A stretch of DNA of 64,000 bases from positions 1-64,000 of the forward strand of contig JANWZN010000002.1 of assembly GCA_025054575.1 (NCBI GenBank), read 5' to 3'. This document shows positions 1-64,000 of this stretch, piece by piece. A program made the position numbers and the translations under genes. The notes beneath the pieces were generated by a model that was given only the letters and a program-made list of their open reading frames with translations, did not search any database and was not told the DNA's origin. This DNA comes from Geminicoccaceae bacterium. Its GTDB lineage: Bacteria > Pseudomonadota > Alphaproteobacteria > Geminicoccales > Geminicoccaceae. Numbering within the stretch: the first letter of the stretch is position 1; the number at the start of each line of letters is the position of its first letter.

Positions 1-1131
1 GTTCGCCAGCGCGCGGTTGACGAAGACGTAGCGGCCGCGCGCATCCTTGAGGCTCACGAGGTCGGGCACCGCGCTCGCGATCTCTTCGAGCAGACGCCGC
101 TCGGCGTCGATCGCTCGCGCCGCCTCCCGATACTGCTCGGCGAGGGCGCGCTCGTGACGGCTCGCTTGGCGGGCCAAGAGGGCGAGGACGAGCGCCACAC
201 CCGCGAACCACAGGCCGCCGGCCGCGGCGCGCACGGTCCAAGCCCAGCCGGTGTGCGGCGTCAGGACGGTGGCGAGGTCGGCCTCCAGGATCACCCGCCA
301 GGGCAGTCCCGCAACCGGGACCGCGACCCGCGGGTCGGCGGTCGCCGAGGGCGGCTCCCGCTGCTCCGTCGCCGCATCGGCCCCGATCCGCAGGACGGTG
401 CCGTCGGGCCGATCGGCTTCGAGACGGGCCCGAACGCCGGCGCCGTCGAGCGGTTGCGGGCCGAGCAGCCGGGCGAGCCGGTCGCCGGCCGGGACGACCA
501 GTACGACAGCCGCCCGCGGCGCCTCGCCGGCGGCCGCCTCCGGCGGCGGCAGCGGCACCGCGAGCACGAGCCGTGTGCCGCGCTCGTGGGCCAGCAGGAG
601 CGATCGGGGACCGGCCGAGCCGCTCTCCAGCGCCTGCGCGAGCGTCCGCAGAACCGAATCCGGCAATCGGAGCGCGGCGTCGCGCAGCAGCCAAGAGCCG
701 TCGCGGGCGAGCAGGCCCGCACCTTCGAGCCCGCTCTGTCGGGCGAGCTCCTCGAGCACCAAGCGCATATAGGGCGCCTGCTCGGCCAGTGCCGGCGCGA
801 GGCGGGCATCGCCTTGGGCGAGCGTGGCCTCGTGCGCGAACAAGCGTACGAGCTCCGATCCGGTCAAGCGCGCGGCCAAGCGCACGAGACCGTCGAGCCA
901 GGTGGCGAGCACCTCGGCGCGACCGGCGGCGAGGGCCGCGAGCCGCGCCTCGAGGGCGGCGAGCTCGGCGTCGCGGCGCTCGGCGATCAGCCGCTCGGCG
1001 CCGAGCGCGAGGGCGAGTGCCGCCGCACCGGCGAGGAGGATGCCGCTCAGACGAGCGATCGGGCGAGGCTGGGCGCGGGCCACGGGCGGTCGTGCCGAGA
1101 GGCCCGCGAGGCTCGGTGCGGCGGCGATCAT
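1..1131 (-). CDS. Membrane sensor with periplasmic domain and PAS domain (partial)
   Basis: The gene runs off the left edge; 377 N-terminal residues are visible. Residues 29-45 form a first membrane helix, about 46-300 a periplasmic sensor region rich in Leu, Ala and Arg, and about 302-320 a second helix. A PAS domain begins near 345, with the typical sequence AVPDLVSLKDARGRYVF. The ATG at 1131 overlaps the stop of the upstream protease gene by 4 nt (ATGA), so the two are translationally coupled. The missing C-terminus is probably a signalling output such as GGDEF/EAL or a histidine kinase. In LapG/LapD systems the protease is paired with a c-di-GMP receptor, so a GGDEF/EAL output is the favoured guess. 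No name is given because the output domain is outside the window. Confidence 0.8.
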   Translation of the reverse strand, partial: MIAAAPSLAGLSARPPVARAQPRPIARLSGILLAGAAALALALGAERLIAERRDAELAALEARLAALAAGRAEVLATWLDGLVRLAARLTGSELVRLFAHEATLAQGDARLAPALAEQAPYMRLVLEELARQSGLEGAGLLARDGSWLLRDAALRLPDSVLRTLAQALESGSAGPRSLLLAHERGTRLVLAVPLPPPEAAAGEAPRAAVVLVVPAGDRLARLLGPQPLDGAGVRARLEADRPDGTVLRIGADAATEQREPPSATADPRVAVPVAGLPWRVILEADLATVLTPHTGWAWTVRAAAGGLWFAGVALVLALLARQASRHERALAEQYREAARAIDAERRLLEEIASAVPDLVSLKDARGRYVFVNRALAN

Positions 1132-1856
1132 CGGCCTGCGCTCCCTTCGCCGAGCAACAGGCGGGGATCGATCCGCGCCAGCATCGTGCTGCCCTTGGGC
1201 AGATGCGCCCAGCGTGTCTCCTCGTTGATCGAGTAATAGGGCACGTAGTGCCCGAGTCGATCGTGACGAATGACGGCGTTCGTCACGTTGTCGAGAATCC
1301 AGATCTGCTCGTCGTCCCAGACCGCCAGCACGGCGTGCGCGAGGTCGCGCAGCGTGTCTTTGAGCACGACGATCCGCAATCGTTCGGGCGGCAAGCCGAG
1401 TTCGCGCAGCGACATGTATTTGAAGATCGCATAGTCCTCGCAGTCGCCGGAGCGGGCGAGGAATTCCACCGGGGTCGCCCAGAAGTCGCTCTTGTTCCAG
1501 TTCTCGCTGTCGGACTTGTAACGAAACTGGTTGGCGAAGCGGTTGATCGCTTTCAGCTGCTCCATGAGCGGCGCGCCCTCGAGGCCACGGAGCAGGGCGC
1601 GCCAGGCGGCCCCGGCCTTGTTGGGGCAGGCCTGCGGGTCGCTGGCACATCGGCGCCAGGCCGGCCGCTCGTTTTCGACCCGCTCGAGCACGCCGCGCCA
1701 CTGCGGCAGGGCGGCCAGCGAACTGGCGCGGAACTCGCGGGTGCCGAAGAGCCCCGACTCGTCGGCTTGTGCGGCCGAGGCCGCGGCCAAGAGGTTCGAG
1801 ACGACGACGAGGCTCCAGATCCTGCTGCGCACCGGGCGCTCTCCCGTTCCCCGCAC
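1128..1856 (-). CDS. Transglutaminase-like cysteine protease (BTLCP, LapG-like)
   Basis: Periplasmic protease of the bacterial transglutaminase-like family; LapG members cleave the N-terminus of large RTX adhesins and release biofilm. The 242-residue protein has an N-terminal signal peptide ending near residue 31. The catalytic triad is visible as Cys139 in SGDCEDYAIFKY, His174 in DLAHAVLAV and Asp189 in IWILDNV. These positions fit the known LapG triad closely. Its stop overlaps the start of the sensor gene by 4 nt, so the pair forms one transcription unit. No giant adhesin or type I exporter is in the window, so the substrate is unknown. Family assignment is firm; the adhesin-processing role is inferred. 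Confidence 0.88.
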   Translation of the reverse strand: MRGTGERPVRSRIWSLVVVSNLLAAASAAQADESGLFGTREFRASSLAALPQWRGVLERVENERPAWRRCASDPQACPNKAGAAWRALLRGLEGAPLMEQLKAINRFANQFRYKSDSENWNKSDFWATPVEFLARSGDCEDYAIFKYMSLRELGLPPERLRIVVLKDTLRDLAHAVLAVWDDEQIWILDNVTNAVIRHDRLGHYVPYYSINEETRWAHLPKGSTMLARIDPRLLLGEGSAGR

Positions 1857-2085
1857 CTTCTCGTGCGAGGCCCAGGATCACCGGTTGCGATGAACGATTT
1901 CTTTGTTCGGGCCGGCTACCGGGCGTGGCGAGTATCGGAATGCGCGCGATTTCCGGCGCTTCGGCCGGGCCGTTTCCCGATTTCGGTGGTTTACACCGTC
2001 ACTGCGCGGGTCGAGGATCGCAACTCGGCGGCGGCCCGCTCGTCTGGCGAGCCGGCAGCGCCGGGAACCGTGGGGCGGGGAGCGG

Positions 2086-3099
2086 ATGCCGAGGCCTGTT
2101 CCGTCCGGCTCGCTCGTGGCCGGGGTGGCGTTCGCGGTCGCCGCCGCCGCCAAGGAGGTCGCGATCGGCTATCAGCCGATCTACGGTCCCTGGGGCGTGC
2201 CCATCGTCGCGGGGCGGTTCGAGCGGGAGACCGGCTACGCGATCAAATGGGTGAAGTTCGACAGCGGCGCCAAGGTCGCGACCGCGTTGGCCGCGGGCGA
2301 GATCCAGATCGGGGTGATGGGCTCCGCCCCGATCGCCGCCGCGGCGAGCGGCGGCGCCGAGATCGCACTCTTCTGGATCCTCGCGGAGATCGCCGCAGCC
2401 GAGGCGCTCGTGGTGCGCGAGGGCGCCGGGATCGACCCGCAGGATCCGACGACGCTGATCGGCAAGAGGATGGCCACGCCGTTCCTCTCCACCGCGCACT
2501 TCCACGCCTTGGTCGCCCTCGAGAGCTGGGGGATCGAAGCCGGGCGGGTGGATCTGATCGACATGCAACCCTACCGGCTCGCGACCGCCTGGCAACGCGG
2601 CGAGATCGACGCGGCCTATGTCTGGTCTCCGGCCCTGGCCCGGATCAAGAGGTCGGGGACGGTGATGATCGACAGTGCCGTCCTCGCCGAGAAGGGTCGA
2701 CCCACCTTCGACGGGATCGTCGCCGCGCGCGACTGGGCAGAAAAGAACAAGGAGTTCCTCGCCAAGTTCGTCAAAATCGTCGCGGAGACCGTCGAACAGT
2801 ATCGTAGCGACCGGGCCGCCTGGACGGCCGAGTCCCCGGAAGTCGAGGCGCTCGTGCGCCTGTTCGGCGGCTGGCCGAGCGACGTCCCGGCTGCGCTCGC
2901 GGATTACCGGTTTTCGAGCCTGGAGGAGCAGGCCTCGAGGAAATGGCTCGGCGGTGGCAAGGAGAGCGGTGCTGCCCGCACGCTCGCCGCCACCGCCGCG
3001 TTCCTCAAGGAGCGGGGCCGGATCGACGCGCTGCCGCCGGACTTCGCCAGACTCGTCACCTCGGCTCCTGTCGAGACGGCGCTGAAGCTCGCCCGGTGA
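2086..3099 (+). CDS. Taurine/alkanesulfonate-type ABC substrate-binding protein
   Basis: Periplasmic binding protein of the TauA/NrtT type, 337 residues. The ATG at 2086 was chosen over an in-frame ATG at 1903. It follows a GGGGAG ribosome site and starts a protein with a hydrophobic export signal (residues about 8-22), whereas the upstream 61 codons are Arg-rich and unlike a secreted N-terminus. The mature start KEVAIGYQPIYGPWGV and the segment GVMGSAPIAAAASGG are typical of taurine-binding proteins. No permease or ATPase lies beside it, so it either serves a transporter encoded elsewhere or is an orphan. Substrate specificity is inferred from the family only. Confidence 0.82.
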   Translation: MPRPVPSGSLVAGVAFAVAAAAKEVAIGYQPIYGPWGVPIVAGRFERETGYAIKWVKFDSGAKVATALAAGEIQIGVMGSAPIAAAASGGAEIALFWILAEIAAAEALVVREGAGIDPQDPTTLIGKRMATPFLSTAHFHALVALESWGIEAGRVDLIDMQPYRLATAWQRGEIDAAYVWSPALARIKRSGTVMIDSAVLAEKGRPTFDGIVAARDWAEKNKEFLAKFVKIVAETVEQYRSDRAAWTAESPEVEALVRLFGGWPSDVPAALADYRFSSLEEQASRKWLGGGKESGAARTLAATAAFLKERGRIDALPPDFARLVTSAPVETALKLAR

Positions 3100-3126
3100 A
3101 GGGCGCAGCCGCGCGATCCGGGCCGA

Positions 3127-4563
3127 TCAGACGAGGCTCGGCTCGGCGGCGAGCAGGCTCTCGAGCCGGACCCAGCCCTGGGTGCTCGCTGCGGCCGCGA
3201 GCGGTGCGGTGCTGCCGTCGGCGAACTCGAGCAGCTCGACGCCGCGCAGCAGGGCGAGCTGCCCCTCGCCCGGCTGGCGGACGATCGCCGCGTCGCCGGC
3301 CACCCGGATCCGGAAATCGCCCGGATCGCCGGGGAGGACGACCGTGTCGGTTCCGGCGCCGCCCAGGATGGTGTCGAGGCCGCGGCTCAGGAAGATTCGG
3401 TCGTTGCCGGCGCCCGCGTCGATCACGTCGATCCCCGGCCCGCCGTCGAGGACGTCGTTGCCGCTGCCGCCCTCGAGCCGGTCCGCACCGGACCCGCCAT
3501 GGAGCCGGTTCGCCTGGTCGTTGCCGAGCAGACGATCGGGCCCGCGGCCGCCGAGCACGACCTCGAGGGCGCCGTCCCCGGCCTCGAGCGTGTCGCCCCT
3601 GGCGCTGCCGAGGACGAAGCGGGTGCCGGCCGGCAGGGACAGCCAGCGTTCGGGCTCGCCCAGCCGATCCTCGACGCCGGGCACGATCCGCTCGGCCTCG
3701 CTCAAGAGGAGTGCGGTGTCGCCGTAGACCGCGAACTGGTGTTCGATCTTGAGCGCCGGGTCGAGGGCCGCGGCCAGGATCTCCTCGGGCGTGTCGAGGT
3801 CTTGTGGCTGGAAATCGGGGAGGGTCGACTCGGGTCGGTCGACACGCGCGTCGACGCCCTCGCGACGGACCCCGAAGAAGGCGAAGAGCGGGCTCAGATC
3901 GGAGAGCCGCGCCACGAAGTCGTCGCTGTGGACGATGTGCAGCATGTCGTCGAAGCTGCTCGTGCCGCGCGAGCCCGGTTGGCCGAAGGTGATCGTCTCG
4001 CTGATCGCGGCGAGCGGCGTGGGTGCCACCACCGCATGAGTGAGCTGCTCGGCGATGATCCCGCCGAGGCTGTGACCGGTGAGCAGGATCCGCTCGACTC
4101 CGTTCGCCGGGTTGCCCGCATACTGCAACGCAGCCACGACCAGGGGCGCGTGGGCAGCGGCGTAAGCGTCCCAGCCGAACCTGCCCGTCGTCGGATCGAA
4201 GCCGCCCTGGAAGGCGAATTCGCGATCGCCCTCGTCGGTCCCGCGGAAGCTGATCGCGAGCGTCTTCAGGCCCTCGAGCTCGCCCACGTAGACATGCGCG
4301 GCGCTCGTGATCGGGCGCAAATTCTCCGGGGCGAAGCCCGAGAGATCGACGAGCTGAACGCCGTTAGGCGCGAGCGAGCCGAGCTGGAGCGGAACCCAGC
4401 CGCGCATCGGCGCGGTGCCGAGGAACGAATCCTTCACCTTGTAGAAAGGTGTATCGAAATAGGCGTCGTTGCTGAGCGCCGCCGCTTCGACCAAGAGCGG
4501 GTTGTCGACGATACCGTCGGGGATGATCTTCTTGCCCTTGACCCTGACCTCTTCGCTTGCCAT
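3127..4563 (-). CDS. Secreted RTX lipase-like protein
   Basis: 478-residue probable extracellular esterase/lipase of the class 3 type, joined to an RTX calcium-binding domain. The nucleophile elbow GHSLGG lies at residues 163-168 (Ser165), an RGTD oxyanion-type motif at 107-110, and candidate acid and base residues at Asp214/215 and His275. Nonapeptide repeats of the GGxGxDxLxGG kind occupy about 316-408, followed by a C-terminal tail that would act as an uncleaved type I secretion signal. There is no N-terminal signal peptide, which fits type I secretion. No HlyB/HlyD/TolC genes lie nearby, so the exporter is elsewhere. Substrate is unknown. Confidence 0.85.
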   Translation of the reverse strand: MASEEVRVKGKKIIPDGIVDNPLLVEAAALSNDAYFDTPFYKVKDSFLGTAPMRGWVPLQLGSLAPNGVQLVDLSGFAPENLRPITSAAHVYVGELEGLKTLAISFRGTDEGDREFAFQGGFDPTTGRFGWDAYAAAHAPLVVAALQYAGNPANGVERILLTGHSLGGIIAEQLTHAVVAPTPLAAISETITFGQPGSRGTSSFDDMLHIVHSDDFVARLSDLSPLFAFFGVRREGVDARVDRPESTLPDFQPQDLDTPEEILAAALDPALKIEHQFAVYGDTALLLSEAERIVPGVEDRLGEPERWLSLPAGTRFVLGSARGDTLEAGDGALEVVLGGRGPDRLLGNDQANRLHGGSGADRLEGGSGNDVLDGGPGIDVIDAGAGNDRIFLSRGLDTILGGAGTDTVVLPGDPGDFRIRVAGDAAIVRQPGEGQLALLRGVELLEFADGSTAPLAAAASTQGWVRLESLLAAEPSLV

Positions 4564-4651
4564 GCGCTCCTCCCCGGGGAACCGAACATCGTCTCTCGGT
4601 TATCATGGAACGATTGTGGCCGGGGTGCGGCGGGTAGTCGCAAGGCGACGC

Positions 4652-4673
4652 ATCGTGGCGTGGGCGCCACGAT
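4652..4673 (-). terminator. Inverted repeat 3' of the sulfur transporter gene
   Basis: A perfect 9-bp inverted repeat (ATCGTGGCG, 4-nt loop, CGCCACGAT) starts 6 nt past the stop of the transporter gene on the minus strand. There is no U-run after it, so it is at best a weak or factor-assisted terminator, or an mRNA 3' stabiliser. Confidence 0.3.
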
Positions 4674-4678
4674 CCCGC

Positions 4679-5761
4679 TCAGCGCGCCGCCAACGCGAAA
4701 TCCGCGCTCGCCGAGCGCTCGCGGTCGACCAGCCAATGGGTGAGGCCGGCCCCGACCCACATGAAGAACAAGGCCAACCACGCCGCGGTCGCGAACACCG
4801 CACCACCCGAGACGCCGGCACCGACCGCGCAGCCGCCCGCCAGCATCGCCCCGAAGCCCATCATCGCCGCCCCGAGGATGTAGCGGCGCATGCTCTGGCC
4901 GTCTTTGAACCCTTGGAGCTCGAGCTCCCGGGCCAAGAGCGCGGCGAGGAAGGACCCCAGGAACACGCCCGGGACGAGGCCCGTGTCGAAGTCGATGGTT
5001 TGCGTCGAAGGGGCGAGAACGAGCATCAGCATGTCGGCCGAGGGACCGCTGAAGCTGATGCTCTTGATCGGCATCGGCTCGAACGACGCGGCGGCGAGCG
5101 CGCCCGTGAACCACCAGGCGGCGGCCACGGCCGTGCCGACGCCGGCCCCGCCGATCCAGCCCCAGGGGCCGATGCGGTTCCTGGCGCCGACGACCGCGGC
5201 CACGGCGATCGCGACGAGGCCGATCGCGAGCCCGGAGCGATGATCGAGACGGAGCAGGCTCAAGAGGTCGGCGACCTCCGGTCCTTCGACGACCCAGAGC
5301 CCGGCCAGGCCGTCGCGGACCGGGGCGAGCGCGCCGCGCAACGAGGCCTGGGCGACGACGGCGAAGACGAGCCCCGAGAGCAACGCCCGGAGGTTGCCAT
5401 TGGCCGACAGCACGAGAAGCCGGGAGGGGCAGCCCCGAGTCAAGATCATGCCGGCGCCGACCATGAGCCCGCCCAGGATCGCTCCCGAAACGCTGGCGCG
5501 CGGCGCGAGCTGGCGCGCGGCCGAAAGGTCGGCCACACCGGCCAGCAGGACGAGCTGGGTGAGGGCGACGGCGGCACCGAACGCGAGCAGCCAGATCGCC
5601 ACTTTGGCGCCGAGCGTGCCCTCGCTGAACTCGATCACCGCCGAGCGCATGCAGAACCGCGAGCGCTGGGCCATGGCCCCGAACAGCAAGCCGATCAGCA
5701 GGCCGCCCAGCACGGCCGTCGACGGCTCGCCCAGGCGATCGACGAGAAGCTCGAGGCCCAT
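4679..5761 (-). CDS. YeeE/YedE family thiosulfate/sulfur transporter
   Basis: Inner-membrane protein of 360 residues with about nine to ten hydrophobic helices, belonging to the YeeE/YedE (TsuA) family that imports thiosulfate or related sulfur species. The three family cysteines that relay the substrate are visible at Cys37 (RSRFCMRSA), Cys111 (TRGCPSRL) and Cys311 (AGGCAVGAG). Length matches TsuA-type two-lobe members rather than the half-size proteins. A TusA-like partner (TsuB) is not adjacent. A TATAAT box and a palindrome lie just upstream, suggesting dedicated control, possibly by a sulfide or thiol sensor; that last point is inference. Confidence 0.88.
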   Translation of the reverse strand: MGLELLVDRLGEPSTAVLGGLLIGLLFGAMAQRSRFCMRSAVIEFSEGTLGAKVAIWLLAFGAAVALTQLVLLAGVADLSAARQLAPRASVSGAILGGLMVGAGMILTRGCPSRLLVLSANGNLRALLSGLVFAVVAQASLRGALAPVRDGLAGLWVVEGPEVADLLSLLRLDHRSGLAIGLVAIAVAAVVGARNRIGPWGWIGGAGVGTAVAAAWWFTGALAAASFEPMPIKSISFSGPSADMLMLVLAPSTQTIDFDTGLVPGVFLGSFLAALLARELELQGFKDGQSMRRYILGAAMMGFGAMLAGGCAVGAGVSGGAVFATAAWLALFFMWVGAGLTHWLVDRERSASADFALAAR

Positions 5762-5784
5762 GCGTCAACCCTCCGCGGCGCAGA

Positions 5785-5839
5785 ATCTACATTCTGTTCG
5801 AGTAGATCTTCGCTTTGCCGCACCACCGCTGTAATTATA
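5785..5839 (-). promoter_or_regulatory. Candidate promoter -10 box and palindromic operator for the sulfur transporter
   Basis: On the minus strand a perfect TATAAT (5839-5834) is followed about 26 nt later by the palindrome ATCTAC-N11-GTAGAT (5807-5785), which ends 23 nt before the transporter ATG. No good -35 box is seen at 16-18 nt. The palindrome would sit shortly downstream of the start of transcription, a position suited to a repressor. The cognate regulator is not in the window. Confidence 0.4.
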
Positions 5840-5903
5840 GGAAGCCGCGGGCGCCGACGCCAGAGCGCCTGGCGTCGCGCCGGCACCAGCGCGATGATCC
5901 GTC

Positions 5904-6125
5904 TCACTCGCGGGGCAGGAGGAAGATCGCGGTGCCCATGGCGAGGCTGCCGAAGGTCACGGCGAAGCCGGCCATGGCGAGCAGGAGCGTGAGCAGACCG
6001 TGCTCGGAAGCGAGCAGGAGCTCGCCGAGCCGGGCGACGTCGAACCAGAGAAGGGCCGCCAACAACATCCAGCCGACGATCACGCCGATCGCCGCGTTCT
6101 TGGCGAGGAACAACACGAGGCGCAT
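5904..6125 (-). CDS. Small two-helix membrane protein
   Basis: A 73-residue protein starting at an ATG at 6125, with two hydrophobic helices (about residues 9-29 and 43-69), a short Asp/Arg-containing loop between them, and a PRE tail. I do not recognise the family. It lies upstream of the sulfur transporter on the same strand and diverges from the GTPase-like gene with 51 nt between the two starts. Strong hydrophobic periodicity and lack of a better reading frame make it a likely real gene. Function unknown. Confidence 0.55.
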   Translation of the reverse strand: MRLVLFLAKNAAIGVIVGWMLLAALLWFDVARLGELLLASEHGLLTLLLAMAGFAVTFGSLAMGTAIFLLPRE

Positions 6126-6176
6126 GTCCCGCGGCGGGGTCACGAGGGGCGGGCTCGCAAAGAACCGGGGGGTGTG

Positions 6177-7530
6177 ATGAGCATCGAACGCACCGCGACC
6201 GTGATCCTGGGGGCCGGGGGCCGCGACTTCCACGTCTTCAACATGGTGTTTCGTGCCGATCCGACAAGCGAGGTGGTGGCCTTCGCCGCGACCCAGATCC
6301 CCGGGCTGGCGGGCCGACGCTACCCGCCGGCGCTCGCCGGGCCGCTCTACCCCGAGGGGATCCCGGTCCTGGCCGAGGCCGAGCTCGAGGCGCTCGCCCG
6401 TCGCCGACCGATCGACCGCGTGGTGTTCGCCTACAGCGACGTCGCTCATGTCGAGGTGATGCACGCAGCCTCGCGCGCTCTGACGCTCGGGGCGGATTTC
6501 CTGCTCGTGGGTCCGCGCGCGAGCATGCTCGCTGCGCGGCTTCCGGTCGTCGCGGTGACGGCGATGCGCACGGGCTGTGGCAAGTCCCAGGTGACGCGCC
6601 ATCTCGCCCGCGGCTTGGCCGCCGCTGGCCGCGAGGTCGCGGTGGTGCGACATCCGATGGCCTATGGCGATCTGCTGGCGCGACGGGTGATGCGATTCGC
6701 GAGCCTCGGGGAGCTCGACCAGGCCGAGCTCACGATCGAGGAGCGCGAGGAGCTCGAGCCGCATCTCGAGGCCGGCAACCGGGTCTTCCTCGGCGTCGAC
6801 CAGGCAGACGTGCTCGAAGCCGCCGAGCGCGAGGCGGATCTTTCTCTGGGACGGCGGCAACAACGACTTCCCGATGATCCGGCCCGACCTCTCGATCTGC
6901 CTCGCCGACGCGCTCCGCCCCGCTCAGGCGGCCGCTTGGCATCCGGGCGAGGCTTGTGTGCGGATGGCGGATCTGTTGGTCGTCGCCAAGGCCGATGCCG
7001 CGCCGCCGGAGCAGGTCGAGGCGGTCGCGAGCGAACTTCGGCAGCTCAATGCGCGCGCGCCGGTGCTGCGGGCCGCCTCCCGGCTCATGGCCGACCGACC
7101 GGCCCGGGAGCTCTGCGGGCGGCGCGTGCTCGTGCTCGAGGACGGGCCCTCCGCGACCCATGGCGGGCTCGCGAGCGGGGCCGGTCTCGCCTTCGCTCGC
7201 AGGGCCGGGGCGCAGATCGTCGACCCGCGCCCGTTCGCCGTCCCGCCGCTCGATCGGCTCTGGGACGCGTACCCGCATCTCGGGCCGGTGCTGCCGGCAG
7301 TCGGCTACGAGCCCGCCCAGCGCGCTGCGCTCGCGGCGACGATCGCGGCCGCCGCGCCCGAGCTCGTCGTCGTCGCGACCCCGATCGACGCCGCCCGACT
7401 GTTGGGCTTGGCGATCCCGTGCGTGCGGGTCCGCACCGAGCATGTCGACCTCGACGAGCCGGGGCTGCTCGCGCGGGTCGAGGCGATGCTGGCGGCGCGC
7501 TCCAGGCCCGCGCATCCGAGCGGTTCGTGA
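6177..7530 (+). pseudogene. Cyclic 2,3-diphosphoglycerate synthetase-like GTPase, broken by a frameshift
   Basis: Two adjacent reading frames together encode one protein of about 450 residues, the usual size of predicted GTPases of the cDPG synthetase type (COG2403). The first part (6177 to about 6839) begins with an N-terminal Rossmann-like region and carries the P-loop MRTGCGKSQVTRHLARGL. The second part (from about 6838) resumes with IFLWDGGNNDFPMIRPDLS, the family's next conserved block, in the +1 frame. One extra base, or two missing bases, near 6837 explains the break; the first frame then runs on as meaningless Arg-rich sequence. Both halves are well conserved, so the mutation is recent or an assembly error. 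In methanogens the family makes cyclic 2,3-DPG; the bacterial role is unknown. Confidence 0.72.
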
Positions 7531-7564
7531 GCGCGCGGCAGGCCCTGCCGAGGTGGAGTCGCGG

Positions 7565-8041
7565 TCAGCACTCCTCGCCGAGCGCCTCCTCCGCCCAGTC
7601 GACCTCGTCCTCGCTCACGAGCTCGCCGCGCATCGAGGGCCCCCTCGTGTGAACCGCCTCGGGATCGCCGCAGACCAGATGGTGCCATGCCGGCAGGTCG
7701 AAACCGAAGGCCACGAGCCGATAGGCGCAGCTGTGCGGCAGCCAATGGAGATCGCGGACGTTCGCGGGCGTGATCGCAACGCAGTCGGAGACGTTCCTGT
7801 GGCGGTTGGCGTAGTCGCGGCAGCGGTGGCTGCAGAGATCCAAGAAGCGGCAGGCCACGTCGGAGAGTGCGGTCTCGCCCGTGTCCGGATCCTCCACCCG
7901 GATCTGGCAGCAGAGCCCGCAGCCGTCGCAGAGCGCCTCCCACTCCTCGGGGCTCATCGCCTCGAGCGGCTTCGTGCGCCAGAAGCCGGGTTCGAGCCCC
8001 GCGGGCGTGCCAGGGAGGCGAGGCCGGCGCTTCGGGCTCAT
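7565..8041 (-). CDS. YcgN/UPF0260 family cysteine-cluster protein
   Basis: 158-residue cytoplasmic protein of the YcgN (UPF0260) family. A cysteine cluster CDGCGLCC lies at residues 38-45, followed by further conserved Cys and His residues (CRFLDLCSHRCRDY, SDCVAI, HSCAYRL, HHLVCGD), a pattern associated with metal or Fe-S binding. The ATG at 8041 overlaps the stop of the methyltransferase gene upstream by 4 nt, so the two are co-translated. The molecular function of the family is not established. Confidence 0.88.
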   Translation of the reverse strand: MSPKRRPRLPGTPAGLEPGFWRTKPLEAMSPEEWEALCDGCGLCCQIRVEDPDTGETALSDVACRFLDLCSHRCRDYANRHRNVSDCVAITPANVRDLHWLPHSCAYRLVAFGFDLPAWHHLVCGDPEAVHTRGPSMRGELVSEDEVDWAEEALGEEC

Positions 8042-9090
8042 CCGCGTGCGGCGAAGAACATGTTGGTGAAGCTCTTGATCGTCAGCGGCTCGACCTCGGC
8101 GAAACCGGCTCGGCGCAGGAGCTCCGTGATCCGAGCGGGCCCCGCACAGGTGCCGAGCCCGGGCCCGCCCCGGGCGAGCGACTGGGTCGTGCAGTGAAAG
8201 AGGCTGAAGCCGTAATAGGTGACACCCAGGGGATTGGCATTGTCCGCGATGCGGTCGCCGGCGCGCGGCTCCATCACGAACAGGACACCCTCGGGTGCCA
8301 GCCGCGCGCGGATCGCGGCGAGCGTGGCCTCGGGTGCGGCCAGATCGTGCAGGCAGTCGAGCAGCAGCACGAGATCGAAGGGCGGCTCGCAGGGCACCGC
8401 CTCGATCGTGCCTTCGAGGAAGGCGAGGTTGGCGAGGCCCGCGCCGGTCGCTGCCGCTCGGGCCCGACCGATCGCGCGGCCGTCGGGATCGACGCCCAGG
8501 ATCGCGGCCCGGGGGAAGGCCCGGGCGAGGGCCATGGCCGCCTCGCCCACCCCGCAACCCACGTCGAGCGCGCGGCCGCTGGCCTCGAGCCGGGCCCGCA
8601 CCTCCGGCAGCTGGGCGAGCCAGTAGGAGGCGAGGCGCTCGCGATAGGCGCCGCCGTTCATGAGGTCGACCGCCAGAAGCCAATCGGCGTCGAAGGCCTC
8701 GGGCGGGATGCCGCCGCCTTCTCGAAAGGCCTGCACCAAGCGCGGGGCGAGCGCCAAGAGCGAGGGGCCGGCCAGGAACAGCCCGCCCATGAAGTGATCC
8801 GTGCCTTCGGACGCGAGGAGAAAGGCGTGCTCCGCGGGCAGCCGGAAGCTGCCTGTGGCCTCGTCGTGCTCGAGCCAACCGGCCGCCGCCATGCCGGCGC
8901 ACCATTCTTCGACGTAGCGCGGCACGAGACCGGTGCGCTCGGCGAGCGCCGCCGCGCTCACCGCGGCGCCATCGGCGAGCGCGCGGAAGAGGCCCGTCTT
9001 CTCGCCGAGATAGGCCATGCCGATCGCCATCGCCCCGGCCATGTCGCGATAGACTCGTTCCGCGAAGTCTTTGATGCGGTCCTTGTCCAC
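8038..9090 (-). CDS. SAM-dependent methyltransferase with N-terminal winged-helix domain
   Basis: 350-residue class I methyltransferase. Residues about 10-95 form a winged-helix dimerisation domain (GLFRALADG, RYVEEWCAGMAAAGWLE), and the Rossmann domain begins near 170 with ALDVGCGVGEAAMALA, followed by the acidic ILGVDPDG strand. The layout matches the Rv2258c-like group, whose substrates are mostly unknown small molecules. The GTG start at 9090 is chosen because GGGGAGG lies 6-7 nt upstream and no ATG gives the full winged-helix domain. The gene is translationally coupled to the YcgN-like gene. Substrate cannot be inferred. Confidence 0.85.
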   Translation of the reverse strand: MDKDRIKDFAERVYRDMAGAMAIGMAYLGEKTGLFRALADGAAVSAAALAERTGLVPRYVEEWCAGMAAAGWLEHDEATGSFRLPAEHAFLLASEGTDHFMGGLFLAGPSLLALAPRLVQAFREGGGIPPEAFDADWLLAVDLMNGGAYRERLASYWLAQLPEVRARLEASGRALDVGCGVGEAAMALARAFPRAAILGVDPDGRAIGRARAAATGAGLANLAFLEGTIEAVPCEPPFDLVLLLDCLHDLAAPEATLAAIRARLAPEGVLFVMEPRAGDRIADNANPLGVTYYGFSLFHCTTQSLARGGPGLGTCAGPARITELLRRAGFAEVEPLTIKSFTNMFFAARG

Positions 9091-9143
9091 GGGTCGCCTC
9101 CCCGTTCTCGTGGCCGGTTGCGCGCACCGGCGGCGGCCCTCTC

Positions 9144-10448
9144 TCAAGCGAACAGAAAATCGAGCTCGGCGTAAGAGGGGAGGCGGCGATCGATCGGTCG
9201 GCCGGCGCGCAGAACGGTCCGCCCGCTCTCGGGCCGGGCGAGCACCTCGCTCCAGGTCCGACCCTCGAAGATCACGAGATCGGCCGGCGCACCGGGCCGG
9301 ATCCGGCCCGCTTCGACGAGCCCCATCCAAGCGGCCGGGGTACTCGTCACCGCGCGCGGCCAGACGCCGATCGGGTGGTCGAGATGGGCGATCCGCACGC
9401 CTTCGCGGAAGACCTCCCAGAGGTCGTGATCGCCATAAGCGTAGAAGGGGTCGCGGCAATTGTCGGAGGCGAGCATGACCGGCACGCCGGCGGCGGCGAG
9501 CTCGTGCAGGAGGGTCACGCCGCGACGGCGCGGCGTGCGCCCCGCGGCTCGGTCCTGGAGGTAGAGATTGCACATGGGCAAGGAGACCACGCCGATCCCG
9601 GCCTCGAGCAGCAGATCGATCACGGCCGCCACGTAGCCCGGCTCCTGGACCGAGAGCGCGCAGCAATGGCCGGCCAGGATCCGGCCGTGATAGCCGTTGC
9701 GGAGCGCGGCGCGGGCGAGAGCCTCGAGCGTGGTGGCCCCCGGATCGAGGCTCTCGTCGATGTGGCAATCGATCTCGAGCCTGCGCTCGATCGCGAGCGC
9801 GAAGAAGCGGTCGAGATCGGCGGCGAGCTCCGGACCGGGCAGCGGTACGAGCCCGAGGATCCCGCCGTGCTCGGCGACCAGGTCGGCGAGGCGCTCGCCG
9901 TCCGGCCCGCGATAATGCTCGTTCATCGCGAGCGAGACGGCCTGGAGCTCGATCCGCCCCGCCCACTCGGTCCGCAGCGCGGCGAACACCGGCCAGCTGA
10001 TCTCGGCCTGGGGCGGGATGCTGTCGAGATGCGTGCGGATCGCCCGGGTGCCCTGTGCCCACGAGCAGCGCAGCCCGAAACTCATGCGCGCGGCGACGTC
10101 GGCAGCGCTCCAATGCCGCTCGCGATCGCGGCGAACGGTCTCGAGCGCGCTCCAGAAGCTGCCGTCCGGGTTGGCGGCGCGCGGCCAGATATGGCCCTTG
10201 TCGAGATGGGTATGAATGTCGATCGGGCAGGGCCATACCATCCGCCGGCCGAGGTCGAGGGTGGGCGCGAGCGAGCCGGCCGGCGCGATCGCGGCGATGC
10301 GGCCGTGGCACAGCTCGAGGTCGACGAGCAGGAGACCGTCGCGGTCCGGACCGGTGTCGTCGAGGGCACCTTCGATCAGGCAGGCGGGCACGGTGGCGCG
10401 GGCGAGGACCGCGTGGTCGGCGGGCAAATCGGCGAAGGCAACGGGCAT
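9144..10448 (-). CDS. Cytosine deaminase-like amidohydrolase
   Basis: 434-residue metal-dependent hydrolase of the CodA branch of the amidohydrolase superfamily. The metal site is visible: HTHLDKGH near the N-terminus, CHIDES and GHCCAL in the middle, and the Asp motif ASDNCRDPFYAYGDHDL characteristic of cytosine deaminases. The ATG at 10448 is preferred over 10478 because GAGG lies about 5 nt before it. It diverges from the creatininase-family gene and lies near an ABC transporter of the pyrimidine-precursor type, which together suggest salvage of cytosine or a thiamine pyrimidine degradation product. The exact substrate is uncertain since the family is promiscuous (cytosine, isoguanine, other N-heterocycles). 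Confidence 0.85.
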   Translation of the reverse strand: MPVAFADLPADHAVLARATVPACLIEGALDDTGPDRDGLLLVDLELCHGRIAAIAPAGSLAPTLDLGRRMVWPCPIDIHTHLDKGHIWPRAANPDGSFWSALETVRRDRERHWSAADVAARMSFGLRCSWAQGTRAIRTHLDSIPPQAEISWPVFAALRTEWAGRIELQAVSLAMNEHYRGPDGERLADLVAEHGGILGLVPLPGPELAADLDRFFALAIERRLEIDCHIDESLDPGATTLEALARAALRNGYHGRILAGHCCALSVQEPGYVAAVIDLLLEAGIGVVSLPMCNLYLQDRAAGRTPRRRGVTLLHELAAAGVPVMLASDNCRDPFYAYGDHDLWEVFREGVRIAHLDHPIGVWPRAVTSTPAAWMGLVEAGRIRPGAPADLVIFEGRTWSEVLARPESGRTVLRAGRPIDRRLPSYAELDFLFA

Positions 10449-10547
10449 GCTGGCCTCGCGAGACGGGATCGACGGCAAACGCTAAGCAGGGGGCGTGCCG
10501 CGCCGGGCCGCGGGCGGCAAGGGCAGGGATCTCGGGGGAGGGGCGCG

Positions 10548-11369
10548 ATGGCGTCGTTGCCGGCTCGCTGGCTGGAGCTCGCTTGGCCCGATTTCGCGGG
10601 CCTCGATCCGGAGCGCACGGTCGCCCTTCTGCCGGTGGGCGCGATCGAGCAGCACGGCCCGCACCTGCCGTTGGGGGTGGATGCGATGATCGTGGCGGCA
10701 CTGGCCGAGCGGGCACTCGCACGAGCGGAGCCGGGCCTCGAGCTTTTGGTGCTCCCCACCCTTCCGGTCGGCAAATCCGACGAGCACCTCGCCTTTCCGG
10801 GCACGCTCACGGTCTCGGGCCCGACGCTGCAGGCGGCGTGGACCGAGATCGGCGCCTCGCTGCGCCGGGCGGGTGTGGCCAAGCTCTTGATCCTCAACGG
10901 CCACGGCGGCCAGGTCGCGACCGCTCAGATCGTCGCGCGCGAGCTGCGCGTTCGCCACGGGATGGTCGTGGTCTCGCTGCTCTGGCCCCAGCTCGGGCTG
11001 CCGGACGGTTGCCTTCCGCCGGAGGAACTGCGCTTCGGCATTCACGGCGGTGCGCTCGAGACCGCGGTGATGTTGGCGCTGCGGCCCGAGCTCGTGCGGA
11101 TCGACAAGCTCGCCGAGTTCGTACCCGCAACCCGACGCCGCGCCGCGGCGGCACCCCTTCTGACCGCGCTCGGTGCGGCGGGTTTCGGCTGGATGGCGCA
11201 GGACCTGCACCCCGAGGGTGTTGCCGGCGACGCCCGGTTGGCCACGGCCGAACTCGGCGAGCGGATCCTCGATCACGTGGTCGAGCGGATCCTTTCGCTG
11301 GTTCACGAGATGCGCGCGGTGCCGCTTGCGAGCCTCGCCGAGGGTCCGCTCGACGCGCGGAGAGGGTGA
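10548..11369 (+). CDS. Creatininase-family amidohydrolase
   Basis: 273-residue member of the creatininase family, which hydrolyses cyclic or formyl amides (creatinine, formylaminopyrimidine nucleotides in flavin synthesis). Metal-binding motifs are visible: VGAIEQHGPHLPLGVD (Glu-x-His), LNGHGGQ, and HGGALETAVML with its conserved Glu. Length is normal for the family. The ATG at 10548 follows a GGGGGAGGGG ribosome site. It diverges from the CodA-like gene by about 100 nt and converges on the ABC permease gene with only 12 nt between stops. The neighbourhood favours a pyrimidine-ring or formylamide substrate over creatinine; this is inference. Confidence 0.85.
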   Translation: MASLPARWLELAWPDFAGLDPERTVALLPVGAIEQHGPHLPLGVDAMIVAALAERALARAEPGLELLVLPTLPVGKSDEHLAFPGTLTVSGPTLQAAWTEIGASLRRAGVAKLLILNGHGGQVATAQIVARELRVRHGMVVVSLLWPQLGLPDGCLPPEELRFGIHGGALETAVMLALRPELVRIDKLAEFVPATRRRAAAAPLLTALGAAGFGWMAQDLHPEGVAGDARLATAELGERILDHVVERILSLVHEMRAVPLASLAEGPLDARRG

Positions 11370-11381
11370 GCTTCTCGCCGC

Positions 11382-12236
11382 TCAGCGCTCGCGTCCGAGC
11401 GCGCTCTCGTGCCAGCGATGCAGGAGCAGCCAGGAGAGCGCGCTGAACAAGAGGTAGATGGCGACACCGGTCATCGCGAGCAGGAACAGGCCCGCGAACA
11501 TCCGCGGGATGTTGAGCCGGTACTGTGCTTCGAGAACCCGAAAGGCGAGCCCGGTACCGGTACCGGCGGTTCCGGCCACGTACTCGGCCACCACCGCCCC
11601 GATCAGCGAGAGGCCGCCGGCGATCCGCAGACCACCGAGAAAGTAGGGCAGTGCGGTCGGCAACCGCAGGAGCAGGAGCTGCTGCCAGCGCTTGGCGCCG
11701 TAGAGCTCGAAGAGATCGCGCAGATTGTGATCGGCCGAGGCCAGGCCGAGCATGGTGTTCGAAAGGATCGGGAAAAAGGCCACGATCCAGGCACAGAGCA
11801 CGACGGCGGTGAGCGGCTCGTCGACATAGATCAAGATCAAGGGTGCAATCGAGACGACCGGTGTCACCTGCAACACGACCGCGTAAGGAAAGAGCGAGAG
11901 TTCGATCCATTTCGAGATCGAGCACAAAAGGGCGAGGCCCACTCCACCGACGACGGCTGCCAGAAGCGCGAGGGTCGCGATCTGCACCGTGATCAGGAGC
12001 GACGGCCAGAGGATCGGCCAGGAGTCGACGAGCTCGCGGGCGACGAGGGAGGGTGCCGGCAGGATGTAATGCGGGATCTCCTGTAGCCGCACCAGGGCCT
12101 CCCAGGCGATCAGCACGAGCAGCGCGATCGCCGTGGGGGCGAGGATCCGAGCGACCCGCTCTCGCGCGGCCGTCTCGCCGGCCTCGCTCGCAGCACCGGG
12201 CAGGCTCGTCGTCGGTTGCTCGAGGGTGGTGGCCAA
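11382..12236 (-). CDS. ABC transporter permease (SsuC/ThiX type)
   Basis: 284-residue inner-membrane permease of the binding-protein-dependent family, with about six helices. The cytoplasmic EAA-type loop is seen as DLFELYGAKRWQQLLLLRLP, which docks the ATPase. The chosen start is a TTG at 12236, 14 nt after the stop of the ATPase gene; no ATG or GTG is available that preserves the first membrane helix. It is the third gene of a binding protein / ATPase / permease operon and ends close to the convergent creatininase-family gene. Substrate is inferred from the binding protein to be a pyrimidine-like compound. Confidence 0.85.
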   Translation of the reverse strand: MATTLEQPTTSLPGAASEAGETAARERVARILAPTAIALLVLIAWEALVRLQEIPHYILPAPSLVARELVDSWPILWPSLLITVQIATLALLAAVVGGVGLALLCSISKWIELSLFPYAVVLQVTPVVSIAPLILIYVDEPLTAVVLCAWIVAFFPILSNTMLGLASADHNLRDLFELYGAKRWQQLLLLRLPTALPYFLGGLRIAGGLSLIGAVVAEYVAGTAGTGTGLAFRVLEAQYRLNIPRMFAGLFLLAMTGVAIYLLFSALSWLLLHRWHESALGRER

Positions 12237-12250
12237 CGCGCCCGGTCCCC

Positions 12251-13063
12251 TTAGGAGGCCATCGCCCGCCGCAAGGCCGCCGACACCTCGCGACAGAGGG
12301 TGTTGTAGAGGTCGGAGGTGCGGAAATTCTCGTCGCGCGGCCAGGGCGCGTCGATCGGAATGTCGGCGACGATGCGGCCGGGTCGCGCCGCCATGACCAC
12401 GATCCGGGTCGAAAGGTAGACCGACTCGTAGACCGAATGGGTCACGAAGACGACCGTCCAGCTCTGCGCCCGCCAGAGTGCCAGAAGATCGTCGTTGAGC
12501 TTGAGCCGGGTGATCTCGTCGAGCGCGGCGAAGGGCTCGTCCATGAGGAGGAGGGCGGGACGAGTGACGAGCGCGCGGGCGATCGAGACCCGCATCTTCA
12601 TCCCGCCCGAGAGCTCGCGCGGGTAGGCGTCCGCGAACTCGGCGAGGCCGACCATCGCGAGCGCCTCGCGCACAGGCGCCTCGGCGGTGCGGCGGGCGAT
12701 GCGTTGGAGGCGCAGCGGCAGCCGCACATTCTCGTGCACGGTGGCCCAGGGCATGAGCGTGGGCTCTTGGAAGACGAAGCCGACATCGCCGCGCTCGAGC
12801 CGCTCCTCGAAGCGGATCCGCCCGCGGGTCGGCCGAGCCAGCCCCGCGATCAGGCGCAACGCCGTGCTCTTGCCGCATCCCGAGGGTCCGAGAAGGCTCA
12901 CGAACTCGTGGCGGCCGATCGCGAGGTCGAGACCCTCGAGGGCGACCGTGCCGTTGGCGAAGGTCTTGCCGACCGCCTCGAGCCGCACGAGGGGCCCGTC
13001 GGCCGCTCGGCCACGGGCCCGATCCGTTGCCGTGATCGGGGCGCGGGCGAGGGCCAGGCTCAC
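12251..13063 (-). CDS. ABC transporter ATPase (SsuB/ThiZ type)
   Basis: 270-residue ATP-binding subunit. Walker A is GPSGCGKST, the signature motif is LSGGMKMR, Walker B is ALLLMDEPF followed by AALDEITR, and the switch His lies in FVTHSVYES. The GTG start at 13063 overlaps the TGA of the binding-protein gene by 4 nt (GTGA), so translation is coupled. The protein is of the nitrate/sulfonate/taurine/pyrimidine-precursor subgroup, consistent with the permease and the NMT1/THI5-type binding protein on either side. Confidence 0.9.
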   Translation of the reverse strand: MSLALARAPITATDRARGRAADGPLVRLEAVGKTFANGTVALEGLDLAIGRHEFVSLLGPSGCGKSTALRLIAGLARPTRGRIRFEERLERGDVGFVFQEPTLMPWATVHENVRLPLRLQRIARRTAEAPVREALAMVGLAEFADAYPRELSGGMKMRVSIARALVTRPALLLMDEPFAALDEITRLKLNDDLLALWRAQSWTVVFVTHSVYESVYLSTRIVVMAARPGRIVADIPIDAPWPRDENFRTSDLYNTLCREVSAALRRAMAS

Positions 13064-14079
13064 TGCCCGGTGAGTTTCTTCTTGAGGTCGAGCCCGTGCC
13101 CCTTGTTGACGAACTGCAGCGTGAAGCCCTCCTCGTAGGGCAGGCTCGCCGGGTAGATGCCCCAGCCGACCGCTTTGTCGAAGAAGCTCTTCCAGCGCTC
13201 CTTGGTCATCGCGCCGATGCCGAGTGTCAAGGCGTCGCCCGAGTCGACGATGCCGTATTTCTTCATCGCCTCGATCGAGAAGGCGATCTGGTCGTCGTCC
13301 ATCTCTGGATTGTCTTTCTTGATGAGCTCGTTGGCCTTCTTGTTGTCGCCGTAGAGATAGTTGTACCAGCCTTCGATCGTGGCGTTCACGAAACGTTGAA
13401 CGAGATCCGGGTTTTCCTTGACCATTTGGGCGCGGGCCTCGATGGTCGTCGAGTAGGTGTCGTAGCCGGCATCGGCCATCACGAGCACGACGGGGTCGAA
13501 CCCGCCCTGTTTGCGGATCGCGAAGGGCTCGGAGGTGACGTAGCCCTGCTGGACGCTGTTCTTGTCGGCGAGGAACGGTGCGGGGTTGAAGGTGTAGGGC
13601 TTGAGCTGGGAATCGTCGAGGCCGTAGACCTGCTTGAGCCACAGCCAGTAGGTCAGCCGGCCGTCGTTCGAGACGAAGATGGTCTTGCCCTTGAGATCGG
13701 CCAACGAGCGCACCCCGCTGTCCGGATGGGCCATCAGGATCTGCGGCTCTTTCTGGAAGATCGCGGCGATCGTGACGACCGGCACCTTGTTCTGGATGAA
13801 GTTGAACTGGCCGAACAGGTTGCCGCCCATGTTGAAGTCGATTCGGCCGGCGGCGATGAGCTGGCTGTGGTTGACCTGGGGGCCGCCGGGCCGGATCGTG
13901 ACGTCGAGCCCGTAGCGGGCGTAGGTACCGTCGGCGACCGCCTGGTAGTAGCCGCCGTGCTCGGCTTGCGCCTTCCAGTTCGTCCCGAAGGTGATCTTGT
14001 CGGCCGCTTCGGCCGCGCCGGCGGCGGCCAGCAGGGCGGCGAGCACCGCGGGCCCGGTCCAACGGGTCTTCCTAGCCAT
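13060..14079 (-). CDS. NMT1/THI5-like ABC substrate-binding protein
   Basis: 339-residue periplasmic binding protein with a signal peptide ending near residue 26 (AEA/ADKITFG). The N-terminal FGTNWKAQAEHGGYYQAVA and the middle FNMGGNLF and GYVTSEPFA segments are typical of NMT1/THI5-like proteins that bind hydroxymethylpyrimidine, formylaminopyrimidine or related heterocycles. The ATG at 14079 has GGGAGGAG 8 nt upstream; a longer in-frame reading from 14190 lacks a leader and was rejected. It is the first gene of the transporter operon. I searched its upstream region for the TPP riboswitch consensus and found none. Confidence 0.87.
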   Translation of the reverse strand: MARKTRWTGPAVLAALLAAAGAAEAADKITFGTNWKAQAEHGGYYQAVADGTYARYGLDVTIRPGGPQVNHSQLIAAGRIDFNMGGNLFGQFNFIQNKVPVVTIAAIFQKEPQILMAHPDSGVRSLADLKGKTIFVSNDGRLTYWLWLKQVYGLDDSQLKPYTFNPAPFLADKNSVQQGYVTSEPFAIRKQGGFDPVVLVMADAGYDTYSTTIEARAQMVKENPDLVQRFVNATIEGWYNYLYGDNKKANELIKKDNPEMDDDQIAFSIEAMKKYGIVDSGDALTLGIGAMTKERWKSFFDKAVGWGIYPASLPYEEGFTLQFVNKGHGLDLKKKLTGQ

Positions 14080-14230
14080 CCTCGGTCTCCTCCCGGACGG
14101 CGCGGCGTGCGCTGTCCTCTCCTTGCGGCCGGGCAGCAACTGGCGTGCCAGCGTGCCCGCGTCCAGCCGTTCGGACGCCGCTCGTTGCACGCGATTTGGC
14201 CAGCTGACCGAAAAAAGGGCAAGAGGCCCG

Positions 14231-15586
14231 TCAGCGCGATATGGCGGGCCCGTGATCGCTCGGGGCCTTCCAGGTGCCGGCCAGCAGGCGCCGGGCGAGC
14301 TCGCGCCGGTCGACCGCGACCTCGGCCGGCTGCTCGCTCGGGCTCGAGGCGATCGGAACGGTGCGGGCGAGACCCTGGGCGACGATCGCGATCGCCAGGA
14401 GATGATAGAACAGCTCGAAGAACGCCATGTTGAGCAGGGCCCCGCCCACAGCGTAGCCGACCAGGCTCACCCGCAGCGCCGCCCCGAGCCGGGCGAGGTC
14501 GCGGTACTCCGGTCGTTCGCGTTCGAGGCGCATGAGACGACCCGCGATCAAGAACGCGCTCGCGATGATCGCGAGGAAGAGGGCGAGACCCACGAAGCCG
14601 AGCTCGCCCAATACTTCGAAGTAGATGCTGTGGGCATTGAGATAGTCGGAGTGGCCGCCCGCACCGTGGCGGATGTTGTTCAGCACGAAGACCTTGAAGC
14701 CGCCCCCGAAGATCGGGCTGGCGAGCGCAACGTTCCAGGCGTATTCCCAAGCCGTGAAGCGGAGTTGCGCCGAAGCATCCTCCTGATATTCGTCGATGGT
14801 GCTCATCTTGGCGAACCAGGCTTCGGGCAACACGGCAACGAGCACGAGGCCCGCCGTCGCGCCGAGCAGGGCCAAGGGCAGTTTCGCCTTCGAGTGCCAC
14901 CAGAGGACGAGCGCCATCGCGACGAGCGCGAGCAGCCCGCCGCGCGACCAGGTGCCGAGGACCGCGATCGCGATCAACCCGGCGGCCGCGGCGAGGGCGG
15001 CGCGCAGCCAGAAACCGCGGCTGGTCTCGTAGAGAAAGACGAACAGCGGCAGGACCATGACGAGGGCGAGCGCGATGCCGTTGTTGTCGGCCATGAGGCT
15101 CGGGTACGGACCGAGAACTTGATGCGCGCCGCCGGTCGCGAGCACGAAAAGCCCGCCTTTGAGCCCGTAGAAGCCGACCGACAGGGCCACCACCCAGATC
15201 AGGGCCCGCAGCCGTTCCGGCCGGTCGATCAGCGCGGTCGTGAGATAAAGGCCCAGCATCAGCTTCAACGCAGCGTCGAGTTTGACGGCCGCCGGCTCGG
15301 GGGCCCAGGCCTGGAGGAAGGAGAGCGTGAAGTGGACCGTGAACAGGGCTAAGAGCGCGTGCAGAAGGCTCCAATCGGGCAATTTGCGTTCGGTGGAGAC
15401 GAACCAGCGCAGCAACGTGACCAAGAACAAGATCTGGGCCCACGGCGTGTCCTGGGCGAAGCCGAAGGTCAGCCGGTGCGGCGCCATCAACGAGAACCAG
15501 ACATAGCCCAGAAGACCGAGATGCGGGCGAACCAGCGCCGCCGCGACCAGGGCGCCGATCAGCGTGGCGAACAAGAGATCGCGCAT
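14231..15586 (-). CDS. O-antigen-ligase-like polymerase/ligase, exosortase A-associated type
   Basis: 451-residue polytopic membrane protein of the Wzy/WaaL superfamily. The N-terminus (MRDLLFATLIG, RPHLGLLGYVWFSLMAPHRL) is characteristic of the putative O-glycosylation ligase found with exosortase A systems. A large extracytoplasmic loop carries AHSIYFEVLGELG, the usual H-containing ligase/polymerase motif. The ATG at 15586 was chosen because the 41 codons upstream are Arg-rich. No exosortase gene is adjacent, but the exopolysaccharide genes at 59-64 kb are of the exosortase A type, about 45 kb away, so they probably act in the same pathway. Confidence 0.82.
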   Translation of the reverse strand: MRDLLFATLIGALVAAALVRPHLGLLGYVWFSLMAPHRLTFGFAQDTPWAQILFLVTLLRWFVSTERKLPDWSLLHALLALFTVHFTLSFLQAWAPEPAAVKLDAALKLMLGLYLTTALIDRPERLRALIWVVALSVGFYGLKGGLFVLATGGAHQVLGPYPSLMADNNGIALALVMVLPLFVFLYETSRGFWLRAALAAAAGLIAIAVLGTWSRGGLLALVAMALVLWWHSKAKLPLALLGATAGLVLVAVLPEAWFAKMSTIDEYQEDASAQLRFTAWEYAWNVALASPIFGGGFKVFVLNNIRHGAGGHSDYLNAHSIYFEVLGELGFVGLALFLAIIASAFLIAGRLMRLERERPEYRDLARLGAALRVSLVGYAVGGALLNMAFFELFYHLLAIAIVAQGLARTVPIASSPSEQPAEVAVDRRELARRLLAGTWKAPSDHGPAISR

Positions 15587-15739
15587 GCGCCCGTCCCGCC
15601 GAGAACGTCGCCGAACCGGGCTGGTCGGCATCCGTCGTCGGGAGCTTAGGGCGGATCGGCGTCGCGTGCGAGAGCGGCGCGCACATCCTCCGGTGCGGCC
15701 GCCGCGCACCCGTCCGCTTCTCGAGACGAGGCCAAGAAA

Positions 15740-15778
15740 AGGTCCAAAGAAAAGGCCGCGATCTTCTCGATCGCGGCC
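15740..15778 (-). terminator. Rho-independent terminator of the HU gene
   Basis: On the minus strand the perfect 9-bp stem GGCCGCGAT / ATCGCGGCC with a 7-nt loop (15778-15754) is followed by TTTTCTTT (15753-15746). It begins 33 nt after the HU stop codon. Confidence 0.85.
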
Positions 15779-15810
15779 CGCTCCGTCGCGCCAGGCGCGG
15801 ATGCCGGCGT

Positions 15811-16086
15811 TCAGCCGTTGACGGCGTCGCGCAAGACCTTGCCCGGCTTGAAGCGCACCGCCTTGCTGGCTTTGATCTCGATCGTCTCGCCGGTCTGTGG
15901 GTTGCGCCCCTGGCGAGCGGCGCGGTGGGCGACCTCGAACACGCCGAACCCGGCGATCGCCACCCGGTCGCCGCGCTTGAGCGCCTCCTGGATCCCGCCG
16001 AGCACGGCGTGGATCGCCTCCGCCGCCTTGGCCTTGGTCGTGCCGGTGGACTGGGCGACCGCCGCGCTCAGCTCGTCGAGGGTCAT
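15811..16086 (-). CDS. hup: HU-family DNA-binding protein
   Basis: 91-residue nucleoid protein. It has the HU/IHF core: N-terminal MTLDELSAAVAQ, KAKAAEAI helix, GDRVAIAGFGVFEV, and the DNA-binding arm with RNPQTGE, ending KPGKVLRDAV. The ATG at 16086 gives the exact family length and has AAGGGAG about 10 nt upstream; the open frame continues upstream to 16275 but that part is unrelated to HU. A strong terminator follows, so the gene is monocistronic. Confidence 0.95.
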   Translation of the reverse strand: MTLDELSAAVAQSTGTTKAKAAEAIHAVLGGIQEALKRGDRVAIAGFGVFEVAHRAARQGRNPQTGETIEIKASKAVRFKPGKVLRDAVNG

Positions 16087-16423
16087 CGCAACACTCCCTT
16101 TCGCGCTCTCCAAGTAACGCCGGCGCATATCATGAACGCTTACTTTTGCAAGTATCTCGCAACACGTGCTGCCGCGTTTGCGAGCAAGGCGTTGCCGGGC
16201 GGCTGCGGCTCGTTCCGGGAATCTGGGCGGATTTGTCAGGATTTTAGACGAATCGAAGACGAAATCCCTTTTCAACTCAGGCGCGAGGGAATATGAACTT
16301 TCTCGCCCGGTCCCGTCGTTAACGCGGCGTTAGGGTTCGTCGGGCAAAGTCGACACGTTGCAGGATCGGATCGCAGCGCCCGGAGCCGCTCTCCGGGCCC
16401 GACCGAGCGAAGGGAGATCGCAG
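16087..16423. other. Divergent intergenic region, HU / ExbB-like operon
   Basis: About 340 nt between divergent starts, somewhat richer in A+T than the flanking genes. It should hold the promoters of both hup and the ExbB-like operon. The segment 16120-16160 contains HU-proximal AT-rich hexamers (TTGCAA, TGATAT on the minus strand) but with poor spacing, so no promoter is called. No RNA gene or repeat was seen. Confidence 0.4.
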
Positions 16424-17134
16424 ATGTCCCGCATCGAGGCCGTGGCAGCGGACGGGGTCGGCATCGCCTGGCCCGGCCCCACCGACTGGGTCCAGTTCGG
16501 CCGCGCGGTCGGCCGACGCAAGTTGCTCCTGCTCCGCTTCGCCCTCTTGAACCTCGTGGCGGCAGCCCTGCTCGCCGCCGCGGCGGCGCAGGGCTGGCTC
16601 GACGAGATGATCGAAAGCGACCGGCTGCATCTCGTCAAGCTCATCTGCCTCGTCTTCCTCGTGGGTCTCGCGAGTGCGGGCTGGCGAGCGGCCAAGCTCA
16701 GCACCGAGCTCGACGCGCTCGAGGCCGGGCGCGCGGAGCCCGGCTCCAAGGCCGCCTGGTTCCTGGCCGCGACAGCCGGCAAAGACGCGGCCGGGCGCGC
16801 GGCGATGGCGGCTCTGTTGCGCTTGAAGCTCGGCCAACGCCTGGCGCACCTGCGCTACCTCGCCAACCTCCTGGTGTTGCTGGGCCTGATCGGCACGGTC
16901 GTGGGCTTCATCCTGGCGCTCGCCGGAATCGATCCCGCGACCGTGGGCGACCCTTCGGCGATCGGTCCCATGGTCTCGCGGCTGTTGGAAGGGATGGCGG
17001 TCGCACTCTATACGACCCTCGCCGGCTCGCTCCTCAACATCTGGTTGTCTCTGAACTGCCGATTTCTCGAGGGCGGCACGGCCCATCTCTACGCCCGACT
17101 CGTCGAGCGGAGCGAGAACGATGCGCGGCTTTGA
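16424..17134 (+). CDS. MotA/TolQ/ExbB-family proton-channel-like protein
   Basis: 236-residue inner-membrane protein with four helices at about residues 35-57, 70-88, 147-168 and 191-212. The ExbB/TolQ/MotA channel signature is seen in the third helix (LGLIGTVVGFILAL) and the fourth (GMAVALYTTLAGSLLNIWL), which in the family form the proton path around the ExbD/TolR/MotB helix. The ATG at 16424 follows AGGGAG. It overlaps the next gene by 14 nt. The partner is not a standard ExbD but a protein with one ExbD-like helix and a different outer domain, so the energised process is unknown. Confidence 0.82.
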   Translation: MSRIEAVAADGVGIAWPGPTDWVQFGRAVGRRKLLLLRFALLNLVAAALLAAAAAQGWLDEMIESDRLHLVKLICLVFLVGLASAGWRAAKLSTELDALEAGRAEPGSKAAWFLAATAGKDAAGRAAMAALLRLKLGQRLAHLRYLANLLVLLGLIGTVVGFILALAGIDPATVGDPSAIGPMVSRLLEGMAVALYTTLAGSLLNIWLSLNCRFLEGGTAHLYARLVERSENDARL

Positions 17135-17732
17135 GGCCGACGACGAGGCGGACGGCGCGATCGTCTTCCGCGACCTCATCACGCTCGCGCTCGCCGGTTT
17201 CGTCGCCTGCGTGATCCTCATTCTCCCGCACATCAATCCGGCCAAGGCGAAGCCACGCCCCGAGGGCACGGAGCCTCCCGGCAATGTCGTCGTCGAGATC
17301 CGCTGGCCCGATCCGGTCGACGCCGACGTCGATCTCTGGGTGATGGGCCCGGGCGACGTGCCGGTCGGCTACAGCAACAAAGGTGGCCGACTGTTCAATC
17401 TGTTGCGCGACGATCTCGGGCACCGCGGTGACGTCTCCGGCCTCAATTACGAGGTCGCCTATTCCCGCGGGATCGTCGCCGGGGAGTACGTGGTCAACGT
17501 CCACCTCTATCGGGACCAGTCCGGCAAGCTGCCGGTCCCGGTCACGGTCGTCGCGAGCGTCAAGCCGTCGGTCGGCGAGAGCGCCCGCCAGATCGTCGCG
17601 ACCACGATCGAGCTCGGCCGCGAGGGCGAGGAGCGGACCGCGTTCCGCTTCAAGCTCGATGCCGCCGGGGGCCTGCTCCCCGGCAGCGTCCACGACCTCG
17701 CCATGCCGCTGCGCGCCCGGAGACCGTCATGA
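17121..17732 (+). CDS. Single-helix membrane protein with ExbD-like helix and YfaP/DUF2135-like domain
   Basis: 203 residues. One membrane helix (about 19-36) is preceded by Asp18 (FRDLITLALAG) and closed by a Pro-containing PHINP, the same Asp-helix-Pro arrangement as the proton-carrying helix of ExbD/TolR. The remainder is periplasmic: about residues 58-150 form a beta-rich domain with WPDPVDADVDLWVMGPG and GIVAGEYVVNVHLYRD, resembling DUF2135/YfaP-type domains. No peptidoglycan-binding or ExbD C-terminal domain is present. It overlaps the ExbB-like gene by 14 nt and the next gene by 4 nt, so the three products are made together. Function is inferred to be the stator partner; not proven. 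Confidence 0.75.
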   Translation: MRGFEADDEADGAIVFRDLITLALAGFVACVILILPHINPAKAKPRPEGTEPPGNVVVEIRWPDPVDADVDLWVMGPGDVPVGYSNKGGRLFNLLRDDLGHRGDVSGLNYEVAYSRGIVAGEYVVNVHLYRDQSGKLPVPVTVVASVKPSVGESARQIVATTIELGREGEERTAFRFKLDAAGGLLPGSVHDLAMPLRARRPS

Positions 17733-18241
17733 GCCCGCTCGCACCGATCTTTCTCGGGCTCGCGACCGCTGCAGCCGGGCTCGCCTGGATCGCCGTCTGG
17801 GCGCCACGGCGGCCGGCCGTCAAGCTCGCCGCGCTCGGCCTCACCGGCCTCCTCTTGCCACTCGGCTACCTGGCCCTCACCGACCTCTTGGGCCGGCCGA
17901 AGCCGGTGCGCGACGAATGGCTCGCGGCGCGCACGACCGAGGCGGAGGTGCTCGGCTTCGACCTGCAAGAGGGCGAGGCGATCCATCTCTGGCTTCGCCT
18001 GCCCGCAATCGCCGAGCCGCGTGCCTATCGCTTGCCCTGGAGCCTGCCGCTCGCGCGTCAGCTCCAGGACGGCCAGCGGGCGGCCCAGCGAGCCGGCACC
18101 GGGCTCGCGATGCGCCTGCCGTTCGAGCCCTCGCTCGACGATCGCGAGCCCAGGGTCTACCCGTTGCCGCAGCCGGCGGCGCCACCCAAAGAGCTGCCGC
18201 CGCCGCCCGTCGTCCTGCGCGCGCCGAGCGGCGATGCGTGA
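17729..18241 (+). CDS. Uncharacterised membrane-anchored protein of the ExbB-like operon
   Basis: 170 residues with two N-terminal helices (about 5-24 and 30-50) and a soluble C-terminal region ending in a Pro-rich tail (LPPPPVVLRAP). I do not recognise a domain. The ATG overlaps the preceding stop by 4 nt (ATGA), which places it in the same coupled unit as the channel-like protein and the single-helix protein. The Pro-rich tail could span periplasm or bind a partner. Probably an accessory subunit of the same complex. Confidence 0.7.
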   Translation: MSPLAPIFLGLATAAAGLAWIAVWAPRRPAVKLAALGLTGLLLPLGYLALTDLLGRPKPVRDEWLAARTTEAEVLGFDLQEGEAIHLWLRLPAIAEPRAYRLPWSLPLARQLQDGQRAAQRAGTGLAMRLPFEPSLDDREPRVYPLPQPAAPPKELPPPPVVLRAPSGDA

Positions 18242-18250
18242 GGGTGCGGC

Positions 18251-18658
18251 TCAGCTGTCGAGACCGGCCATGGCGAGGAGGATCCGCCAGTGCGCCTCGC
18301 CGACCGGCACGACCGACAGACGCGACTGCCGAACCAGGGCGAGATCGGCGAGCCGCGGCTCGGCCTTGATCGCCTTCAGCGGCACCTCGCGTGGCACCGG
18401 TCGGACCGGGACGACCTCGACGGCCGGCCAGTGCGGGTCGGTCGGGTCCGGGACCCAGGCGGCGGCGATCCGCACCAGCCCGACGATCGCCGGTTCGACC
18501 ACCGAACGGTAGAAGAAGGCGTCGTCACCCGGCCGCATCGCCTTGAGGTTGTTGGCGGCTTGATGGTTGCGGACCCCGCTCCACAACGTCGAGCCGTCCC
18601 GAAGCAGGCGGTCGAAGCTGTAGTCCTCGGGTTCGGTCTTGAGCAGCCAATACGCCAT
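18251..18658 (-). CDS. EVE domain-containing protein
   Basis: 135-residue protein consisting of one EVE domain, a PUA-like fold thought to recognise modified bases in DNA or RNA. The N-terminus MAYWLLKTEPEDYSFDRLL and the internal WSGVRNHQAANNLKAMRPGD and FFYRSV segments are diagnostic. The upstream DMT transporter gene lies 14 nt away on the same strand, so they may be co-transcribed. The physiological role of stand-alone EVE proteins in bacteria is not settled. Confidence 0.92.
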   Translation of the reverse strand: MAYWLLKTEPEDYSFDRLLRDGSTLWSGVRNHQAANNLKAMRPGDDAFFYRSVVEPAIVGLVRIAAAWVPDPTDPHWPAVEVVPVRPVPREVPLKAIKAEPRLADLALVRQSRLSVVPVGEAHWRILLAMAGLDS

Positions 18659-18672
18659 GATCGATGGTCCCC

Positions 18673-19590
18673 TCAGCGATCGCGAGCCGCCGCCGGCGAG
18701 GCCGTTCGGCGCGCGAGCTCGGCCAGATCGAGCCGGTAGAGCCAGAGCCCGCTCGCCACGATCACGACCGCGCCCGCGAGCGTCCAGGGCGAAGGAACGT
18801 CGCCGAAAACGAGATAGGAAGCACCCATCGCCCAGACCAACTGCAGATAGTTGAACGGGCTCACGCGCGAGGCTTCGCCACGCCGCAGCGCCAGGATGAT
18901 CATGAGATGCCCGGCCGCGCCCATGAGCCCGGTCGCCGCCATGAGCGCCAGATCGAGAGGGGTCGGCGTCGTCCATCCCCAGGGCAAGAGAAGCGTGAAC
19001 AAGACGGCACCGACGAGCCCGCTGAACAGCAACGAGACCAGGGGTTCGGCCTCGCGCACCATGCGCGTGCTGATCTGGTAGACCGCGTAGGCCGCAGCAC
19101 AGCCGAGCGCGAGCCAAGCGCCGGGTCCGAGGCCGGCGCCGGTCGGCCGGACGATCAAAAGCGCGCCGCAAAAGCCGGTCGCGATCGCGAGCCAGCGCAC
19201 GAGCCCGACGCGCTCGCGCAAGATCGCGACCGCGAGCGCCGCCACCAGGATCGGCGACAGGAAGGTGATCGCCGCCACGTCGCCGAGCGGCAGGAAGAGC
19301 AGTGCCGTGAAATTGAGCACCGTGCTGGCGCCGAGCAGCACGCTGCGCAAGAGTTGAATGCCGAGTTGGCGCGTGCGCACGGCACCCGCCACCGCCTGCG
19401 GGATGAAGAGCGCGACGAAGGCGACGTGGAAGAAGGTCCGGCCCCAAAGGATCATCAAGATCGGGTAGCGGGCGGTGAGCGCCTTGACGATCGCGTTCAT
19501 GCTGGCGAACAGGAACCCGCCCGCCGTGACGAGCCCGATCGCGACCACGAGATTGCGTCTGCCTTCGTCCATCCGCCCTTCCGCCGTCAT
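18673..19590 (-). CDS. DMT-family (EamA) drug/metabolite transporter
   Basis: 305-residue inner-membrane protein with ten helices in two EamA repeats (first about 15-140, second about 150-295). The pattern LGASTVLNFTALLFLPLGD followed by ITFLSPILVA is typical of the RhaT/YdcZ-like exporter group. An alternative start at 19572 (MDEGRR) lies just after GGAAGGG and would remove six residues; I keep the longer form but either is possible. Substrate is unknown. Confidence 0.88.
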   Translation of the reverse strand: MTAEGRMDEGRRNLVVAIGLVTAGGFLFASMNAIVKALTARYPILMILWGRTFFHVAFVALFIPQAVAGAVRTRQLGIQLLRSVLLGASTVLNFTALLFLPLGDVAAITFLSPILVAALAVAILRERVGLVRWLAIATGFCGALLIVRPTGAGLGPGAWLALGCAAAYAVYQISTRMVREAEPLVSLLFSGLVGAVLFTLLLPWGWTTPTPLDLALMAATGLMGAAGHLMIILALRRGEASRVSPFNYLQLVWAMGASYLVFGDVPSPWTLAGAVVIVASGLWLYRLDLAELARRTASPAAARDR

Positions 19591-19637
19591 CGGCCCGCGC
19601 GACGAAGGCTTCCTCGCAGAGCCGGAGGCAACGAGCC

Positions 19638-20786
19638 ATGCTGCATTTCGACGAGGCCGAGTTCGCCGCGCGCAAGGGCCGTACGCTCGCGGCGATGGGC
19701 GAGAGCGGCATCGACGCGCTGCTGCTGTTCAAGCAGGAGAGCATGTACTGGCTCACCGGCTACGACAGCTTCGGCTTCTGTTTCTTCCAGTGCCTCGTGC
19801 TGACGGCCGCGGGCGATTTCGTGTTGCTCACCCGAGCGCCCGATCTGCGGCAAGCGCAGCTCACCTCGATCCTCGGCGACATCCGCGTCTGGGAAGACCG
19901 TGAGGGGGCCGACCCGACCCGCGAGCTGCGCGCGTTGCTCGAGGCCAAGGGACTTTCGGGCAAGCGTCTCGGAATCGAATGGGAGGCGCACGGGCTCACG
20001 GCCGCGCACGGCATGCGGCTCGCCGTGCAGCTCGACGGCTTCGCCCGCATGGTCGACGCCTCGCGGCTGGTGAGCCGGCTCCGGCTGGTCAAGTCCGCGG
20101 CCGAGCTCGCCTTCGTACGCAAGGCAGGTGAACTCGCCGATGCGGCGCTCGCGGCCGCGATCGCCCATGCCCGTCCCGGCGCCGAGGAGGGTGTGGTCTT
20201 GGCGCGGATGCACGATGCGATCTTCGAGGCCGGCGGCGACTACCCCGCCAACCCGTTCATCATCGGCTCCGGCCGCGAGGCCCTCTTGTGTCGCTACCAT
20301 GCCGGCCGCCGACAGCTCGATGCCGAGGACCAGCTGACCCTGGAGCTCGCCGGTGTCTGGCGGCAATATCATGCCTGTTTGATGCGCACGCTGCTGATCG
20401 GCCCGGTGCATCCCGAGCATGCGCGCATGCTCGAGATCTGCCGGGAGGCGCTCGCTGCTTGCGAAGATCGACTGCGCCCGGGTCGCACCATCGGCGAGGT
20501 ATTCGCCGCCCACGCCGAGACCTTCGACCGCAACGGATTGCGCGCGCATCGGCTCAACGCGTGCGGCTATTCGCTCGGGGCCGTCTACGCGCCTTCCTGG
20601 ATGGATTGGCCGATGATCTATGCCGACAATCCGGTCGTTCTCGAGCCGGGCATGGTCTTCTTTCTGCACATGATCCTAGCCAATTCCGAGACCGGCCGGG
20701 CGATGACCCTCGGGCGGACGGCGATCGTGACCGAAGGCGCGCCCGAGATCCTCTCGCGGCTGCCGCTCGAGGCCGCGGTCCGCTGA
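19638..20786 (+). CDS. M24-family pita-bread hydrolase lacking the metal site (creatinase/ectoine-hydrolase-like)
   Basis: 382-residue protein with the two-domain aminopeptidase P/creatinase fold: N-terminal creatinase-like domain (1-145) and a pita-bread domain (about 150-375). The five metal ligands of M24 peptidases are not conserved. The usual D-x-G-A block is LELAGVWRQY, the second Asp is replaced in YHACLMRT, the HGxGH block is GYSLGAV, and the EPG block reads LHMILAN. This excludes a normal metallo-aminopeptidase and points to the metal-free branch that includes creatinase and ectoine hydrolase. Start at 19638 has GGAGG upstream. Neighbouring FAD oxidase and LysR genes may form a small catabolic unit. 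Confidence 0.8.
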   Translation: MLHFDEAEFAARKGRTLAAMGESGIDALLLFKQESMYWLTGYDSFGFCFFQCLVLTAAGDFVLLTRAPDLRQAQLTSILGDIRVWEDREGADPTRELRALLEAKGLSGKRLGIEWEAHGLTAAHGMRLAVQLDGFARMVDASRLVSRLRLVKSAAELAFVRKAGELADAALAAAIAHARPGAEEGVVLARMHDAIFEAGGDYPANPFIIGSGREALLCRYHAGRRQLDAEDQLTLELAGVWRQYHACLMRTLLIGPVHPEHARMLEICREALAACEDRLRPGRTIGEVFAAHAETFDRNGLRAHRLNACGYSLGAVYAPSWMDWPMIYADNPVVLEPGMVFFLHMILANSETGRAMTLGRTAIVTEGAPEILSRLPLEAAVR

Positions 20787-20889
20787 GGCGCGACTCGGCA
20801 CCGCGACGGCTTGGCCGATCGGCACGCCGTTCGCTAAGTCCGCCGCGGGGCGTGTCGCACGACGGCCCGCCCGCCACCCGAGGAGCGCC

Positions 20890-22263
20890 ATGCCGATCGA
20901 CGCCTTGCTGGCCGAGCTCGCCGACATCCCGTTCGACACCCAGCCGCAGCGCGTGAAGCGCCGCTCGCGCGACTTCTATTGGTATTCGCCGGTCCTCAAA
21001 CGGCGGCTCGACCGCGTCACGGCCGATGCCGTGGCGACCCCGCGCAGCGAAGAGGAGGTCGTGCGGATCCTCGCGGCTGCCTATCGCCACGACGTCCCGG
21101 TCACCCCGCGTGGCGGCGGAACCGGCAATTACGGCCAGGCGATGCCGCTCAGGGGCGGGATCGTGCTCGATCTCTCGGAACTGACGGCGATCGAATGGAT
21201 CGAGCACGGCCGGATCCGCGTCCAGGCCGGTCTCAAGCTGAGCGAGCTCGATGCGGCCACGATCGCCCACGGCCGCCAAGAATTACGGCTGCATCCCTCG
21301 ACCCACAAGACCGGCACGATCGGCGGTTACATCGCCGGCGGCTCAAGCGGCGTGGGCTCGATCACGTGGGGGCTCCTGCGCGACCGCGGCAATATTCTGG
21401 GTCTACGGGTCGTGACCATGGAGGAACGGCCGCGGATCCTCGAGCTCCGGGGTGCCGACATCCAGAAAGCCAATCACGCCTACGGCACCAACGGCATCAT
21501 CACCGCCCTCGAGCTGCCGCTCGCCCCGGCCTATCGCTGGGCCGAGCTGATCATCGGCTTCGAGGGACTGATGCCGGCTGCACGGTTCGCCGACGCGCTC
21601 GCCCGGGAGGATGCGCTCCTCAAAAAGCTCGTGACCGTGATCGAGGCCCCGGTACCGCACGATTGGCTCTTCCCCGAGCGCGGGATCGCGAAAGAGGAAA
21701 CGGCGGTCCTGGTCATGGTCGCCGATTTCGCCCTCGAGGGGGTCGAGGATCTCCTACGCCAGCACCCGGGCCGCATCGTCTGGCGGGGCTTCACCGAGGA
21801 GGCCCGCGGCAGCCAGTTACCGCTGTTCGAGTACGCCTGGAACCACACAACGCTGCACGCGCTCAAGCACGACCGCACGATCACCTATCTCCAGACCCTG
21901 TTTCCGCCGCCCGGGCATCTCCAGAAGGTCGAGGAGATGGCGGCGCGCTTCGGCCAGGAGGTGCCGCTGCATCTCGAATTCGTGCGGTTCGGCGGCGAGG
22001 TGGCCTGCTTCGGGCTGCAGATCGTCCGCTACACGAGCGACGAGCGCCTGGCCGAGATCATCGAAGAGCACGAGCGGTGCGGCTGCCCGATCTTCAACCC
22101 GCACGCCTTCACGCTGGAGGAGGGCGGGATGAAGAAGGTCGACGCGCTCCAGCTCGCCTTCAAACGCGAGGCCGATCCCAAAGGGCTGCTCAACCCCGGG
22201 AAGATGCTCGGCTTCGAGAACCCGGACTGGAAGCCGGTCGAGCGCGCCTTCCTCTACGATTGA
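20890..22263 (+). CDS. FAD-binding oxidoreductase (VAO/GlcD family)
   Basis: 457-residue flavoprotein of the vanillyl-alcohol oxidase superfamily, like the GlcD subunit of glycolate oxidase. The FAD-binding PCMH domain (about residues 40-220) shows PRGGGTGNYGQAMPL and GGYIAGGSSGVGSITWG; the C-terminal domain ends with the family's NPGKMLGF. It probably oxidises a hydroxy acid. It follows the M24-like gene by about 100 nt and precedes a LysR regulator on the same strand. Electron acceptor and substrate are not evident. Confidence 0.85.
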   Translation: MPIDALLAELADIPFDTQPQRVKRRSRDFYWYSPVLKRRLDRVTADAVATPRSEEEVVRILAAAYRHDVPVTPRGGGTGNYGQAMPLRGGIVLDLSELTAIEWIEHGRIRVQAGLKLSELDAATIAHGRQELRLHPSTHKTGTIGGYIAGGSSGVGSITWGLLRDRGNILGLRVVTMEERPRILELRGADIQKANHAYGTNGIITALELPLAPAYRWAELIIGFEGLMPAARFADALAREDALLKKLVTVIEAPVPHDWLFPERGIAKEETAVLVMVADFALEGVEDLLRQHPGRIVWRGFTEEARGSQLPLFEYAWNHTTLHALKHDRTITYLQTLFPPPGHLQKVEEMAARFGQEVPLHLEFVRFGGEVACFGLQIVRYTSDERLAEIIEEHERCGCPIFNPHAFTLEEGGMKKVDALQLAFKREADPKGLLNPGKMLGFENPDWKPVERAFLYD

Positions 22264-22379
22264 AGCGCCGCCGAGCGCGTGCTCTCGGAGGCGGCGAGAA
22301 CGGTTCGCAACCGGATCCGGCGGCGAGCGAGCCTCGACGTCCGCCCGCCGGGTGCGGCCGGATCTCGGAGAGGGCTGTG

Positions 22380-23285
22380 ATGGACCGGCTCGAGCTGCTC
22401 GAAGCGTTCGCGGCGGTGGCAGAGACGGGCAGCTTCACCGCCGCCGCGGCGCGATTCGGCTGCGCGCGGGCGCTCGTCAGCAAGCGGGTGGCCGCGCTCG
22501 AGCGCGTGCTGGGCGCGCGCCTGCTCGCCCGCACGACGCGACGGGTCGGGCTCACGGCGGAAGGTGCGGCGCTCCTCCCACGCGCGAAGCGGATCCTGGC
22601 CGACTACCGGGACGCCCTCGACGACGTGGCGCAGCGCCGCGGCGAGCCCTCGGGCCGGCTCAGGCTGAGCGCGCCGATGAGTTTCGCGATCCGGCATCTC
22701 GGGCCGTTGTTGGCGGCGTTCGCCGAGCAGTTCCCGGCACTCAAGCTCGAGGTGGTGCTCGGCGATCAATTCGTCGATCTCGTCCGGGACGGGTTCGATC
22801 TGGCGCTGCGGATCGGCAACCTGCCCGATTCCTCGCTGATCGCCCGCCAGCTGGCACCGGTGCGGATCGTCGCCTGCGCCGCCCCGGCCTATCTCGCACG
22901 CCGCGGCGCGCCACGCGAGCCGGCCGATCTCGCCCACCACCGCTGCCTGCACTACGGCTATCTCGCCACCGGGCAACGCTGGCATCTCGAGTGCGGCGAC
23001 CGGCGCGAAAGCGTGGCGGTCGGCGACGACCTGGTCGCCAACAACGGCGATCTCTTGGCCGCGGCTGCGGAAGCGGGCGCCGGCATCGCGCTCTTGCCGA
23101 CCTTCATCGTCGGCGACGCGCTCAGGGCTGGTCGGCTCGTACGCGTCCTCGACGGCTGGGAGACGCCGCGTTTCGCTCTCTACGCGGTGTGGCCGGGCGG
23201 CCGACCGCCTGTCCGCGTCCGCGCGCTGGTCGACTTCCTGGTGGGCCGGTTCGGCGATCCGCCCTATTGGGACGAGGGCCTGTGA
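22380..23285 (+). CDS. LysR-family transcriptional regulator
   Basis: 301 residues. The N-terminal helix-turn-helix (about 3-62) reads LLEAFAAVAETGSFTAAAA, then a recognition helix and LLARTTRRVGLTAEG; the C-terminal effector domain (about 90-295) has the PBP2 fold typical of the family. It is encoded 117 nt after the FAD oxidoreductase on the same strand and may control that gene and the M24-like gene. The subtype matches the group of regulators that repress or activate adjacent oxidoreductases; effector unknown. Confidence 0.92.
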   Translation: MDRLELLEAFAAVAETGSFTAAAARFGCARALVSKRVAALERVLGARLLARTTRRVGLTAEGAALLPRAKRILADYRDALDDVAQRRGEPSGRLRLSAPMSFAIRHLGPLLAAFAEQFPALKLEVVLGDQFVDLVRDGFDLALRIGNLPDSSLIARQLAPVRIVACAAPAYLARRGAPREPADLAHHRCLHYGYLATGQRWHLECGDRRESVAVGDDLVANNGDLLAAAAEAGAGIALLPTFIVGDALRAGRLVRVLDGWETPRFALYAVWPGGRPPVRVRALVDFLVGRFGDPPYWDEGL

Positions 23286-23289
23286 GCAC

Positions 23290-23487
23290 TCAAGCCGCGG
23301 TCTTGGTCTCGCTCTTGGCCTCGTCTTTGGGAGGAAGCTGGGCGGTCTCGTCCTCCTTCATGCCCTGCTTGAAGTTCTTGATCCCCTTCGCCAAGTCGCC
23401 CATGACCTGCGGCAGCTTGCCGGCACCGAAGATGATCAGCACGACCGCCAGCACGACCAGCCAGTGCCAGATCGAAAAGGTACCCAT
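23290..23487 (-). CDS. tatA: Twin-arginine translocase subunit TatA
   Basis: 65-residue TatA/E protein. One N-terminal helix ([21 protein letters not shown]) with the conserved FGxGKLP hinge is followed by an amphipathic helix ([14 protein letters not shown]) and an acidic/Lys tail. The ATG at 23487 has GGGAG upstream; an in-frame ATG at 23502 would add five residues. tatB and tatC are not adjacent, so it is a separately located subunit. It converges on the LysR gene, with 4 nt between the two stops. Confidence 0.92.
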
Positions 23488-23606
23488 CGATCCCACTCCC
23501 ATCACCGCGCGTCGCCGGAAGCTAGCCGCCACCGCTGCGCGTGCCAAGCGCAGGTCCTGCGGCGCTCGGCGCAGCCACCCGCCTGCAAGGGGAAGGTAGC
23601 ACGCGC

Positions 23607-24689
23607 GTGCGCGAGAACCAGCACCGACCTTCGACGGCTCGCGGCCGCACCCGGATCGTCGTCGACGTCTCCGGCCACGGTTTCGGCCATGCCGGTCAAC
23701 TCGCGCCGATCCTGGCCCTGCTCCTCGACCGTCGGCCGGGCCTCGACTTCGTGGTCCGCAGCGCGCTCGAGCCGGACGCCCTCGCATCCGTCTTGCGCGT
23801 GCCCTTCACGACCCACGAGGCGCCTCCCGATCGCGGGCTCTCGATGCACGATCCGGTCACGGTCGACCGCGAGGCCAGCCGGGCCTGGTACGACGCCCTC
23901 GAGCGCCAGTTCGATCGGCTGGTCGAGGAGGACGCGGCGCGGCTCCGCTCGCTCGCGCCCGACCTGCTCGTCAGCAACATCGGTTTTGTGGGCCTGGCGG
24001 CGGCCGCACGGGTCGGCGTGCCGGCGGTCGCCGTCTGCTCCTTGACCTGGCCCGACATCGTCGGGGCTTACGGGGTCGCCTCTGCGGCGATGCTCGAGCG
24101 CATGCGCGCCGCCCACCGGGCGGCACGGCTCACGGTTCAGCTCGAGCCGCATCTCGCGATGGACTGGCTCGAGCCCAAGTGCTCGGTCGGCCCGGTCGCG
24201 CGCACGGGTCGGGCGCGGCGCACCGAACTCCTGGCCGCACTCGGCTGTCCGCCCACGACGCGGATCGTGCTCGTTGCCTTCGGGGGGATCGCCATGCCGC
24301 GCCTGTTGGTGGAGCCGCCTCCGATCCCCGGCGTGCTCTGGCTCGGCGATCGGGTGCGCGGCCCGGGGCTCGCCACCACCGAGCGCATCGGGCTGCCGTT
24401 CCCGGACCTGCTCGCGAGCGTCGATCTCCTCATCACGAAGACGGGTTACGGCCTGTTCGCCGAGGCCGCGGCGGCCGGCACCCCGCTTCTCTATCTGGAG
24501 CGGCCCGACTGGCCCGAGGCCCCGTTTCTCGAGCGTTGGATCCGCGAACGGGGGATCGGCGCGCCCCTGCCTCGCGACCCCGAGGCACTCGCGGCAGCGC
24601 TCCAGGCGATGCTCGCGCGGCCGCGGCCGGCCCCGGTAGCACCCACGGGTATCGCCGAGGCCGTGGCGCTGCTCGAGCGGTTTCTCTAG
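23607..24689 (+). CDS. Glycosyltransferase-like protein (GT-B fold)
   Basis: 360-residue protein. The N-terminus [20 protein letters not shown] is the Gly/His-rich loop seen in MJ1255-like glycosyltransferases and in the N-terminal half of plant-type arabinokinases. The C-terminal half has [19 protein letters not shown], the sugar-nucleotide-binding region of GT-B enzymes. The GTG start at 23607 is preceded by AGGGGAAGG; an ATG at 23541 would add a region unlike the family. It lies alone between tatA and an MDR dehydrogenase. Donor and acceptor are unknown. Confidence 0.75.
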
Positions 24690-24738
24690 AGATCGAGACG
24701 AGACCAACGGGTCGCGAACGATTGCGAAGGACGTCGGC

Positions 24739-25740
24739 ATGCGCGCATGGGAGCTTCGCAAGCCCGGGATCGACGGGCTGACCCTGGTCGAGCGTGCACC
24801 GCCCCGACCGGGCCCCGGTGAAGCACTGGTGCGGATCGCCGCCGTGTCGCTCAACTATCGCGACCTGGCGATCGTCCGCGACCCGATCTCCCGCGGCATC
24901 GCCCTGCCCCGCATCCCCTGCTCGGACGCGGCAGGCGAAGTCTTGGCGGTCGGGCCGGGTGTCACCCGCGTCGCTCCCGGCGATCGGGTGATGTCCTGTT
25001 TCTTCCAAGCCTGGGAAGCGGGGCCGATCACGCCGCAGGCGATGGCGAGCGCGCTCGGCGGACCGATCGACGGGGTGCTCGCCGAGGAGGTCGTGCTGCG
25101 GGAGGGCGGGCTCACGCCGATCCCTTCCCACCTCTCCTTCGCCGAGGCCGCGTCGCTGCCCTGCGCTGCGCTCACCGCCTGGCACGCGCTGGTCGAGAGC
25201 GGGCGGATCCGCCCGGGCGAGACGGTGCTGTGTCTCGGCACGGGCGGCGTCTCCGCCTTCGCAATCCAGATCGCGCGGCTCGTGGGTGGCCAGCCGATCG
25301 TCGTGTCGTCGAGCGCGGCCAAGCTCGAGCGTGCCGGCCCTCTGGGTGCCGCGGCCACGATCGACCGCAGCACCCGCCCCGACTGGGAGAAGGCGGTGCT
25401 GGAGCTCACCCGCGGCGTCGGCGTCGATCACGTGGTCGAGGTGGGCGGCGGCGGCACGCTCGCCCGCTCGATCGAGGCGACGCGGATCGGCGGCCACATC
25501 GCGCTGATCGGCATCCTCGCGGCCGGCCAGATCGACCCCACACCGCTCATGCGCAAGTCGATCCGACTGCACGGCATCTATGTCGGCTCTCGGGTCATGC
25601 AGGAGGCGATGGTGCGCGCCTTCGAGGCGGCCGAGCTTCGACCGTTGGTCGATCGCCGCTTTCGCGTCGAGGAGGCCCCCGACGCCTTCCGCGCGCTCGA
25701 GCGGGCCGAACACATGGGCAAGATCGTGATCGAGCTCTGA
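24739..25740 (+). CDS. NAD(P)-dependent MDR-family alcohol dehydrogenase/quinone reductase
   Basis: 333-residue medium-chain reductase. The N-terminal GroES-like domain shows LNYRDLAIVRDP and the nucleotide-binding domain carries VLCLGTGGVSAFAIQIARLVG. No structural zinc Cys cluster and no clear catalytic zinc ligands are present, which places it with zinc-independent alcohol dehydrogenase-like and quinone oxidoreductases. Its stop is 20 nt from the convergent RTX gene's stop. The substrate is unknown. Confidence 0.87.
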   Translation: MRAWELRKPGIDGLTLVERAPPRPGPGEALVRIAAVSLNYRDLAIVRDPISRGIALPRIPCSDAAGEVLAVGPGVTRVAPGDRVMSCFFQAWEAGPITPQAMASALGGPIDGVLAEEVVLREGGLTPIPSHLSFAEAASLPCAALTAWHALVESGRIRPGETVLCLGTGGVSAFAIQIARLVGGQPIVVSSSAAKLERAGPLGAAATIDRSTRPDWEKAVLELTRGVGVDHVVEVGGGGTLARSIEATRIGGHIALIGILAAGQIDPTPLMRKSIRLHGIYVGSRVMQEAMVRAFEAAELRPLVDRRFRVEEAPDAFRALERAEHMGKIVIEL

Positions 25741-25759
25741 GACCCCGAGCCGCGGTCAC

Positions 25760-27376
25760 TCAGGCGCGGTCGATCACGCCGTCGGCCAACAGGCTCGCCA
25801 GATCGGTGCCGAGATCGCCCTGCACCGAAGCGATCACGACCGGCCGCGTGCGCCCCGGCCCGTCGATGTCGACCGACACCTCGACCACGCTGCCGCGGAC
25901 GCGCAGCGAGAGATAGGGTGCGAGGTCGGTGCCGTCGGCCAGGCCGGCGAGCAGCTCGCCGATGAGCAAGCGGTCGCCGTCGGTCCGCGAGAAGTCGGTG
26001 ATCGTGGCGACGCTCCTCGTGGCGTCGCCGACCACGAAGTCGTCGCCGCCCGTGCCGCCGATGAGCCGATCGCGGCCGCTGCCTCCGCGCAACAGATCCT
26101 CGCCCCCGCCACCCTCGAGGACATCGTTGCCGGCACCACCCGAAAGCGTGTCGTCGCCGGCTCCGCCGATCAGGGTGTCGTTGCCGAGCAGGCCCGCGAG
26201 CAGGTTGTCGCCGGCGTTGCCGACCAGGCGGTTGGCGAGCCCGTTGCCGCCCGCCTGGTGGTCGCCGTCGCCCCGGAGCTCGACGTTCTCGACATTGGCG
26301 AAGCCGTCGAGCGCAATGTCGCCGTCGATCCGGATCGTGTCGAGCCCGCCGCCGCGTTCCTCGATCACGATGTCGGCCGGCCCGTCCAGCACATAGACGT
26401 CGTCGCCCCGGCCGCCGCGCAGCGTGTCGGCACCGTCGCCACCGTCGAGGACATTGGCGCTGTCGTTGCCGGTGATCTCGTTGGCGAGGTCGTTGCCGGT
26501 CCCGTCGATCGCCGCCCGGCCGACCAGCACGAGATTCTCGACCTGGTCGGGCAAGGCGTAGCTCACGCTCGCGATCACCGTATCGGTGCCGCCGTCCTCC
26601 TCCTCGATCACGATGTCGCGGCGGTCGTCGACGAGATAAGTGTCGTCGCCGGCGAGCCCGCTCATCTCGTCGGCGCCGCCGCGGCCGTCCAGACGGTTGG
26701 CGCCGCTGTTGCCGAGCAGGACGTTGGCGAGCGCGTTCCCGGTCCCGGCGAGGTCGTTCGAGCCCAACAGGGACAATGCTTCGACATGGTCGGGGAGGAC
26801 GAAGCTCACCGCGCTGTCGACGAGGTCGTAGCCTGCGCCGGGCGACTCGACGACCCGGTCGCGGGCGTCGTCGACCAGGTAGCTGTCGTCGCCGGCGCCG
26901 CCCCGCATCTGGTCCGCGCCCGCACCGCCGTCGAGGATGTCGTCGCCGGCGCCGCCGTCGAGCACGTCGTCGCCGTCCTTGCCGTCGAGCTCGTCGTCAC
27001 CGGCGAAGCCGAACAGCTCGTCCTTGCCGAGGCTGCCGAGGACGGTGTCGTCGCCGTCGAGAAGGGCGGCGAAAAAGGCGAGCGGGTTCTTGGCGGCGAT
27101 GGCGGCGTCGAGATCCTCGACCGCCGCCTCGGTGTCGGTGATCGTGAACCAGGTCTCGCCGTCGACGGAGACCTGGACGTCGGTGACCGTGCCTGCCACC
27201 GGCGGCCCGTCGCCGTCGTACTCCAGATCCTCGCCCACGATGTCGAGCTCGAGATCGTCGACGGTGAGCAGGACGCCGGTCGAGTCGGCGAAGCTCGCCT
27301 CGGCCGCGGCCAGCCGCGCGACGGGAAACGCGCTCATGCGCAGCGGTCGATCGAAATCGGCATCGAGCTCGGCCAT
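25760..27376 (-). CDS. RTX (hemolysin-type) calcium-binding secreted protein
   Basis: 538-residue acidic protein with no N-terminal signal peptide. Residues about 112-440 carry successive blocks of calcium-binding nonapeptides (GGxGxDxLxGG), separated by longer segments with SYLVDD...DRVVESPGAGYDLVDS-type spacing that are repeated several times. A C-terminal domain with ATITDFSRTDGDRLLIGELLAG, typical of peptidase M10/serralysin-like C-termini, would be the type I secretion signal. The ATG at 27376 follows GGAGG; 27388 is an alternative. No enzymatic domain was recognised in the N-terminal 110 residues. No type I exporter is nearby. Confidence 0.85.
   Translation of the reverse strand: MAELDADFDRPLRMSAFPVARLAAAEASFADSTGVLLTVDDLELDIVGEDLEYDGDGPPVAGTVTDVQVSVDGETWFTITDTEAAVEDLDAAIAAKNPLAFFAALLDGDDTVLGSLGKDELFGFAGDDELDGKDGDDVLDGGAGDDILDGGAGADQMRGGAGDDSYLVDDARDRVVESPGAGYDLVDSAVSFVLPDHVEALSLLGSNDLAGTGNALANVLLGNSGANRLDGRGGADEMSGLAGDDTYLVDDRRDIVIEEEDGGTDTVIASVSYALPDQVENLVLVGRAAIDGTGNDLANEITGNDSANVLDGGDGADTLRGGRGDDVYVLDGPADIVIEERGGGLDTIRIDGDIALDGFANVENVELRGDGDHQAGGNGLANRLVGNAGDNLLAGLLGNDTLIGGAGDDTLSGGAGNDVLEGGGGEDLLRGGSGRDRLIGGTGGDDFVVGDATRSVATITDFSRTDGDRLLIGELLAGLADGTDLAPYLSLRVRGSVVEVSVDIDGPGRTRPVVIASVQGDLGTDLASLLADGVIDRA
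25900..27060 (-). repeat. RTX nonapeptide-coding repeat array
   Basis: Degenerate repeats coding for glycine- and aspartate-rich nonapeptides fill most of the RTX gene. They occur as at least four repeat-rich blocks separated by related spacer units. The repetition is at protein level and the DNA copies are diverged, so it is not a CRISPR or tandem satellite. Confidence 0.7.
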
Positions 27377-27455
27377 CCCGCCCTCCACCTGGCAGCGCAG
27401 GATGGACGTTAGCTCGGCTCCGCCGGATTATCAATCAATGGTTGAGAGCAGGGCG

Positions 27456-28811
27456 TCAGAGTCGCTTGCTCGTTTCGCGAAACGCCGCCTCCATGGCTCG
27501 GCGGAACCGGACGGCCTCGTCGGCCTCGTCGATCGCGACGTCCGACCAGCGGACCTTGCCGCCCATCGGCACCGGGTTCAGGAGCTTGACGTCGTGGGCG
27601 AGGCCCAAGGGCAAATAACCTTCGCGCAGGCTGACCTCGGCCGGCACCTGCTTGCCCCAGACGCAATAGCCGCCCTCGCCGTCGAGGATCTCGCCCGGGG
27701 CGAGGTCGCGCTTTGCGGTGGCGACGACGTCGGCGAAGAAGCCGATGGGCGCGCCGGTCGGCTCGCCCCGCAGTGCTACCGAGGCGACCGAGACGCCGAG
27801 CTCGAGGCCGATCAGATGCGTCGGCCGGTACATCGCCATGTAGGAAAAGGTCTCGTCCGGCAGGAGCCGGTACTCTTCCGCGCAGTACTTCACGTAGTCG
27901 TGGCCGCAGGCGACCACGACGTAGGTGCCCTGCTGGATCTCGTCCGGCACCGGCGACTTGTCGCGATGGAGCGAGGAGACGACCTCGGTGGTGCCGCGGA
28001 TCTGCAGGCAGCCGCCGTCGACCGCCGGCTTGCAGACCTGGGCGAGCTTTCGCGCCGGGCAGGGCGGGAAGGAGAGGCCATCGGGCTGCGGGCGCAGGCC
28101 GGTGGCGTTGCACACCGCGCTCATCTCGATGCCGGACTTGGTCCCGTCGATGAAGCTGTTGAACATCTTGGGGTTCATCCGGCCGCGCTCGGCCTTCTCC
28201 CGCGACAGGCCGAAATGCTCCCAGACCGTGTCGGGTGTGGAGTGATGGAAGGAGGGATGGTAGCGGGTGCCCTTGCCGGCGCAGACGACCTCGAAGCCGC
28301 AGGCACGCGCCCAATCGACGTGCTCGCAGATCAGGGCGGGCTGGTCGCCATAGGCGAGGCTGTAGACCACGCCCGCTTCTTTGGCTTTTTGTGCGAGCAG
28401 CGGCCCGGCCACCACGTCGGCCTCGACATTGACCATGACGACGTGCTTGCGCGCGGCAATCGCGGCCAGGCAATGGCGGATCCCGACCTTGGGATCGCCC
28501 GTGGCCTCGATCACCACCTCCACCGCCGGATGGCGCAGGAGGGCTGCGGCGTCGTCTGTGACGCAGGTGGCACCGCTCTTGGCCGCGTCGTCGAGCGTAC
28601 GCGCCGAAAAGCGCTCGTCTTCCCAGCCGCAGAAGCGCAGATTGGCCTTGGCCCGATCGGGCGCGAGATCGGCGATGCCGATCAGGTGCATGCCGGGCGT
28701 GCGACGCACCTGGGCCAGGAACATGGTGCCGAACTTGCCCGCACCGATCAGCCCGATCCCGATCGGCCGGCCGGCGGCAGCCCGCTCGAGCAGCTTGTTG
28801 TGCAGGTTCAC
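27456..28811 (-). CDS. NAD(P)-dependent oxidoreductase, homoserine dehydrogenase-like with SAF-type C-terminus
   Basis: 451-residue dehydrogenase. The Rossmann domain begins at about residue 17 with IGIGLIGAGKFGTMFLAQ and contains VVIEATGDPKVGI; the central and C-terminal part has an AFP/SAF-like segment (AKRDLAPGEILDGEGGYCV). This architecture is known from uncharacterised sugar-acid or polyol dehydrogenases related to homoserine dehydrogenase. There is no ACT domain. The gene is on its own, divergent from an MDR reductase by about 90 nt. Substrate cannot be inferred from context. Confidence 0.82.
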   Translation of the reverse strand: MNLHNKLLERAAAGRPIGIGLIGAGKFGTMFLAQVRRTPGMHLIGIADLAPDRAKANLRFCGWEDERFSARTLDDAAKSGATCVTDDAAALLRHPAVEVVIEATGDPKVGIRHCLAAIAARKHVVMVNVEADVVAGPLLAQKAKEAGVVYSLAYGDQPALICEHVDWARACGFEVVCAGKGTRYHPSFHHSTPDTVWEHFGLSREKAERGRMNPKMFNSFIDGTKSGIEMSAVCNATGLRPQPDGLSFPPCPARKLAQVCKPAVDGGCLQIRGTTEVVSSLHRDKSPVPDEIQQGTYVVVACGHDYVKYCAEEYRLLPDETFSYMAMYRPTHLIGLELGVSVASVALRGEPTGAPIGFFADVVATAKRDLAPGEILDGEGGYCVWGKQVPAEVSLREGYLPLGLAHDVKLLNPVPMGGKVRWSDVAIDEADEAVRFRRAMEAAFRETSKRL

Positions 28812-28903
28812 GACGCTCGCCTCCCGCTGGTCGCCGCGCGCGGCGGCGCTATAGCGGGCGGGCGCCGAGGCGACAACGCGGGCGGCTGCGGGGAGGGGGT
28901 GCG

Positions 28904-29923
28904 ATGGCCGAAGTGAACCGGCAATGGCGGCTCGTGCGGCTGGTCGAGGGCATGCCGAGGCTCGAGGACTGGCAGCTCGAGGAGGCGCCGGTGCCCGAGC
29001 CCGAGCCCGGCACCTTCCTCGCCCGCTCGGTCTATCTCGACGTCGCCCCCTACATGCGGGCGCGCATCGCCCCGATCCGCAACTACGCGCAGGGCGTGAA
29101 GCCCGGCGAGGTCATGATCGGCGGCGCCGTCGCCCGCATCGTCGCGAGCCGGGCGCCCGGCTGGAAGGAGGGCGAGCTCGTCGTCACCGATTTCGGCTTC
29201 GGCTGGCAGGATTACGCGCTCCTGCGGCCCGAGGCGGTCCGCCGCGTCGACCCGGCGCTCGCCCCGCCCGAGACCTGGCTCGACGTCATGGGCCTCAACG
29301 GGGTCACCGCCTGGTTCGCGCTCTTCGAGACCGGGGCGCTGCGGCCGGGCGATCGGGTGCTGATCTCGGCGGCGGCGGGCTCGGTCGGCCAGCTCGCGGG
29401 TCAGCTCGTGCGCATCGCCGGAGGCGTCCCCTACGCCGTGGCCTCGAGCGAGCAGAAGCTCGCCTGGTGCCGCACGCTCGGCTTCGAGGGCGGGATCGCG
29501 CATCGCACGACGAACGATCTCGCGGGTGCCATCCGCTCGCTCCTGCCGGGAGGGGTCGATCTCTACCTCGACAACACGGCCGGGCCGATCCACGACGCCG
29601 TGCTGCAGAACCTGGCGCCGCGGGCGCGCATCGTCGTGGTCGGCACGGTGAGCCTCGCCGACCGGCTCGGCCGGCCCGACATCGGCCCGCGCTTCTTCCG
29701 CGAGGTGCTGGTCGCCCGCGCCCGGATCGAGGGGTTCCTCGTGCTCGACTTCGAGAGGCGATGGCCCGAGGCCTGGGGCCGGCTCGCCGAGCTGCTGCGC
29801 GCGGGCCGGATCCGCACCCGCTACGACGTCGCCGACGGGCTCGAGCGGACACCCGAGGCCTTCCTGCGCGTGCTCGCGGGCGAGAATCTCGGCAAGCAGC
29901 TCGTCCGGGCGAGCTCGCCCTGA
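28904..29923 (+). CDS. NADP-dependent MDR reductase (prostaglandin reductase/CurA-like)
   Basis: 339-residue medium-chain reductase of the leukotriene B4 dehydrogenase/curcumin reductase group. Key features are the N-terminal SVYLDVAPYMRARI, the cofactor site LISAAAGSVGQLAGQLVRIAG and DLYLDNTAGPIHDAVL. The ATG at 28904 has GGGAGGGGG directly upstream. These enzymes reduce activated double bonds of alpha,beta-unsaturated ketones and aldehydes. It converges on lpdA. Confidence 0.9.
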   Translation: MAEVNRQWRLVRLVEGMPRLEDWQLEEAPVPEPEPGTFLARSVYLDVAPYMRARIAPIRNYAQGVKPGEVMIGGAVARIVASRAPGWKEGELVVTDFGFGWQDYALLRPEAVRRVDPALAPPETWLDVMGLNGVTAWFALFETGALRPGDRVLISAAAGSVGQLAGQLVRIAGGVPYAVASSEQKLAWCRTLGFEGGIAHRTTNDLAGAIRSLLPGGVDLYLDNTAGPIHDAVLQNLAPRARIVVVGTVSLADRLGRPDIGPRFFREVLVARARIEGFLVLDFERRWPEAWGRLAELLRAGRIRTRYDVADGLERTPEAFLRVLAGENLGKQLVRASSP

Positions 29924-29944
29924 GCCGGGTCGGGGCCGGCCGGC

Positions 29945-31354
29945 TCAGACGTGGATCGGCTTGGCCCAGGCGGCGAGTGCGGCTTCCTTGACCGCCTCCT
30001 CGAGGGTGGGGTGGGGGTGGCTCGTGCGGGCGACGTCTTCGGCCGTGGCGCCGAATTCCATGGCGACCGCGAGCTCGGCGATCATCGTCCCGGCCTCGGG
30101 GCCGATCACGTGACAGCCCAGGATGCGGTCGGTCGCGGCGTCGGCCAGGATCTTGACGAAGCCCTCCGACGCACCGACGGCACGCGCCCGGCTGTTGGCC
30201 GCGAACGGGAACTTGCCGACCTTGTAGGCGCGGCCCTCGGCCTTGAGCTGCTCCTCGGTGCGGCCCACCGCGGCGACCTCGGGGTGGCAATAGATCACGC
30301 CCGGGACGCGGTCGTAATCGTGCTGCGGCTTCTCTCCGGCGATCCACTCGATGCAGTGGATTCCGTCTTCCTCCGCCTTGTGGGCCAGCATCGGCCCCTC
30401 GATCGCGTCGCCGATCGCCCAGATGCCGGGCAGGTTCGTGCGGAAATGGCCGTCGGTCTTCACCCGCCCGCGCTCGTCGAAGGCGATGCCGATTTCGGCT
30501 GCGCCCAGCCCCTCGGTGTAGGGCCGGCGGCCGATCGCCACGAGCACGGCGTCCGCCGCCAGCGTCTCGGGAGCACCGCCCGCCACCGGCTCGACCACGA
30601 CCGCGACCCCCTCGCCCGCCTTCTCCACGCCCACGACCTTGGTGCCCAGGCGAAAGCGCATGCCCTGGCGGGCGAGGATCTTCTGCAGCTCGCGCGAGAG
30701 CTCGAGGTCCATGCCGGGGGTGATCCGGTCGAGGAACTCGACCACGGTGACCTCGGAACCGAGCCGCCGCCAGACCGTGCCGAGCTCGAGCCCGATATAG
30801 CCCGCGCCCACCACCACGAGGCGGGCGGGCACGCGCTCGAGGTCGAGGGCGCCCGTCGAGGAGAGGATCCGCTCCTCGTCGATCGTGACACCCGGCAGCG
30901 GGGTCGGCTCCGAGCCCGTGGCGATCACGATGTGCTTCGTCGCGAGCTCGCGGGTGGTGCCGTCGGCGAGGGTCGCGACCACCCGGTTCGGCGCCGCGAT
31001 CCGACCGGTCCCGACGACGTGGTCGACCTTGTTCTTCTTGAAGAGGAAGGCGATGCCCTTGGTGAGCCCGTCGACGACCTTGTCCTTGAAATCGAGCATG
31101 GCGCCGAGATCGAGGGCGACCTCGCTCGTGCGGATCCCGAAGCGGCCGAGGCCGTTGCGCGCCTCTTCGTAGAGGTGCGAGGCGTGCAACAGCGCCTTGG
31201 AGGGAATGCAGCCGACATTGAGGCAGGTGCCGCCCAGCGTGTCGCGCTTCTCCACGCAGGCGACCTTCATGCCGAGCTGCGCGGCTTTGATGGCGGCCAC
31301 GTAACCGCCCGGGCCGCCGCCGATCACGACGACGTCGTAGGCAGGCTCCGACAT
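29945..31354 (-). CDS. lpdA: Dihydrolipoyl dehydrogenase
   Basis: 469-residue flavoenzyme (E3) that reoxidises dihydrolipoamide of 2-oxo acid dehydrogenases and the glycine cleavage system. The FAD motif VVVIGGGPGGYVAAIKAAQ, the redox disulphide GGTCLNVGCIPSK, the NAD motif VVVGAGYIGLELG and the C-terminal HPHPTLEEA with its catalytic His-Glu pair are all present. No E1 or E2 gene is adjacent. It lies downstream of ispG on the same strand with a gap of about 100 nt. Confidence 0.95.
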   Translation of the reverse strand: MSEPAYDVVVIGGGPGGYVAAIKAAQLGMKVACVEKRDTLGGTCLNVGCIPSKALLHASHLYEEARNGLGRFGIRTSEVALDLGAMLDFKDKVVDGLTKGIAFLFKKNKVDHVVGTGRIAAPNRVVATLADGTTRELATKHIVIATGSEPTPLPGVTIDEERILSSTGALDLERVPARLVVVGAGYIGLELGTVWRRLGSEVTVVEFLDRITPGMDLELSRELQKILARQGMRFRLGTKVVGVEKAGEGVAVVVEPVAGGAPETLAADAVLVAIGRRPYTEGLGAAEIGIAFDERGRVKTDGHFRTNLPGIWAIGDAIEGPMLAHKAEEDGIHCIEWIAGEKPQHDYDRVPGVIYCHPEVAAVGRTEEQLKAEGRAYKVGKFPFAANSRARAVGASEGFVKILADAATDRILGCHVIGPEAGTMIAELAVAMEFGATAEDVARTSHPHPTLEEAVKEAALAAWAKPIHV

Positions 31355-31455
31355 GCTGGGCGCTCCTGCGGTTGCTGGCGGACCGCGCGGCTCCTAGCAG
31401 CCGCACGCGGTGACGTCACCGCGACGTCGAGGCAGGGCGAGGGGCGAGGCCCGGC

Positions 31456-32697
31456 TCAGGCGGCGTCGCGGCGGCCGAAGCGCCGTTCGACATAGTCCTG
31501 CACCATCGCCTGGAACTCCTGCGCGATGCGCTCGCCGCGCAGGGTGGCGACCTTCTGACCGTCGACGAAGACCGGGGCCACCGGGCTCTCGCCGGTGCCG
31601 GGCAGAGAGATGCCGATGTCGGCGTGCTTGCTCTCGCCGGGTCCGTTGACGATGCAGCCCATGACCGCGACGTTGAGGGTCTCGACCCCCGGATAGCGGG
31701 TCTTCCAGATCGGCATCTGGGCGGCGAGCCAGCCCTGGATGTCGGCCGCGAGCTCCTGGAAGAAGGTGCTCGTCGTCCGCCCGCAGCCGGGGCAGGCGGC
31801 GACCTGGGGGGTGAAGGAGCGCAAGCCCAGCGACTGCAGGATCTGCTGGCAAACCTGAACCTCGAGGGTACGCGGCTCGCCCGGGGCCGGGGTCAAGGAA
31901 CAGCGGATCGTGTCGCCGATGCCCTCCTGCAAAAGGAGCGAGAGGGCGGCGGTCGTGGCGACGATGCCCTTGACCCCCATCCCGGCCTCGGTGAGGCCCA
32001 GATGGAGGGCGTAGGAGGAGCGCCGGGCGAGCTCCTTGTAGACCGCGAGCATGTCCTGCACCCGGCTGACCTTGGCCGAGATCACGATCCGGTCCGCCGG
32101 CAGGCCGATCCGTTCGGCGTGCGCCGCGCTCTCGAGGGCGGAGCGGACGAGGGCCTCGCGCAACACGAACTCGGCCGGCTGCGGGTCGGGACGGGCGGCG
32201 TTGGCGTCCATCAGCCGGGCCGCCAGGTCCTGGTCGAGCGAGCCCCAGTTGACGCCGATGCGCACCGGCCGGTCGTGGCGCAGCGCCGCCTCGATCATCT
32301 GTTCGAACTGCCGGTCGCGCTTGTCGCCGAAGCCGACATTGCCGGGGTTGATGCGGAGCTTGGCGAGGCAGCGGCCCAGCTCGGGCACCTCGGCCAAAAG
32401 GCGATGGCCGTTGTAGTGGAAGTCGCCCACGAGCGGCAGGTCGCGAAAGCCCATGAGGTCGAGCCGGTCGCGGATGATCGGCACGGCTCGGGCGGCGGCC
32501 TCGTTGTTGACGGTGATCCGGACGATCTCCGAGCCGGCGCGGGCGAGCTCGACGATCTGATCGGTGGTGGCGTCCGGATCGGCCGTGTCGGTGTTGGTCA
32601 TCGACTGCACGACGACCGGCGCACCGCCGCCGATCGTGACCGAGCCGACCCGCACGGCGTGGGTGCGGTGCCGGCGGATGTCGGCCAGTGCCACCAT
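31456..32697 (-). CDS. ispG: 4-hydroxy-3-methylbut-2-enyl diphosphate synthase
   Basis: 413-residue iron-sulphur enzyme of the MEP isoprenoid pathway (GcpE), converting methylerythritol cyclodiphosphate to HMBPP. The N-terminal [17 protein letters not shown], the middle [16 protein letters not shown], and the [4Fe-4S] ligands in ACPGCGRT and [19 protein letters not shown] are visible. An ATG at 32697 is used; the following GTG would give a better distance from the AAAGAGGG ribosome site. It follows rodZ, the order also found in gamma- and other alphaproteobacteria. Confidence 0.96.
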
Positions 32698-32752
32698 TCC
32701 CTCTTTCCTCCAGGCGCTCCCTGGACCGCGCGCTGTCGATCGAACCGGCTGT

Positions 32753-33841
32753 TCAGCGCCGCGCGAAGCGCGCCTCGAGCGCCGCCGGGGCGAGCGGGAC
32801 GTCGCGCAACACCTTGCCGGTTTCCCCGAGTGGACCGAGCGACCGGCCGTCGAGGAGGATCTCGATGCCGCCTGCGTTGCCGGTCCACAACGCCAGATCG
32901 TCGCGCTCCGGCATGACCATGCGCTCGCCCGGCTCGAGCGTGCGGGTGCGAACATAGTCGCGGCCGGCACTGCGGATCTGCACCCAGGCGGTCTCGCGCG
33001 CGACCAGCACCACCCGGCCCTCGCCCGTAGCACCCGCCTCGCGACCGGCGCGGGTCGGGTCGAGCGCCGCCAGAAGCTGCATCGGCGTCGGACCCGCTCC
33101 GCTCTCGGCCGATCGCTCGGCGGCAAGCGCCGCCGTCGAGTCGCGCCGCGCCGGAGGCGGCGGCATGCGTCCGAGCTCCTCCTCCGGCTCGCTGGCGACG
33201 AGCGCCTCGATCGCGGCCCCGGCTGGAGCTGCACGGCGCGTCGCGGCGGGCGCCATCGCCGGGTCGACGTTGGCCTGCGGTTGCGGCACCGCGACGGAGG
33301 GAGCGGGCGGGGCCGCGGGGCTCGGAGCCCGCGGCGCGGCCGGCGGGCCGGCCAGCATCTCGCCGGCGAGCCGGCCGAGCTCGCCCGGCACCGCGGCGAC
33401 CCGCTCGAGGATCGGCCGGTCGCGACCGATCACGTGCCAGCCACCATAGACCAGGCCGGCGAGCAGGATCGAAGCGGCGACCAGGATCCCGCGCGGGCGG
33501 CGGTCGTCGCCGACCGGCTCGGGGACGACGAGCTCCGGTGCCGGCGGCGCACCGTCGAGGCTCTCCTTGACCAGGCGGACCACCTCGCCGCCGTCGAACC
33601 CCAGATAATCGGCATACGTGCGCAGGAAGCCGAGCGCATAGGGCCGCCCCGGCGTCATCGACAAATCGCCCTCTTCGAGCGCGAACAGGTAGGAGGGCTT
33701 GATGCGGAGATATTCGGCGACCTCGTAGAGGTCCTCGCCGCGGGCCTCGCGGGCCTCGCGCAGGGCCGCGCCCACCCGGCGCAGGGCGTCGCCCCTCGTG
33801 TCGCGAAGATCCGCGGTCTTCGAGGTTGCGGAACTGCTCAT
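32753..33841 (-). CDS. rodZ: RodZ-like cytoskeletal helix-turn-helix membrane protein
   Basis: 362 residues. The N-terminal Xre-type helix-turn-helix (about residues 20-90) contains [20 protein letters not shown] and [15 protein letters not shown], the MreB-contacting domain. One membrane helix follows near 120-136 ([20 protein letters not shown]), then a long Ala/Pro-rich periplasmic linker and a C-terminal DUF4115-like domain ([26 protein letters not shown]). It links MreB to the cell wall in rod-shape maintenance. The ATG at 33841 is chosen over 33919, which adds an unrelated leader. Confidence 0.9.
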
Positions 33842-33953
33842 GACCGATCCGAGGTCGCGAGGTTGGACGCGCGGACAATCGCCGAGCTCGTTGATAGCAG
33901 AGGCGGGCATCGACGCCAAACGACGTTCGCCGCGCGGCGTCGCCGCATATGCC

Positions 33954-36293
33954 TCAGGTGGGGATACTCTGGCCGGGCGGCAACACCACGCCGTGGTCGA
34001 GCGCCCAGGCCGCGAGCCGGCGCCGCAGCGAGCGATCGGGCAACGCCAGCAGCGGCGCCAGATAGTCCGCCAGTCGGCTCGCCTCGAGCGAGCGGATCAT
34101 CGCCTTGACCGAACCGATCTCGGAAGGCGCCAGCGAGAGCCGGCGGATGCCGATGCCGACGAGCGCCATCGCTTCGAGCGGCCGACTCGCCATCTCGCCG
34201 CAGAGCGTCAAGGGCACACCCCGGGCGCGGCAGCGCTCGACGAGATCGCGCAAGAAGGCCAGCGCCGCGGGGGCCAGCACGTCGTAGCGCTCGGCCAGCG
34301 CCGGATTGCCGCGATCGCAGGCGAACAGGAACTGCAACAGATCGTTGCTGCCGATCGACACGAAATCCACCTTCGGCAGAAGAGCCTCGAGCTGCCAATA
34401 GAGCGCTGGCACCTCGAACATCACGCCCACCTCAAGCCGCGCCGGGGGCGCCACGCCGCTCGCGGCGAGACGGTCGCGCTCCTGCTCGAGCAGCCGGCGG
34501 GCGGCTTCGAACTCGGCCACTTCGGCGACCATCGGGAACATCAACGCCAAGGACCGGCCGGAGGCCGCGGTCAGCAGCGCCCGCAGCTGTCCCCGCAACA
34601 GGGCCGGCCGGTCGAGGCCCACCCGGATCGCCCGCCACCCCAGCGCCGGATTGTCTTCGGCCGGTGCCCGCCAATAGGGAAGATGCTTGTCGCTGCCGAT
34701 GTCGAGGGTCCGGAAGACCACCCGGCGATCGCCGGCGAGCTCGAGGATCCGCCGATAGAACGCGCTCTGCTCCTCGACCGTGGGCCAGGACGGCCGGGTC
34801 ATGAAGCCGAGCTCGGTGCGAAAAAGGCCGATCCCCATGGCCCCGGTCTCGTCGAGGGCCGGCAGGTCGGCGAGGAACGCCGCGTTGATGCCGACCCAGA
34901 TCTCGACCCCGTCGCGGGTGACGGCCGGGGCGTCTTTGAGCGCGGCGAGCTGCCGGCGGCGCTCGTTGCGGGCCTGGACCGTGCGGGCGAAGGCCTGCAG
35001 CACGTCCTCGCTCGGCCGCAAGAAGACGATGCCGTTCTCGGCGTCGAGGGCGACCGGGTCGCCGGGTTCGAACAGCGTCATCGCACCGCTCACCCGGCCC
35101 ACGAGCGGCACGTCCAGGGCGCGCGCCACGATCGTCACGTGCGCGGTCTTCGAGCCCTCCTCGAGGATGATGCCCTTGAGCTTGGCCCGGTCGTACTCGA
35201 TCAGCTCGGCCGCCGACAGCGAGCGGGCGATCAAGATGCAGTCCTCGGGCACCGAGGACGGATCGTGCACGGTGCTGCGACCGGCCAAGTGGAGGAGCAG
35301 CCGGTTCGCGAGATCGTCCAGGTCGAGGAGACGTTCTTTGAGGACCGGATCGGCGGCGTGGCCGATCCGCACGCGGGTCTGCTCCTGCACGCGGCGGACC
35401 GCGGCCTCGGCCGAGAGGCCGGTGTCGATCGCCTCTCGGATCCGCCGCAGCCAGCCCGTATCGTCGGCGAACATCCGATAGGCTTCGAGGACCTCGCGGT
35501 GCTCGCCCGAGGCGAGGTCGGCACGCGCCAGCATGCGGTCGAGCGAGGAGCGCAGCGCCACCATCGCCTCCTCGAGGCGGACCCGCTCGGCCGCGGGATC
35601 GTCGGCCAGGAGCCGGGTGATCTCGATCCGCGGCTCGTGCAGCCACGCCCGACCGATCGCCACCCCTTCGACCAGCCTGAGCGCCTCGAGCCGCCGGCGC
35701 TCGGGGACGAAGCCGCCGAGATCGGCGTAGCGCTCGCGATCGAGGAGCCCACCCGAGGCGAACATCTCGGCGAGGACCGAGGCGATGATCTGCATCGCAT
35801 CGATCTCGTCCTCGCCGTAGAGCCGGCGCGCGGTGTTCTGGATGGTGAGCACGCCCACCACCCGACCCGAGCGGAGGATCGGGACGCCCAAAAAGGAGTT
35901 GTAGATCTCCTCGCGGGTTTCCGGTCGATAGGCGAAGTTGGGATGGTTCTGGGCGTCGCTCGTGTTGATCAGGTCGCCCGTGGCGGCGATCGTGCCCACG
36001 AGACCTTCGCCGACGCGCAGCCGGGTGCGGTGGACGGCCTCGCGCGCGAGCCCTTCGGTGGCGAACAGCTCGAGGAAGTCGCCGGCGCGCTGGACGTAGA
36101 CCGAGCAGACCTCGGCCACGAGGTCGGCGGCGATCATCCGCACGATCTTGTCGAGCCGCTGTTGCGGCGTGGTCGGCTCGGCGACCACCGCCACCAGCCG
36201 GCGCAGGAGGCGCCGGGCAGGGATGACCTCGCTCGGGCGGCGCGGCTCGGGCGGGCCCTCGCCGGCGGCCCAGCCGGCGACCGGCGGGCTCAC
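33954..36293 (-). CDS. ptsP: PEP-protein phosphotransferase of the nitrogen PTS (EI-Ntr)
   Basis: 779-residue enzyme that starts the nitrogen phosphotransferase relay, taking phosphate from PEP to NPr. Domains: GAF sensor about 45-185 (binds glutamine or 2-oxoglutarate in studied homologues), PEP-utilising N-terminal domain about 200-330, swivelling phosphohistidine domain with His385 (SKTAHVTIVARALDVP), and the PEP-binding barrel about 440-740 with GIGLFRTELGFM and the LTLCGEMASRPLEA motif. The GTG at 36293 overlaps the preceding gene's stop by 4 nt, and the lysC-ptsP linkage is common in alphaproteobacteria. Confidence 0.94.
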   Translation of the reverse strand: MSPPVAGWAAGEGPPEPRRPSEVIPARRLLRRLVAVVAEPTTPQQRLDKIVRMIAADLVAEVCSVYVQRAGDFLELFATEGLAREAVHRTRLRVGEGLVGTIAATGDLINTSDAQNHPNFAYRPETREEIYNSFLGVPILRSGRVVGVLTIQNTARRLYGEDEIDAMQIIASVLAEMFASGGLLDRERYADLGGFVPERRRLEALRLVEGVAIGRAWLHEPRIEITRLLADDPAAERVRLEEAMVALRSSLDRMLARADLASGEHREVLEAYRMFADDTGWLRRIREAIDTGLSAEAAVRRVQEQTRVRIGHAADPVLKERLLDLDDLANRLLLHLAGRSTVHDPSSVPEDCILIARSLSAAELIEYDRAKLKGIILEEGSKTAHVTIVARALDVPLVGRVSGAMTLFEPGDPVALDAENGIVFLRPSEDVLQAFARTVQARNERRRQLAALKDAPAVTRDGVEIWVGINAAFLADLPALDETGAMGIGLFRTELGFMTRPSWPTVEEQSAFYRRILELAGDRRVVFRTLDIGSDKHLPYWRAPAEDNPALGWRAIRVGLDRPALLRGQLRALLTAASGRSLALMFPMVAEVAEFEAARRLLEQERDRLAASGVAPPARLEVGVMFEVPALYWQLEALLPKVDFVSIGSNDLLQFLFACDRGNPALAERYDVLAPAALAFLRDLVERCRARGVPLTLCGEMASRPLEAMALVGIGIRRLSLAPSEIGSVKAMIRSLEASRLADYLAPLLALPDRSLRRRLAAWALDHGVVLPPGQSIPT

Positions 36294-37339
36294 CCCGGAA
36301 CCGCCACCTCGAGGCGGTGCCGCTCGAGACGGGCGAGCGCCGCCTCGGCCTGCTCGACGAGCTCCGCCAGGATCGTGGCGGTAGGCTGGATCTTGCGGAC
36401 CATCCCGACGCTCTGTCCGGCCATGAGCGAGCCGTTCTCGACGTCGCCGTCGATCACCGCGCGCCGCAACGCCCCGGCCCAGAAATGCTCGATCGCGAGC
36501 GAGGCCTCTTCGAAGCCGATCTCGCCCGCCCGATAGCGGGCGATGACGGCGTGCTGGGTCTCGACGAAGCGCTGGGTCGCGGCGTTCGCGATCGCGCGCA
36601 CGGGGATGACCTTGAAGTTCGGATCGACCTGGACCGAGACCTGCGCGTCGCGCGCGCTGGCGCGGATGAAGGCCTGCTTGAAGGCCGGATGTGCGATCGA
36701 TTCGCTCGCGCAGACGAACACCGTCCCCATCTGCACACCCGCAGCACCCATCAAGAGATAGGCCGCGATCATCTCGCCGTGGCCGATGCCGCCCGCGACG
36801 AAGACCGGAACCTCGCGGATCTCCGGCAAGATCTCCTGGGCCAGGACCGAGGTCGAGACCGGCCCGACATGCCCTCCGGCCTCGTGGCCTTCGATCACGA
36901 GCGCATCGATTCCCTGGCGCACCAGCTTCTTGGCGATCGCGACCGCCGGGGCGAAGGCCATCACCTTGACGCCGGCCGCTTTCAGCCGGGCCACGGCCTG
37001 GGCCGGCGGCAGACCGCCCGCGAGCACGACGTGACTCACGCCCGCGGCGATGCACACGCTCACGAGCTCGTCGAGCGCGGGGTGCATGACGATCAGGTTG
37101 ACGCCGAACGGCCGGTCGGTGAGCGCGCGCGTGCCGGCGATTTCGGCTGCGAGCGCGTCCGGGGCCATCGAGCCGCAGGCCAAGACGCCGAACCCGCCGG
37201 CATTGGAGATCGCCGCGACCAGGTTGCGCTCGCTGACCCAGGTCATCGCCCCGCCGAGGATCGCGAGCTCGCAGCCCAAGAAACGACGGCCGCGCGCCCA
37301 GAGATCGCGCAAAAGCCCGGAGCGGACGGCGACGGGCAT
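36290..37339 (-). CDS. Nitronate monooxygenase/2-nitropropane dioxygenase-like flavoprotein
   Basis: 349-residue FMN-dependent TIM-barrel protein of the NMO family. Visible features are the N-terminal CELAILGGAMTWVSE, NAGGFGVLACGSM, VIEGHEAGGHVGP and the phosphate loop FVAGGIGHGEMIAAYLLMGA. Start is taken at the ATG at 37339, 4 nt after the lysC stop; an upstream ATG at 37381 would overlap lysC. It sits between lysC and ptsP, overlapping ptsP by 4 nt. It may detoxify nitronates such as propionate-3-nitronate, or act as an enoyl-ACP reductase-like enzyme; the exact role is uncertain. Confidence 0.85.
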   Translation of the reverse strand: MPVAVRSGLLRDLWARGRRFLGCELAILGGAMTWVSERNLVAAISNAGGFGVLACGSMAPDALAAEIAGTRALTDRPFGVNLIVMHPALDELVSVCIAAGVSHVVLAGGLPPAQAVARLKAAGVKVMAFAPAVAIAKKLVRQGIDALVIEGHEAGGHVGPVSTSVLAQEILPEIREVPVFVAGGIGHGEMIAAYLLMGAAGVQMGTVFVCASESIAHPAFKQAFIRASARDAQVSVQVDPNFKVIPVRAIANAATQRFVETQHAVIARYRAGEIGFEEASLAIEHFWAGALRRAVIDGDVENGSLMAGQSVGMVRKIQPTATILAELVEQAEAALARLERHRLEVAVPG

Positions 37340-37343
37340 CGGC

Positions 37344-38567
37344 TCAGCTCGCGTCCAGGCCATAGGCCGAATGGAGCGCACGCAGCGCGAGCTCGGTGTA
37401 CTCCTCCGCGATCAGCACGCTGATCTTGATCTCCGAGGTCGAGATCGCCTGGATGTTGATACCCTTGTCGGCCAGGGTCTGGAACATCTTGTGGGCGATG
37501 CCGGCGTGGCTGCGCATGCCGACGCCGATCACCGAGACCTTGACGACGTCGGGATCGGTCACGAGCCGTTCGAAGCCGAGCTCGTTCTTGACGCGCTCCA
37601 GGACCGCCTCGGCGCGCGGCAGATCGGCCTTGCTCACGGTGAAGGTGATGTTGGCGAACTTTCCGTCGCGGCTCACCGACTGGACGATCATGTCGACGTT
37701 GATGTTGGCTTCGGCCAACGGCCCGAAGATCGCGGCTGCGACACCCGGCCGGTCGCGCACCTGTTGGACCGTGATCCGTGCTTCGTTGCGGCTGTAGGCG
37801 ATCCCGCTGACGATCTGGCTTTCCACGATCTCGTCCTCGTCCACGACGAGCGTGCCGGGCTTGTCCTCGAAGGAGGAGAGCACCTGCACGCGAACCCGAT
37901 GCTGCATGGCGAGCGCGACCGAGCGCGTCTCCAGGACCTTGGCGCCGACCGAGGCCATCTCGAGCATCTCCTCGTAGGTGACGCGCTCGAGTTTTCTGGC
38001 CTTGGCGACGATGCGCGGATCGGTCGTGTAGACCCCGTCGACATCGGTGTAGATGTCGCAGCGCTCGGCACCGAGCGCGGCGGCGAGCGCCACCGCCGAC
38101 GTATCGGAGCCGCCGCGGCCGAGCGTGGTGACCCGGCCGTCCGCACCGATCCCCTGGAAGCCGGCCACGACCGCGACCTCGCCGCGCTCGAGACAGCTCA
38201 TCACCGGGACGGGATCGATCGCCACGATCCGCGCCTTGCCGTGGCCCGAATCGGTCCGCACCCCGGCCTGCCAGCCGAGGAACGAGCGGGCCGGGACGCC
38301 GATCTTCTGCAAGGCGATCGCCAGCAGACCGATCGTCACCTGTTCGCCGGAGGCCACGACCTGATCGTACTCGGCCGGGTCGTAGCCCGCGGCATCGATC
38401 CCGTGGACCCAGGCCACGAGCTGGTTGGTCGTGCCGGCCATCGCCGAGACCACGACTGCGAGCCGGTCGCCACTTTCCACCGACCGCTTGATGCGGGCGG
38501 CGACATTGCGGATGCGGTCTAGATCGGCGACCGACGTGCCGCCATATTTTTGAACGAGGAGGGCCAC
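37344..38567 (-). CDS. lysC: Aspartate kinase
   Basis: 407-residue enzyme phosphorylating aspartate, the first step to lysine, threonine and methionine. The catalytic domain starts with VQKYGGTSVADLDRI and contains VVAGFQGIGADGRVTTLGRG; two ACT domains (about 265-400) with GVAAAIFGPLAEANINVDMI mediate feedback control. The GTG start at 38567 gives the normal length; upstream sequence is not conserved. It diverges from ubiG and heads the lysC / NMO-like / ptsP unit. Confidence 0.95.
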   Translation of the reverse strand: MALLVQKYGGTSVADLDRIRNVAARIKRSVESGDRLAVVVSAMAGTTNQLVAWVHGIDAAGYDPAEYDQVVASGEQVTIGLLAIALQKIGVPARSFLGWQAGVRTDSGHGKARIVAIDPVPVMSCLERGEVAVVAGFQGIGADGRVTTLGRGGSDTSAVALAAALGAERCDIYTDVDGVYTTDPRIVAKARKLERVTYEEMLEMASVGAKVLETRSVALAMQHRVRVQVLSSFEDKPGTLVVDEDEIVESQIVSGIAYSRNEARITVQQVRDRPGVAAAIFGPLAEANINVDMIVQSVSRDGKFANITFTVSKADLPRAEAVLERVKNELGFERLVTDPDVVKVSVIGVGMRSHAGIAHKMFQTLADKGINIQAISTSEIKISVLIAEEYTELALRALHSAYGLDAS

Positions 38568-38652
38568 GGGATCGTCTCGCGCTGCACGGCGGCCGAACGA
38601 GGATGCGGCCGTCCTCGTCGACGCGGAGCTTCGTTTCGATGCCCTCGTACAG

Positions 38653-39432
38653 ATGGACGATCCCGTGAGCAAGGCCGACGTGCGGCCGCTCGACCGGCCC
38701 GATCCGACCGAGCTCGAGCGGTTTCGGTCGATGGCAGCGCGCTGGTGGGACCCGAACGGACCGTTGCGGCCGCTTCATCTCATGAACCCGACGCGACTGG
38801 ATTGGCTGTTGCGCCAAGCCCGTGCGCATTTGCCGGTGGCAACGGGCAGGCGGCTCCTCTCCGGCCTCGCCGTGCTCGACGTGGGGTGCGGCGGCGGGCT
38901 CCTGGCGGAGCCGCTGGCCCGGCTCGGCGGCGCGGTCGTCGCGGTCGATCCCGAACCGGCCAATATCGAGGTCGCCCGGCGGCATGCGGCCGATGCCGAG
39001 CTCGCGGTCGACTATCGCGCCTGCACCCTCGAGGAGGTGGTCGCCGAGGGCCGGCGGTTCGATCTGGTGACCGCGCTCGAGGTGATCGAGCACGTCCCCG
39101 ACCCCGCGGCCTTCGCCCGCGGCCTCGCCGCCGCGGCCCGGCCGGGCGGGCTCGTCGTGTTGTCGACGCTGTCCCGCACCTTCTCGGCCTGGGTCCAGGC
39201 GATCGTCGCCGCCGAATATCTTTTGGGCTGGCTGCCGCCGGGCACCCATCGCTGGCAGAAGTTCTTGAAGCCCGCCGAGCTCGCCCGCCATCTCCGTGCC
39301 GGCGGGCTGCGGCCGGTCGGGCTCACCGGGCTCGCCTACGACCCGGCTTACGCCCGCTTCACCACCTGCCGCGAGCCGAGCGTGAACTACATGCTGGCTG
39401 CGGTGCGCGACGCGTCGGGCGCAGCGGCGTAG
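38653..39432 (+). CDS. ubiG: Ubiquinone biosynthesis O-methyltransferase
   Basis: 259-residue methyltransferase carrying out both O-methylations of ubiquinone synthesis. The N-terminal FRSMAARWWDPNGPLRPLH, the SAM motif LDVGCGGGLLAEPLARLG, EVIEHVPDP, and the C-terminal GTHRWQKFLKP and PSVNYMLAA are diagnostic. Start at 38653 is by length; an in-frame GTG five codons on (VSKAD) is an alternative. It is divergent from lysC, as in many alphaproteobacteria. Its 3' end overlaps the convergent sulfotransferase gene by 46 nt. Confidence 0.95.
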   Translation: MDDPVSKADVRPLDRPDPTELERFRSMAARWWDPNGPLRPLHLMNPTRLDWLLRQARAHLPVATGRRLLSGLAVLDVGCGGGLLAEPLARLGGAVVAVDPEPANIEVARRHAADAELAVDYRACTLEEVVAEGRRFDLVTALEVIEHVPDPAAFARGLAAAARPGGLVVLSTLSRTFSAWVQAIVAAEYLLGWLPPGTHRWQKFLKPAELARHLRAGGLRPVGLTGLAYDPAYARFTTCREPSVNYMLAAVRDASGAAA

Positions 39433-40268
39433 CCGAGGCTCGCGTCGAGGCGCTCGGCCACCAAGCGGTCGAGGCGAGCCGCGACCTCGGCGGGCAGCTC
39501 GTCGCGATAGCCGCCGATCTTGCCTTTGCGGACCTTGAAGCTCGCCGGGTCGGCCGGATCGCGGGCCTGCAGCTTGTCGGTGCGGAAGAAGCCCGTGCGC
39601 TCCTTCTCGCGCAACGACTCGAGCGAGGCGAAGGCGACCGAGGCCGCGATCGCCTCGGCCGGTGCCGGAAGGCCCAGGAACGCCGCGATCCGGGCGAGCG
39701 TGGCGGCGGTGTCGGCGCGCAGATCCTCGTAGCGTACCACGAGCGCGTGCGGATGTGCGCGGGCGATCCGGCTCCAGCGCTCGAGGAAGTCGACGACGCT
39801 CGGCAGGCCGTAGCCCGGGGCGGTGACGAAGCTCGCGAGGTCGACCGCCGCCATGTCGATCGGCAGCCCGATGCGGGCGCGGGTGCGGGGTGTGGAGCGG
39901 CGGGCGTGGTGATGGTACCAGGAGACGATCACATCGCGCGGGTCGCGCACCAAGAGCAAGAGCCGCTTGTCGCGCACGAGCTCGGGCAGCCGCCGGCGGA
40001 CCGAAGCGGGCTCGTTGCGCTCGTGGGTGAGGAAGATCCGCGGGATCGACGGATCGAGCCGGTGGAAATTGTCGCCCTCCCAGAGCTCGTCGGCAGGCAC
40101 GCCCCGCGTCTGGTGGAGAAGGTGCGAGAGGAGCGCCACGAGCCAGGTCCGACCCGACTTGGCGTGGCTCACCAGCACGACGTCGGCCGCCGCGAGTTCG
40201 GGGAGCCGTTTGCGGGTGCGCCGGCGTTCGTCTTTGAGACGGCGGTAGAGTTCGAGAAGACGGTTCAC
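39387..40268 (-). CDS. Sulfotransferase-domain protein
   Basis: 293-residue cytosolic sulfotransferase (PF00685 type) using PAPS. The 5'-phosphosulfate loop is SHAKSGRTWLVALLSHLL, the 3'-phosphate site is LLLLVRDPRDVIVSWYHHH, and GKIGGYRDEL fits the C-terminal PAPS loop. The ATG at 40268 overlaps the stop of the upstream gene by 4 nt, so it is the last member of the PQI-type operon. It probably sulfates a lipid, sugar or small hydroxyl compound. Its 3' end runs 46 nt into the convergent ubiG. Confidence 0.88.
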   Translation of the reverse strand: MNRLLELYRRLKDERRRTRKRLPELAAADVVLVSHAKSGRTWLVALLSHLLHQTRGVPADELWEGDNFHRLDPSIPRIFLTHERNEPASVRRRLPELVRDKRLLLLVRDPRDVIVSWYHHHARRSTPRTRARIGLPIDMAAVDLASFVTAPGYGLPSVVDFLERWSRIARAHPHALVVRYEDLRADTAATLARIAAFLGLPAPAEAIAASVAFASLESLREKERTGFFRTDKLQARDPADPASFKVRKGKIGGYRDELPAEVAARLDRLVAERLDASLGYAAAPDASRTAASM

Positions 40269-41002
40269 GCCGCTACCCCCGGGCGTTCGACCTCGGGCAA
40301 CAAGGGCACGCCAGTCCGTGCCTGGACCACGGGCTCGCTCGTGTAGAGATCGCGGCGGAGTTCGGCCAGCCGGCGCAGGATCGCGACGTCGGTCGGGGCG
40401 TGCGCGCTCGCCTTGCTACCGCGTTCGGCGATCAGCGGGTTGTCGCCGTAGGCGTGCTCCAGGGTGAAGTCGAATCCGGCCATCACGATCCGCTCCCAGC
40501 GACCGTCGATCAGACCGAGCACGACCGCGAGGAGGCCGGTCGAAGGCTGCTTGCGGGCGATCGCGGCGGCGATCTCGGGATCGTCGCCGCACAGCTCGAG
40601 CACGCGTTCATGGTACCAGCGCGCCGGCCGACTGACGAGCTCCTCGTAGCGATAGTCGAGCGCCCGCAGCCGCCGACGAAGCTCGGCGACGGACATCTTC
40701 CGCATCTTCCAGAGGGCCACGAGCCGCGCGATCGGGCCGCCCTCGTCCGCCTTCGGGCGACGGACGTGCCACAGCCGGCCCGTGCGCAGAGCGGCCAAGC
40801 GCCGCAGCGAGTGCTCGTCCGACGGCTTGCCCGAGGTCAGGACCGCGGTCACCACCGTGAACACCGGGTCCGGCAGGCCCAGGGCGCGCGCCGAATGGCC
40901 CGAGGCATTGGCGCACGCCACGGCGTCGATCGCCGCGCGCGGCGGCAGGACGGGTCCGGGTTTGGAGCCGAGCACGAGAAGGGTGGGCAAGGCGGGCCTC
41001 AC
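40265..41002 (-). CDS. Uncharacterised protein, Rossmann-like N-terminus (possible DUF115/GT29-like)
   Basis: 245 residues. The N-terminus TLLVLGSKPGPVLP is a Rossmann-type strand and Gly/Ser loop, followed by VACANASGHSARALGLPDP. The C-terminal half contains IVMAGFDFTLEHAYGDNP. The pattern recalls DUF115 and GT29-type proteins that recognise a CMP or nucleotide-activated sugar, but the match is weak. A GTG at 41002 overlaps the PqiC-like stop and its own stop overlaps the sulfotransferase start, both by 4 nt. Its position suggests a glycosyl or nucleotide-dependent transfer step coupled to the sulfotransferase; inference only. Confidence 0.65.
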   Translation of the reverse strand: MRPALPTLLVLGSKPGPVLPPRAAIDAVACANASGHSARALGLPDPVFTVVTAVLTSGKPSDEHSLRRLAALRTGRLWHVRRPKADEGGPIARLVALWKMRKMSVAELRRRLRALDYRYEELVSRPARWYHERVLELCGDDPEIAAAIARKQPSTGLLAVVLGLIDGRWERIVMAGFDFTLEHAYGDNPLIAERGSKASAHAPTDVAILRRLAELRRDLYTSEPVVQARTGVPLLPEVERPGVAA

Positions 41003-41646
41003 GGGCTGGTGCGGCGGGTCGCCGGGCGGGCGGTGCGGCGCGCGAGCTCGGCGCGGACGGCTTCGGCCAGGATGCGGGCGAGCCCGCCCAGCGCCCGGCT
41101 CATGGCCGCGACCGCCGCTTCGGCCCCCTCGCCCTCGATCGGCTCCTCGAGGGTGCTGCGCTCGAGCCGCAGCGACCGGTCGCCCGCGCCCGGCAGGACC
41201 AGCCAACGCGCCTCGAGCACGACGCGATCGGGCCGTGCGGTCGTTTCCGCCGCCGCCTCGGCCTCGAACCGCAACACCTGGAGTTCGAGCCGCAGCTCGG
41301 GCTCGAGCGCGCGGTCGCTCGGCAATTCGACCACGGCGTCGGTGGCGAGGAGCCGAGCCAGGCTCTCGCGCAAGGTGCGCGCGAGCATGACCTCGAACCG
41401 CTCCGCCCAGCGATCGCTCTCGGCGAGGTCGAGCCCGGTTCGGCCGCGTCGGGTGACGATCTCCGGCCGCTCCAGATAGTCGACGACCTCGATCGGCCCG
41501 ACTCCCAGAACGACGGGGCGGCCGAGCGGCGGCTGGAGCGGCCGGTCGACCTCGACGGCGAGGAGATGGAGGCGGACCGGCGGCGAACTCGCACAGCCGA
41601 CGAGCGTACCCAAGCCGCCGACGAGGACGAGGCGGCGCGCGATCAC
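40999..41646 (-). CDS. pqiC: PqiC-like membrane-integrity lipoprotein
   Basis: 215-residue outer-membrane lipoprotein with a signal peptide and a lipobox ending at Cys18 (GLGTLVGCASSPP). The rest matches the ABC-type transport auxiliary lipoprotein family (LPxxxL.VGPIEVVDYLERPEIV region), the PqiC component that docks PqiB at the outer membrane. The GTG at 41646 overlaps the PqiB stop by 4 nt. It is shorter than some homologues but all core motifs are present. Confidence 0.82.
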   Translation of the reverse strand: MIARRLVLVGGLGTLVGCASSPPVRLHLLAVEVDRPLQPPLGRPVVLGVGPIEVVDYLERPEIVTRRGRTGLDLAESDRWAERFEVMLARTLRESLARLLATDAVVELPSDRALEPELRLELQVLRFEAEAAAETTARPDRVVLEARWLVLPGAGDRSLRLERSTLEEPIEGEGAEAAVAAMSRALGGLARILAEAVRAELARRTARPATRRTSP

Positions 41647-43331
41647 CGCGCGGCGCTCCCGGGGCGGCCACGAAGCAGCGCTTCCGGGTTGCGCTGCAAC
41701 AGTTCGGCGAAGGCCTTGAGCGCCCGGGCCGCCGCCGCGGCCTCGCGCAACAGGGCGTTGAGATCGGCGCGGGTGCGCGAGTCCGGCCCGAGCATGGTCT
41801 CGAGCGCGGCGGCGCTCTCGCGTGCCTGCTCCGCGCTCTGCCGCAGCGAGCGGAGCAGCGCCGGCACGTCGCCTTCGGCCGCGGCCGCGACCCGCCGCAG
41901 GCTTTCGGCGGCAGCGGCGATGCTGTCGAGCGTGGCCGTTGCCTTCTCGCCCTCGGCCAAGGCCCCGGCCGCTCGGATCGCGCCGCGGAGCTCCTCGACC
42001 AGTTGGTCGAGGGGTAGCGCCGCGAGCTTCTCGAGGACGCCGGTCAAGGAGGCGCTCAGCGTCTCGAGCTCGGTCGGGACCGAGGGGATCACGGGCAGGT
42101 CGCGGACCATCCGCAACGGCGCGGGCTGCGCGTCGGGATAGACGTCGAGATCGACGAACAGCTCGCCCGTGAGCAAGCTCGCCGTCCGCAGCTGCGCGCG
42201 GACACCGGCGGCCACGAGTTCCTCGATCGTCCGCTGCCGGGTCCAAAGCCCGCTCGTCGCCTCGACCGGCGAGACGCGCTCGGGCTCGAGCTCGAGCAGC
42301 GCCTGGACGACCAGGCCACCGGCCTGGTCGCGCCAAGCGAGCCAGACGTCGCGGACGGTGCCGATCCGGATCCCCCTGGTCTCGACCGCCGCGCCGGGGC
42401 GAAGCCCGCGCGTGCGGCCCTCGAACTCGACCATGACCGGCACTTTGCGCGTGAGCCCGGCAGCGGCCGCAGCAGCAGCGTTGCGGTAGAGCGGGAATTC
42501 GCTATCGGCTGCGGCCGCCTCGCCGTCGCGGGCCGGGCCGTCGAACTCGATGCCGCCCAGGAGCACCGCTTGCAACGAGGCGAGCTGGAGCTCGAGGCCG
42601 CCGTCGCGGGTTCCGAGCGATACCCCGCTCGCGTTCCAGAAGCGCGTCGCCGGTCCGACGAGGCGGTCGTAGGGGGCCTGGACGAAGATCGGCACGACCA
42701 CCCTGCCGCGCTCGGCCTCCAGCCGATAACCGAGAACCTGCCCGACCTCGAGGCCGCGATGATAGATCGGCGCGCCGCGCGAGATGCCGTCGAGCCGTTC
42801 GGCGTGGAGGAAATACCGGCTGCCCGGGACGGTAGCGCGGATCAAGGGCGGCTCCTCGAGGCCCACGAACGTGCGCCGCGCGGGACCGGGCTCGGTCCAG
42901 TCGAGCTCGACGTAGCTTCCCGAGAGCAGGGTTCCGAGCCCGGAGACGCCGCCGGCCCCCACCCGCGGCCGAACGATCCAGAATCGCGTGCCATCGTGCA
43001 GCATCGGCTCGGTGCCGGCGTCCATGCGGATCGTCACCAGGATCCTGGCGAGGTCCGGCGACAGGCGGACGGCCTCGACCGTGCCGACGGGAACGTCACG
43101 GTGCTTGACCCTGGTCTTGCCCGGCTCGAGTCCCTCCGCGCTCTCGAAGCTCACCGTGATCAGCGGGCCGCGGTCGCGAAGGCTGGTCCACACGAGCCAG
43201 CCGGCGATCGCCATCGCGACGAGCGGCACCAGCCAGACGAGCCCGAGCTCGATTCGCCGGCGCGGGCGCAACCGCGCCTCGGGCAGATCTTGCAGGAGGA
43301 GATCGGGGTCGCGGCCGCCGGCCGGGCTCAT
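41643..43331 (-). CDS. pqiB: PqiB-like MCE-domain protein
   Basis: 562-residue periplasm-spanning protein with one N-terminal helix (about residues 29-50) and three MCE/MlaD domains at about 55-145, 165-235 and 290-400, each with the PGxxVxxRGxxVGxV-like motif (VPVGTVEAVRL, GAPIYHRGLEVGQVLGYRL, RGIRIGTVRDVW). A coiled-coil C-terminal region (about 440-550) would form the tunnel or needle seen in PqiB. It carries phospholipids across the periplasm. The ATG at 43331 overlaps the PqiA stop by 4 nt. Confidence 0.9.
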   Translation of the reverse strand: MSPAGGRDPDLLLQDLPEARLRPRRRIELGLVWLVPLVAMAIAGWLVWTSLRDRGPLITVSFESAEGLEPGKTRVKHRDVPVGTVEAVRLSPDLARILVTIRMDAGTEPMLHDGTRFWIVRPRVGAGGVSGLGTLLSGSYVELDWTEPGPARRTFVGLEEPPLIRATVPGSRYFLHAERLDGISRGAPIYHRGLEVGQVLGYRLEAERGRVVVPIFVQAPYDRLVGPATRFWNASGVSLGTRDGGLELQLASLQAVLLGGIEFDGPARDGEAAAADSEFPLYRNAAAAAAAGLTRKVPVMVEFEGRTRGLRPGAAVETRGIRIGTVRDVWLAWRDQAGGLVVQALLELEPERVSPVEATSGLWTRQRTIEELVAAGVRAQLRTASLLTGELFVDLDVYPDAQPAPLRMVRDLPVIPSVPTELETLSASLTGVLEKLAALPLDQLVEELRGAIRAAGALAEGEKATATLDSIAAAAESLRRVAAAAEGDVPALLRSLRQSAEQARESAAALETMLGPDSRTRADLNALLREAAAAARALKAFAELLQRNPEALLRGRPGSAAR

Positions 43332-44572
43332 CGCGGAACCTTCCAGATCAGCCGCGGATCGAAGCTCGCCGAAGCCAGCATGGTCAAGACCACGGTCGCG
43401 GCGAAGGCGGCGATCCCCGCGCCCGCCTCGATGGTGGCCAGGGCCCCCATGTCGACGAGCGAGACCAGAAGCGCGACCACGAACACGTCGACCATCGACC
43501 AGCGGCCGACGAACTCCAGAAGGCGCCAGAGCCGGGTGCGCTCGAGCGGCCGCCAGCGGCTCGCGCGGGCGGTCGTCGCGAGGAGAATCCCCAAGGCCAG
43601 GAACTTGAAGACCGGCACCAGCACGCTGGCCACGAACACGACGCCGGCGATCGGGATCATCCCGTGCTCGACCAGGAACACGACCCCGCCCAGGATCGTG
43701 CTCGGCTCGGTCCTGCCGAGCGAGGTCACCGACATGACGGGCAACAGGTTGGCGGGCAGGTAGAGGGCGATCGCCGCGATCAAGAGTGCGAAGCTGCGGC
43801 CGAGCATCGTCGGATCGGGCGGCGCCAGCCGGTCGCCGCAACGCGGGCAGCGGGCGCCCGCGAGCCCGCCGGCCGGGGCGATCTGACCGCACAGCGGGCA
43901 GGCCGCGAGCCGCTGCGGCACCGCCGTGGCGAGACGGGCGAGCGTGGCCTGCGGCCCGAGCCGTTGCCAGAAGTCGTGGTGGTCGAGGGTCGCATCGGCA
44001 GCGGTCGACAAGAGCAGGGTGCCGACGAACGCCCAGAGGCCGGGGCCGGGTGTCAAGGCAGCGAGGTCGGCGAGCTTGACCCAGGCGACGATCACCGCGA
44101 GCAGGAAGACGTCGAGCATCGACCAGGCCCGGAGCGCATCGGCCAGGCGCAGGGCCGTGGGCTGACCCGGCACGCGACGCTCGAGGAGGAGAGGGCCGAG
44201 CGCCCAGAGCACGGCCGACATCTTCACGAGCGGAAAGAGGATGCTCGCACCCAGCACGAGCGCGGCCAGAAGCGGCATGCCCTCTTGCCACAGGCGAACC
44301 ACCCCGCTGGCGAGCGAGACGACCTGGCCGCGCCCTTCGAACGTGAACGCCAGAAATGGCCAGAAGTTGGCGATCCCGAACAGGACCAGGGCCGCGAGGT
44401 TCAACGCCACCGCGCGCGGGAGCGAGCCCGGCGCGTGGCGTCGCAGCACCGCATCGCAACGTCGGCACGACACCAGAAGGTCACCGGCGAGCGGCCGTTC
44501 GAGCTGCAACAGCCCGCAATCCGGGCAGGCGAGAACGGCTGCGAACCAGCGACGAGGATCGAAGGCACTCAC
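43328..44572 (-). CDS. pqiA: PqiA-like paraquat-inducible membrane protein
   Basis: 414-residue inner-membrane protein with two PqiA repeats, each with about four helices and a preceding zinc ribbon: CPDCGLLQ with CRRC at about 16-39, and CPLCGQ with CPRCG in the middle. The repeats contain NLAALVLFGIANFWPFLAF and YLPANLLPVMSVTSLG, typical of the family. A GTG start at 44572 is used. It is the first gene of the operon and would load or energise the PqiBC lipid conduit. Confidence 0.9.
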   Translation of the reverse strand: MSAFDPRRWFAAVLACPDCGLLQLERPLAGDLLVSCRRCDAVLRRHAPGSLPRAVALNLAALVLFGIANFWPFLAFTFEGRGQVVSLASGVVRLWQEGMPLLAALVLGASILFPLVKMSAVLWALGPLLLERRVPGQPTALRLADALRAWSMLDVFLLAVIVAWVKLADLAALTPGPGLWAFVGTLLLSTAADATLDHHDFWQRLGPQATLARLATAVPQRLAACPLCGQIAPAGGLAGARCPRCGDRLAPPDPTMLGRSFALLIAAIALYLPANLLPVMSVTSLGRTEPSTILGGVVFLVEHGMIPIAGVVFVASVLVPVFKFLALGILLATTARASRWRPLERTRLWRLLEFVGRWSMVDVFVVALLVSLVDMGALATIEAGAGIAAFAATVVLTMLASASFDPRLIWKVPR

Positions 44573-44658
44573 ACCTGACAGTTAGCGATGCTGTCGGCAG
44601 CTCGCCATAGCGCCACGCTCGCCGACCGCGGCCGGCTCGTGCGGGCCGCGTCCGCGGC

Positions 44659-46236
44659 TCAGCGTTTGATCACCCAGCGCCACAAGAACTGGTTGTCGGC
44701 GCGCTGGACGAGCTCGATCCCCTCGCGCACGCCCCAGGCGAGCGCCTGTTGATGGAGCGGCACGTAGCCCACGTCCTCGTGCAGGATCCGCCACGCCTCC
44801 TGGATCATCGCGTCGCGCCGGCCGCTGTCGGTCTCGGTCAGAACGGCGCGGGCGAGGGCGTCGATCCGCGGGTTGGAATAGCCGCCGACGTTGAAGGCGC
44901 CCGGACCCTTGCCGTCGCGGGTGACCACCAGATTGTGCAGTGCGTTCCAAGAATCGAGGCTGCCCGGTGTCCAACCGAGGAGATAGAAGCTCGTGTCGTA
45001 ACCACCCGCTGCCAGGATCTTGGCGAAGTAGATCGACTTGGTCTGGGCGTTCAGAGTTACCTTGATGCCGACGCGAGCGAGCATGCCGACGATCGCCTGG
45101 CAGATCTGCTCGTCGTTGACGTAGCGGTCGTTGGGACAGTCGAGGGTGACGCCGAAGCCTTCGGGGTATCCCGCCTCGGCGAGGAGCCGGCGCGCCGCGG
45201 CCGGGTCGTAGGGCCAGCGCTGCAGGTTCCGCGGGAAGCCCTGGATCCCGGGTGCCACCATCGCCGCCGACGGGACCGCCTGGCCGCGCATCACCTTCTT
45301 GGCGATCGCCTCGACGTCGATCGCCTGGTAGAAGGCGAGCCGCACCCGCCGGTCCTTGAAGGGGTTCTTGCCCTTGACGGTCGCGTAGAGCAGCTCCTCG
45401 CGGCTCTGGTCGAAGCCCAAAAAGATGGTTCGGAGCTCGGGGCCCGTGAGCGCCTTCAGACCCGGGGTGCGCGCGATCCGCTCGACGTCCTGGATCGGCA
45501 GCGAGAGGATCAGGTCGAGCTCGCCCGAGAGCAGGGCCGCCACACGAGTCGCATCGTTGGCGATCGGTTGGAACACCACCTCCCGGAGGTTGCAAGGCGC
45601 CTGCCCCCACCAGCCCTCGTGGCGGACCGCGACGGTCCGCACGTCCGGCTCGCGGCGGACGATCTTGAACGGCCCCGTGCCGTTGGCGTTGAAGTTGGCG
45701 AAGCTCGAGGCCGGGTTCTTGATGTCGACCGGTTCGCTGGCACCGTTCGCTTCCGCCCAGCCCTTGTCGAGGATGTACCAGGTGTCCCATTCGGCGAGGA
45801 GGATCGGGTTCGGCACATCCGTGACGAAATCGACCGTGTGCTCGTCGACCGCGATCACCTCTTTGACCGAGGCGAGCCGGGTCTTGAGATCGGAAGAGGG
45901 CCGGCGAACCCGCTCGGCGGAGAAGACGACGTCCTCGGCGCCGAACGTGGCGCCGTCGTGGAAGCGTACGCCTTTGCGCAGATGGAAGCGCCAGCGGGTG
46001 GGCTCGAGGAGCTCCCAACGCACCGCCAGGCCCGGCTCGATCGCGAGATCGGGGCCACGCCGGGTGAGCCCCTCGTAGATGTTGCCGAGATAGCCCAGGG
46101 TGAAGGTCTCGTTGAGGCCATAGGGGTCGAGCGTGCCGACGTCGCCCTGGAACGAGAACCGGAGCGTCTGGGCGGTGACGGGTTGGGCGAGCCCAGCGGC
46201 CACCAGCCCCGCCAGCACGAGTCTGGGGAAGGACAT
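44659..46236 (-). CDS. Oligopeptide/dipeptide-type ABC substrate-binding protein (SBP family 5)
   Basis: 525-residue periplasmic protein with a signal peptide (FPRLVLAGLVAAGLAQPVTAQ). Conserved parts of family 5 are DPYGLNETFTLGYLGNIYEGL, WRFHLRKGVRFHDGATFGAEDVVFS and the NGTGPFKI loop. The ATG at 46236 has GGAGG upstream; the in-frame ATG at 46299 lies in the probable promoter and is rejected. Permease and ATPase genes are not present on either side, so it is an orphan or works with a distant transporter. Substrate unknown. Confidence 0.88.
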   Translation of the reverse strand: MSFPRLVLAGLVAAGLAQPVTAQTLRFSFQGDVGTLDPYGLNETFTLGYLGNIYEGLTRRGPDLAIEPGLAVRWELLEPTRWRFHLRKGVRFHDGATFGAEDVVFSAERVRRPSSDLKTRLASVKEVIAVDEHTVDFVTDVPNPILLAEWDTWYILDKGWAEANGASEPVDIKNPASSFANFNANGTGPFKIVRREPDVRTVAVRHEGWWGQAPCNLREVVFQPIANDATRVAALLSGELDLILSLPIQDVERIARTPGLKALTGPELRTIFLGFDQSREELLYATVKGKNPFKDRRVRLAFYQAIDVEAIAKKVMRGQAVPSAAMVAPGIQGFPRNLQRWPYDPAAARRLLAEAGYPEGFGVTLDCPNDRYVNDEQICQAIVGMLARVGIKVTLNAQTKSIYFAKILAAGGYDTSFYLLGWTPGSLDSWNALHNLVVTRDGKGPGAFNVGGYSNPRIDALARAVLTETDSGRRDAMIQEAWRILHEDVGYVPLHQQALAWGVREGIELVQRADNQFLWRWVIKR

Positions 46237-46270
46237 CACGACCTCCGCGCGCGTTTTTTGGTTACCCGCG

Positions 46271-46299
46271 ATGATCGAGACGGTCACATAATTTGTCAA
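46271..46299 (-). promoter_or_regulatory. Sigma-70-like promoter of the family 5 binding protein
   Basis: On the minus strand TTGACA (46299-46294) is followed by a 17-nt spacer and GATCAT (46276-46271, four of six matches to TATAAT). It lies 35-63 nt before the chosen ATG at 46236. The surrounding sequence is unusually A+T rich for this genome. Confidence 0.55.
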
Positions 46300-46405
46300 T
46301 CTTTGGTTGATAATTCAAGAGAATGCTGAAGCAAGGCGTCGATCGGCCGCCCGCTCGATCGCCCTCGCTCTGGAATTCGCGGGTGGGGAGGCGACATAAG
46401 AAGGC

Positions 46406-47104
46406 ATGAGCGAGAAGCTTCCGATCGAGCCCGCGCGGACCGACGTCCAGGCCTTTCTCGACGAGCTCAAGAAGCTGCCGGCGCGACCATCGGTCGGCCG
46501 AGCGCGGCTCATTTTCGCCCTTGACGCGACGGCCTCGCGCGAACCGACCTGGGACACGGCCTGCGACACGCAGGGCCGCATGTTCCTCGAGGCCGGACGT
46601 CTGGGTGGCCTCGAGGTCCAGCTCGTGTTCTATCGCGGCTTCCACGAATGCAAGGCGAGCCGCTGGGTGCGCGACAGTAGAGCCCTGGTCGAGCTGATGA
46701 CCAAGGTCACCTGCCGCGCCGGCCAGACCCAGATCCGCCGGGTGCTGCGGCACGCGATCGGGGAGGCCAAGAGGGAGCCCGTCCGAGCGCTCGTCTTCAT
46801 CGGCGACGCCATGGAGGAGGAGCTCGACGAGCTCGCGCAGCTCGCGGGCGAGCTCGGCATCCTCGGCGTCAAGGGCTTCTTCTTCCAAGAAGGGAGCGAC
46901 CCGCGCGCCGAGCGGGCGTTTCGCGAGATCGCCCGCCTGACCGGCGGTGCCTATTGCCGGTTCGACCGGAACGCGCCCGCCGAGTTGGCGGAGCTCTTGG
47001 GCGCGGTCGCCGCTTACGCCGCGGGCGGTGCCGGGGTGCTCGAGGATCTCCGCAGGCGCGGTTCGCCCGCCGTGCGGCTGCTGGCGCACCAGGTCCGCTC
47101 CTGA
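46406..47104 (+). CDS. VWA-like protein
   Basis: 232-residue cytoplasmic protein with a von Willebrand A-like core. A MIDAS-type LIFALDATASREP (DxTxS) is at about 35-47, and ALVFIGDAMEEE would provide the later acidic residue. The reading frame begins at an ATG at 46406 after GAAGGC. It ends in a 1-nt overlap with a membrane DnaJ gene (TGATG), so the two products are probably partners. I recognise this pairing only as a VWA protein next to a DnaJ-like protein; function is not known. Confidence 0.8.
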   Translation: MSEKLPIEPARTDVQAFLDELKKLPARPSVGRARLIFALDATASREPTWDTACDTQGRMFLEAGRLGGLEVQLVFYRGFHECKASRWVRDSRALVELMTKVTCRAGQTQIRRVLRHAIGEAKREPVRALVFIGDAMEEELDELAQLAGELGILGVKGFFFQEGSDPRAERAFREIARLTGGAYCRFDRNAPAELAELLGAVAAYAAGGAGVLEDLRRRGSPAVRLLAHQVRS

Positions 47105-47817
47105 TGTTGGCCTATCTCGCGGCGGGCGCGGCGGCGCTGGCCGCCCTTTTGGTGATCGCTCGGTTCTTGACCCGTGTCTCGGCCAGCGATCTCGCCCAGG
47201 CGGCGCGCACCTTCCTGGCCGTGTTCGGTGCGCTCGCTGGCGGCGGTCTGTTCATTCTCGGCCGCTACGGTCTCGCGATCGCGGCCCTGGCGGCCGCCGC
47301 CATGGCGGTTCGCTCGCTGTTGAAGGCGAGGGGCGGGGCGGAGCCGCTCGAAGAGGCGGAAACGCCCGCCAGCTCGCGGGTCGAGACCGATCTTTTGACG
47401 ATGGAACTCGACCGGGCGAGCGGTCGCGTCGACGGGCGCGTGCGGCGCGGACGGTACGCCGGCAGGAGCCTCGCCACGCTTCCGCTCGACGAGCTCTTGG
47501 ATCTGCTCGAGGAGGCCCGTCGGAGCGATCCGCCTTCGGTGGCACTGATCGAGGCTTGGCTCGATCGCGAGGCGCCGGGATGGCGGCAAGCGGGTCGCGC
47601 CGAGGGCGGTTACGAGCGTGCGACGGCGGCGGGCGGCGAGATGGACGAGCGCACGGCGCTCGCCTTGCTCGGGCTCGCCCCCGGCGCGAGCGAGGCCGAC
47701 ATCCAGGCCGCTTATCGGCGGCTCATGGCGAAGGTCCACCCCGACCACGGCGGGAGCGCCTATCTCGCTGCCCAGCTCAACCGCGCGCGCGAAGTCCTGT
47801 TGCGCAGGCGGCGCTGA
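47104..47817 (+). CDS. Membrane-anchored DnaJ-domain protein
   Basis: 237 residues. Two N-terminal helices (about 1-20 and 36-66) anchor the protein, a linker follows, and the J-domain occupies about residues 177-237, with LGLAPGASEADIQAAYRRLM and the HPD motif (KVHPDHGG). The HPD motif should stimulate DnaK. Its start overlaps the VWA-like gene's stop. This layout is the DjlC-type architecture common in alphaproteobacteria. Role presumably in local chaperone recruitment. Confidence 0.88.
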   Translation: MLAYLAAGAAALAALLVIARFLTRVSASDLAQAARTFLAVFGALAGGGLFILGRYGLAIAALAAAAMAVRSLLKARGGAEPLEEAETPASSRVETDLLTMELDRASGRVDGRVRRGRYAGRSLATLPLDELLDLLEEARRSDPPSVALIEAWLDREAPGWRQAGRAEGGYERATAAGGEMDERTALALLGLAPGASEADIQAAYRRLMAKVHPDHGGSAYLAAQLNRAREVLLRRRR

Positions 47818-47945
47818 CGCCCGATCGAGGGCTGCGCGCTTGTTGAAAAATTAACCTACGGGCGCTTAGAACCGCGGGGTGTGCGGGCAGCGAGGTGCGG
47901 TCCGACGGCGGATCGGCCGCTGGGCGACGGCCGTGGGGTGGATGC

Positions 47946-48812
47946 ATGTCGAGAATTCGCAAGGCCGTATTGCCGGTGGCGGGGCTCGGGACGCGCATGC
48001 TCCCCGCGACTCGCGTCCTTCCCAAAGAGATGCTGCCGGTAGTCGACAAGCCGATCGTGCAATACGCGGTCGAGGAGGCGATGGCCGCCGGGATCGAGGA
48101 GATCGTCTTGGTCACCGGGCGCGGCAAGATTTTGATCGAGGATCATTTCGATCGTGCGGTCGAGCTTTTCGAGACGCTGGCGCGACGCGGCAAGCGCGCC
48201 GAGCTCGAGGAGCTCGTGGCTCAGACACCGGTTCCCGGTGCGATCGTCGCGACCCGGCAGCAAGAGCCCAAAGGCCTGGGCCACGCCGTGTGGTGTGCGC
48301 GCCATCTGGTCGGCCGCGAGCCTTTCGCGGTCGTGCTGGTCGACGATCTCATCGACGCACCTGTTCCCTGTCTCGCGCAGATGGTCGAGGTGCACGCCCG
48401 CACCGGCGGCAACGTCCTGGCCGTGATGGAAGTGCCGTTCGAGCAGACGGCGCGCTACGGCATCGTCGCACCCGGCGAGGACGACGGGCGGGTCGTCGAG
48501 GTCCGCGGCTTGGTCGAGAAGCCGCGGCCCGAAAACGCCCCCTCGCGTTTGGCGGTGATCGGCCGCTACATCCTGATGCCCGAGGTCATGGACGAACTCG
48601 CCCGCCACGAGGTCGGCGCGGGCGGCGAGATCCAGCTCACCGATGCGCTGGCGAAGTTGATCGGCCGGCAAGCCTTCCACGGGCTGCGCTTCGAAGGCCG
48701 ACGCTACGACTGCGGCGACCGCCTCGGCTATCTCGAAGCGGTCGTGGCACTCGCGGCGAAACGGCCGGATATCGGCCCTGCTTTTCGTGCTCTGCTCGCG
48801 CAATACCTTTGA
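47946..48812 (+). CDS. galU: UTP-glucose-1-phosphate uridylyltransferase
   Basis: 288-residue nucleotidyltransferase making UDP-glucose. The N-terminal VAGLGTRMLPATRVLPKEML and VDKPIVQYAVEEA, the QQEPKGLGHAVWCA uridine-binding loop and VEKPRPENAPSRLAVIGRY are diagnostic. The ATG at 47946 gives normal length. It starts the sugar-nucleotide set galU / ugd / phosphohexomutase, all on the same strand with gaps of 24-36 nt. Confidence 0.96.
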   Translation: MSRIRKAVLPVAGLGTRMLPATRVLPKEMLPVVDKPIVQYAVEEAMAAGIEEIVLVTGRGKILIEDHFDRAVELFETLARRGKRAELEELVAQTPVPGAIVATRQQEPKGLGHAVWCARHLVGREPFAVVLVDDLIDAPVPCLAQMVEVHARTGGNVLAVMEVPFEQTARYGIVAPGEDDGRVVEVRGLVEKPRPENAPSRLAVIGRYILMPEVMDELARHEVGAGGEIQLTDALAKLIGRQAFHGLRFEGRRYDCGDRLGYLEAVVALAAKRPDIGPAFRALLAQYL

Positions 48813-48848
48813 CGGGCCGGCGGTCCTTTCGGCCTCGGAGAACTCTCG

Positions 48849-50171
48849 ATGCGCATCGCGATGATCGGCACTGGCTATGTCGGACTCGTCTCCGGCGCCT
48901 GCTTCGCCGAGTTCGGCGTCGAGGTCACCTGCGTCGACAAGTCGAGCGAGAAGATCGCGATGCTCGAGCAGGGTAGGATCCCGATCTACGAGCCCGGCCT
49001 CGAGGATCTCGTCGCGCGCCACAAGGCGGCCGGCCGGCTGCGGTTTTCGACCGAGCTGGCACCGGCGCTCGAGGGGGCGGATGCGGTCTTCATCGCGGTC
49101 GGCACGCCGACCCGCCGTGGCGACGGTCACGCCGATCTCTCATATGTTTTTTCGGCCGCAGAAGAGATCGCGAAACTGTTGACCCATCCTACGGTCGTCG
49201 TCACCAAATCGACCGTCCCGGTCGGCACCGGGCGGAGACTGCGGCGATTGTTCGATCAGCTCCGACCGGATCTCGAGATTCACGTCGCCTCGAACCCGGA
49301 ATTTTTGAGAGAGGGTTCAGCTATCGAAGATTTCCTCAGGCCCGATCGCGTGGTCTGCGGGGTCGAGACACAGCGGGCGCGCGAGGTGTTGGCCGCGCTC
49401 TACCGGCCTCTCAACCTGATCGAGACCCCGATCCTTTTCACCACGATCGAGACCGCCGAACTCGTGAAATACGCCACCAACAGCTTCCTCGCGACCAAGA
49501 TCACCTTCATCAACGAGATCGCCGACCTCTGCGAGGCGGTGGGTGCGGATGTTCAGCAAGTCGCCCGCGGCATCGGCCTGGACGGCCGGATCGGTCGCAA
49601 GTTCCTGCACGCCGGTCCGGGCTATGGCGGGTCCTGTTTCCCGAAAGACACGCTCGCGTTGCTGCGCACGGGCGAGATGCACGGCGTCCAATTGCGGATC
49701 GTCGATACGGTCGTGCAGGTCAACGAGGCGCGCAAGCGCCGAATGGTCAAGAAGATCGTCGACGCCATGGGGGGCGAGGTGGCGGGCAAGCGGATCGCGG
49801 TACTAGGCGTCACCTTCAAGCCGAACACGGACGACATGCGCGAGAGCCCGAGCCTCGTCATCGTGCCTGCGCTCCAGGCGGAGGGTGCCGAGCTCCGGGT
49901 TTTCGATCCCGAGGGCCGGCGCGAGGGCGAGAAGCTGTTGCCGGGTGTCGTCTGGTGCGCAGACGCCTACGAGGCGATGGCCGGTGCCGACGCCACGGTC
50001 GTGCTCACCGAGTGGAACGTCTTCCGTGGTCTGGATCTGGAGCGTGCGCGGAGCTTGGTGCGCGGCCCGGTTCTCGTCGATCTGCGCAACGTCTTCGATC
50101 CCGAGCGGGCGATTCGTGCCGGGTTCCGATACACCGGGGTCGGCCGCGGATCGATACGGCCGGTGGACTGA
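48849..50171 (+). CDS. ugd: UDP-glucose 6-dehydrogenase
   Basis: 440-residue enzyme oxidising UDP-glucose to UDP-glucuronate with NAD. The nucleotide site is MIGTGYVGLVSGACFAEFG, followed by the VGTPTRRGDG and TKSTVPVGTGR loops; the catalytic Cys lies in GPGYGGSCFPKDTLALL. The ATG at 48849 has GGAG 8 nt upstream. It uses the product of the adjacent galU. Confidence 0.96.
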   Translation: MRIAMIGTGYVGLVSGACFAEFGVEVTCVDKSSEKIAMLEQGRIPIYEPGLEDLVARHKAAGRLRFSTELAPALEGADAVFIAVGTPTRRGDGHADLSYVFSAAEEIAKLLTHPTVVVTKSTVPVGTGRRLRRLFDQLRPDLEIHVASNPEFLREGSAIEDFLRPDRVVCGVETQRAREVLAALYRPLNLIETPILFTTIETAELVKYATNSFLATKITFINEIADLCEAVGADVQQVARGIGLDGRIGRKFLHAGPGYGGSCFPKDTLALLRTGEMHGVQLRIVDTVVQVNEARKRRMVKKIVDAMGGEVAGKRIAVLGVTFKPNTDDMRESPSLVIVPALQAEGAELRVFDPEGRREGEKLLPGVVWCADAYEAMAGADATVVLTEWNVFRGLDLERARSLVRGPVLVDLRNVFDPERAIRAGFRYTGVGRGSIRPVD

Positions 50172-50194
50172 GACGGTCATCGGGGAGGTGGTCC

Positions 50195-51580
50195 ATGGCG
50201 AGCGGGCATCGATTCCATCCCACGATCCTGCGAGAATACGACATCCGCGGCATCGTGGGCGAGACGCTTTTCCCCGAGGATGCCAGCGCGATCGGTCGGG
50301 CGTTCGCGACGATTGCGCGGCGGAGAGGAGGCCGGCGGATCTGCGTCGGACGCGACGGTCGGCTGAGCTCGCCCGCGCTGACCGAGGCGTTGATCGCGGG
50401 TCTTCGAGGCGGTGGGGTCGACGTGGTGGACCTGGGCCTGGGGCCCACTCCGATGATGTACTTCGCCGTCCACGAGCTCGACACCGACGGCGGCATCCAG
50501 GTCACGGGCTCGCACAATCCGCCGAGCCACAACGGCTTCAAGATGATGCTCGGCAAAGCTTCGTTCTTCGGCGAGCAAATCCAGGAACTCGGTCGGCTCG
50601 CCGCGGCCGGTGAGTTCAGCGAGGGCGCCGGTGGCTACGAGGAGGTCGAGGTTCACGACCGCTACGTCTCGAGGTTGGCCCGCGACTACCGGGGCACGCG
50701 GCCTCTGGATGTCGTCTGGGACGCCGGCAACGGTGCCGCCGGTCCGGCGATGGCGGCGCTCGCAGCCCGGCTTCCCGGCCGTCACCACTGCCTCTTCGCA
50801 GAGGTCGACGGCCGGTTCCCCAACCATCACCCCGATCCGACGGAGCCGCACAATCTCGAAGCCTTGATCGCTGCGGTGCAGGCCCGCGGGGCCGAGATCG
50901 GCATCGCTTTCGACGGCGACGGCGATCGCATCGGCGTCGTCGACGGCCGAGGCCGGATTCTCTGGGGTGATCAGCTGCTGATGATCCTGGCCGAGGACCT
51001 GCTCGCCCGCCTACCGGGGGCCACGATCATCGCCGACGTCAAGGCGAGCCAAACGCTATTCGACAGAATTGCCGAGCTCGGCGGCAAGCCCCTCATGTGG
51101 AAGACCGGTCATTCGCTCATCAAGGCCAAAATGGTCGAGACCGGCGCTCCGCTTTCGGGCGAGATGTCCGGCCACATTTTTTACAAGGACGGCTTTTATG
51201 GCCACGATGACGCTCTCTATGTCGCAGTGCGGCTTCTCGACATTCTCGGTCGCGGAAAGCGAACGCTGGCCGAGTTGCGCGACGCGATGCCGACGACGTT
51301 CAGCACGCCCGAAGTCCGTTTCCCCTGCCCCGAAGAACGAAAGTTCGCCGCTGTAGCAGAGCTCGTCGTGGCGCTGCAGCGGGACGGCGCCGACGTCGAC
51401 ACCATCGACGGGGTGCGCGTGCGCACGGCGGACGGCTGGTGGCTGTTGCGAGCCTCCAACACCCAGGCTGTGCTCGTCGCACGAGCGGAAGCGACGAGCG
51501 CAGACGGGCTCGAACGGCTCAAAGAAGAGGTCCGCGCACGCCTGCGCTCGGTCGGGCTCGAACCGCCCGCGAGCTTCTGA
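50195..51580 (+). CDS. Phosphomannomutase/phosphoglucomutase
   Basis: 461-residue alpha-D-phosphohexomutase. The phosphoserine loop is QVTGSHNPPSHNGFKM, the metal loop is AFDGDGDRIGVVD, and the sugar-binding loop GEMSGHIFYKDGF and the C-terminal phosphate loop RASNTQAVLVARAE are present. It supplies glucose-1-phosphate or mannose-1-phosphate to the preceding genes. The ATG at 50195 follows GGGGAGGTGG. Substrate preference between mannose and glucose is not decidable here. Confidence 0.92.
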   Translation: MASGHRFHPTILREYDIRGIVGETLFPEDASAIGRAFATIARRRGGRRICVGRDGRLSSPALTEALIAGLRGGGVDVVDLGLGPTPMMYFAVHELDTDGGIQVTGSHNPPSHNGFKMMLGKASFFGEQIQELGRLAAAGEFSEGAGGYEEVEVHDRYVSRLARDYRGTRPLDVVWDAGNGAAGPAMAALAARLPGRHHCLFAEVDGRFPNHHPDPTEPHNLEALIAAVQARGAEIGIAFDGDGDRIGVVDGRGRILWGDQLLMILAEDLLARLPGATIIADVKASQTLFDRIAELGGKPLMWKTGHSLIKAKMVETGAPLSGEMSGHIFYKDGFYGHDDALYVAVRLLDILGRGKRTLAELRDAMPTTFSTPEVRFPCPEERKFAAVAELVVALQRDGADVDTIDGVRVRTADGWWLLRASNTQAVLVARAEATSADGLERLKEEVRARLRSVGLEPPASF

Positions 51581-53125
51581 ACCTTCTCCTCTCAGAAGCC
51601 TCTTCGCGGCTCGCGCACGCGCAGATCGGAGAGGCGCCGATCCGACCGGTGCTCCGGATACGGTGCGACCGAGCCTTCCCCGACATCCGAGGCCGTGCGC
51701 ATCGATGCCCTCTTTTCTTCGGGAATGCCCTTTCGGGCGGATAGGTTCGTCCGAGGTAGGAGCCCGCCGGGCCTGTCGTCGCCAGCCGGATGTCGGTCGA
51801 GGAGAACTTGGGCGAGTTTTGGGACGTTCGGCTCGGGGTTCGCCAAGCGTTCGGGGCCGACCACAGCCGCTCGCGGAGCGCGCGTCGATCGACGCCCGAG
51901 TGCCCGATGAGCAGTGTTAACGCATTCTTCAGCTTCACCCTTTAACGTCTCGTGCAGGCGCGCGCTGGCCGCGCGCGTCGAGGCGCTGCGGCTTGTGGAG
52001 ACGTTCTCGTGTCGACCTGCGGACCGGAATATTCGTCGGCGGACATTTCGCCTGTTCTTCCGCGGACGGAGTTCCGAGGGTTCGACCAGACGTGGTGTTC
52101 GCCTGGAGCCGCTGATGCGGCAGGTCGAGGGGACTTGTTTCGAGCTGGGTCCTTCGTGCTGGTGCGAGCGCGCAACAACGTTCCGATCGACTATTGGCTC
52201 TGCATGCTGCGCTCCGTCCATTTCAAGCCGAAGACGTGCCAACCCCGCATCGTTACGAGCCTACCGCCCCGCCTGTTTCCGAGGATACCTGCCCCGCCTC
52301 CAATAACTTTGCTGGGTTACATCAGCCGGCTGGTTGTCGCCCGCTTCGTTCGAGTAGCGTTCCCTTCGATCGTCGTGGCGGCATGAGGGGCCGGCCGGCA
52401 TGACGCCATCTCGAGAGCGACATCCATTTGATCGGAATTTTCGTTCCAAAGATCCGCCGTCGGAAACGACTGTGCAGTCAACCGCTCTTGTAAGGAAGCC
52501 GGTCGGGTCGGCAGCCGAAGAGAGAGGCGACCAATGCGTTTCTAGCATGCCGACGAGGACTCGGTACATTTTCGTACGTTGGTTGCTTCGTGCTTTTAAA
52601 GCCAGGAGAATAGCGGACAACGTCATAATTTACTCAAAGTCTATTCATCTTTTGACGAACCTTCTTGTTTCCGCCATTCGTGCGCTCGCGGGCCCAGCTT
52701 GTCCGGCACCGGGCGAGCTGCTCCCCCGGCTGCGCGACGCCATCATGTCGTTCGCATCGTTTGAGGCCACAGCCGAACCGAGCAGAGAGGCATTGTGCCT
52801 ACCAAATGGAACGAAGTCGCCGCAAGGCGGTGTAACGTCCATCGATGTCCCCTCGTGTTCTTGTCAGGATGCACGGCGCACTCATGCGACCTTCTTTTTT
52901 TCTCGGTGCGGCATTGTGTGCGGAGATGGCAATGCGCAGCTACTTTCAGCTCGTCTGGCCATGCCTGGCCATTGTGCGCTGCGCTTTAAGCGCGTTTTGT
53001 TGGCGATAATCTTACGCGCGGGTGGTGTCAGCAGCTTTGGCAGCGTTCCCGGTTTCGGCCATTGGTGGCGGGATACAGGATATTCCCGAAGTCGCGTATC
53101 CAGCCCGCAATCGTCAGCCAGCCAA
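51581..53125. other. 1.5-kb gap with no convincing gene, lower G+C toward its right end
   Basis: The stretch between the phosphohexomutase and the TPR gene has several overlapping open frames of 60-215 codons on both strands (for example 51592-52242 minus and 51952-52386 plus). None has recognisable protein features or a good ribosome site. From about 52400 the sequence is clearly poorer in G+C and rich in short T-runs. I see no tRNA, rRNA, riboswitch or terminator. It may carry a leader, promoters or decayed genes. Confidence 0.5.
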
Positions 53126-56100
53126 ATGGCCTGGTCGCTCGATCGGCAAAGCACTGTAGAATCCTTCCGCTCGCTTTGTGCAGCTGCGTCTTCTGTCTCA
53201 AGAGCCCAGGTTGTCTTTATAACTAGCGTTGCATCGATTTTTGCGATATTGGCGGCGAACGCACTGGCTGCCGAAGCAACAATGCGCATCATGGCGCATC
53301 CCCGGATAGTTCGGATCGTGGTCGAAGGAGAGCATGTCTCCGCTCGGCATTTCGAGCACAAGGGATCGGTGGCCAGGTTGAGCTTCGCGGAACCGGTACG
53401 CCTTTCCGTGCCGAGTGTACCGGCCGCGGCTCGGCCATGGCTCGCAGTCGCAGAGTTGCGCGAGGAGGGGCGGGTGCTGGCTCTTGCGCTCGGGCCTCAA
53501 GTGCGTGCCCAGCTTGGGCCAGCGCAAGCTGGGAGGGTTGTCATCGATCTTGAAATGGACGAGGCCGGGCGCGAGCCGAGTTCCAGGCCGGGAGGAGGGG
53601 CGGGTCAGACCAACACCGCATCATTGCGTGTCCGGCTAGGTCGCCACCGAGAACACTGGCGTATTGTGTTAGAAGGCGAAGCGAGCGCGACTCTGGTGGC
53701 TCGCCCCGGAGCGGCCCGCCTGGACCTTTTCGGGCCACCGACGTTGCTTGCCGAGCTCGCCCAGCGCGTTTCGGGGCTGGGCGACCCGATACTCGGTACC
53801 ACTCTCGACCAGCAGAGCCTGACCGTGCGCCTTTCGCCAGGAGTAATGGCTCGGCTTCGGCAAGCGAAGCCAAACGAAGTCGTCGTAGATTTGGTACCCT
53901 CTGGCCGAATGCTCGCGCGTCCCCCGGTCGTGAGTACCAATTCCGGCGAGCGAGTGTCGTCCGGGTCCGATCGAACGGGTAGACCGCCTGCGGCCGTGTC
54001 GACTGCTGTTGGTCAGACGTCGGACGAAGCCGAGCCTCGAGGACTCGGCGCACGGCCCGATCGTGCTCCGGACGCAGTCGGTGCTCCTTGTCGCGCGGAT
54101 GCAGGTGAGCGATTCCTGTGCATCCGGGGCCGCATCGGCGCCGAAGAGGCCGACTTATGGCTAATCGCCGAGCCGCGTCCCCGTATTGCTGCGTTTACAC
54201 GCGGTGGCTCGGTCTGGATCGTGCTGGACCGGGTTCTCGATGAAACCGACTTCGATCTCGCCGGGGTCGGCAGCAATAACGCTATTAGCGATTTGAAGTA
54301 TCATAGCCTTTCTAATGCGACGGTGCTCGAGCTCCAGCACAAGCGGCCTTTTTTTCCGGACGTCTCTGCAGACGCGAAGGGGTGGCGTCTTTCGCTACGG
54401 CCGGATTCCGCGCTTCGTGCTGTCGAGGAGGCGCAAGTCGCACGGCTGGCGGACCCGCCGAGCCTTTCCATCGCGACGCCGGGAAAGCCTACAATTCTGC
54501 CTTCGCGCCTGGTTGGAAGTGATTTGGTCGTGATTACGACCGATGCCGCGGCGGCACTCCCCGAACCAAGGCGCCTCGTCGACCTCGAGTTCCTCGCGAG
54601 CGGCCGAGGGGTGGTGTGGCGACCGGCGGCCGACGACCTGGAGATGCGCAGTAGCTCCGAGCAGCTGGTTGTCTCTCGCGAAGGCGGCCTCAATCTCGAT
54701 TTTCGCGACCATCGGGCAATGCACGCTGCCGTCGGTAGCACCGGCGCAGGGAAAACAAGCTCCAACCTGGCGACCACGCCGAACAACGACAGGCCCGGTG
54801 TCGTTCCTCGAGCGCACTTGGAACAAGGGGAGGGAGCAGTACGCCCAGAGATTGTCTCCCGGGACCGAAAGTCTAATAGAGCACAACTTTCGGTCGGCTC
54901 GATCGATCGCGGCTCGGTTGCGAGCGTCAACGGCAAAGCGCATGGCACTGATGCGCAAAAAGAGCTCGGACTCGCGCTTTCGCCTGCGCGGCAGCTCGAA
55001 GTGCCCTCGTCCGCGCCTGTGGATACAATCGCTCGCACAGATGGCGCGCACACGTGGAGCAGAAGTGCCGAAGCCATGATGGGCACGCCGCCGGGAGGCA
55101 CCACGGCGACGCCCAGCCTCGTAAGCGAAACGCCTAGTGGTCGTTCTGGCCGGGAGACGACCGATAGCGCGGGAGCGCCGGCGACGTTACCACCGCGGCG
55201 TCTTCTGTCGAACTCGCCCGGGGCCGGGGACGATCGTTTGCAGTCAGCGGTCGCCGAATCCGGGGCGCCAGCATTCCCTGCGTTAAAAGAGCGCCCGCTC
55301 GCGAAGCCGTCAGGCGAACCGGTGATCGGGGCCCAACAGGCTCGCGGCTTTGGCACCAGCGAGGAGGCGATGCGGGCCCGAGGTAGAAAACCGCCGGCGC
55401 ATCAAGCTTCGACGTCGCCGATCGGACTCGCCCGCAGAAAAGTCGAGCCGGAGCCGTTGCTGGCGCAAAGGCGGGCAGAACTCCTCGAGCGGCGAGCTCG
55501 TGCCGACGCAGACGAGCGGGTGGCGCTGGGCATCGAACTCGCTCGTATCGAGCTCGGACGCGGGCGAGCCGCGGAGGGGCTGGTGTTTCTCGATGTATCG
55601 ACCTCGGTGTTCGATCCCGATACGGAGCCACCGTCTGACGTGGCTGTCCGCGCTCTCACCGGCGTGGCCGGTATCCTTCTCGGCCGCGCCGAGCCTGCCG
55701 AGCGGCTCCTTGCGGACCAGAGGCTCGATGGCGATCCCGAGGCGGCCCTGTGGCGCGGTGTCGCCGCCGCATCGCGGCAGGAATGGGCACGAGCTGCGCG
55801 CGCTTTGACCGAGAGTGGCCGCTCCTTTCAGGCCTTGCCACCGGCCCTTCAGCGTCGTCTCGCGCCTATCGTGGGCCGCGTTCTCGTGGAGGACGGGCGG
55901 GCCAGTACAGCGCTTGCTCTGATCGAGCGCGTGCGTCGTCTCGATCCGGAGCCACACGAAATCCAGAAGCTCGTTCTCGTCGAAGGCCTCGCACGTGCTC
56001 GGGAGGGCGCAACCGCGGAAGCGCTCGCTGCGTTGAAGGAGGCTGGCGCGGGGCCCGATCGTACGACCGCCATCGAGGCCAACTATCGAAGCGCGCTGCT

Positions 56101-57088
56101 GCAATACACATCAGGGCGCAAGAACGCCGAGCAGGTATTGCAAGACCTCGAGCGGCAGCGATTGGCTTGGCGCGGTCATCCCATGGAAGCCGAGATGCTG
56201 GACGGGTTGACCCAAATGCAGCTCGCGACCGGCAAGCTAGTCGATGCGATGAGCACGGCGCGCGACCGTCGTGCGCGCCGACCCGACAGGCCAGCCTCCG
56301 AAATGGTCGCACTCCAGCTCGCCGAAAGTTTGCAGGCCGCGATCAACCGAGCTGTAGAAGGGGTCGGCGACCCGCTTGCGGCGTTGCGCGCACTTCGAAC
56401 GGAGCCCGATCTATTGCCGACTGGGGAGCGCGGCGCGGCGCTGGCTCGCGCTCTCGCCGACCGTTTGGCCCGCGACGGACTCCCCGCTAGCGCAGCGAGC
56501 GTATTGGAGGATCACGGGTTGCCGCGGGTCGAAGGGGCCGCGCGGGCCGAGCTGCTGCTCGACATCGCAGAGCTGCGGCTGCGAGCCGGCGAACCGGCCG
56601 AAGCTCGCGCGACGCTGGAACGACTCGAAGCAGGGGCGATGCGTGCAGCAGCGGTACGCGCCCGGGCGGAAGGCCTACACGCGGCGCTCCAGACCTCTTC
56701 GGCTACGTCCTCGGAAAGCGCGTCGCTTCGGACCTCGCCAGCCCAGATCCTGGAGGCGGCTTGGCAGGCGCGAGATTGGCCGACCGTGATCCACGCAGGT
56801 GAGCGCCTGCTCGCCGATGGGCCGCCGTCAATGACGGCAACTTGGACCGACACGGACAAGCGAACGGTATTGCTGCGAATGGCTTTGGCCTACGCTGCTC
56901 AGGGTGACAGGGAGACGGCGCGCGCTCTGCTCGCCAAGTATGCAGCGCTGTTGGGTGGGACGCCGGAAGCGATGCTGGCCGCGCTCATCACCGAGATGCG
57001 TGTTCCCACGGGTAACGCGACCGCGGTGGCGCGGGACCTCGACTCCGAGCTGGCAGATCTTCGCGCAGGGCTTTCGCTGGCGCGATGA
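53126..57088 (+). CDS. Very large secreted TPR protein with AMIN-like beta domains
   Basis: 1320 residues from the ATG at 53126. The open frame extends upstream to 52400, but that part is Cys/Ser-rich and noncoding-like. A signal-peptide-like segment (VVFITSVASIFAILAANALA) lies at about 32-51. Two or three beta-rich AMIN-like modules follow, each ending in VVIDLEM or VVVDLVPS (about 53-180 and 190-280, with a third near 340-440), then a long Ser/Thr/Pro-rich low-complexity region. The C-terminal 540 residues are alpha-helical repeats of TPR type (ALALIERVRRLDPEPHE, ALAYAAQGDRETARALLAKY). Function is not recognised; its place in a polysaccharide region suggests an envelope scaffold. G+C looks slightly lower than in neighbours. 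Confidence 0.7.
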   Translation: MAWSLDRQSTVESFRSLCAAASSVSRAQVVFITSVASIFAILAANALAAEATMRIMAHPRIVRIVVEGEHVSARHFEHKGSVARLSFAEPVRLSVPSVPAAARPWLAVAELREEGRVLALALGPQVRAQLGPAQAGRVVIDLEMDEAGREPSSRPGGGAGQTNTASLRVRLGRHREHWRIVLEGEASATLVARPGAARLDLFGPPTLLAELAQRVSGLGDPILGTTLDQQSLTVRLSPGVMARLRQAKPNEVVVDLVPSGRMLARPPVVSTNSGERVSSGSDRTGRPPAAVSTAVGQTSDEAEPRGLGARPDRAPDAVGAPCRADAGERFLCIRGRIGAEEADLWLIAEPRPRIAAFTRGGSVWIVLDRVLDETDFDLAGVGSNNAISDLKYHSLSNATVLELQHKRPFFPDVSADAKGWRLSLRPDSALRAVEEAQVARLADPPSLSIATPGKPTILPSRLVGSDLVVITTDAAAALPEPRRLVDLEFLASGRGVVWRPAADDLEMRSSSEQLVVSREGGLNLDFRDHRAMHAAVGSTGAGKTSSNLATTPNNDRPGVVPRAHLEQGEGAVRPEIVSRDRKSNRAQLSVGSIDRGSVASVNGKAHGTDAQKELGLALSPARQLEVPSSAPVDTIARTDGAHTWSRSAEAMMGTPPGGTTATPSLVSETPSGRSGRETTDSAGAPATLPPRRLLSNSPGAGDDRLQSAVAESGAPAFPALKERPLAKPSGEPVIGAQQARGFGTSEEAMRARGRKPPAHQASTSPIGLARRKVEPEPLLAQRRAELLERRARADADERVALGIELARIELGRGRAAEGLVFLDVSTSVFDPDTEPPSDVAVRALTGVAGILLGRAEPAERLLADQRLDGDPEAALWRGVAAASRQEWARAARALTESGRSFQALPPALQRRLAPIVGRVLVEDGRASTALALIERVRRLDPEPHEIQKLVLVEGLARAREGATAEALAALKEAGAGPDRTTAIEANYRSALLQYTSGRKNAEQVLQDLERQRLAWRGHPMEAEMLDGLTQMQLATGKLVDAMSTARDRRARRPDRPASEMVALQLAESLQAAINRAVEGVGDPLAALRALRTEPDLLPTGERGAALARALADRLARDGLPASAASVLEDHGLPRVEGAARAELLLDIAELRLRAGEPAEARATLERLEAGAMRAAAVRARAEGLHAALQTSSATSSESASLRTSPAQILEAAWQARDWPTVIHAGERLLADGPPSMTATWTDTDKRTVLLRMALAYAAQGDRETARALLAKYAALLGGTPEAMLAALITEMRVPTGNATAVARDLDSELADLRAGLSLAR

Positions 57089-57750
57089 CCGGCGGCGCAG
57101 AGCACATCTGAGTAACCCCTGGATCGCACAACCTGCAATATCGTGAAGTTTCATGGGGAAAGCCAGTCGGTCCTCGGCATAGGATGTCCAATCGCCCGGC
57201 CGGAACCTCGGATACTCGGATCTCGAAGCAGTCGAGTTCCTTTCTAAATCTTGCGGCAGTGCGTTGCCTGGCTCGTCGTCGAGATTTTATCATCGAGTCA
57301 GCGGAGTGTGCGCCCTACTGTTTTCCTCGTGAAGAAATATCTCTGTGTGGCCACGCGGTCGATCGCGTCGAGACGGACAAAACCGCTACCTCGTCGGCCG
57401 CTTCGATGTCGGCTCGGTGAAAAAGAGAGCGGCATCGGGCGAGGCGAACTTGCAGCAGCTGGTGGCTCTGTCGCAGTGCGGCGGCGGCCCCGCTCGCTGC
57501 GCGCTTCAACGCGCCGTGGCGCTCGGCCATCTCCGCGACCAGACGCTCGGAGGCCCCCGCCGCGCTACGGCGCGGCGCGCACCGAGGCGACGGGGTGTCG
57601 ATCTTCTCCGCCGCCAGGACCGCAGCGACCGCGGTCCACGGTTGGGCGCAGATCCGCGGTCGGTTCGGTGATCTCGGTCCAGCGGCCCCACGGCCGACAC
57701 CATCCCTTCCCGTGGCTCGGCAGGGGATGTTCGGAACGGCCCGACACGGC
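57089..57750. other. Gap between TPR gene and galE, no confident gene
   Basis: About 660 nt. The first 330 nt have lower G+C and contain short A/T tracts. From about 57400 to 57740 the composition is like coding sequence, and a minus-strand frame reads MAERHGALKRAASG upstream of a stop at 57315, continuing back through 57690 without a clear start. This could be a decayed remnant downstream of galE. No RNA gene or strong terminator is visible. Confidence 0.4.
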
Positions 57751-58755
57751 TCAGCTGGTGGCCAGCACGGGCTCCGAACGGCGCAGCCACGCGAGGCTGT
57801 GGGCGACGATGTTTTCGAGATCGTCGAAGCGCGGCTGCCAGCCGAGCAGGATGCGGATCCGCTCGGCGTCGGCCACGACCTCGGGTGGATCGCCCGGTCG
57901 ACGCGGTGCTAGTCGCGTCGCGATCCGCCGACCGGCGACCCTCTCCACCGTGGCGAGTACCTCGCGCACTGAATATCCACGACCATAGCCGCAGTTGAGA
58001 ACGGTGGAAGGACCACCGCCGAGGAGGTAATCGAGGCCCGCGACGTGAGCAGCCGCCAAGTCGCTCACGTGGATGAAGTCGCGCACGCACGTTCCGTCGG
58101 TGGTCGGGTAGTCGTTACCGTAGATCGGTACGTCTGCGCGCCGGCCGAGGGCTGCCTCGATCGCGACCTTGAGGAGGTGGGCGGGGCCTGCCTGCGATGG
58201 ACCGGCGCGCCCGTGCGGATCGGCGCCGGCGACGTTGAAGTAGCGCAGGATGAGAAACGGCAGATCGTGCGCTGCGGCAGCATCGCGGAGCACGCGCTCC
58301 GACATCAGCTTCGACCAGCCGTAAGGATTGATCGGCTCGGCTGGCGCATCTTCCGCGACCGGGGAGACGACCGGTACACCGTACACGGCAGCGGTCGAGG
58401 ACAAGACGAAGGCAGAGATGCCGTGTTCAACGCAAGCTTCGAGTAAGGAAATCGACCCTGCTACATTGTTACGGTAGTAAGCTAGCGGGTTCCGGATACT
58501 CGCGGGCGCAACGATCGAGGCGGCCAGGTGGACAACTGCCGTAACATCGTAGCGGGCGAGGGTAGCGGCGACCAGTGCCCGATCAGCGACATCACCGATC
58601 ACAACAGAGCAGTCACGATGAAGCGGCAACAAACGACCGGTGCTCAAGTTGTCGAGAACAATCACGTGCCAGCCGGCCTCGCGGAGTGCGAGCACGACAT
58701 GGGCACCGACGTATCCCGCGCCACCGGTGACCAAAACAGCATGCGATCGCTTCAT
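57751..58755 (-). CDS. galE: UDP-glucose 4-epimerase
   Basis: 334-residue short-chain dehydrogenase-type epimerase producing UDP-galactose from UDP-glucose. The NAD motif VTGGAGYVGAHVVLALREAG, the LSSTAAVYGVP catalytic Ser/Thr and the NPYGWSKLMSE Tyr-Lys pair, and RYFNVAGADP are diagnostic. The ATG at 58755 gives the usual length; the open frame upstream to 59112 is unrelated. It is divergent from the export genes and near galU/ugd, which supports a joint role in exopolysaccharide precursor supply. Confidence 0.94.
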   Translation of the reverse strand: MKRSHAVLVTGGAGYVGAHVVLALREAGWHVIVLDNLSTGRLLPLHRDCSVVIGDVADRALVAATLARYDVTAVVHLAASIVAPASIRNPLAYYRNNVAGSISLLEACVEHGISAFVLSSTAAVYGVPVVSPVAEDAPAEPINPYGWSKLMSERVLRDAAAAHDLPFLILRYFNVAGADPHGRAGPSQAGPAHLLKVAIEAALGRRADVPIYGNDYPTTDGTCVRDFIHVSDLAAAHVAGLDYLLGGGPSTVLNCGYGRGYSVREVLATVERVAGRRIATRLAPRRPGDPPEVVADAERIRILLGWQPRFDDLENIVAHSLAWLRRSEPVLATS

Positions 58756-59302
58756 CCGAGACCCCAACCTTTTTTTCTGGGTAGTGCCGTAGTCGGCCTT
58801 CGTCAATCCCGCTCGTCTTACCCGGATGCGCTCGGCGCCAACTGAGGCCGAATTGCCAGAGTGGTTCGGGGCGCCCGTGCCAGAGTGCCCCGGCTGCCCC
58901 ACGCGATGTGTCGGCCGGCGGCAACGATACGTATCGGCGCCAGTCCACGATCGCCTATAGGTTGATCGAAAACCTGTAAATAAAAAACTAAAAAATCGTT
59001 CGACCCCATTTTTGGCACGTCCGGCCGAAACCGCCTTACAAACCGAAAAGCGATCGGATAAAGAAATGTTCACTTGGATGTGTTCAGGTATGCGCCTTTT
59101 CTCCGAGCGCAACTTGAGCCTGGCCGCGGACTATGGCAGTGGGTCGTGTCGAGGCTGCGTAACCCCCGGTCGAACCGAGACGAGTAGACGGAGCGATCGC
59201 GGGTGAAGCGGCAGCAACCGAGAAAGGTTGCGATCGCCGGTTCGGCGGTCGGCCGCGCCGGGCGGTCGGTGCGGCTCCGCGGGCGATCGAGAGGTGCCGT
59301 CG
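58756..59302. other. Divergent regulatory region between galE and the polysaccharide export operon
   Basis: About 550 nt with an A+T-rich core at 58960-59075 that is unlike the rest of the window (runs such as TAAATAAAAAACTAAAAAATC). This should contain promoters for both directions. No gene, RNA or repeat was recognised beyond a candidate promoter described separately. Confidence 0.45.
59035..59062 (+). promoter_or_regulatory. Candidate promoter of the polysaccharide export operon
   Basis: CTTACA (59035-59040) and GATAAA (59057-59062) separated by 16 nt, each with four of six matches to sigma-70 consensus, lie in the A+T-rich core about 240 nt before the Wza-like ATG. The assignment rests on composition and spacing only. 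Confidence 0.35.
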
Positions 59303-59977
59303 ATGCACGGGAACGGGACGGAGGTGACGAACAACGGCGCGAACCATCCGCCGTACGGTCGGAGGTGTGCCTCGGCGCTGGCCGCACTCTCGGCTGTGCT
59401 GCTCGTAGCGGGCTGCTCCGGACTCCCCGAGGCGCCGCTCGAGCCGGAGGCACTCGCGCCGCTTGCCGGCGCCGCCGACTATCGGATCGCGCCCGGCGAC
59501 GATCTGCAGATCTTCGTCTGGCAGGACCGCGACCTCTCGCTGAAGGTGCGGGTCCGGCCGGACGGCAGGATCTCGATGCCTCTTCTGGCCGATGTCGAGG
59601 CGGCGGGGCGGACCCCGGCCGAGCTCGGCCGCGAGCTGGAACGGCGGCTCGCCGAATTCGTCCAGCGACCGCTCGTGACCGTCATCGTTTCCGACTTCCA
59701 GGGCCCGCTCGAGCAGCAGATCCGGGTGGTCGGCGAGGCGGCCCGCCCGCAGAGCCTGGCTTGGCGACCGGGCATGACGGTGCTCGACGCCGTCATCGCG
59801 GTCGGTGGCCTGACGGCGTTCGCCGACGGCAACCGGACCATCCTGGTCCGGCGGACCAGCGAGGGGCCGCAGCGCTACCGTGTCCGGGTCGCCGACCTGC
59901 TGCGGCGTGGCGACATCGCGGCCAACGCCGCGCTCGCCCCAGGTGACGTGCTGATCGTACCCGAGAGCATGTTCTGA
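59303..59977 (+). CDS. Polysaccharide export outer-membrane lipoprotein (Wza type)
   Basis: 224-residue export protein. A signal peptide ends in a lipobox with Cys38 (LLVAGCSGLP). The poly-export domain (about 60-140) shows YRIAPGDDLQIFVWQDRDLS, and one SLBB domain follows (VVGEAARPQSLAWRPGMTVLDAVIAVGGL). The short C-terminus matches the small Wza homologues of exosortase A-type clusters rather than the longer E. coli Wza. The ATG at 59303 is preferred over 59228. Chain-length gene starts 9 nt after the stop. Confidence 0.9.
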   Translation: MHGNGTEVTNNGANHPPYGRRCASALAALSAVLLVAGCSGLPEAPLEPEALAPLAGAADYRIAPGDDLQIFVWQDRDLSLKVRVRPDGRISMPLLADVEAAGRTPAELGRELERRLAEFVQRPLVTVIVSDFQGPLEQQIRVVGEAARPQSLAWRPGMTVLDAVIAVGGLTAFADGNRTILVRRTSEGPQRYRVRVADLLRRGDIAANAALAPGDVLIVPESMF

Positions 59978-59985
59978 ACCGCGCC

Positions 59986-61557
59986 GTGCAACACACGATC
60001 GACCAGTTCCTGGCGCTTCTGCGCCTCGTCCGCCGCGGCCGCTGGGCCTGCCTCGCGATCGCTTGGGCGGTAGCCGTGGTCGGCTGCTCGCTCGCCGTCC
60101 TCTGGCCGAGCCGGTACGAGAGCACGGCCCGGGTCTACGTCGACACCGACGGCATGCTCGGCCCGCTGCTCAAGGGCATCACGGTCGAGACGGACCTCAC
60201 CCGTCAGCTCGACATCTTCCAGCGCACCTTGCTCAGTCGTCCCAACCTGGAGAAGGTCATCGACAGCGCAGGGATCGCCCATCGAGCACCGGATCCGCTC
60301 GCCCGCGAGCGATTGCTGACCGAGCTCAAGAACGGCATCGGGGTCTCGTCGCAGGGCTGGAACCTGTTCACCGTCGCCTACCGCGACCGCGACCCCGCGA
60401 GCGCCCAGCGCGTCGTCCAAGCCCTGCTCGACATCTTCGTCGCGACCAATCTCGGCGTCAGCCGCGAGGACATGCTCGCGGCCCAGCGCTTCATCGACGA
60501 GCAGATCGCGATCCAGGGCCGGGCGCTCGACGAGGCGGAGCGGCGGCTCGCCGATTTCCAGAAGGCCAACGCCGGCTCGCTCCCGGGCGAGCAGGGCTAT
60601 TTCGCGAGTCTCCAGGAGACCCGCCGGCAGATCGCCGAGATCCAGCGCGAGCTCGACGCTGCTCGCGCCGAGCAGGCCGCGCTCCAGCGCCAGCTCGCGA
60701 CGGTGCCGACGACGGTGAGCGCGGCGCGCGCCGCCGTGAGCGGCGTCGACGGGGAGGGCCGTCGGGTCGCCGAGGAACTCGCGGCGCTCCGGCGACGGCT
60801 GCTCGAGCTTCGCTCGCGCTTGACCGACCGCCACCCCGACGTGCGCGCGACCGAAGAGGCGATCGCCGCGCTCGAGGGGCGGGCCGCGGGCAACGGCGAG
60901 CCGTCGTCGGTCGCGGTCTCGAACCCCGTCTACGAGCAGATCCGCGTCCGCATCGCGCAGAAGGAGGCCGAGATCGCGAACCATGCGAGCCGGCTCGCAC
61001 GGGCCGAGGAGCAGCTCCGGCGGCTGGAGGCACAAGGTCGCACTATCCCGGAGACCGAGGCCGAGCTGAAGCGCCTTACGCGCGATTACGAAGTGATCAA
61101 ACGCAACTACGAAGAGCTGGTCGCCCGGCGGGAATCGGCCAGGATCGCCGGCGAGGTCGACGCCCGCAACGAGCGCGTCGCGTTCCGGATCGTCGAGCCG
61201 CCGATCCTGCCGATCGTCCCGGCGAGCCCGCCCCGTCTCCTCCTGCTGCTCGCGGTGCCGGTCCTGGCCCTGGCCGCCGGCGTCGGCCTGGTTCTGGCGC
61301 GCGGCATCGTGGCCGATCCCTTCGACAGCGTGCGCAAGCTCCAGCGCGCCTACCCGCTGCGGGTTCTGGGCGCGGTCAGCGAGGTCGTCACGCCCGCCGC
61401 GCGGGTGCGCCGGCGCCGCGCCGATCTCGCCTTCGCGGCGGCGACGGCCCTGCTCGTAGTCCTCGTGGCCGGCGTCGCGGTCGCCGAGCGGCTTCGTCTC
61501 ACCGCACCCGTGCGGGCAGCCTTGACCGAGAGATCGATCGGGAGCGGGCCGCGGTGA
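59986..61557 (+). CDS. Polysaccharide chain-length determinant (Wzz type, exosortase A-associated)
   Basis: 523-residue inner-membrane copolymerase. N-terminal helix about 25-43, a periplasmic domain with VYVDTDGMLGPLLKGITVE and FQRTLLSRPNLEKVID typical of the exosortase A chain-length family, then a long coiled coil (about 170-380). Two C-terminal helices follow (about 408-430 and 483-500). The GTG at 59986 is used; the last codons overlap the kinase gene start by 4 nt (GTGA). It controls polymer length with the tyrosine-kinase-like ATPase encoded next. Confidence 0.9.
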   Translation: MQHTIDQFLALLRLVRRGRWACLAIAWAVAVVGCSLAVLWPSRYESTARVYVDTDGMLGPLLKGITVETDLTRQLDIFQRTLLSRPNLEKVIDSAGIAHRAPDPLARERLLTELKNGIGVSSQGWNLFTVAYRDRDPASAQRVVQALLDIFVATNLGVSREDMLAAQRFIDEQIAIQGRALDEAERRLADFQKANAGSLPGEQGYFASLQETRRQIAEIQRELDAARAEQAALQRQLATVPTTVSAARAAVSGVDGEGRRVAEELAALRRRLLELRSRLTDRHPDVRATEEAIAALEGRAAGNGEPSSVAVSNPVYEQIRVRIAQKEAEIANHASRLARAEEQLRRLEAQGRTIPETEAELKRLTRDYEVIKRNYEELVARRESARIAGEVDARNERVAFRIVEPPILPIVPASPPRLLLLLAVPVLALAAGVGLVLARGIVADPFDSVRKLQRAYPLRVLGAVSEVVTPAARVRRRRADLAFAAATALLVVLVAGVAVAERLRLTAPVRAALTERSIGSGPR

Positions 61558-63971
61558 CCGAAGTGGCGGAACGCGTCCAGCCGGCCGACCGTGCGGCCCG
61601 ACCCCCGCTTCTGGTGCGGGCGGCCGAGCGGCTCGTCGACCCGTTGGCGCCGATCGAGGCGCCTCCCTCGGCCGTCCGGCCGCGCGCGGCCAAGGCCGGA
61701 AGCGGGACGCCGCCGGTCCGGCATACCGCGCCGGATGCTGGCCGCCCGCCCCGCGTCCGCCGACACCGAATCGATCGCGACAGGCTCGTGGCGCGCGGTT
61801 TTTTGGATCCTTCGGGCGGTCGGACCGCACTGGGCGAGGAGCTTCGGCTCGTCAAACGGCTCCTCGTCGAGCGCGCGCTCGAGCCGTCGGCGCGGCCGCG
61901 CGAACGGGTGATCGCGGTCACGAGCGCACTCGCGGGCGAGGGCAAGACCTTCATCGCCGTCAATTTGGCGTTGAGCTTGAGCCTCGAACGCGAGGCTCGC
62001 GTCGTGCTGATCGATGCCGATCCGATCAAGGCCGCGGCGGTCGAGACGCTCGGGGTGCCGCGCGCGCCAGGGCTCGCGGAGCTCCTCGGCCCGCAGCCCG
62101 CGGATCCGGCCGAGCTGTTCGTGCGCACGGATCTCGAACGCCTCACGGTCCTCGCCCCCGGCGCGCCGGACCCGCGGTTCACCGAGCTGCTCTCGAGCCG
62201 CGGGATGCGCGCGGTCCTCGAGGCGATGCTGAGTGCGGATCCGAGCCTCGTCGTGGTGATCGACTCACCGCCCCTGCTCGCCAGCTCCGAGGCGCAGGCG
62301 GTCGCGCATCTGGCCGGTCAGACCGTGCTCGTGGTTGCAGCCGAGACCACGCCTCGGCAGGCGGTCGATCGGGCGATCGCGCTGATCGCCGAGCACACCG
62401 AGGTCGAACTCCTCTTGAACCGTGCGCCGGGCCGCGCGGCCGACGCCTATGCGGCCTACGCGCGCGGTGCGACCAACGCCAACGGATCGGCCGGCGCTAA
62501 CCGGATCGCGACCCGCGCCGGTGCCGCCGCCGGCTGGCTCGCGCTGTTGGCCCCGCCGGTTGCCCTCGGCAATTGGCAGCTCGTGCCGCGAATCGAGCTC
62601 GGCACCGCAGTCACCGACAATGTTCGCCTCGAAGCGGGTTCGAAGGCCGAGGCCGACCTCGCGGGTGCGGTCGGCGTCGGGCTCAGGGCGGAAAGCGAGC
62701 GTGGCCCGGTGCGCGGCCGCGTCGACTACGCCGCCAAGCAGTTCGCCTATCTGAACGATCGCGACGCCGCTGACCTTCGCCACGCGCTCGACGGGACCGT
62801 CCGTGCAACGCTGCTCGACGATCGCCTCTATCTCGACCTGGTCGGAGAGATCGGGGAGGTCTTCGAGAGTGGCAGCCGGCTGCGGCCGCGCTCCGAGTTC
62901 GCCGACTCGGACGCGCGCAGCACACGCATCGCAGGGTCCTTCAGTCCCTTCCTGGTGGCGAGCCTCGGCGAGCTCGGTGAAGGCACGCTGCGCTACCGCT
63001 ACACCGAGGTCGCCTATCTGGACGATGCGGCCGGCCTCGCCGACGCCCGCAGCCACACCTTGGTCGGGCTCGTCAGTCGGCCGAGCGGCGTGCAGCGGCT
63101 CGGCTGGACCGCTTCGCTCGCCGCCGACCGCGCGGATTTCGCGAGCTCCGCTCAAACACCGGCCCGCTCGACCGACACCGCGCTCGCGACGGTCGATCTC
63201 AGCGTCCCGCTTTCGCCCGCGACCGCACTCCTGGCCGGCCTGGGCTGGTCCTACATGGACGACGAGCTGCTGCGGGACGGGGGCGGCAGCGATCCGTTCT
63301 GGCGCATCGGCGCCGAGCTGCGGCCCGGTGCCGGCCTTTCGGCGCGCGGCACGATCGGCCAAGCCTTCGGTCACCCGAGCGCCGAAGCCCGCCTCGATCT
63401 CCAGCTGGCGCCGCGCACCACGCTGCGGCTCGGTTACGAGCAGGGGCTCCGGACCCGGTTCGACGAGACGCGCTCGGTCCTGACCGACCCCGAGCGGCTC
63501 ACGCGCGAACGCGAGAGCGAGGACCCGGAGGCGCGGGTTCGGGCGCGGCTGATCGAGGAGCTCCGGCCGCGGCAGACCGTCCCGGTCGACGACAGGCCCA
63601 CGCTCGTCCGCCGTGGCCGGCTCGCCTTGAGCTACGAGCGCGAGCGCACGCTGGCACTGGTCGGTGGTTACCTCCAGTCCTCGCGTCCCGAAGCGGGTGG
63701 CGAGAGCAAGCTCGAAGGCGGCCTCGAGGCCGGCTTGATCCGCCGGCTCGATCGCCGCCACGGCCTCGAGCTCAGGGTCTCCTACGACCGTCGCCGGCTC
63801 GAGGAAGAAGACCGCACGGCCGACGATGTCGGTGCCACGCTGATCGTGCGCAGGGAGATCGGCGAGAGGGCCCGGATCGAGCTGGGCTACGACTTCCTCA
63901 AGCGCTTCACGCCCGGGGACGGCGACGTCGTCGCCAACACCTTCTTTCTGCGCGCGGTACGCGAGTTCTGA
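61554..63971 (+). CDS. Fusion of tyrosine-kinase-like ATPase (CpsD/Wzc type) and outer-membrane beta-barrel protein
   Basis: 805 residues in one uninterrupted frame. Residues about 85-305 form the Mrp/BY-kinase ATPase: Walker A LAGEGKTFIAVNLALSLS, Walker A' VVLIDADPIKAA, Walker B VVVIDSPPLL. A short Tyr-containing segment follows (DAYAAYARG, about 297-305). Residues about 315-333 are hydrophobic and signal-like (AAAGWLALLAPPVALG). The rest (about 337-805) matches the exosortase A-type outer-membrane protein: repeated amphipathic strands, LGTAVTDNVRLEAG, and a final Phe (VREF). Normally these are two separate genes. There is no ATG, GTG or usable start between the two halves. Start is the GTG at 61554. 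Confidence 0.82.
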   Translation: MTEVAERVQPADRAARPPLLVRAAERLVDPLAPIEAPPSAVRPRAAKAGSGTPPVRHTAPDAGRPPRVRRHRIDRDRLVARGFLDPSGGRTALGEELRLVKRLLVERALEPSARPRERVIAVTSALAGEGKTFIAVNLALSLSLEREARVVLIDADPIKAAAVETLGVPRAPGLAELLGPQPADPAELFVRTDLERLTVLAPGAPDPRFTELLSSRGMRAVLEAMLSADPSLVVVIDSPPLLASSEAQAVAHLAGQTVLVVAAETTPRQAVDRAIALIAEHTEVELLLNRAPGRAADAYAAYARGATNANGSAGANRIATRAGAAAGWLALLAPPVALGNWQLVPRIELGTAVTDNVRLEAGSKAEADLAGAVGVGLRAESERGPVRGRVDYAAKQFAYLNDRDAADLRHALDGTVRATLLDDRLYLDLVGEIGEVFESGSRLRPRSEFADSDARSTRIAGSFSPFLVASLGELGEGTLRYRYTEVAYLDDAAGLADARSHTLVGLVSRPSGVQRLGWTASLAADRADFASSAQTPARSTDTALATVDLSVPLSPATALLAGLGWSYMDDELLRDGGGSDPFWRIGAELRPGAGLSARGTIGQAFGHPSAEARLDLQLAPRTTLRLGYEQGLRTRFDETRSVLTDPERLTRERESEDPEARVRARLIEELRPRQTVPVDDRPTLVRRGRLALSYERERTLALVGGYLQSSRPEAGGESKLEGGLEAGLIRRLDRRHGLELRVSYDRRRLEEEDRTADDVGATLIVRREIGERARIELGYDFLKRFTPGDGDVVANTFFLRAVREF

Positions 63972-63978
63972 GGGGGCG

Positions 63979-64000
63979 ATGTACCTGGACTTCTATCGCC
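63979..64000 (+). CDS. Start of the next gene, probably exosortase A-associated ATPase (partial)
   Basis: Only the first seven codons are visible (MYLDFYR) after a GGGGGC ribosome-like site and 7 nt beyond the fusion gene's stop. This start is the typical beginning of the ExeA-like ATPase that follows the outer-membrane protein in exosortase A polysaccharide clusters. The identity rests on this short N-terminus and gene order. Confidence 0.5.

Follow-up and report, generated by a model that had tools for sequence, protein, structure and literature searches.

Three overlapping genes, here called g1, g2, and g3, lie on the forward strand of the window, by which we mean the whole stretch of 64,000 nucleotides that was analyzed. 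Their features are as follows.

g1, 16424..17134, + strand: 236 aa; MotA/TolQ/ExbB-family channel protein with four predicted helices and a short cytoplasmic loop
g1 helices, residues 34-52, 68-86, 149-167, and 192-210: predicted from hydropathy
g1/g2 overlap, 17121..17134, + strand: 14 nt
g2, 17121..17732, + strand: 203 aa; one membrane helix with the conserved Asp18, then a predicted periplasmic beta domain
Asp18 codon of g2, 17172..17174, + strand: candidate proton-carrying residue, from translation, conservation, and the ExbD/TolR alignment
g2 beta domain, residues about 50-200: DUF2135-related by profile comparison, with a possibly TerD-like fold from an AlphaFold model
g2/g3 overlap, 17729..17732, + strand: ATGA, 4 nt
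g3, 17729..18241, + strand: 170 aa; new family; two helices and a short basic loop
g3, further parts: small beta-rich domain and Pro-rich tail

The preliminary description had proposed three genes overlapping by 14 nt and by 4 nt (ATGA), and the open reading frames were found at those positions. An AGGGAG stretch lies directly upstream of the g1 ATG, and this start position is kept in relatives. The host genome (G000) is fragmented, with 3.55 Mb in 429 contigs, and its closest named relatives are Geminicoccaceae. Because g1 and g2 are conserved side by side across bacterial loci, both chance and a mis-called frame are excluded, and the observed gene arrangement is confirmed as real, with a co-occurrence far beyond chance. 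The window copy is unlikely to derive from a prophage, since gene clusters flanking the trio also occur at other Geminicoccaceae loci. Promoter and terminator scans of the trio region found none, and repeats within it look like chance matches.

The three genes form a unit and are inherited together. In a profile search of 79 bacterial loci, with the profiles built from those same loci, g1 lay directly beside g2 in all 79, with g3 next in 77; an independent single-sequence phmmer search using the window proteins placed g1 beside g2 in 78 of the 79, missing only L082, which the profile recovers. One of the two loci lacking g3 is at a contig end, and the other (L044) has no explanation. Of 60 relatives, 32 carry g2 and 31 carry g3; the two genes share 31 of the 32 g2-positive genomes, and G012 alone differs. 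Pairwise protein distances of g1, g2, and g3 correlate with r of 0.83, 0.87, and 0.78 (130 loci kept of the 141 having all three genes). Clustering of the neighboring genes revealed no fourth gene conserved along with the trio, and no conserved neighbor pointed to a target; for effectors such as ZorC/ZorD or ZorE, which stand beside ZorAB in Zorya, the evidence is this clustering. The phylogenetic profile thus shows strict co-occurrence, and g1 is the reverse of the standalone membrane protein against which the preliminary description had weighed its proposal.

At the level of the phylum, g2 is matched in 29 of 397 genomes; in five of these, the match is weak (E 7e-9 to 4e-4) and falls in frames of 577-1150 aa. 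In the genus to which G092 belongs, taken here for Mesorhizobium by resemblance to the named loci L036, L039, and L055, g2 is present in 68 of 79 genomes (one copy is a fragment), which indicates a long-kept gene there. Bacterial copies of the trio are mostly single. The window genome also has a separate ExbD/TolR-type gene, its only PF02472 place, and a MotB-type gene, its only PF13677 place, each on a contig other than that of the trio, so the trio is an additional system.

Assignment of the first product to the MotA/TolQ/ExbB family held up: g1 passes the Pfam MotA_ExbB model (PF01618) at 35.2 bits (cut-off 22.9, E 1.2e-8). A profile built from 48 g1 proteins, when compared with solved structures in the PDB, matched MotA (E 3.3e-9), TolQ (4.7e-5), PomA (1.6e-4), ZorA (0.011), and ExbB (0.011), and in the alignment of g1 with MotA, TolQ, PomA, and ZorA, the GT motifs coincide. 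The Thr of this motif is found in 142 of 147 rows covering bacteria and phages; it is absent from g1 of the Verrucomicrobial loci L081 and L087 and of the phage loci L099 and L103. Both Verrucomicrobial loci retain the g2 Asp. Against defense systems, g1 scored 18.9 bits with the NCBIfam ZorA model, below its cut-off of 100, and the PADLOC ZorA profiles, with a best E of 1.7e-6, were its top match in the defense library.

Hydropathy gave four helices in the window g1 and in 40 of 48 g1 members, and three in the other eight. Basic residues average 2.6, 4.0, and 2.5 in the N-terminal, middle, and C-terminal loops and 0.8 and 1.2 in the remaining loops, from which both ends of g1 are predicted to be inside. 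ExbB has three helices, whereas the MotA topology consists of four with both ends inside; the predicted topology of g1 is therefore MotA-like and differs from that of ExbB. Of the earlier label "ExbB-like operon," the channel family stands and the ExbB topology does not.

The second product had been described as having a single helix with an Asp at its start and a PHINP end, matching the proton-carrying helix of ExbD/TolR. These elements are present, the Asp being Asp18 near the start of the helix, and a profile of the g2 helix aligned with ExbD/TolR helices (19 proteins from related genomes) at a score of 21.5 (Prob 75.9), with Asp placed on Asp. As controls, the best of 100 column shuffles scored 15.0, and six other helices from the module scored 9.7 or less; the likeness to ExbD therefore lies above all 100 shuffles, and the contrary outcome named in the preliminary description, a helix unrelated to ExbD, did not occur. 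By comparison, the score against the MotB helix (14.7) lies inside its shuffle range (maximum 15.8), and an ExbD comparison using whole proteins was weak (Prob 24.8). Of 152 rows from bacteria and phages, 151 have a residue in the Asp18 column, and in 146 of these it is Asp. The five exceptions have Ala and belong to one gammaproteobacterial lineage (L070, L084, L085, L088, and L090), in which g2 has an Asp four positions before. Two of these loci, L085 and L088, each have two tandem copies of g3.

For the periplasmic part of g2, the window protein (P0002) reached no Pfam cut-off; it scored 11.8 bits with DUF2135 (PF09906), under the cut-off of 22. Nine of 37 g2 family members match DUF2135 at E up to 0.1, the best at 6.6e-5, and an hhalign comparison of 71 g2 proteins with nine DUF2135 proteins gave Prob 96.4 and E 1.4e-9. 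By profile comparison, the relationship to DUF2135 is clear, although the window protein by itself falls below the Pfam cut-off. Pfam searches of the window g2 at E up to 1 matched neither the ExbD domain (PF02472) nor MotB_plug or the OmpA-like peptidoglycan domain, in agreement with the original proposal of a DUF2135-type domain in place of an ExbD or OmpA domain.

The possibly TerD-like fold of this domain is a point beyond the preliminary description. An AlphaFold model of g2 (pLDDT 85.5) aligned in VIA with SAV2460 (2qng; Z 9.0, rmsd 4.0, 134 aligned) and with the TerD homolog 2qz7 (Z 8.3, rmsd 4.4, 135 aligned), scores which may in both cases reflect a common arrangement only. These two are among the top three VIA rows, with 9a6r tied at Z 8.5. 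The TerD sequence profile was not significant against g2 (hhalign Prob 0.1). Residues W62, D69, D71, D97, D98, G100, and E111 are invariant in g2 and are similar to the invariant acidic motif of TerD. A Foldseek search of the model against the PDB returned nothing at E 0.001 or better, and its first row is a calcium-bound protein (E 2.1e-3). The acidic motif and this first row make metal binding by the g2 domain plausible. BFVD yielded two matches (E about 6e-4), of which one bears the name "BACON domain-containing protein" and the other is nameless. The TerD and DUF2135 families were absent from the relatives searched (21 and 40).

The third product matched nothing in Pfam, NCBIfam, or PADLOC and represents a new family. 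The proposed two-helix protein coupled by ATGA was borne out: 54 of 55 members have two helices, and the ATGA lies at 17729-17732. Its domain is probably periplasmic, because basic residues are present in the short inter-helix loop and none in the N-terminal stub. For the AlphaFold model of g3 (pLDDT 81.6), Foldseek found nothing in the PDB at E 0.001 or better, and VIA gave weak rows (Z at most 7.5, largely from helices; the domain reached at best Z 5.9, with eIF5A), so we claim no fold. TonB and TolA differ from g3, which has two helices, not one, and lacks the C-terminal TonB/TolA domain by Pfam.

Phages carry the trio as well, a finding that goes beyond the preliminary description. Searching 50,697 phage records with single g2 proteins returned 19, 22, 21, and 27 records, the last list including the others; these 27 records correspond to 19 distinct phages by name, all of Rhizobium or Sinorhizobium, and the isolated rhizobiophages with the module include 16-3 and P10VF. 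Phages RL38JI and RL2RES are called virulent in a paper title (PMC7067960). Profiles found the complete trio in five of seven named rhizobiophage loci examined. In the other two, RHph_N34 and P10VF, the search at E 0.001 did not recover g3, though g2 is followed by a gene similar to it in length; BLAST grouped that of RHph_N34 with the g3 cluster. In IMG/VR, 68 contigs match g2 and 59 of them have the complete trio, while most of the remaining nine end at a contig edge. In L105 and L106, another gene occupies the g1 position, beyond the reach of the g1 profile; the hydrophobic product at L106:3513-3971 has neither a GT motif nor a Pfam match and is perhaps a strongly diverged g1. Genes for T4-type gp32 and gp59 on some trio-bearing IMG/VR contigs identify those contigs as viral, and L101 and L102, the IMG/VR contigs closest to bacterial copies, might be host DNA. 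A tree of 141 g2 proteins requires seven virus-bacterium changes, at least four of them imposed by branches with good support; several rows sit on long branches, which leaves single placements unsure. In PHROGs, the window proteins were unmatched, and two phage g2 proteins gave weak matches to families of unknown function.

We clustered the genes around the trio in 74 viral or phage loci, taking Pfam names from one member per cluster; many of the stretches are short. The most frequent neighbors include a trypsin-like protease cluster (17 loci), DUF992 (14), SbmA/BacA (9), and a cell-wall hydrolase cluster, c17 (seven loci; one member Hydrolase_2 by Pfam). A further cluster, c36, which we take to be lysozyme-like, is found in four. 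Together these neighbors point to the envelope.

We infer that a proton-powered machine is the best-supported reading of the trio. Judged from sequence and by analogy, it is fairly probable that the three genes encode a tripartite, proton-motive-force-driven inner-membrane machine of the ExbBD/TolQR/MotAB/ZorAB kind that works on the envelope. In such a machine, g1 would form a MotA/ExbB-type ring, by analogy a pentamer, and a g2 dimer would thread it, a stoichiometry modeled on the 5:2 motors treated in passages of PMC9389320. Asp18 of g2 would take up and release protons, the presumed proton flow driving movement, and the DUF2135/TerD-like domain, probably metal-binding, would pass this motion to an envelope target. 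By analogy alone, g3 would be the third subunit, in the place that TonB/TolA has beside ExbBD/TolQR; sequence and fold comparison found no link between g3 and TonB/TolA. That phages, virulent ones included, carry a complete three-subunit motor for mechanical envelope work and have swapped it repeatedly with their hosts is possible, and we put it forward tentatively. Our guess at its most likely use there is remodeling or guarding of the host envelope during infection, for example, exclusion of a second phage.

Several known systems share parts of this design. ExbB-ExbD-TonB and TolQ-TolR-TolA, like the trio, set a MotA_ExbB-family protein beside a one-helix partner with an Asp and a third membrane protein; in contrast to ExbBD/TolQR, g1 has four predicted helices and g2 has the DUF2135/TerD-like domain replacing the ExbD fold, and g3, as far as tested, is without a link to TonB/TolA. 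The MotAB and PomAB stators resemble g1 in their four-helix channel protein with both ends inside and in the GT and TT motifs, but the cytoplasmic loop of g1 is short and no OmpA-like peptidoglycan domain was found in g2. ZorAB of Zorya belongs to the same channel family as g1 and is its best defense-library match; however, g1 has 236 aa where the ZorA profiles have 461-780, g2 lacks a ZorB-type domain, and here the phages themselves carry the trio. YfaP-type DUF2135 proteins share with the g2 domain the motif W...DxD...D...G..E...GxY, whereas those sampled are larger (about 270-560 aa) and their domain is not fused to a proton-channel-type helix. The TerD family shares a similar acidic motif and perhaps the fold (VIA Z 8.3-9.0, a level that a common arrangement by itself can reach), but its sequence profile is not significant and g2 adds a membrane helix.

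The known ion-driven motors of this type come in few kinds, namely flagellar stators, Ton, Tol, gliding motors, and Zorya. If the proposal is true, the list would be widened by a kind whose output domain is of a metal-binding type and which bacteria, rhizobial phages, and environmental phages all maintain as a unit, and it would raise the question of why a phage should need its own proton-driven envelope machine. A 2025 survey treats MotAB homologs as generic ion transporters to which domains have been added; DUF3450 and DUF2341 are named there, and DUF2135 is not in the passages that name them (PMC12505986). The open-access literature, with subscription papers and preprints outside it, yielded nothing on ExbB with DUF2135, Rhizobium phage with ExbB, or TerD with DUF2135; among the papers returned by wider searches, none presents the trio in its title or the opening of its abstract, and those returned for DUF2135/YfaP held nothing relevant. 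The words ExbB and MotA are absent from PMC10460002 (phage AP-16-3) and PMC10783043 (alphaproteobacterial phages).

The same components could instead act as a sensor or gate and not as a force generator, a ZorAB-like or Ter-like device in which the metal-binding-type domain of g2 would sense that the envelope is disturbed or that a phage is entering, and the device would then open a path for ions; phages would use it to exclude competitors, and bacteria would keep it for stress. We regard this as unlikely. The PADLOC match of ZorA profiles to g1 and the possibly TerD-like fold of g2 are consistent with it, as is the proposal, in passages of a jumbo-phage survey, that Ter systems act against superinfecting phages (PMC7824862). 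So is the position of the trio in P10VF and RHph_N34, with a topoisomerase or gyrase gene on one side and a sigma-factor gene on the other. However, g2 has no ZorB-type peptidoglycan domain, no conserved fourth gene accompanies the trio, PADLOC matched neither g2 nor g3, the TerD profile was not significant, and its occurrence in most genomes of a single genus (68 of 79) is unlike a mobile defense system.

That the trio is a phage lysis or release device, its channel depolarizing the membrane or its g2 and g3 domains disrupting the outer membrane, with the bacterial copies domesticated, seems to us quite improbable. The hydrolase and lysozyme-like neighbors would fit such a role, but within the stretches retrieved, often short ones, 63 of the 74 loci have neither cluster. 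The bacterial copies, mostly single and kept across a genus, also speak against it. In RHph_N3_19, moreover, the trio lies among DNA-metabolism genes; with P10VF and RHph_N34, this places it amid replication, transcription, and DNA-metabolism genes in three named phages, which argues against a plain lysis cassette. We consider it very improbable that these are ordinary membrane proteins of channel-family ancestry that have lost ion coupling: the Asp or the Thr is missing in some lineages, but the conservation of both across bacteria and phages, in all but five rows each, argues against such a loss. The proton-powered machine remains the reading that we prefer.

The layout of the locus varies in places. 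On contig C38 of G046, g3 precedes g2 on the same strand (18801-19271 and 19417-19986), a changed gene order, and in Mesorhizobium kowhaii, the trio is present twice, on separate contigs (L039 and L041). Among the viral loci, an SbmA/BacA-type peptide-transporter gene directly follows g3 in L137 (7016-7981) and in L163-L165 (Pfam E 3.5e-123, one member), and in L124, a gene of this type stands before g1. The DUF992 cluster encodes a secreted protein and, on its 14 viral contigs, lies mostly directly before the trio (for example, L158:3469-3924).

Follow-up and report, generated by a model that had tools for sequence, protein, structure and literature searches.

An in-frame fusion of a tyrosine kinase and an outer-membrane beta-barrel, joined through a signal-peptide-like segment, is conserved in Geminicoccaceae

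Gene fusions usually unite proteins of one compartment. The window analyzed here, a stretch of 64,000 nucleotides of contig JANWZN010000002.1 from Geminicoccaceae bacterium assembly GCA_025054575.1, contains an open frame on the forward strand (61554-63971; all features of the window given below lie on this strand) that joins a bacterial tyrosine kinase (BY-kinase), an internal signal-peptide-like segment and an outer-membrane beta-barrel in one predicted product of 805 amino acids. This locus raises the question of whether such a fusion is real and, if so, how a cytoplasmic half and an outer-membrane half could each reach its own compartment. The sequence-only reading of this DNA had proposed an in-frame kinase-barrel fusion, and our analysis bears it out: the frame runs uninterrupted through 805 codons from a GTG start to a TGA stop, and the same arrangement is repeated in nine genomes. 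Codon-position GC was coding-like all through the kinase/barrel junction. The GTG start shares bases with the TGA stop of the upstream TIGR03007 gene in a GTGA overlap.

The N-terminal part carries the hallmarks of a BY-kinase, namely Walker A, A' and B motifs, C-terminal tyrosines and a Wzc-like fold. Residues 85-289 (61806-62420) matched NCBIfam profile TIGR03018 (E 1.7e-49), although at 167.9 bits the match falls under the family cut-off of 230.65 bits, indicating a divergent relative; none of the Geminicoccaceae genomes among the relatives searched passes this cut-off. Walker A (ALAGEGKT, residues 125-132; 61926-61949), Walker A' (VVLIDAD, residues 150-156; 62001-62021) and Walker B (VVVIDSPP, residues 233-240; 62250-62273) are all present, with E129, G130, K131 and T132 of the first, V150, L152, D154 and D156 of the second, and D237, P239 and P240 of the third invariant across all nine fusions. 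The domain is followed by a YAAY tail (62448-62459) with Y299 and Y302, and every fusion has two to five tyrosines at this place. Fold comparison of the kinase gave matches to Wzc, CapAB, VpsO and BceF.

The C-terminal part, residues 340-805 (62571-63968), belongs to the outer-membrane beta-barrel family TIGR03016. The match over residues 340-784 scored 107.2 bits within the fusion and 109.4 bits for the barrel part alone (NCBIfam), exceeding the cut-off of 90.85 bits, and no other strong TIGR03016 match occurs in the window genome (G000). An AlphaFold model of the barrel alone (33 alignment rows; pLDDT of 87.5 and pTM of 0.83) contained 22 strand segments preceded by a short helix equivalent to residues 319-332, and the protein ends in REF, with the C-terminal aromatic residue of an outer-membrane barrel. 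A model of the full fusion, built from a nine-row alignment (mean pLDDT of 74.3 and pTM of 0.54), placed the kinase, a low-confidence linker, a helix at residues 315-332 and strands from residue 341 onward in that order. The best solved structural matches to the barrel were TonB-dependent receptors (TM of ~0.5, 10% identity), a modelled resemblance that points to the barrel fold and not to function, and searching the PDB with the barrel sequence gave no match.

To place the fusion among relatives, we searched 96 of them for the fused gene. Full-length, uninterrupted fusions were found in six (G005, G004, G001, G021, G017 and G030), including the complete single-contig genome G005, whose protein is 67% identical to that of the window. 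The fusions of G003 and G010 are uninterrupted up to the contig end and are truncated by contig ends alone, with the remaining second half of the G003 gene lying on another contig. Counting the window genome, this brings the fusion to nine Geminicoccaceae genomes, spread over four genera; named carriers include Geminicoccaceae bacterium KatS3mg117, HKST-UBA13, HKST-UBA14, SKYB19, HOT.CON.139, HR40 and HR39, and the other fusions share 29 to 66% identity with the window protein over the alignment. The sequence-only reading had named close relatives with two genes and a clear start codon at this spot as a finding that would refute the fusion; the outcome is the opposite, in that every genome of the window genome's genus that possesses the locus has the fused gene. 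G002, of the same genus, has neither the fusion nor a strong TIGR03016 match, and the locus is apparently absent from that species. These findings establish the kinase-barrel join as real and conserved. The architecture is new, and its component families were already known.

Trees of the two halves, inferred separately, support a single origin of the fusion. In the kinase tree (n = 98), the nine fusions and L022 formed one clade with support of 100/100 and L098 as its sister, and in a quick barrel tree (n = 46), eight fused barrels formed a clade with an SH-aLRT value of 100. In L098, the nearest unfused relative, the kinase stop and the barrel start overlap as ATGA (AAATGAGG), and the ancestral state was probably such a coupled gene pair. 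As the sequence-only reading had stated for known clusters, unfused relatives hold kinase and barrel genes side by side; apart from L067, all relatives checked outside the fusion clade have two genes. No certain independent fusion appeared among the compared loci or among the loci with both genes that were fetched in a class survey of 385 genomes, and a phylum survey of 398 genomes by open-frame length gave no frame of more than 636 amino acids outside the window genome. L067, from an Ectothiorhodospiraceae MAG, has a frame (~4046-6044) in which the kinase continues into the initial part of the barrel; the frame then breaks, on a contig that holds N's, and may be either an error or another fusion. 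L022 (G009:C69) belongs to the fusion clade, where it sits on a long branch, and comes from a genome with 7% contamination; it has lost the barrel and has a degraded Walker A, and its hydrophobic tail is kept and ends in a stop, directly followed by the start of a TIGR03015-like ATPase.

The junction has the same layout in all nine fusions: the kinase, then two to five tyrosines, a variable linker, and a basic-hydrophobic-small-residue segment abutting the barrel. In the window, the linker (62460-62501) is followed by the signal-peptide-like segment, or leader, RIATR-AGAAAGWLALLA-PPVALG (residues ~317-339; 62502-62570), and the sequence across the putative cleavage site between G339 and N340 reads ...YAAYARGATNANGSAGANRIATRAGAAAGWLALLAPPVALG/NWQLVPRIEL. 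The presumed -1 site is a small residue in each of the nine fusions (ALG, ALA, VPG, AVA or ASA), and the leader lies where unfused barrels carry their signal peptide. Within the genus, pN/pS was 0.15/0.51 for the leader and 0.16/0.48 for the kinase, compared with 0.38/0.58 for the linker, indicating that constraint on the leader equals that on the kinase domain whereas the linker before it drifts. Hydropathy of the leader was moderate, with 12-residue windows ranking between the 89th and 99.8th percentiles of those in the same proteins and a mean of 1.89, slightly under the 2.11 of leaders of unfused barrels.

These observations suggest that the fusion is made as one precursor, a reading to which we assign a probability of about 0.7, in which a buried signal would direct the barrel to export via Sec, with signal peptidase I cutting near G339/N340. 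The N-terminal part would be a stand-alone-type BY-kinase, the kind partnered with a PCP-2b protein, that stays in the cytoplasm and acts on the adjacent TIGR03007 protein. The N-terminal signal peptide of the ancestral barrel gene would now lie between the tyrosine tail and the barrel. On emerging from the ribosome, this signal would engage Sec, with the kinase remaining on the cytoplasmic side (N-in/C-out); the barrel would cross to the periplasm, be released by signal peptidase I, be inserted into the outer membrane by Bam, and probably serve there as a polysaccharide exit porin. Supporting this reading are the single conserved frame, the identities of the domains, the single origin, the constrained leader and the lack of a conserved internal start. 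In the models, the leader helix and strand 1 are only ~10 residues apart, which is too short to span the periplasm, so an uncut product would be predicted to fail to reach the outer membrane with both halves in place. Counting against a polyprotein, bacterial signal peptides are nearly always N-terminal, and because the leader is only moderately hydrophobic, the efficiency of targeting behind a cytoplasmic domain of ~300 residues is uncertain. After cleavage, the signal helix may stay with the kinase as a C-terminal membrane anchor beside the tyrosine tail, an extension of the model that we hold tentatively and consider somewhat less likely to be right than wrong. If so, one segment would act as porin export signal, kinase tether and possible activity switch, and a cytoplasmic regulator and an outer-membrane exit would be synthesized in equal amounts.

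The barrel might alternatively be translated separately, by internal initiation at a noncanonical linker codon such as CTG or the ATC at 62505, yielding a precursor that carries a conventional signal peptide at its N-terminus. The resemblance of the kept segment, with its basic n-region, to an N-terminal signal peptide, the probable descent from a coupled gene pair and a linker CTG common to L006, L007 and L009 are consistent with this possibility. Codon reading confirmed that the window gene has no stop and no ATG, GTG or TTG between the kinase and the leader, the first TTG (62547) lying within the leader. Six of the nine fusions likewise have no such codon before the leader, and no start codon, canonical or otherwise, occupies a fixed place across the nine; the ATC at 62505, which the sequence-only reading had singled out, is unconserved. 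Between kinase end and leader, the nine fusions together have three in-frame ATG, GTG or TTG codons, at differing places and none of them ATG, compared with the 15.2 that the averages of the individual genes would predict; this expectation disregards the hydrophilic make-up of the linker, so that the deficit is partly one of composition and only supportive. We found no conserved internal start or ribosome-binding site in the nine fusions, in which Shine-Dalgarno-like motifs were weak and unaligned. Selection should have retained the ancestral ATG if a separate start were needed. Internal initiation thus appears unlikely.

Less probable still is cleavage of the product within the cytoplasm or by a different protease, or redundancy of one half, the fusion then being chiefly a kinase whose tail anchors it to the membrane. 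The L022 gene, with its barrel gone, its hydrophobic C-terminal segment kept and its Walker A degraded, is consistent with this reading. However, both halves of the nine fusions are still under constraint, with barrel and kinase motifs intact, and the window genome has no other strong TIGR03016 match. An error of sequencing or assembly, or a recent mutation that lost a stop or start in the window genome alone, might be suspected in a draft of 429 contigs with a chimeric-looking contig end, but this reading was rejected as having almost no chance of being correct, since the same uninterrupted fusion is conserved in independently assembled relatives, including single-contig G005, and both halves share one origin.

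The operon context further informs the likely roles of the two halves under the one-precursor reading. Upstream of the fusion lie genes for a polysaccharide co-polymerase or chain-length determinant (TIGR03007; 59986-61557), the presumed partner of the kinase, and for a short outer-membrane polysaccharide export (OPX) lipoprotein of 249 amino acids (TIGR03027; 59228-59977). The 169-position TIGR03027 model was matched to the C-terminus of the OPX protein, which is thus short, has no outer-membrane helix and is encoded together with a beta-barrel; it also matched EpsY (E 1.2e-38), under the cut-off. Class 3 OPX proteins have a median length of 256 amino acids (PMC9603273), and short OPX proteins that lack the outer-membrane helix act together with a beta-barrel porin (PMC9603273, PMC9601211). 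Tyrosine tails of BY-kinases extend into the active sites of their neighbors (PMC12004946). From this pairing and this tail behavior, the barrel probably acts as exit porin and the kinase probably as regulator of TIGR03007. Farther upstream, a 1562-amino-acid open frame (52400-57088) has an uncertain true start. Past the window, a TIGR03015-like ATPase frame (L207; G000:C222:63900-65298) continues, where the contig ends, as TsaE-like sequence; the TsaE-like match is located elsewhere in G005 and G001, and this contig end is possibly chimeric or a genuine rearrangement.

The barrel had been described as exosortase A-type, which stands by homology but not by genomic company. None of the nine fusion genomes matched the exosortase profile TIGR03109, and whole-genome searches with PF09721 gave no match in eight of the nine; G021 had one borderline partial match (26.2 bits against a cut-off of 25.7). 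The locus therefore apparently represents an XrtA-type locus kept without its sorting enzyme.

Across four genera, selection has kept a frame of which one half has to end up in the cytoplasm and the other in the outer membrane. Very probably, these bacteria synthesize a single precursor that is cut in two and so equips both ends of a sugar-polymer secretion machine. If this processing occurs as proposed, the gene would encode a natural bacterial polyprotein in which a buried signal peptide serves outer-membrane biogenesis, would allow a clean test of the way in which Sec and signal peptidase deal with a signal that follows a folded domain, and would support the view that polysaccharide kinase and exit porin are functionally linked. 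In the titles and abstracts shown by paper searches, nothing bore directly on TIGR03016 or TIGR03018, on a naturally occurring fusion of kinase and barrel, or on signal peptides at internal positions.

Several known systems resemble the fusion locus in part. XrtA-type exopolysaccharide loci have the same families, which in L035 (KatS3mg117) lie in one run in the order TIGR03027, TIGR03007, fusion, TIGR03015, TIGR03006, TIGR03019 and TIGR03087, with the kinase (TIGR03018) immediately before the barrel (TIGR03016). The fusion locus differs in that kinase and barrel form one frame and, the borderline PF09721 match of G021 aside, in having no detected exosortase gene of the kind that defines the XrtA/PEP-CTERM sorting system. 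The BY-kinases Wzc, CapB, VpsO and BceF share the kinase fold, Walker A, A' and B motifs and tyrosine tail, but the tail of known BY-kinases is a free C-terminus (PMC12004946), whereas that of the fusion continues into the signal segment and barrel. Like EpsY-EpsX (WzaX-WzpX) of M. xanthus, the fusion locus combines a short OPX lipoprotein and a barrel in one operon; the EpsX-type barrel has 18 strands, in contrast to the 22 modeled for the fusion's barrel, which is translationally joined to the kinase. FbcH, the cytochrome b/c1 precursor of Bradyrhizobium, is a natural polyprotein with an internal signal sequence that is cut to release the exported half. By analogy, the fusion may be a bacterial polyprotein with an internal signal sequence cleaved in a comparable manner, but the two subunits united in FbcH both belong to the inner membrane and to the same complex, whereas the fusion described here joins a cytoplasmic kinase to an outer-membrane barrel.
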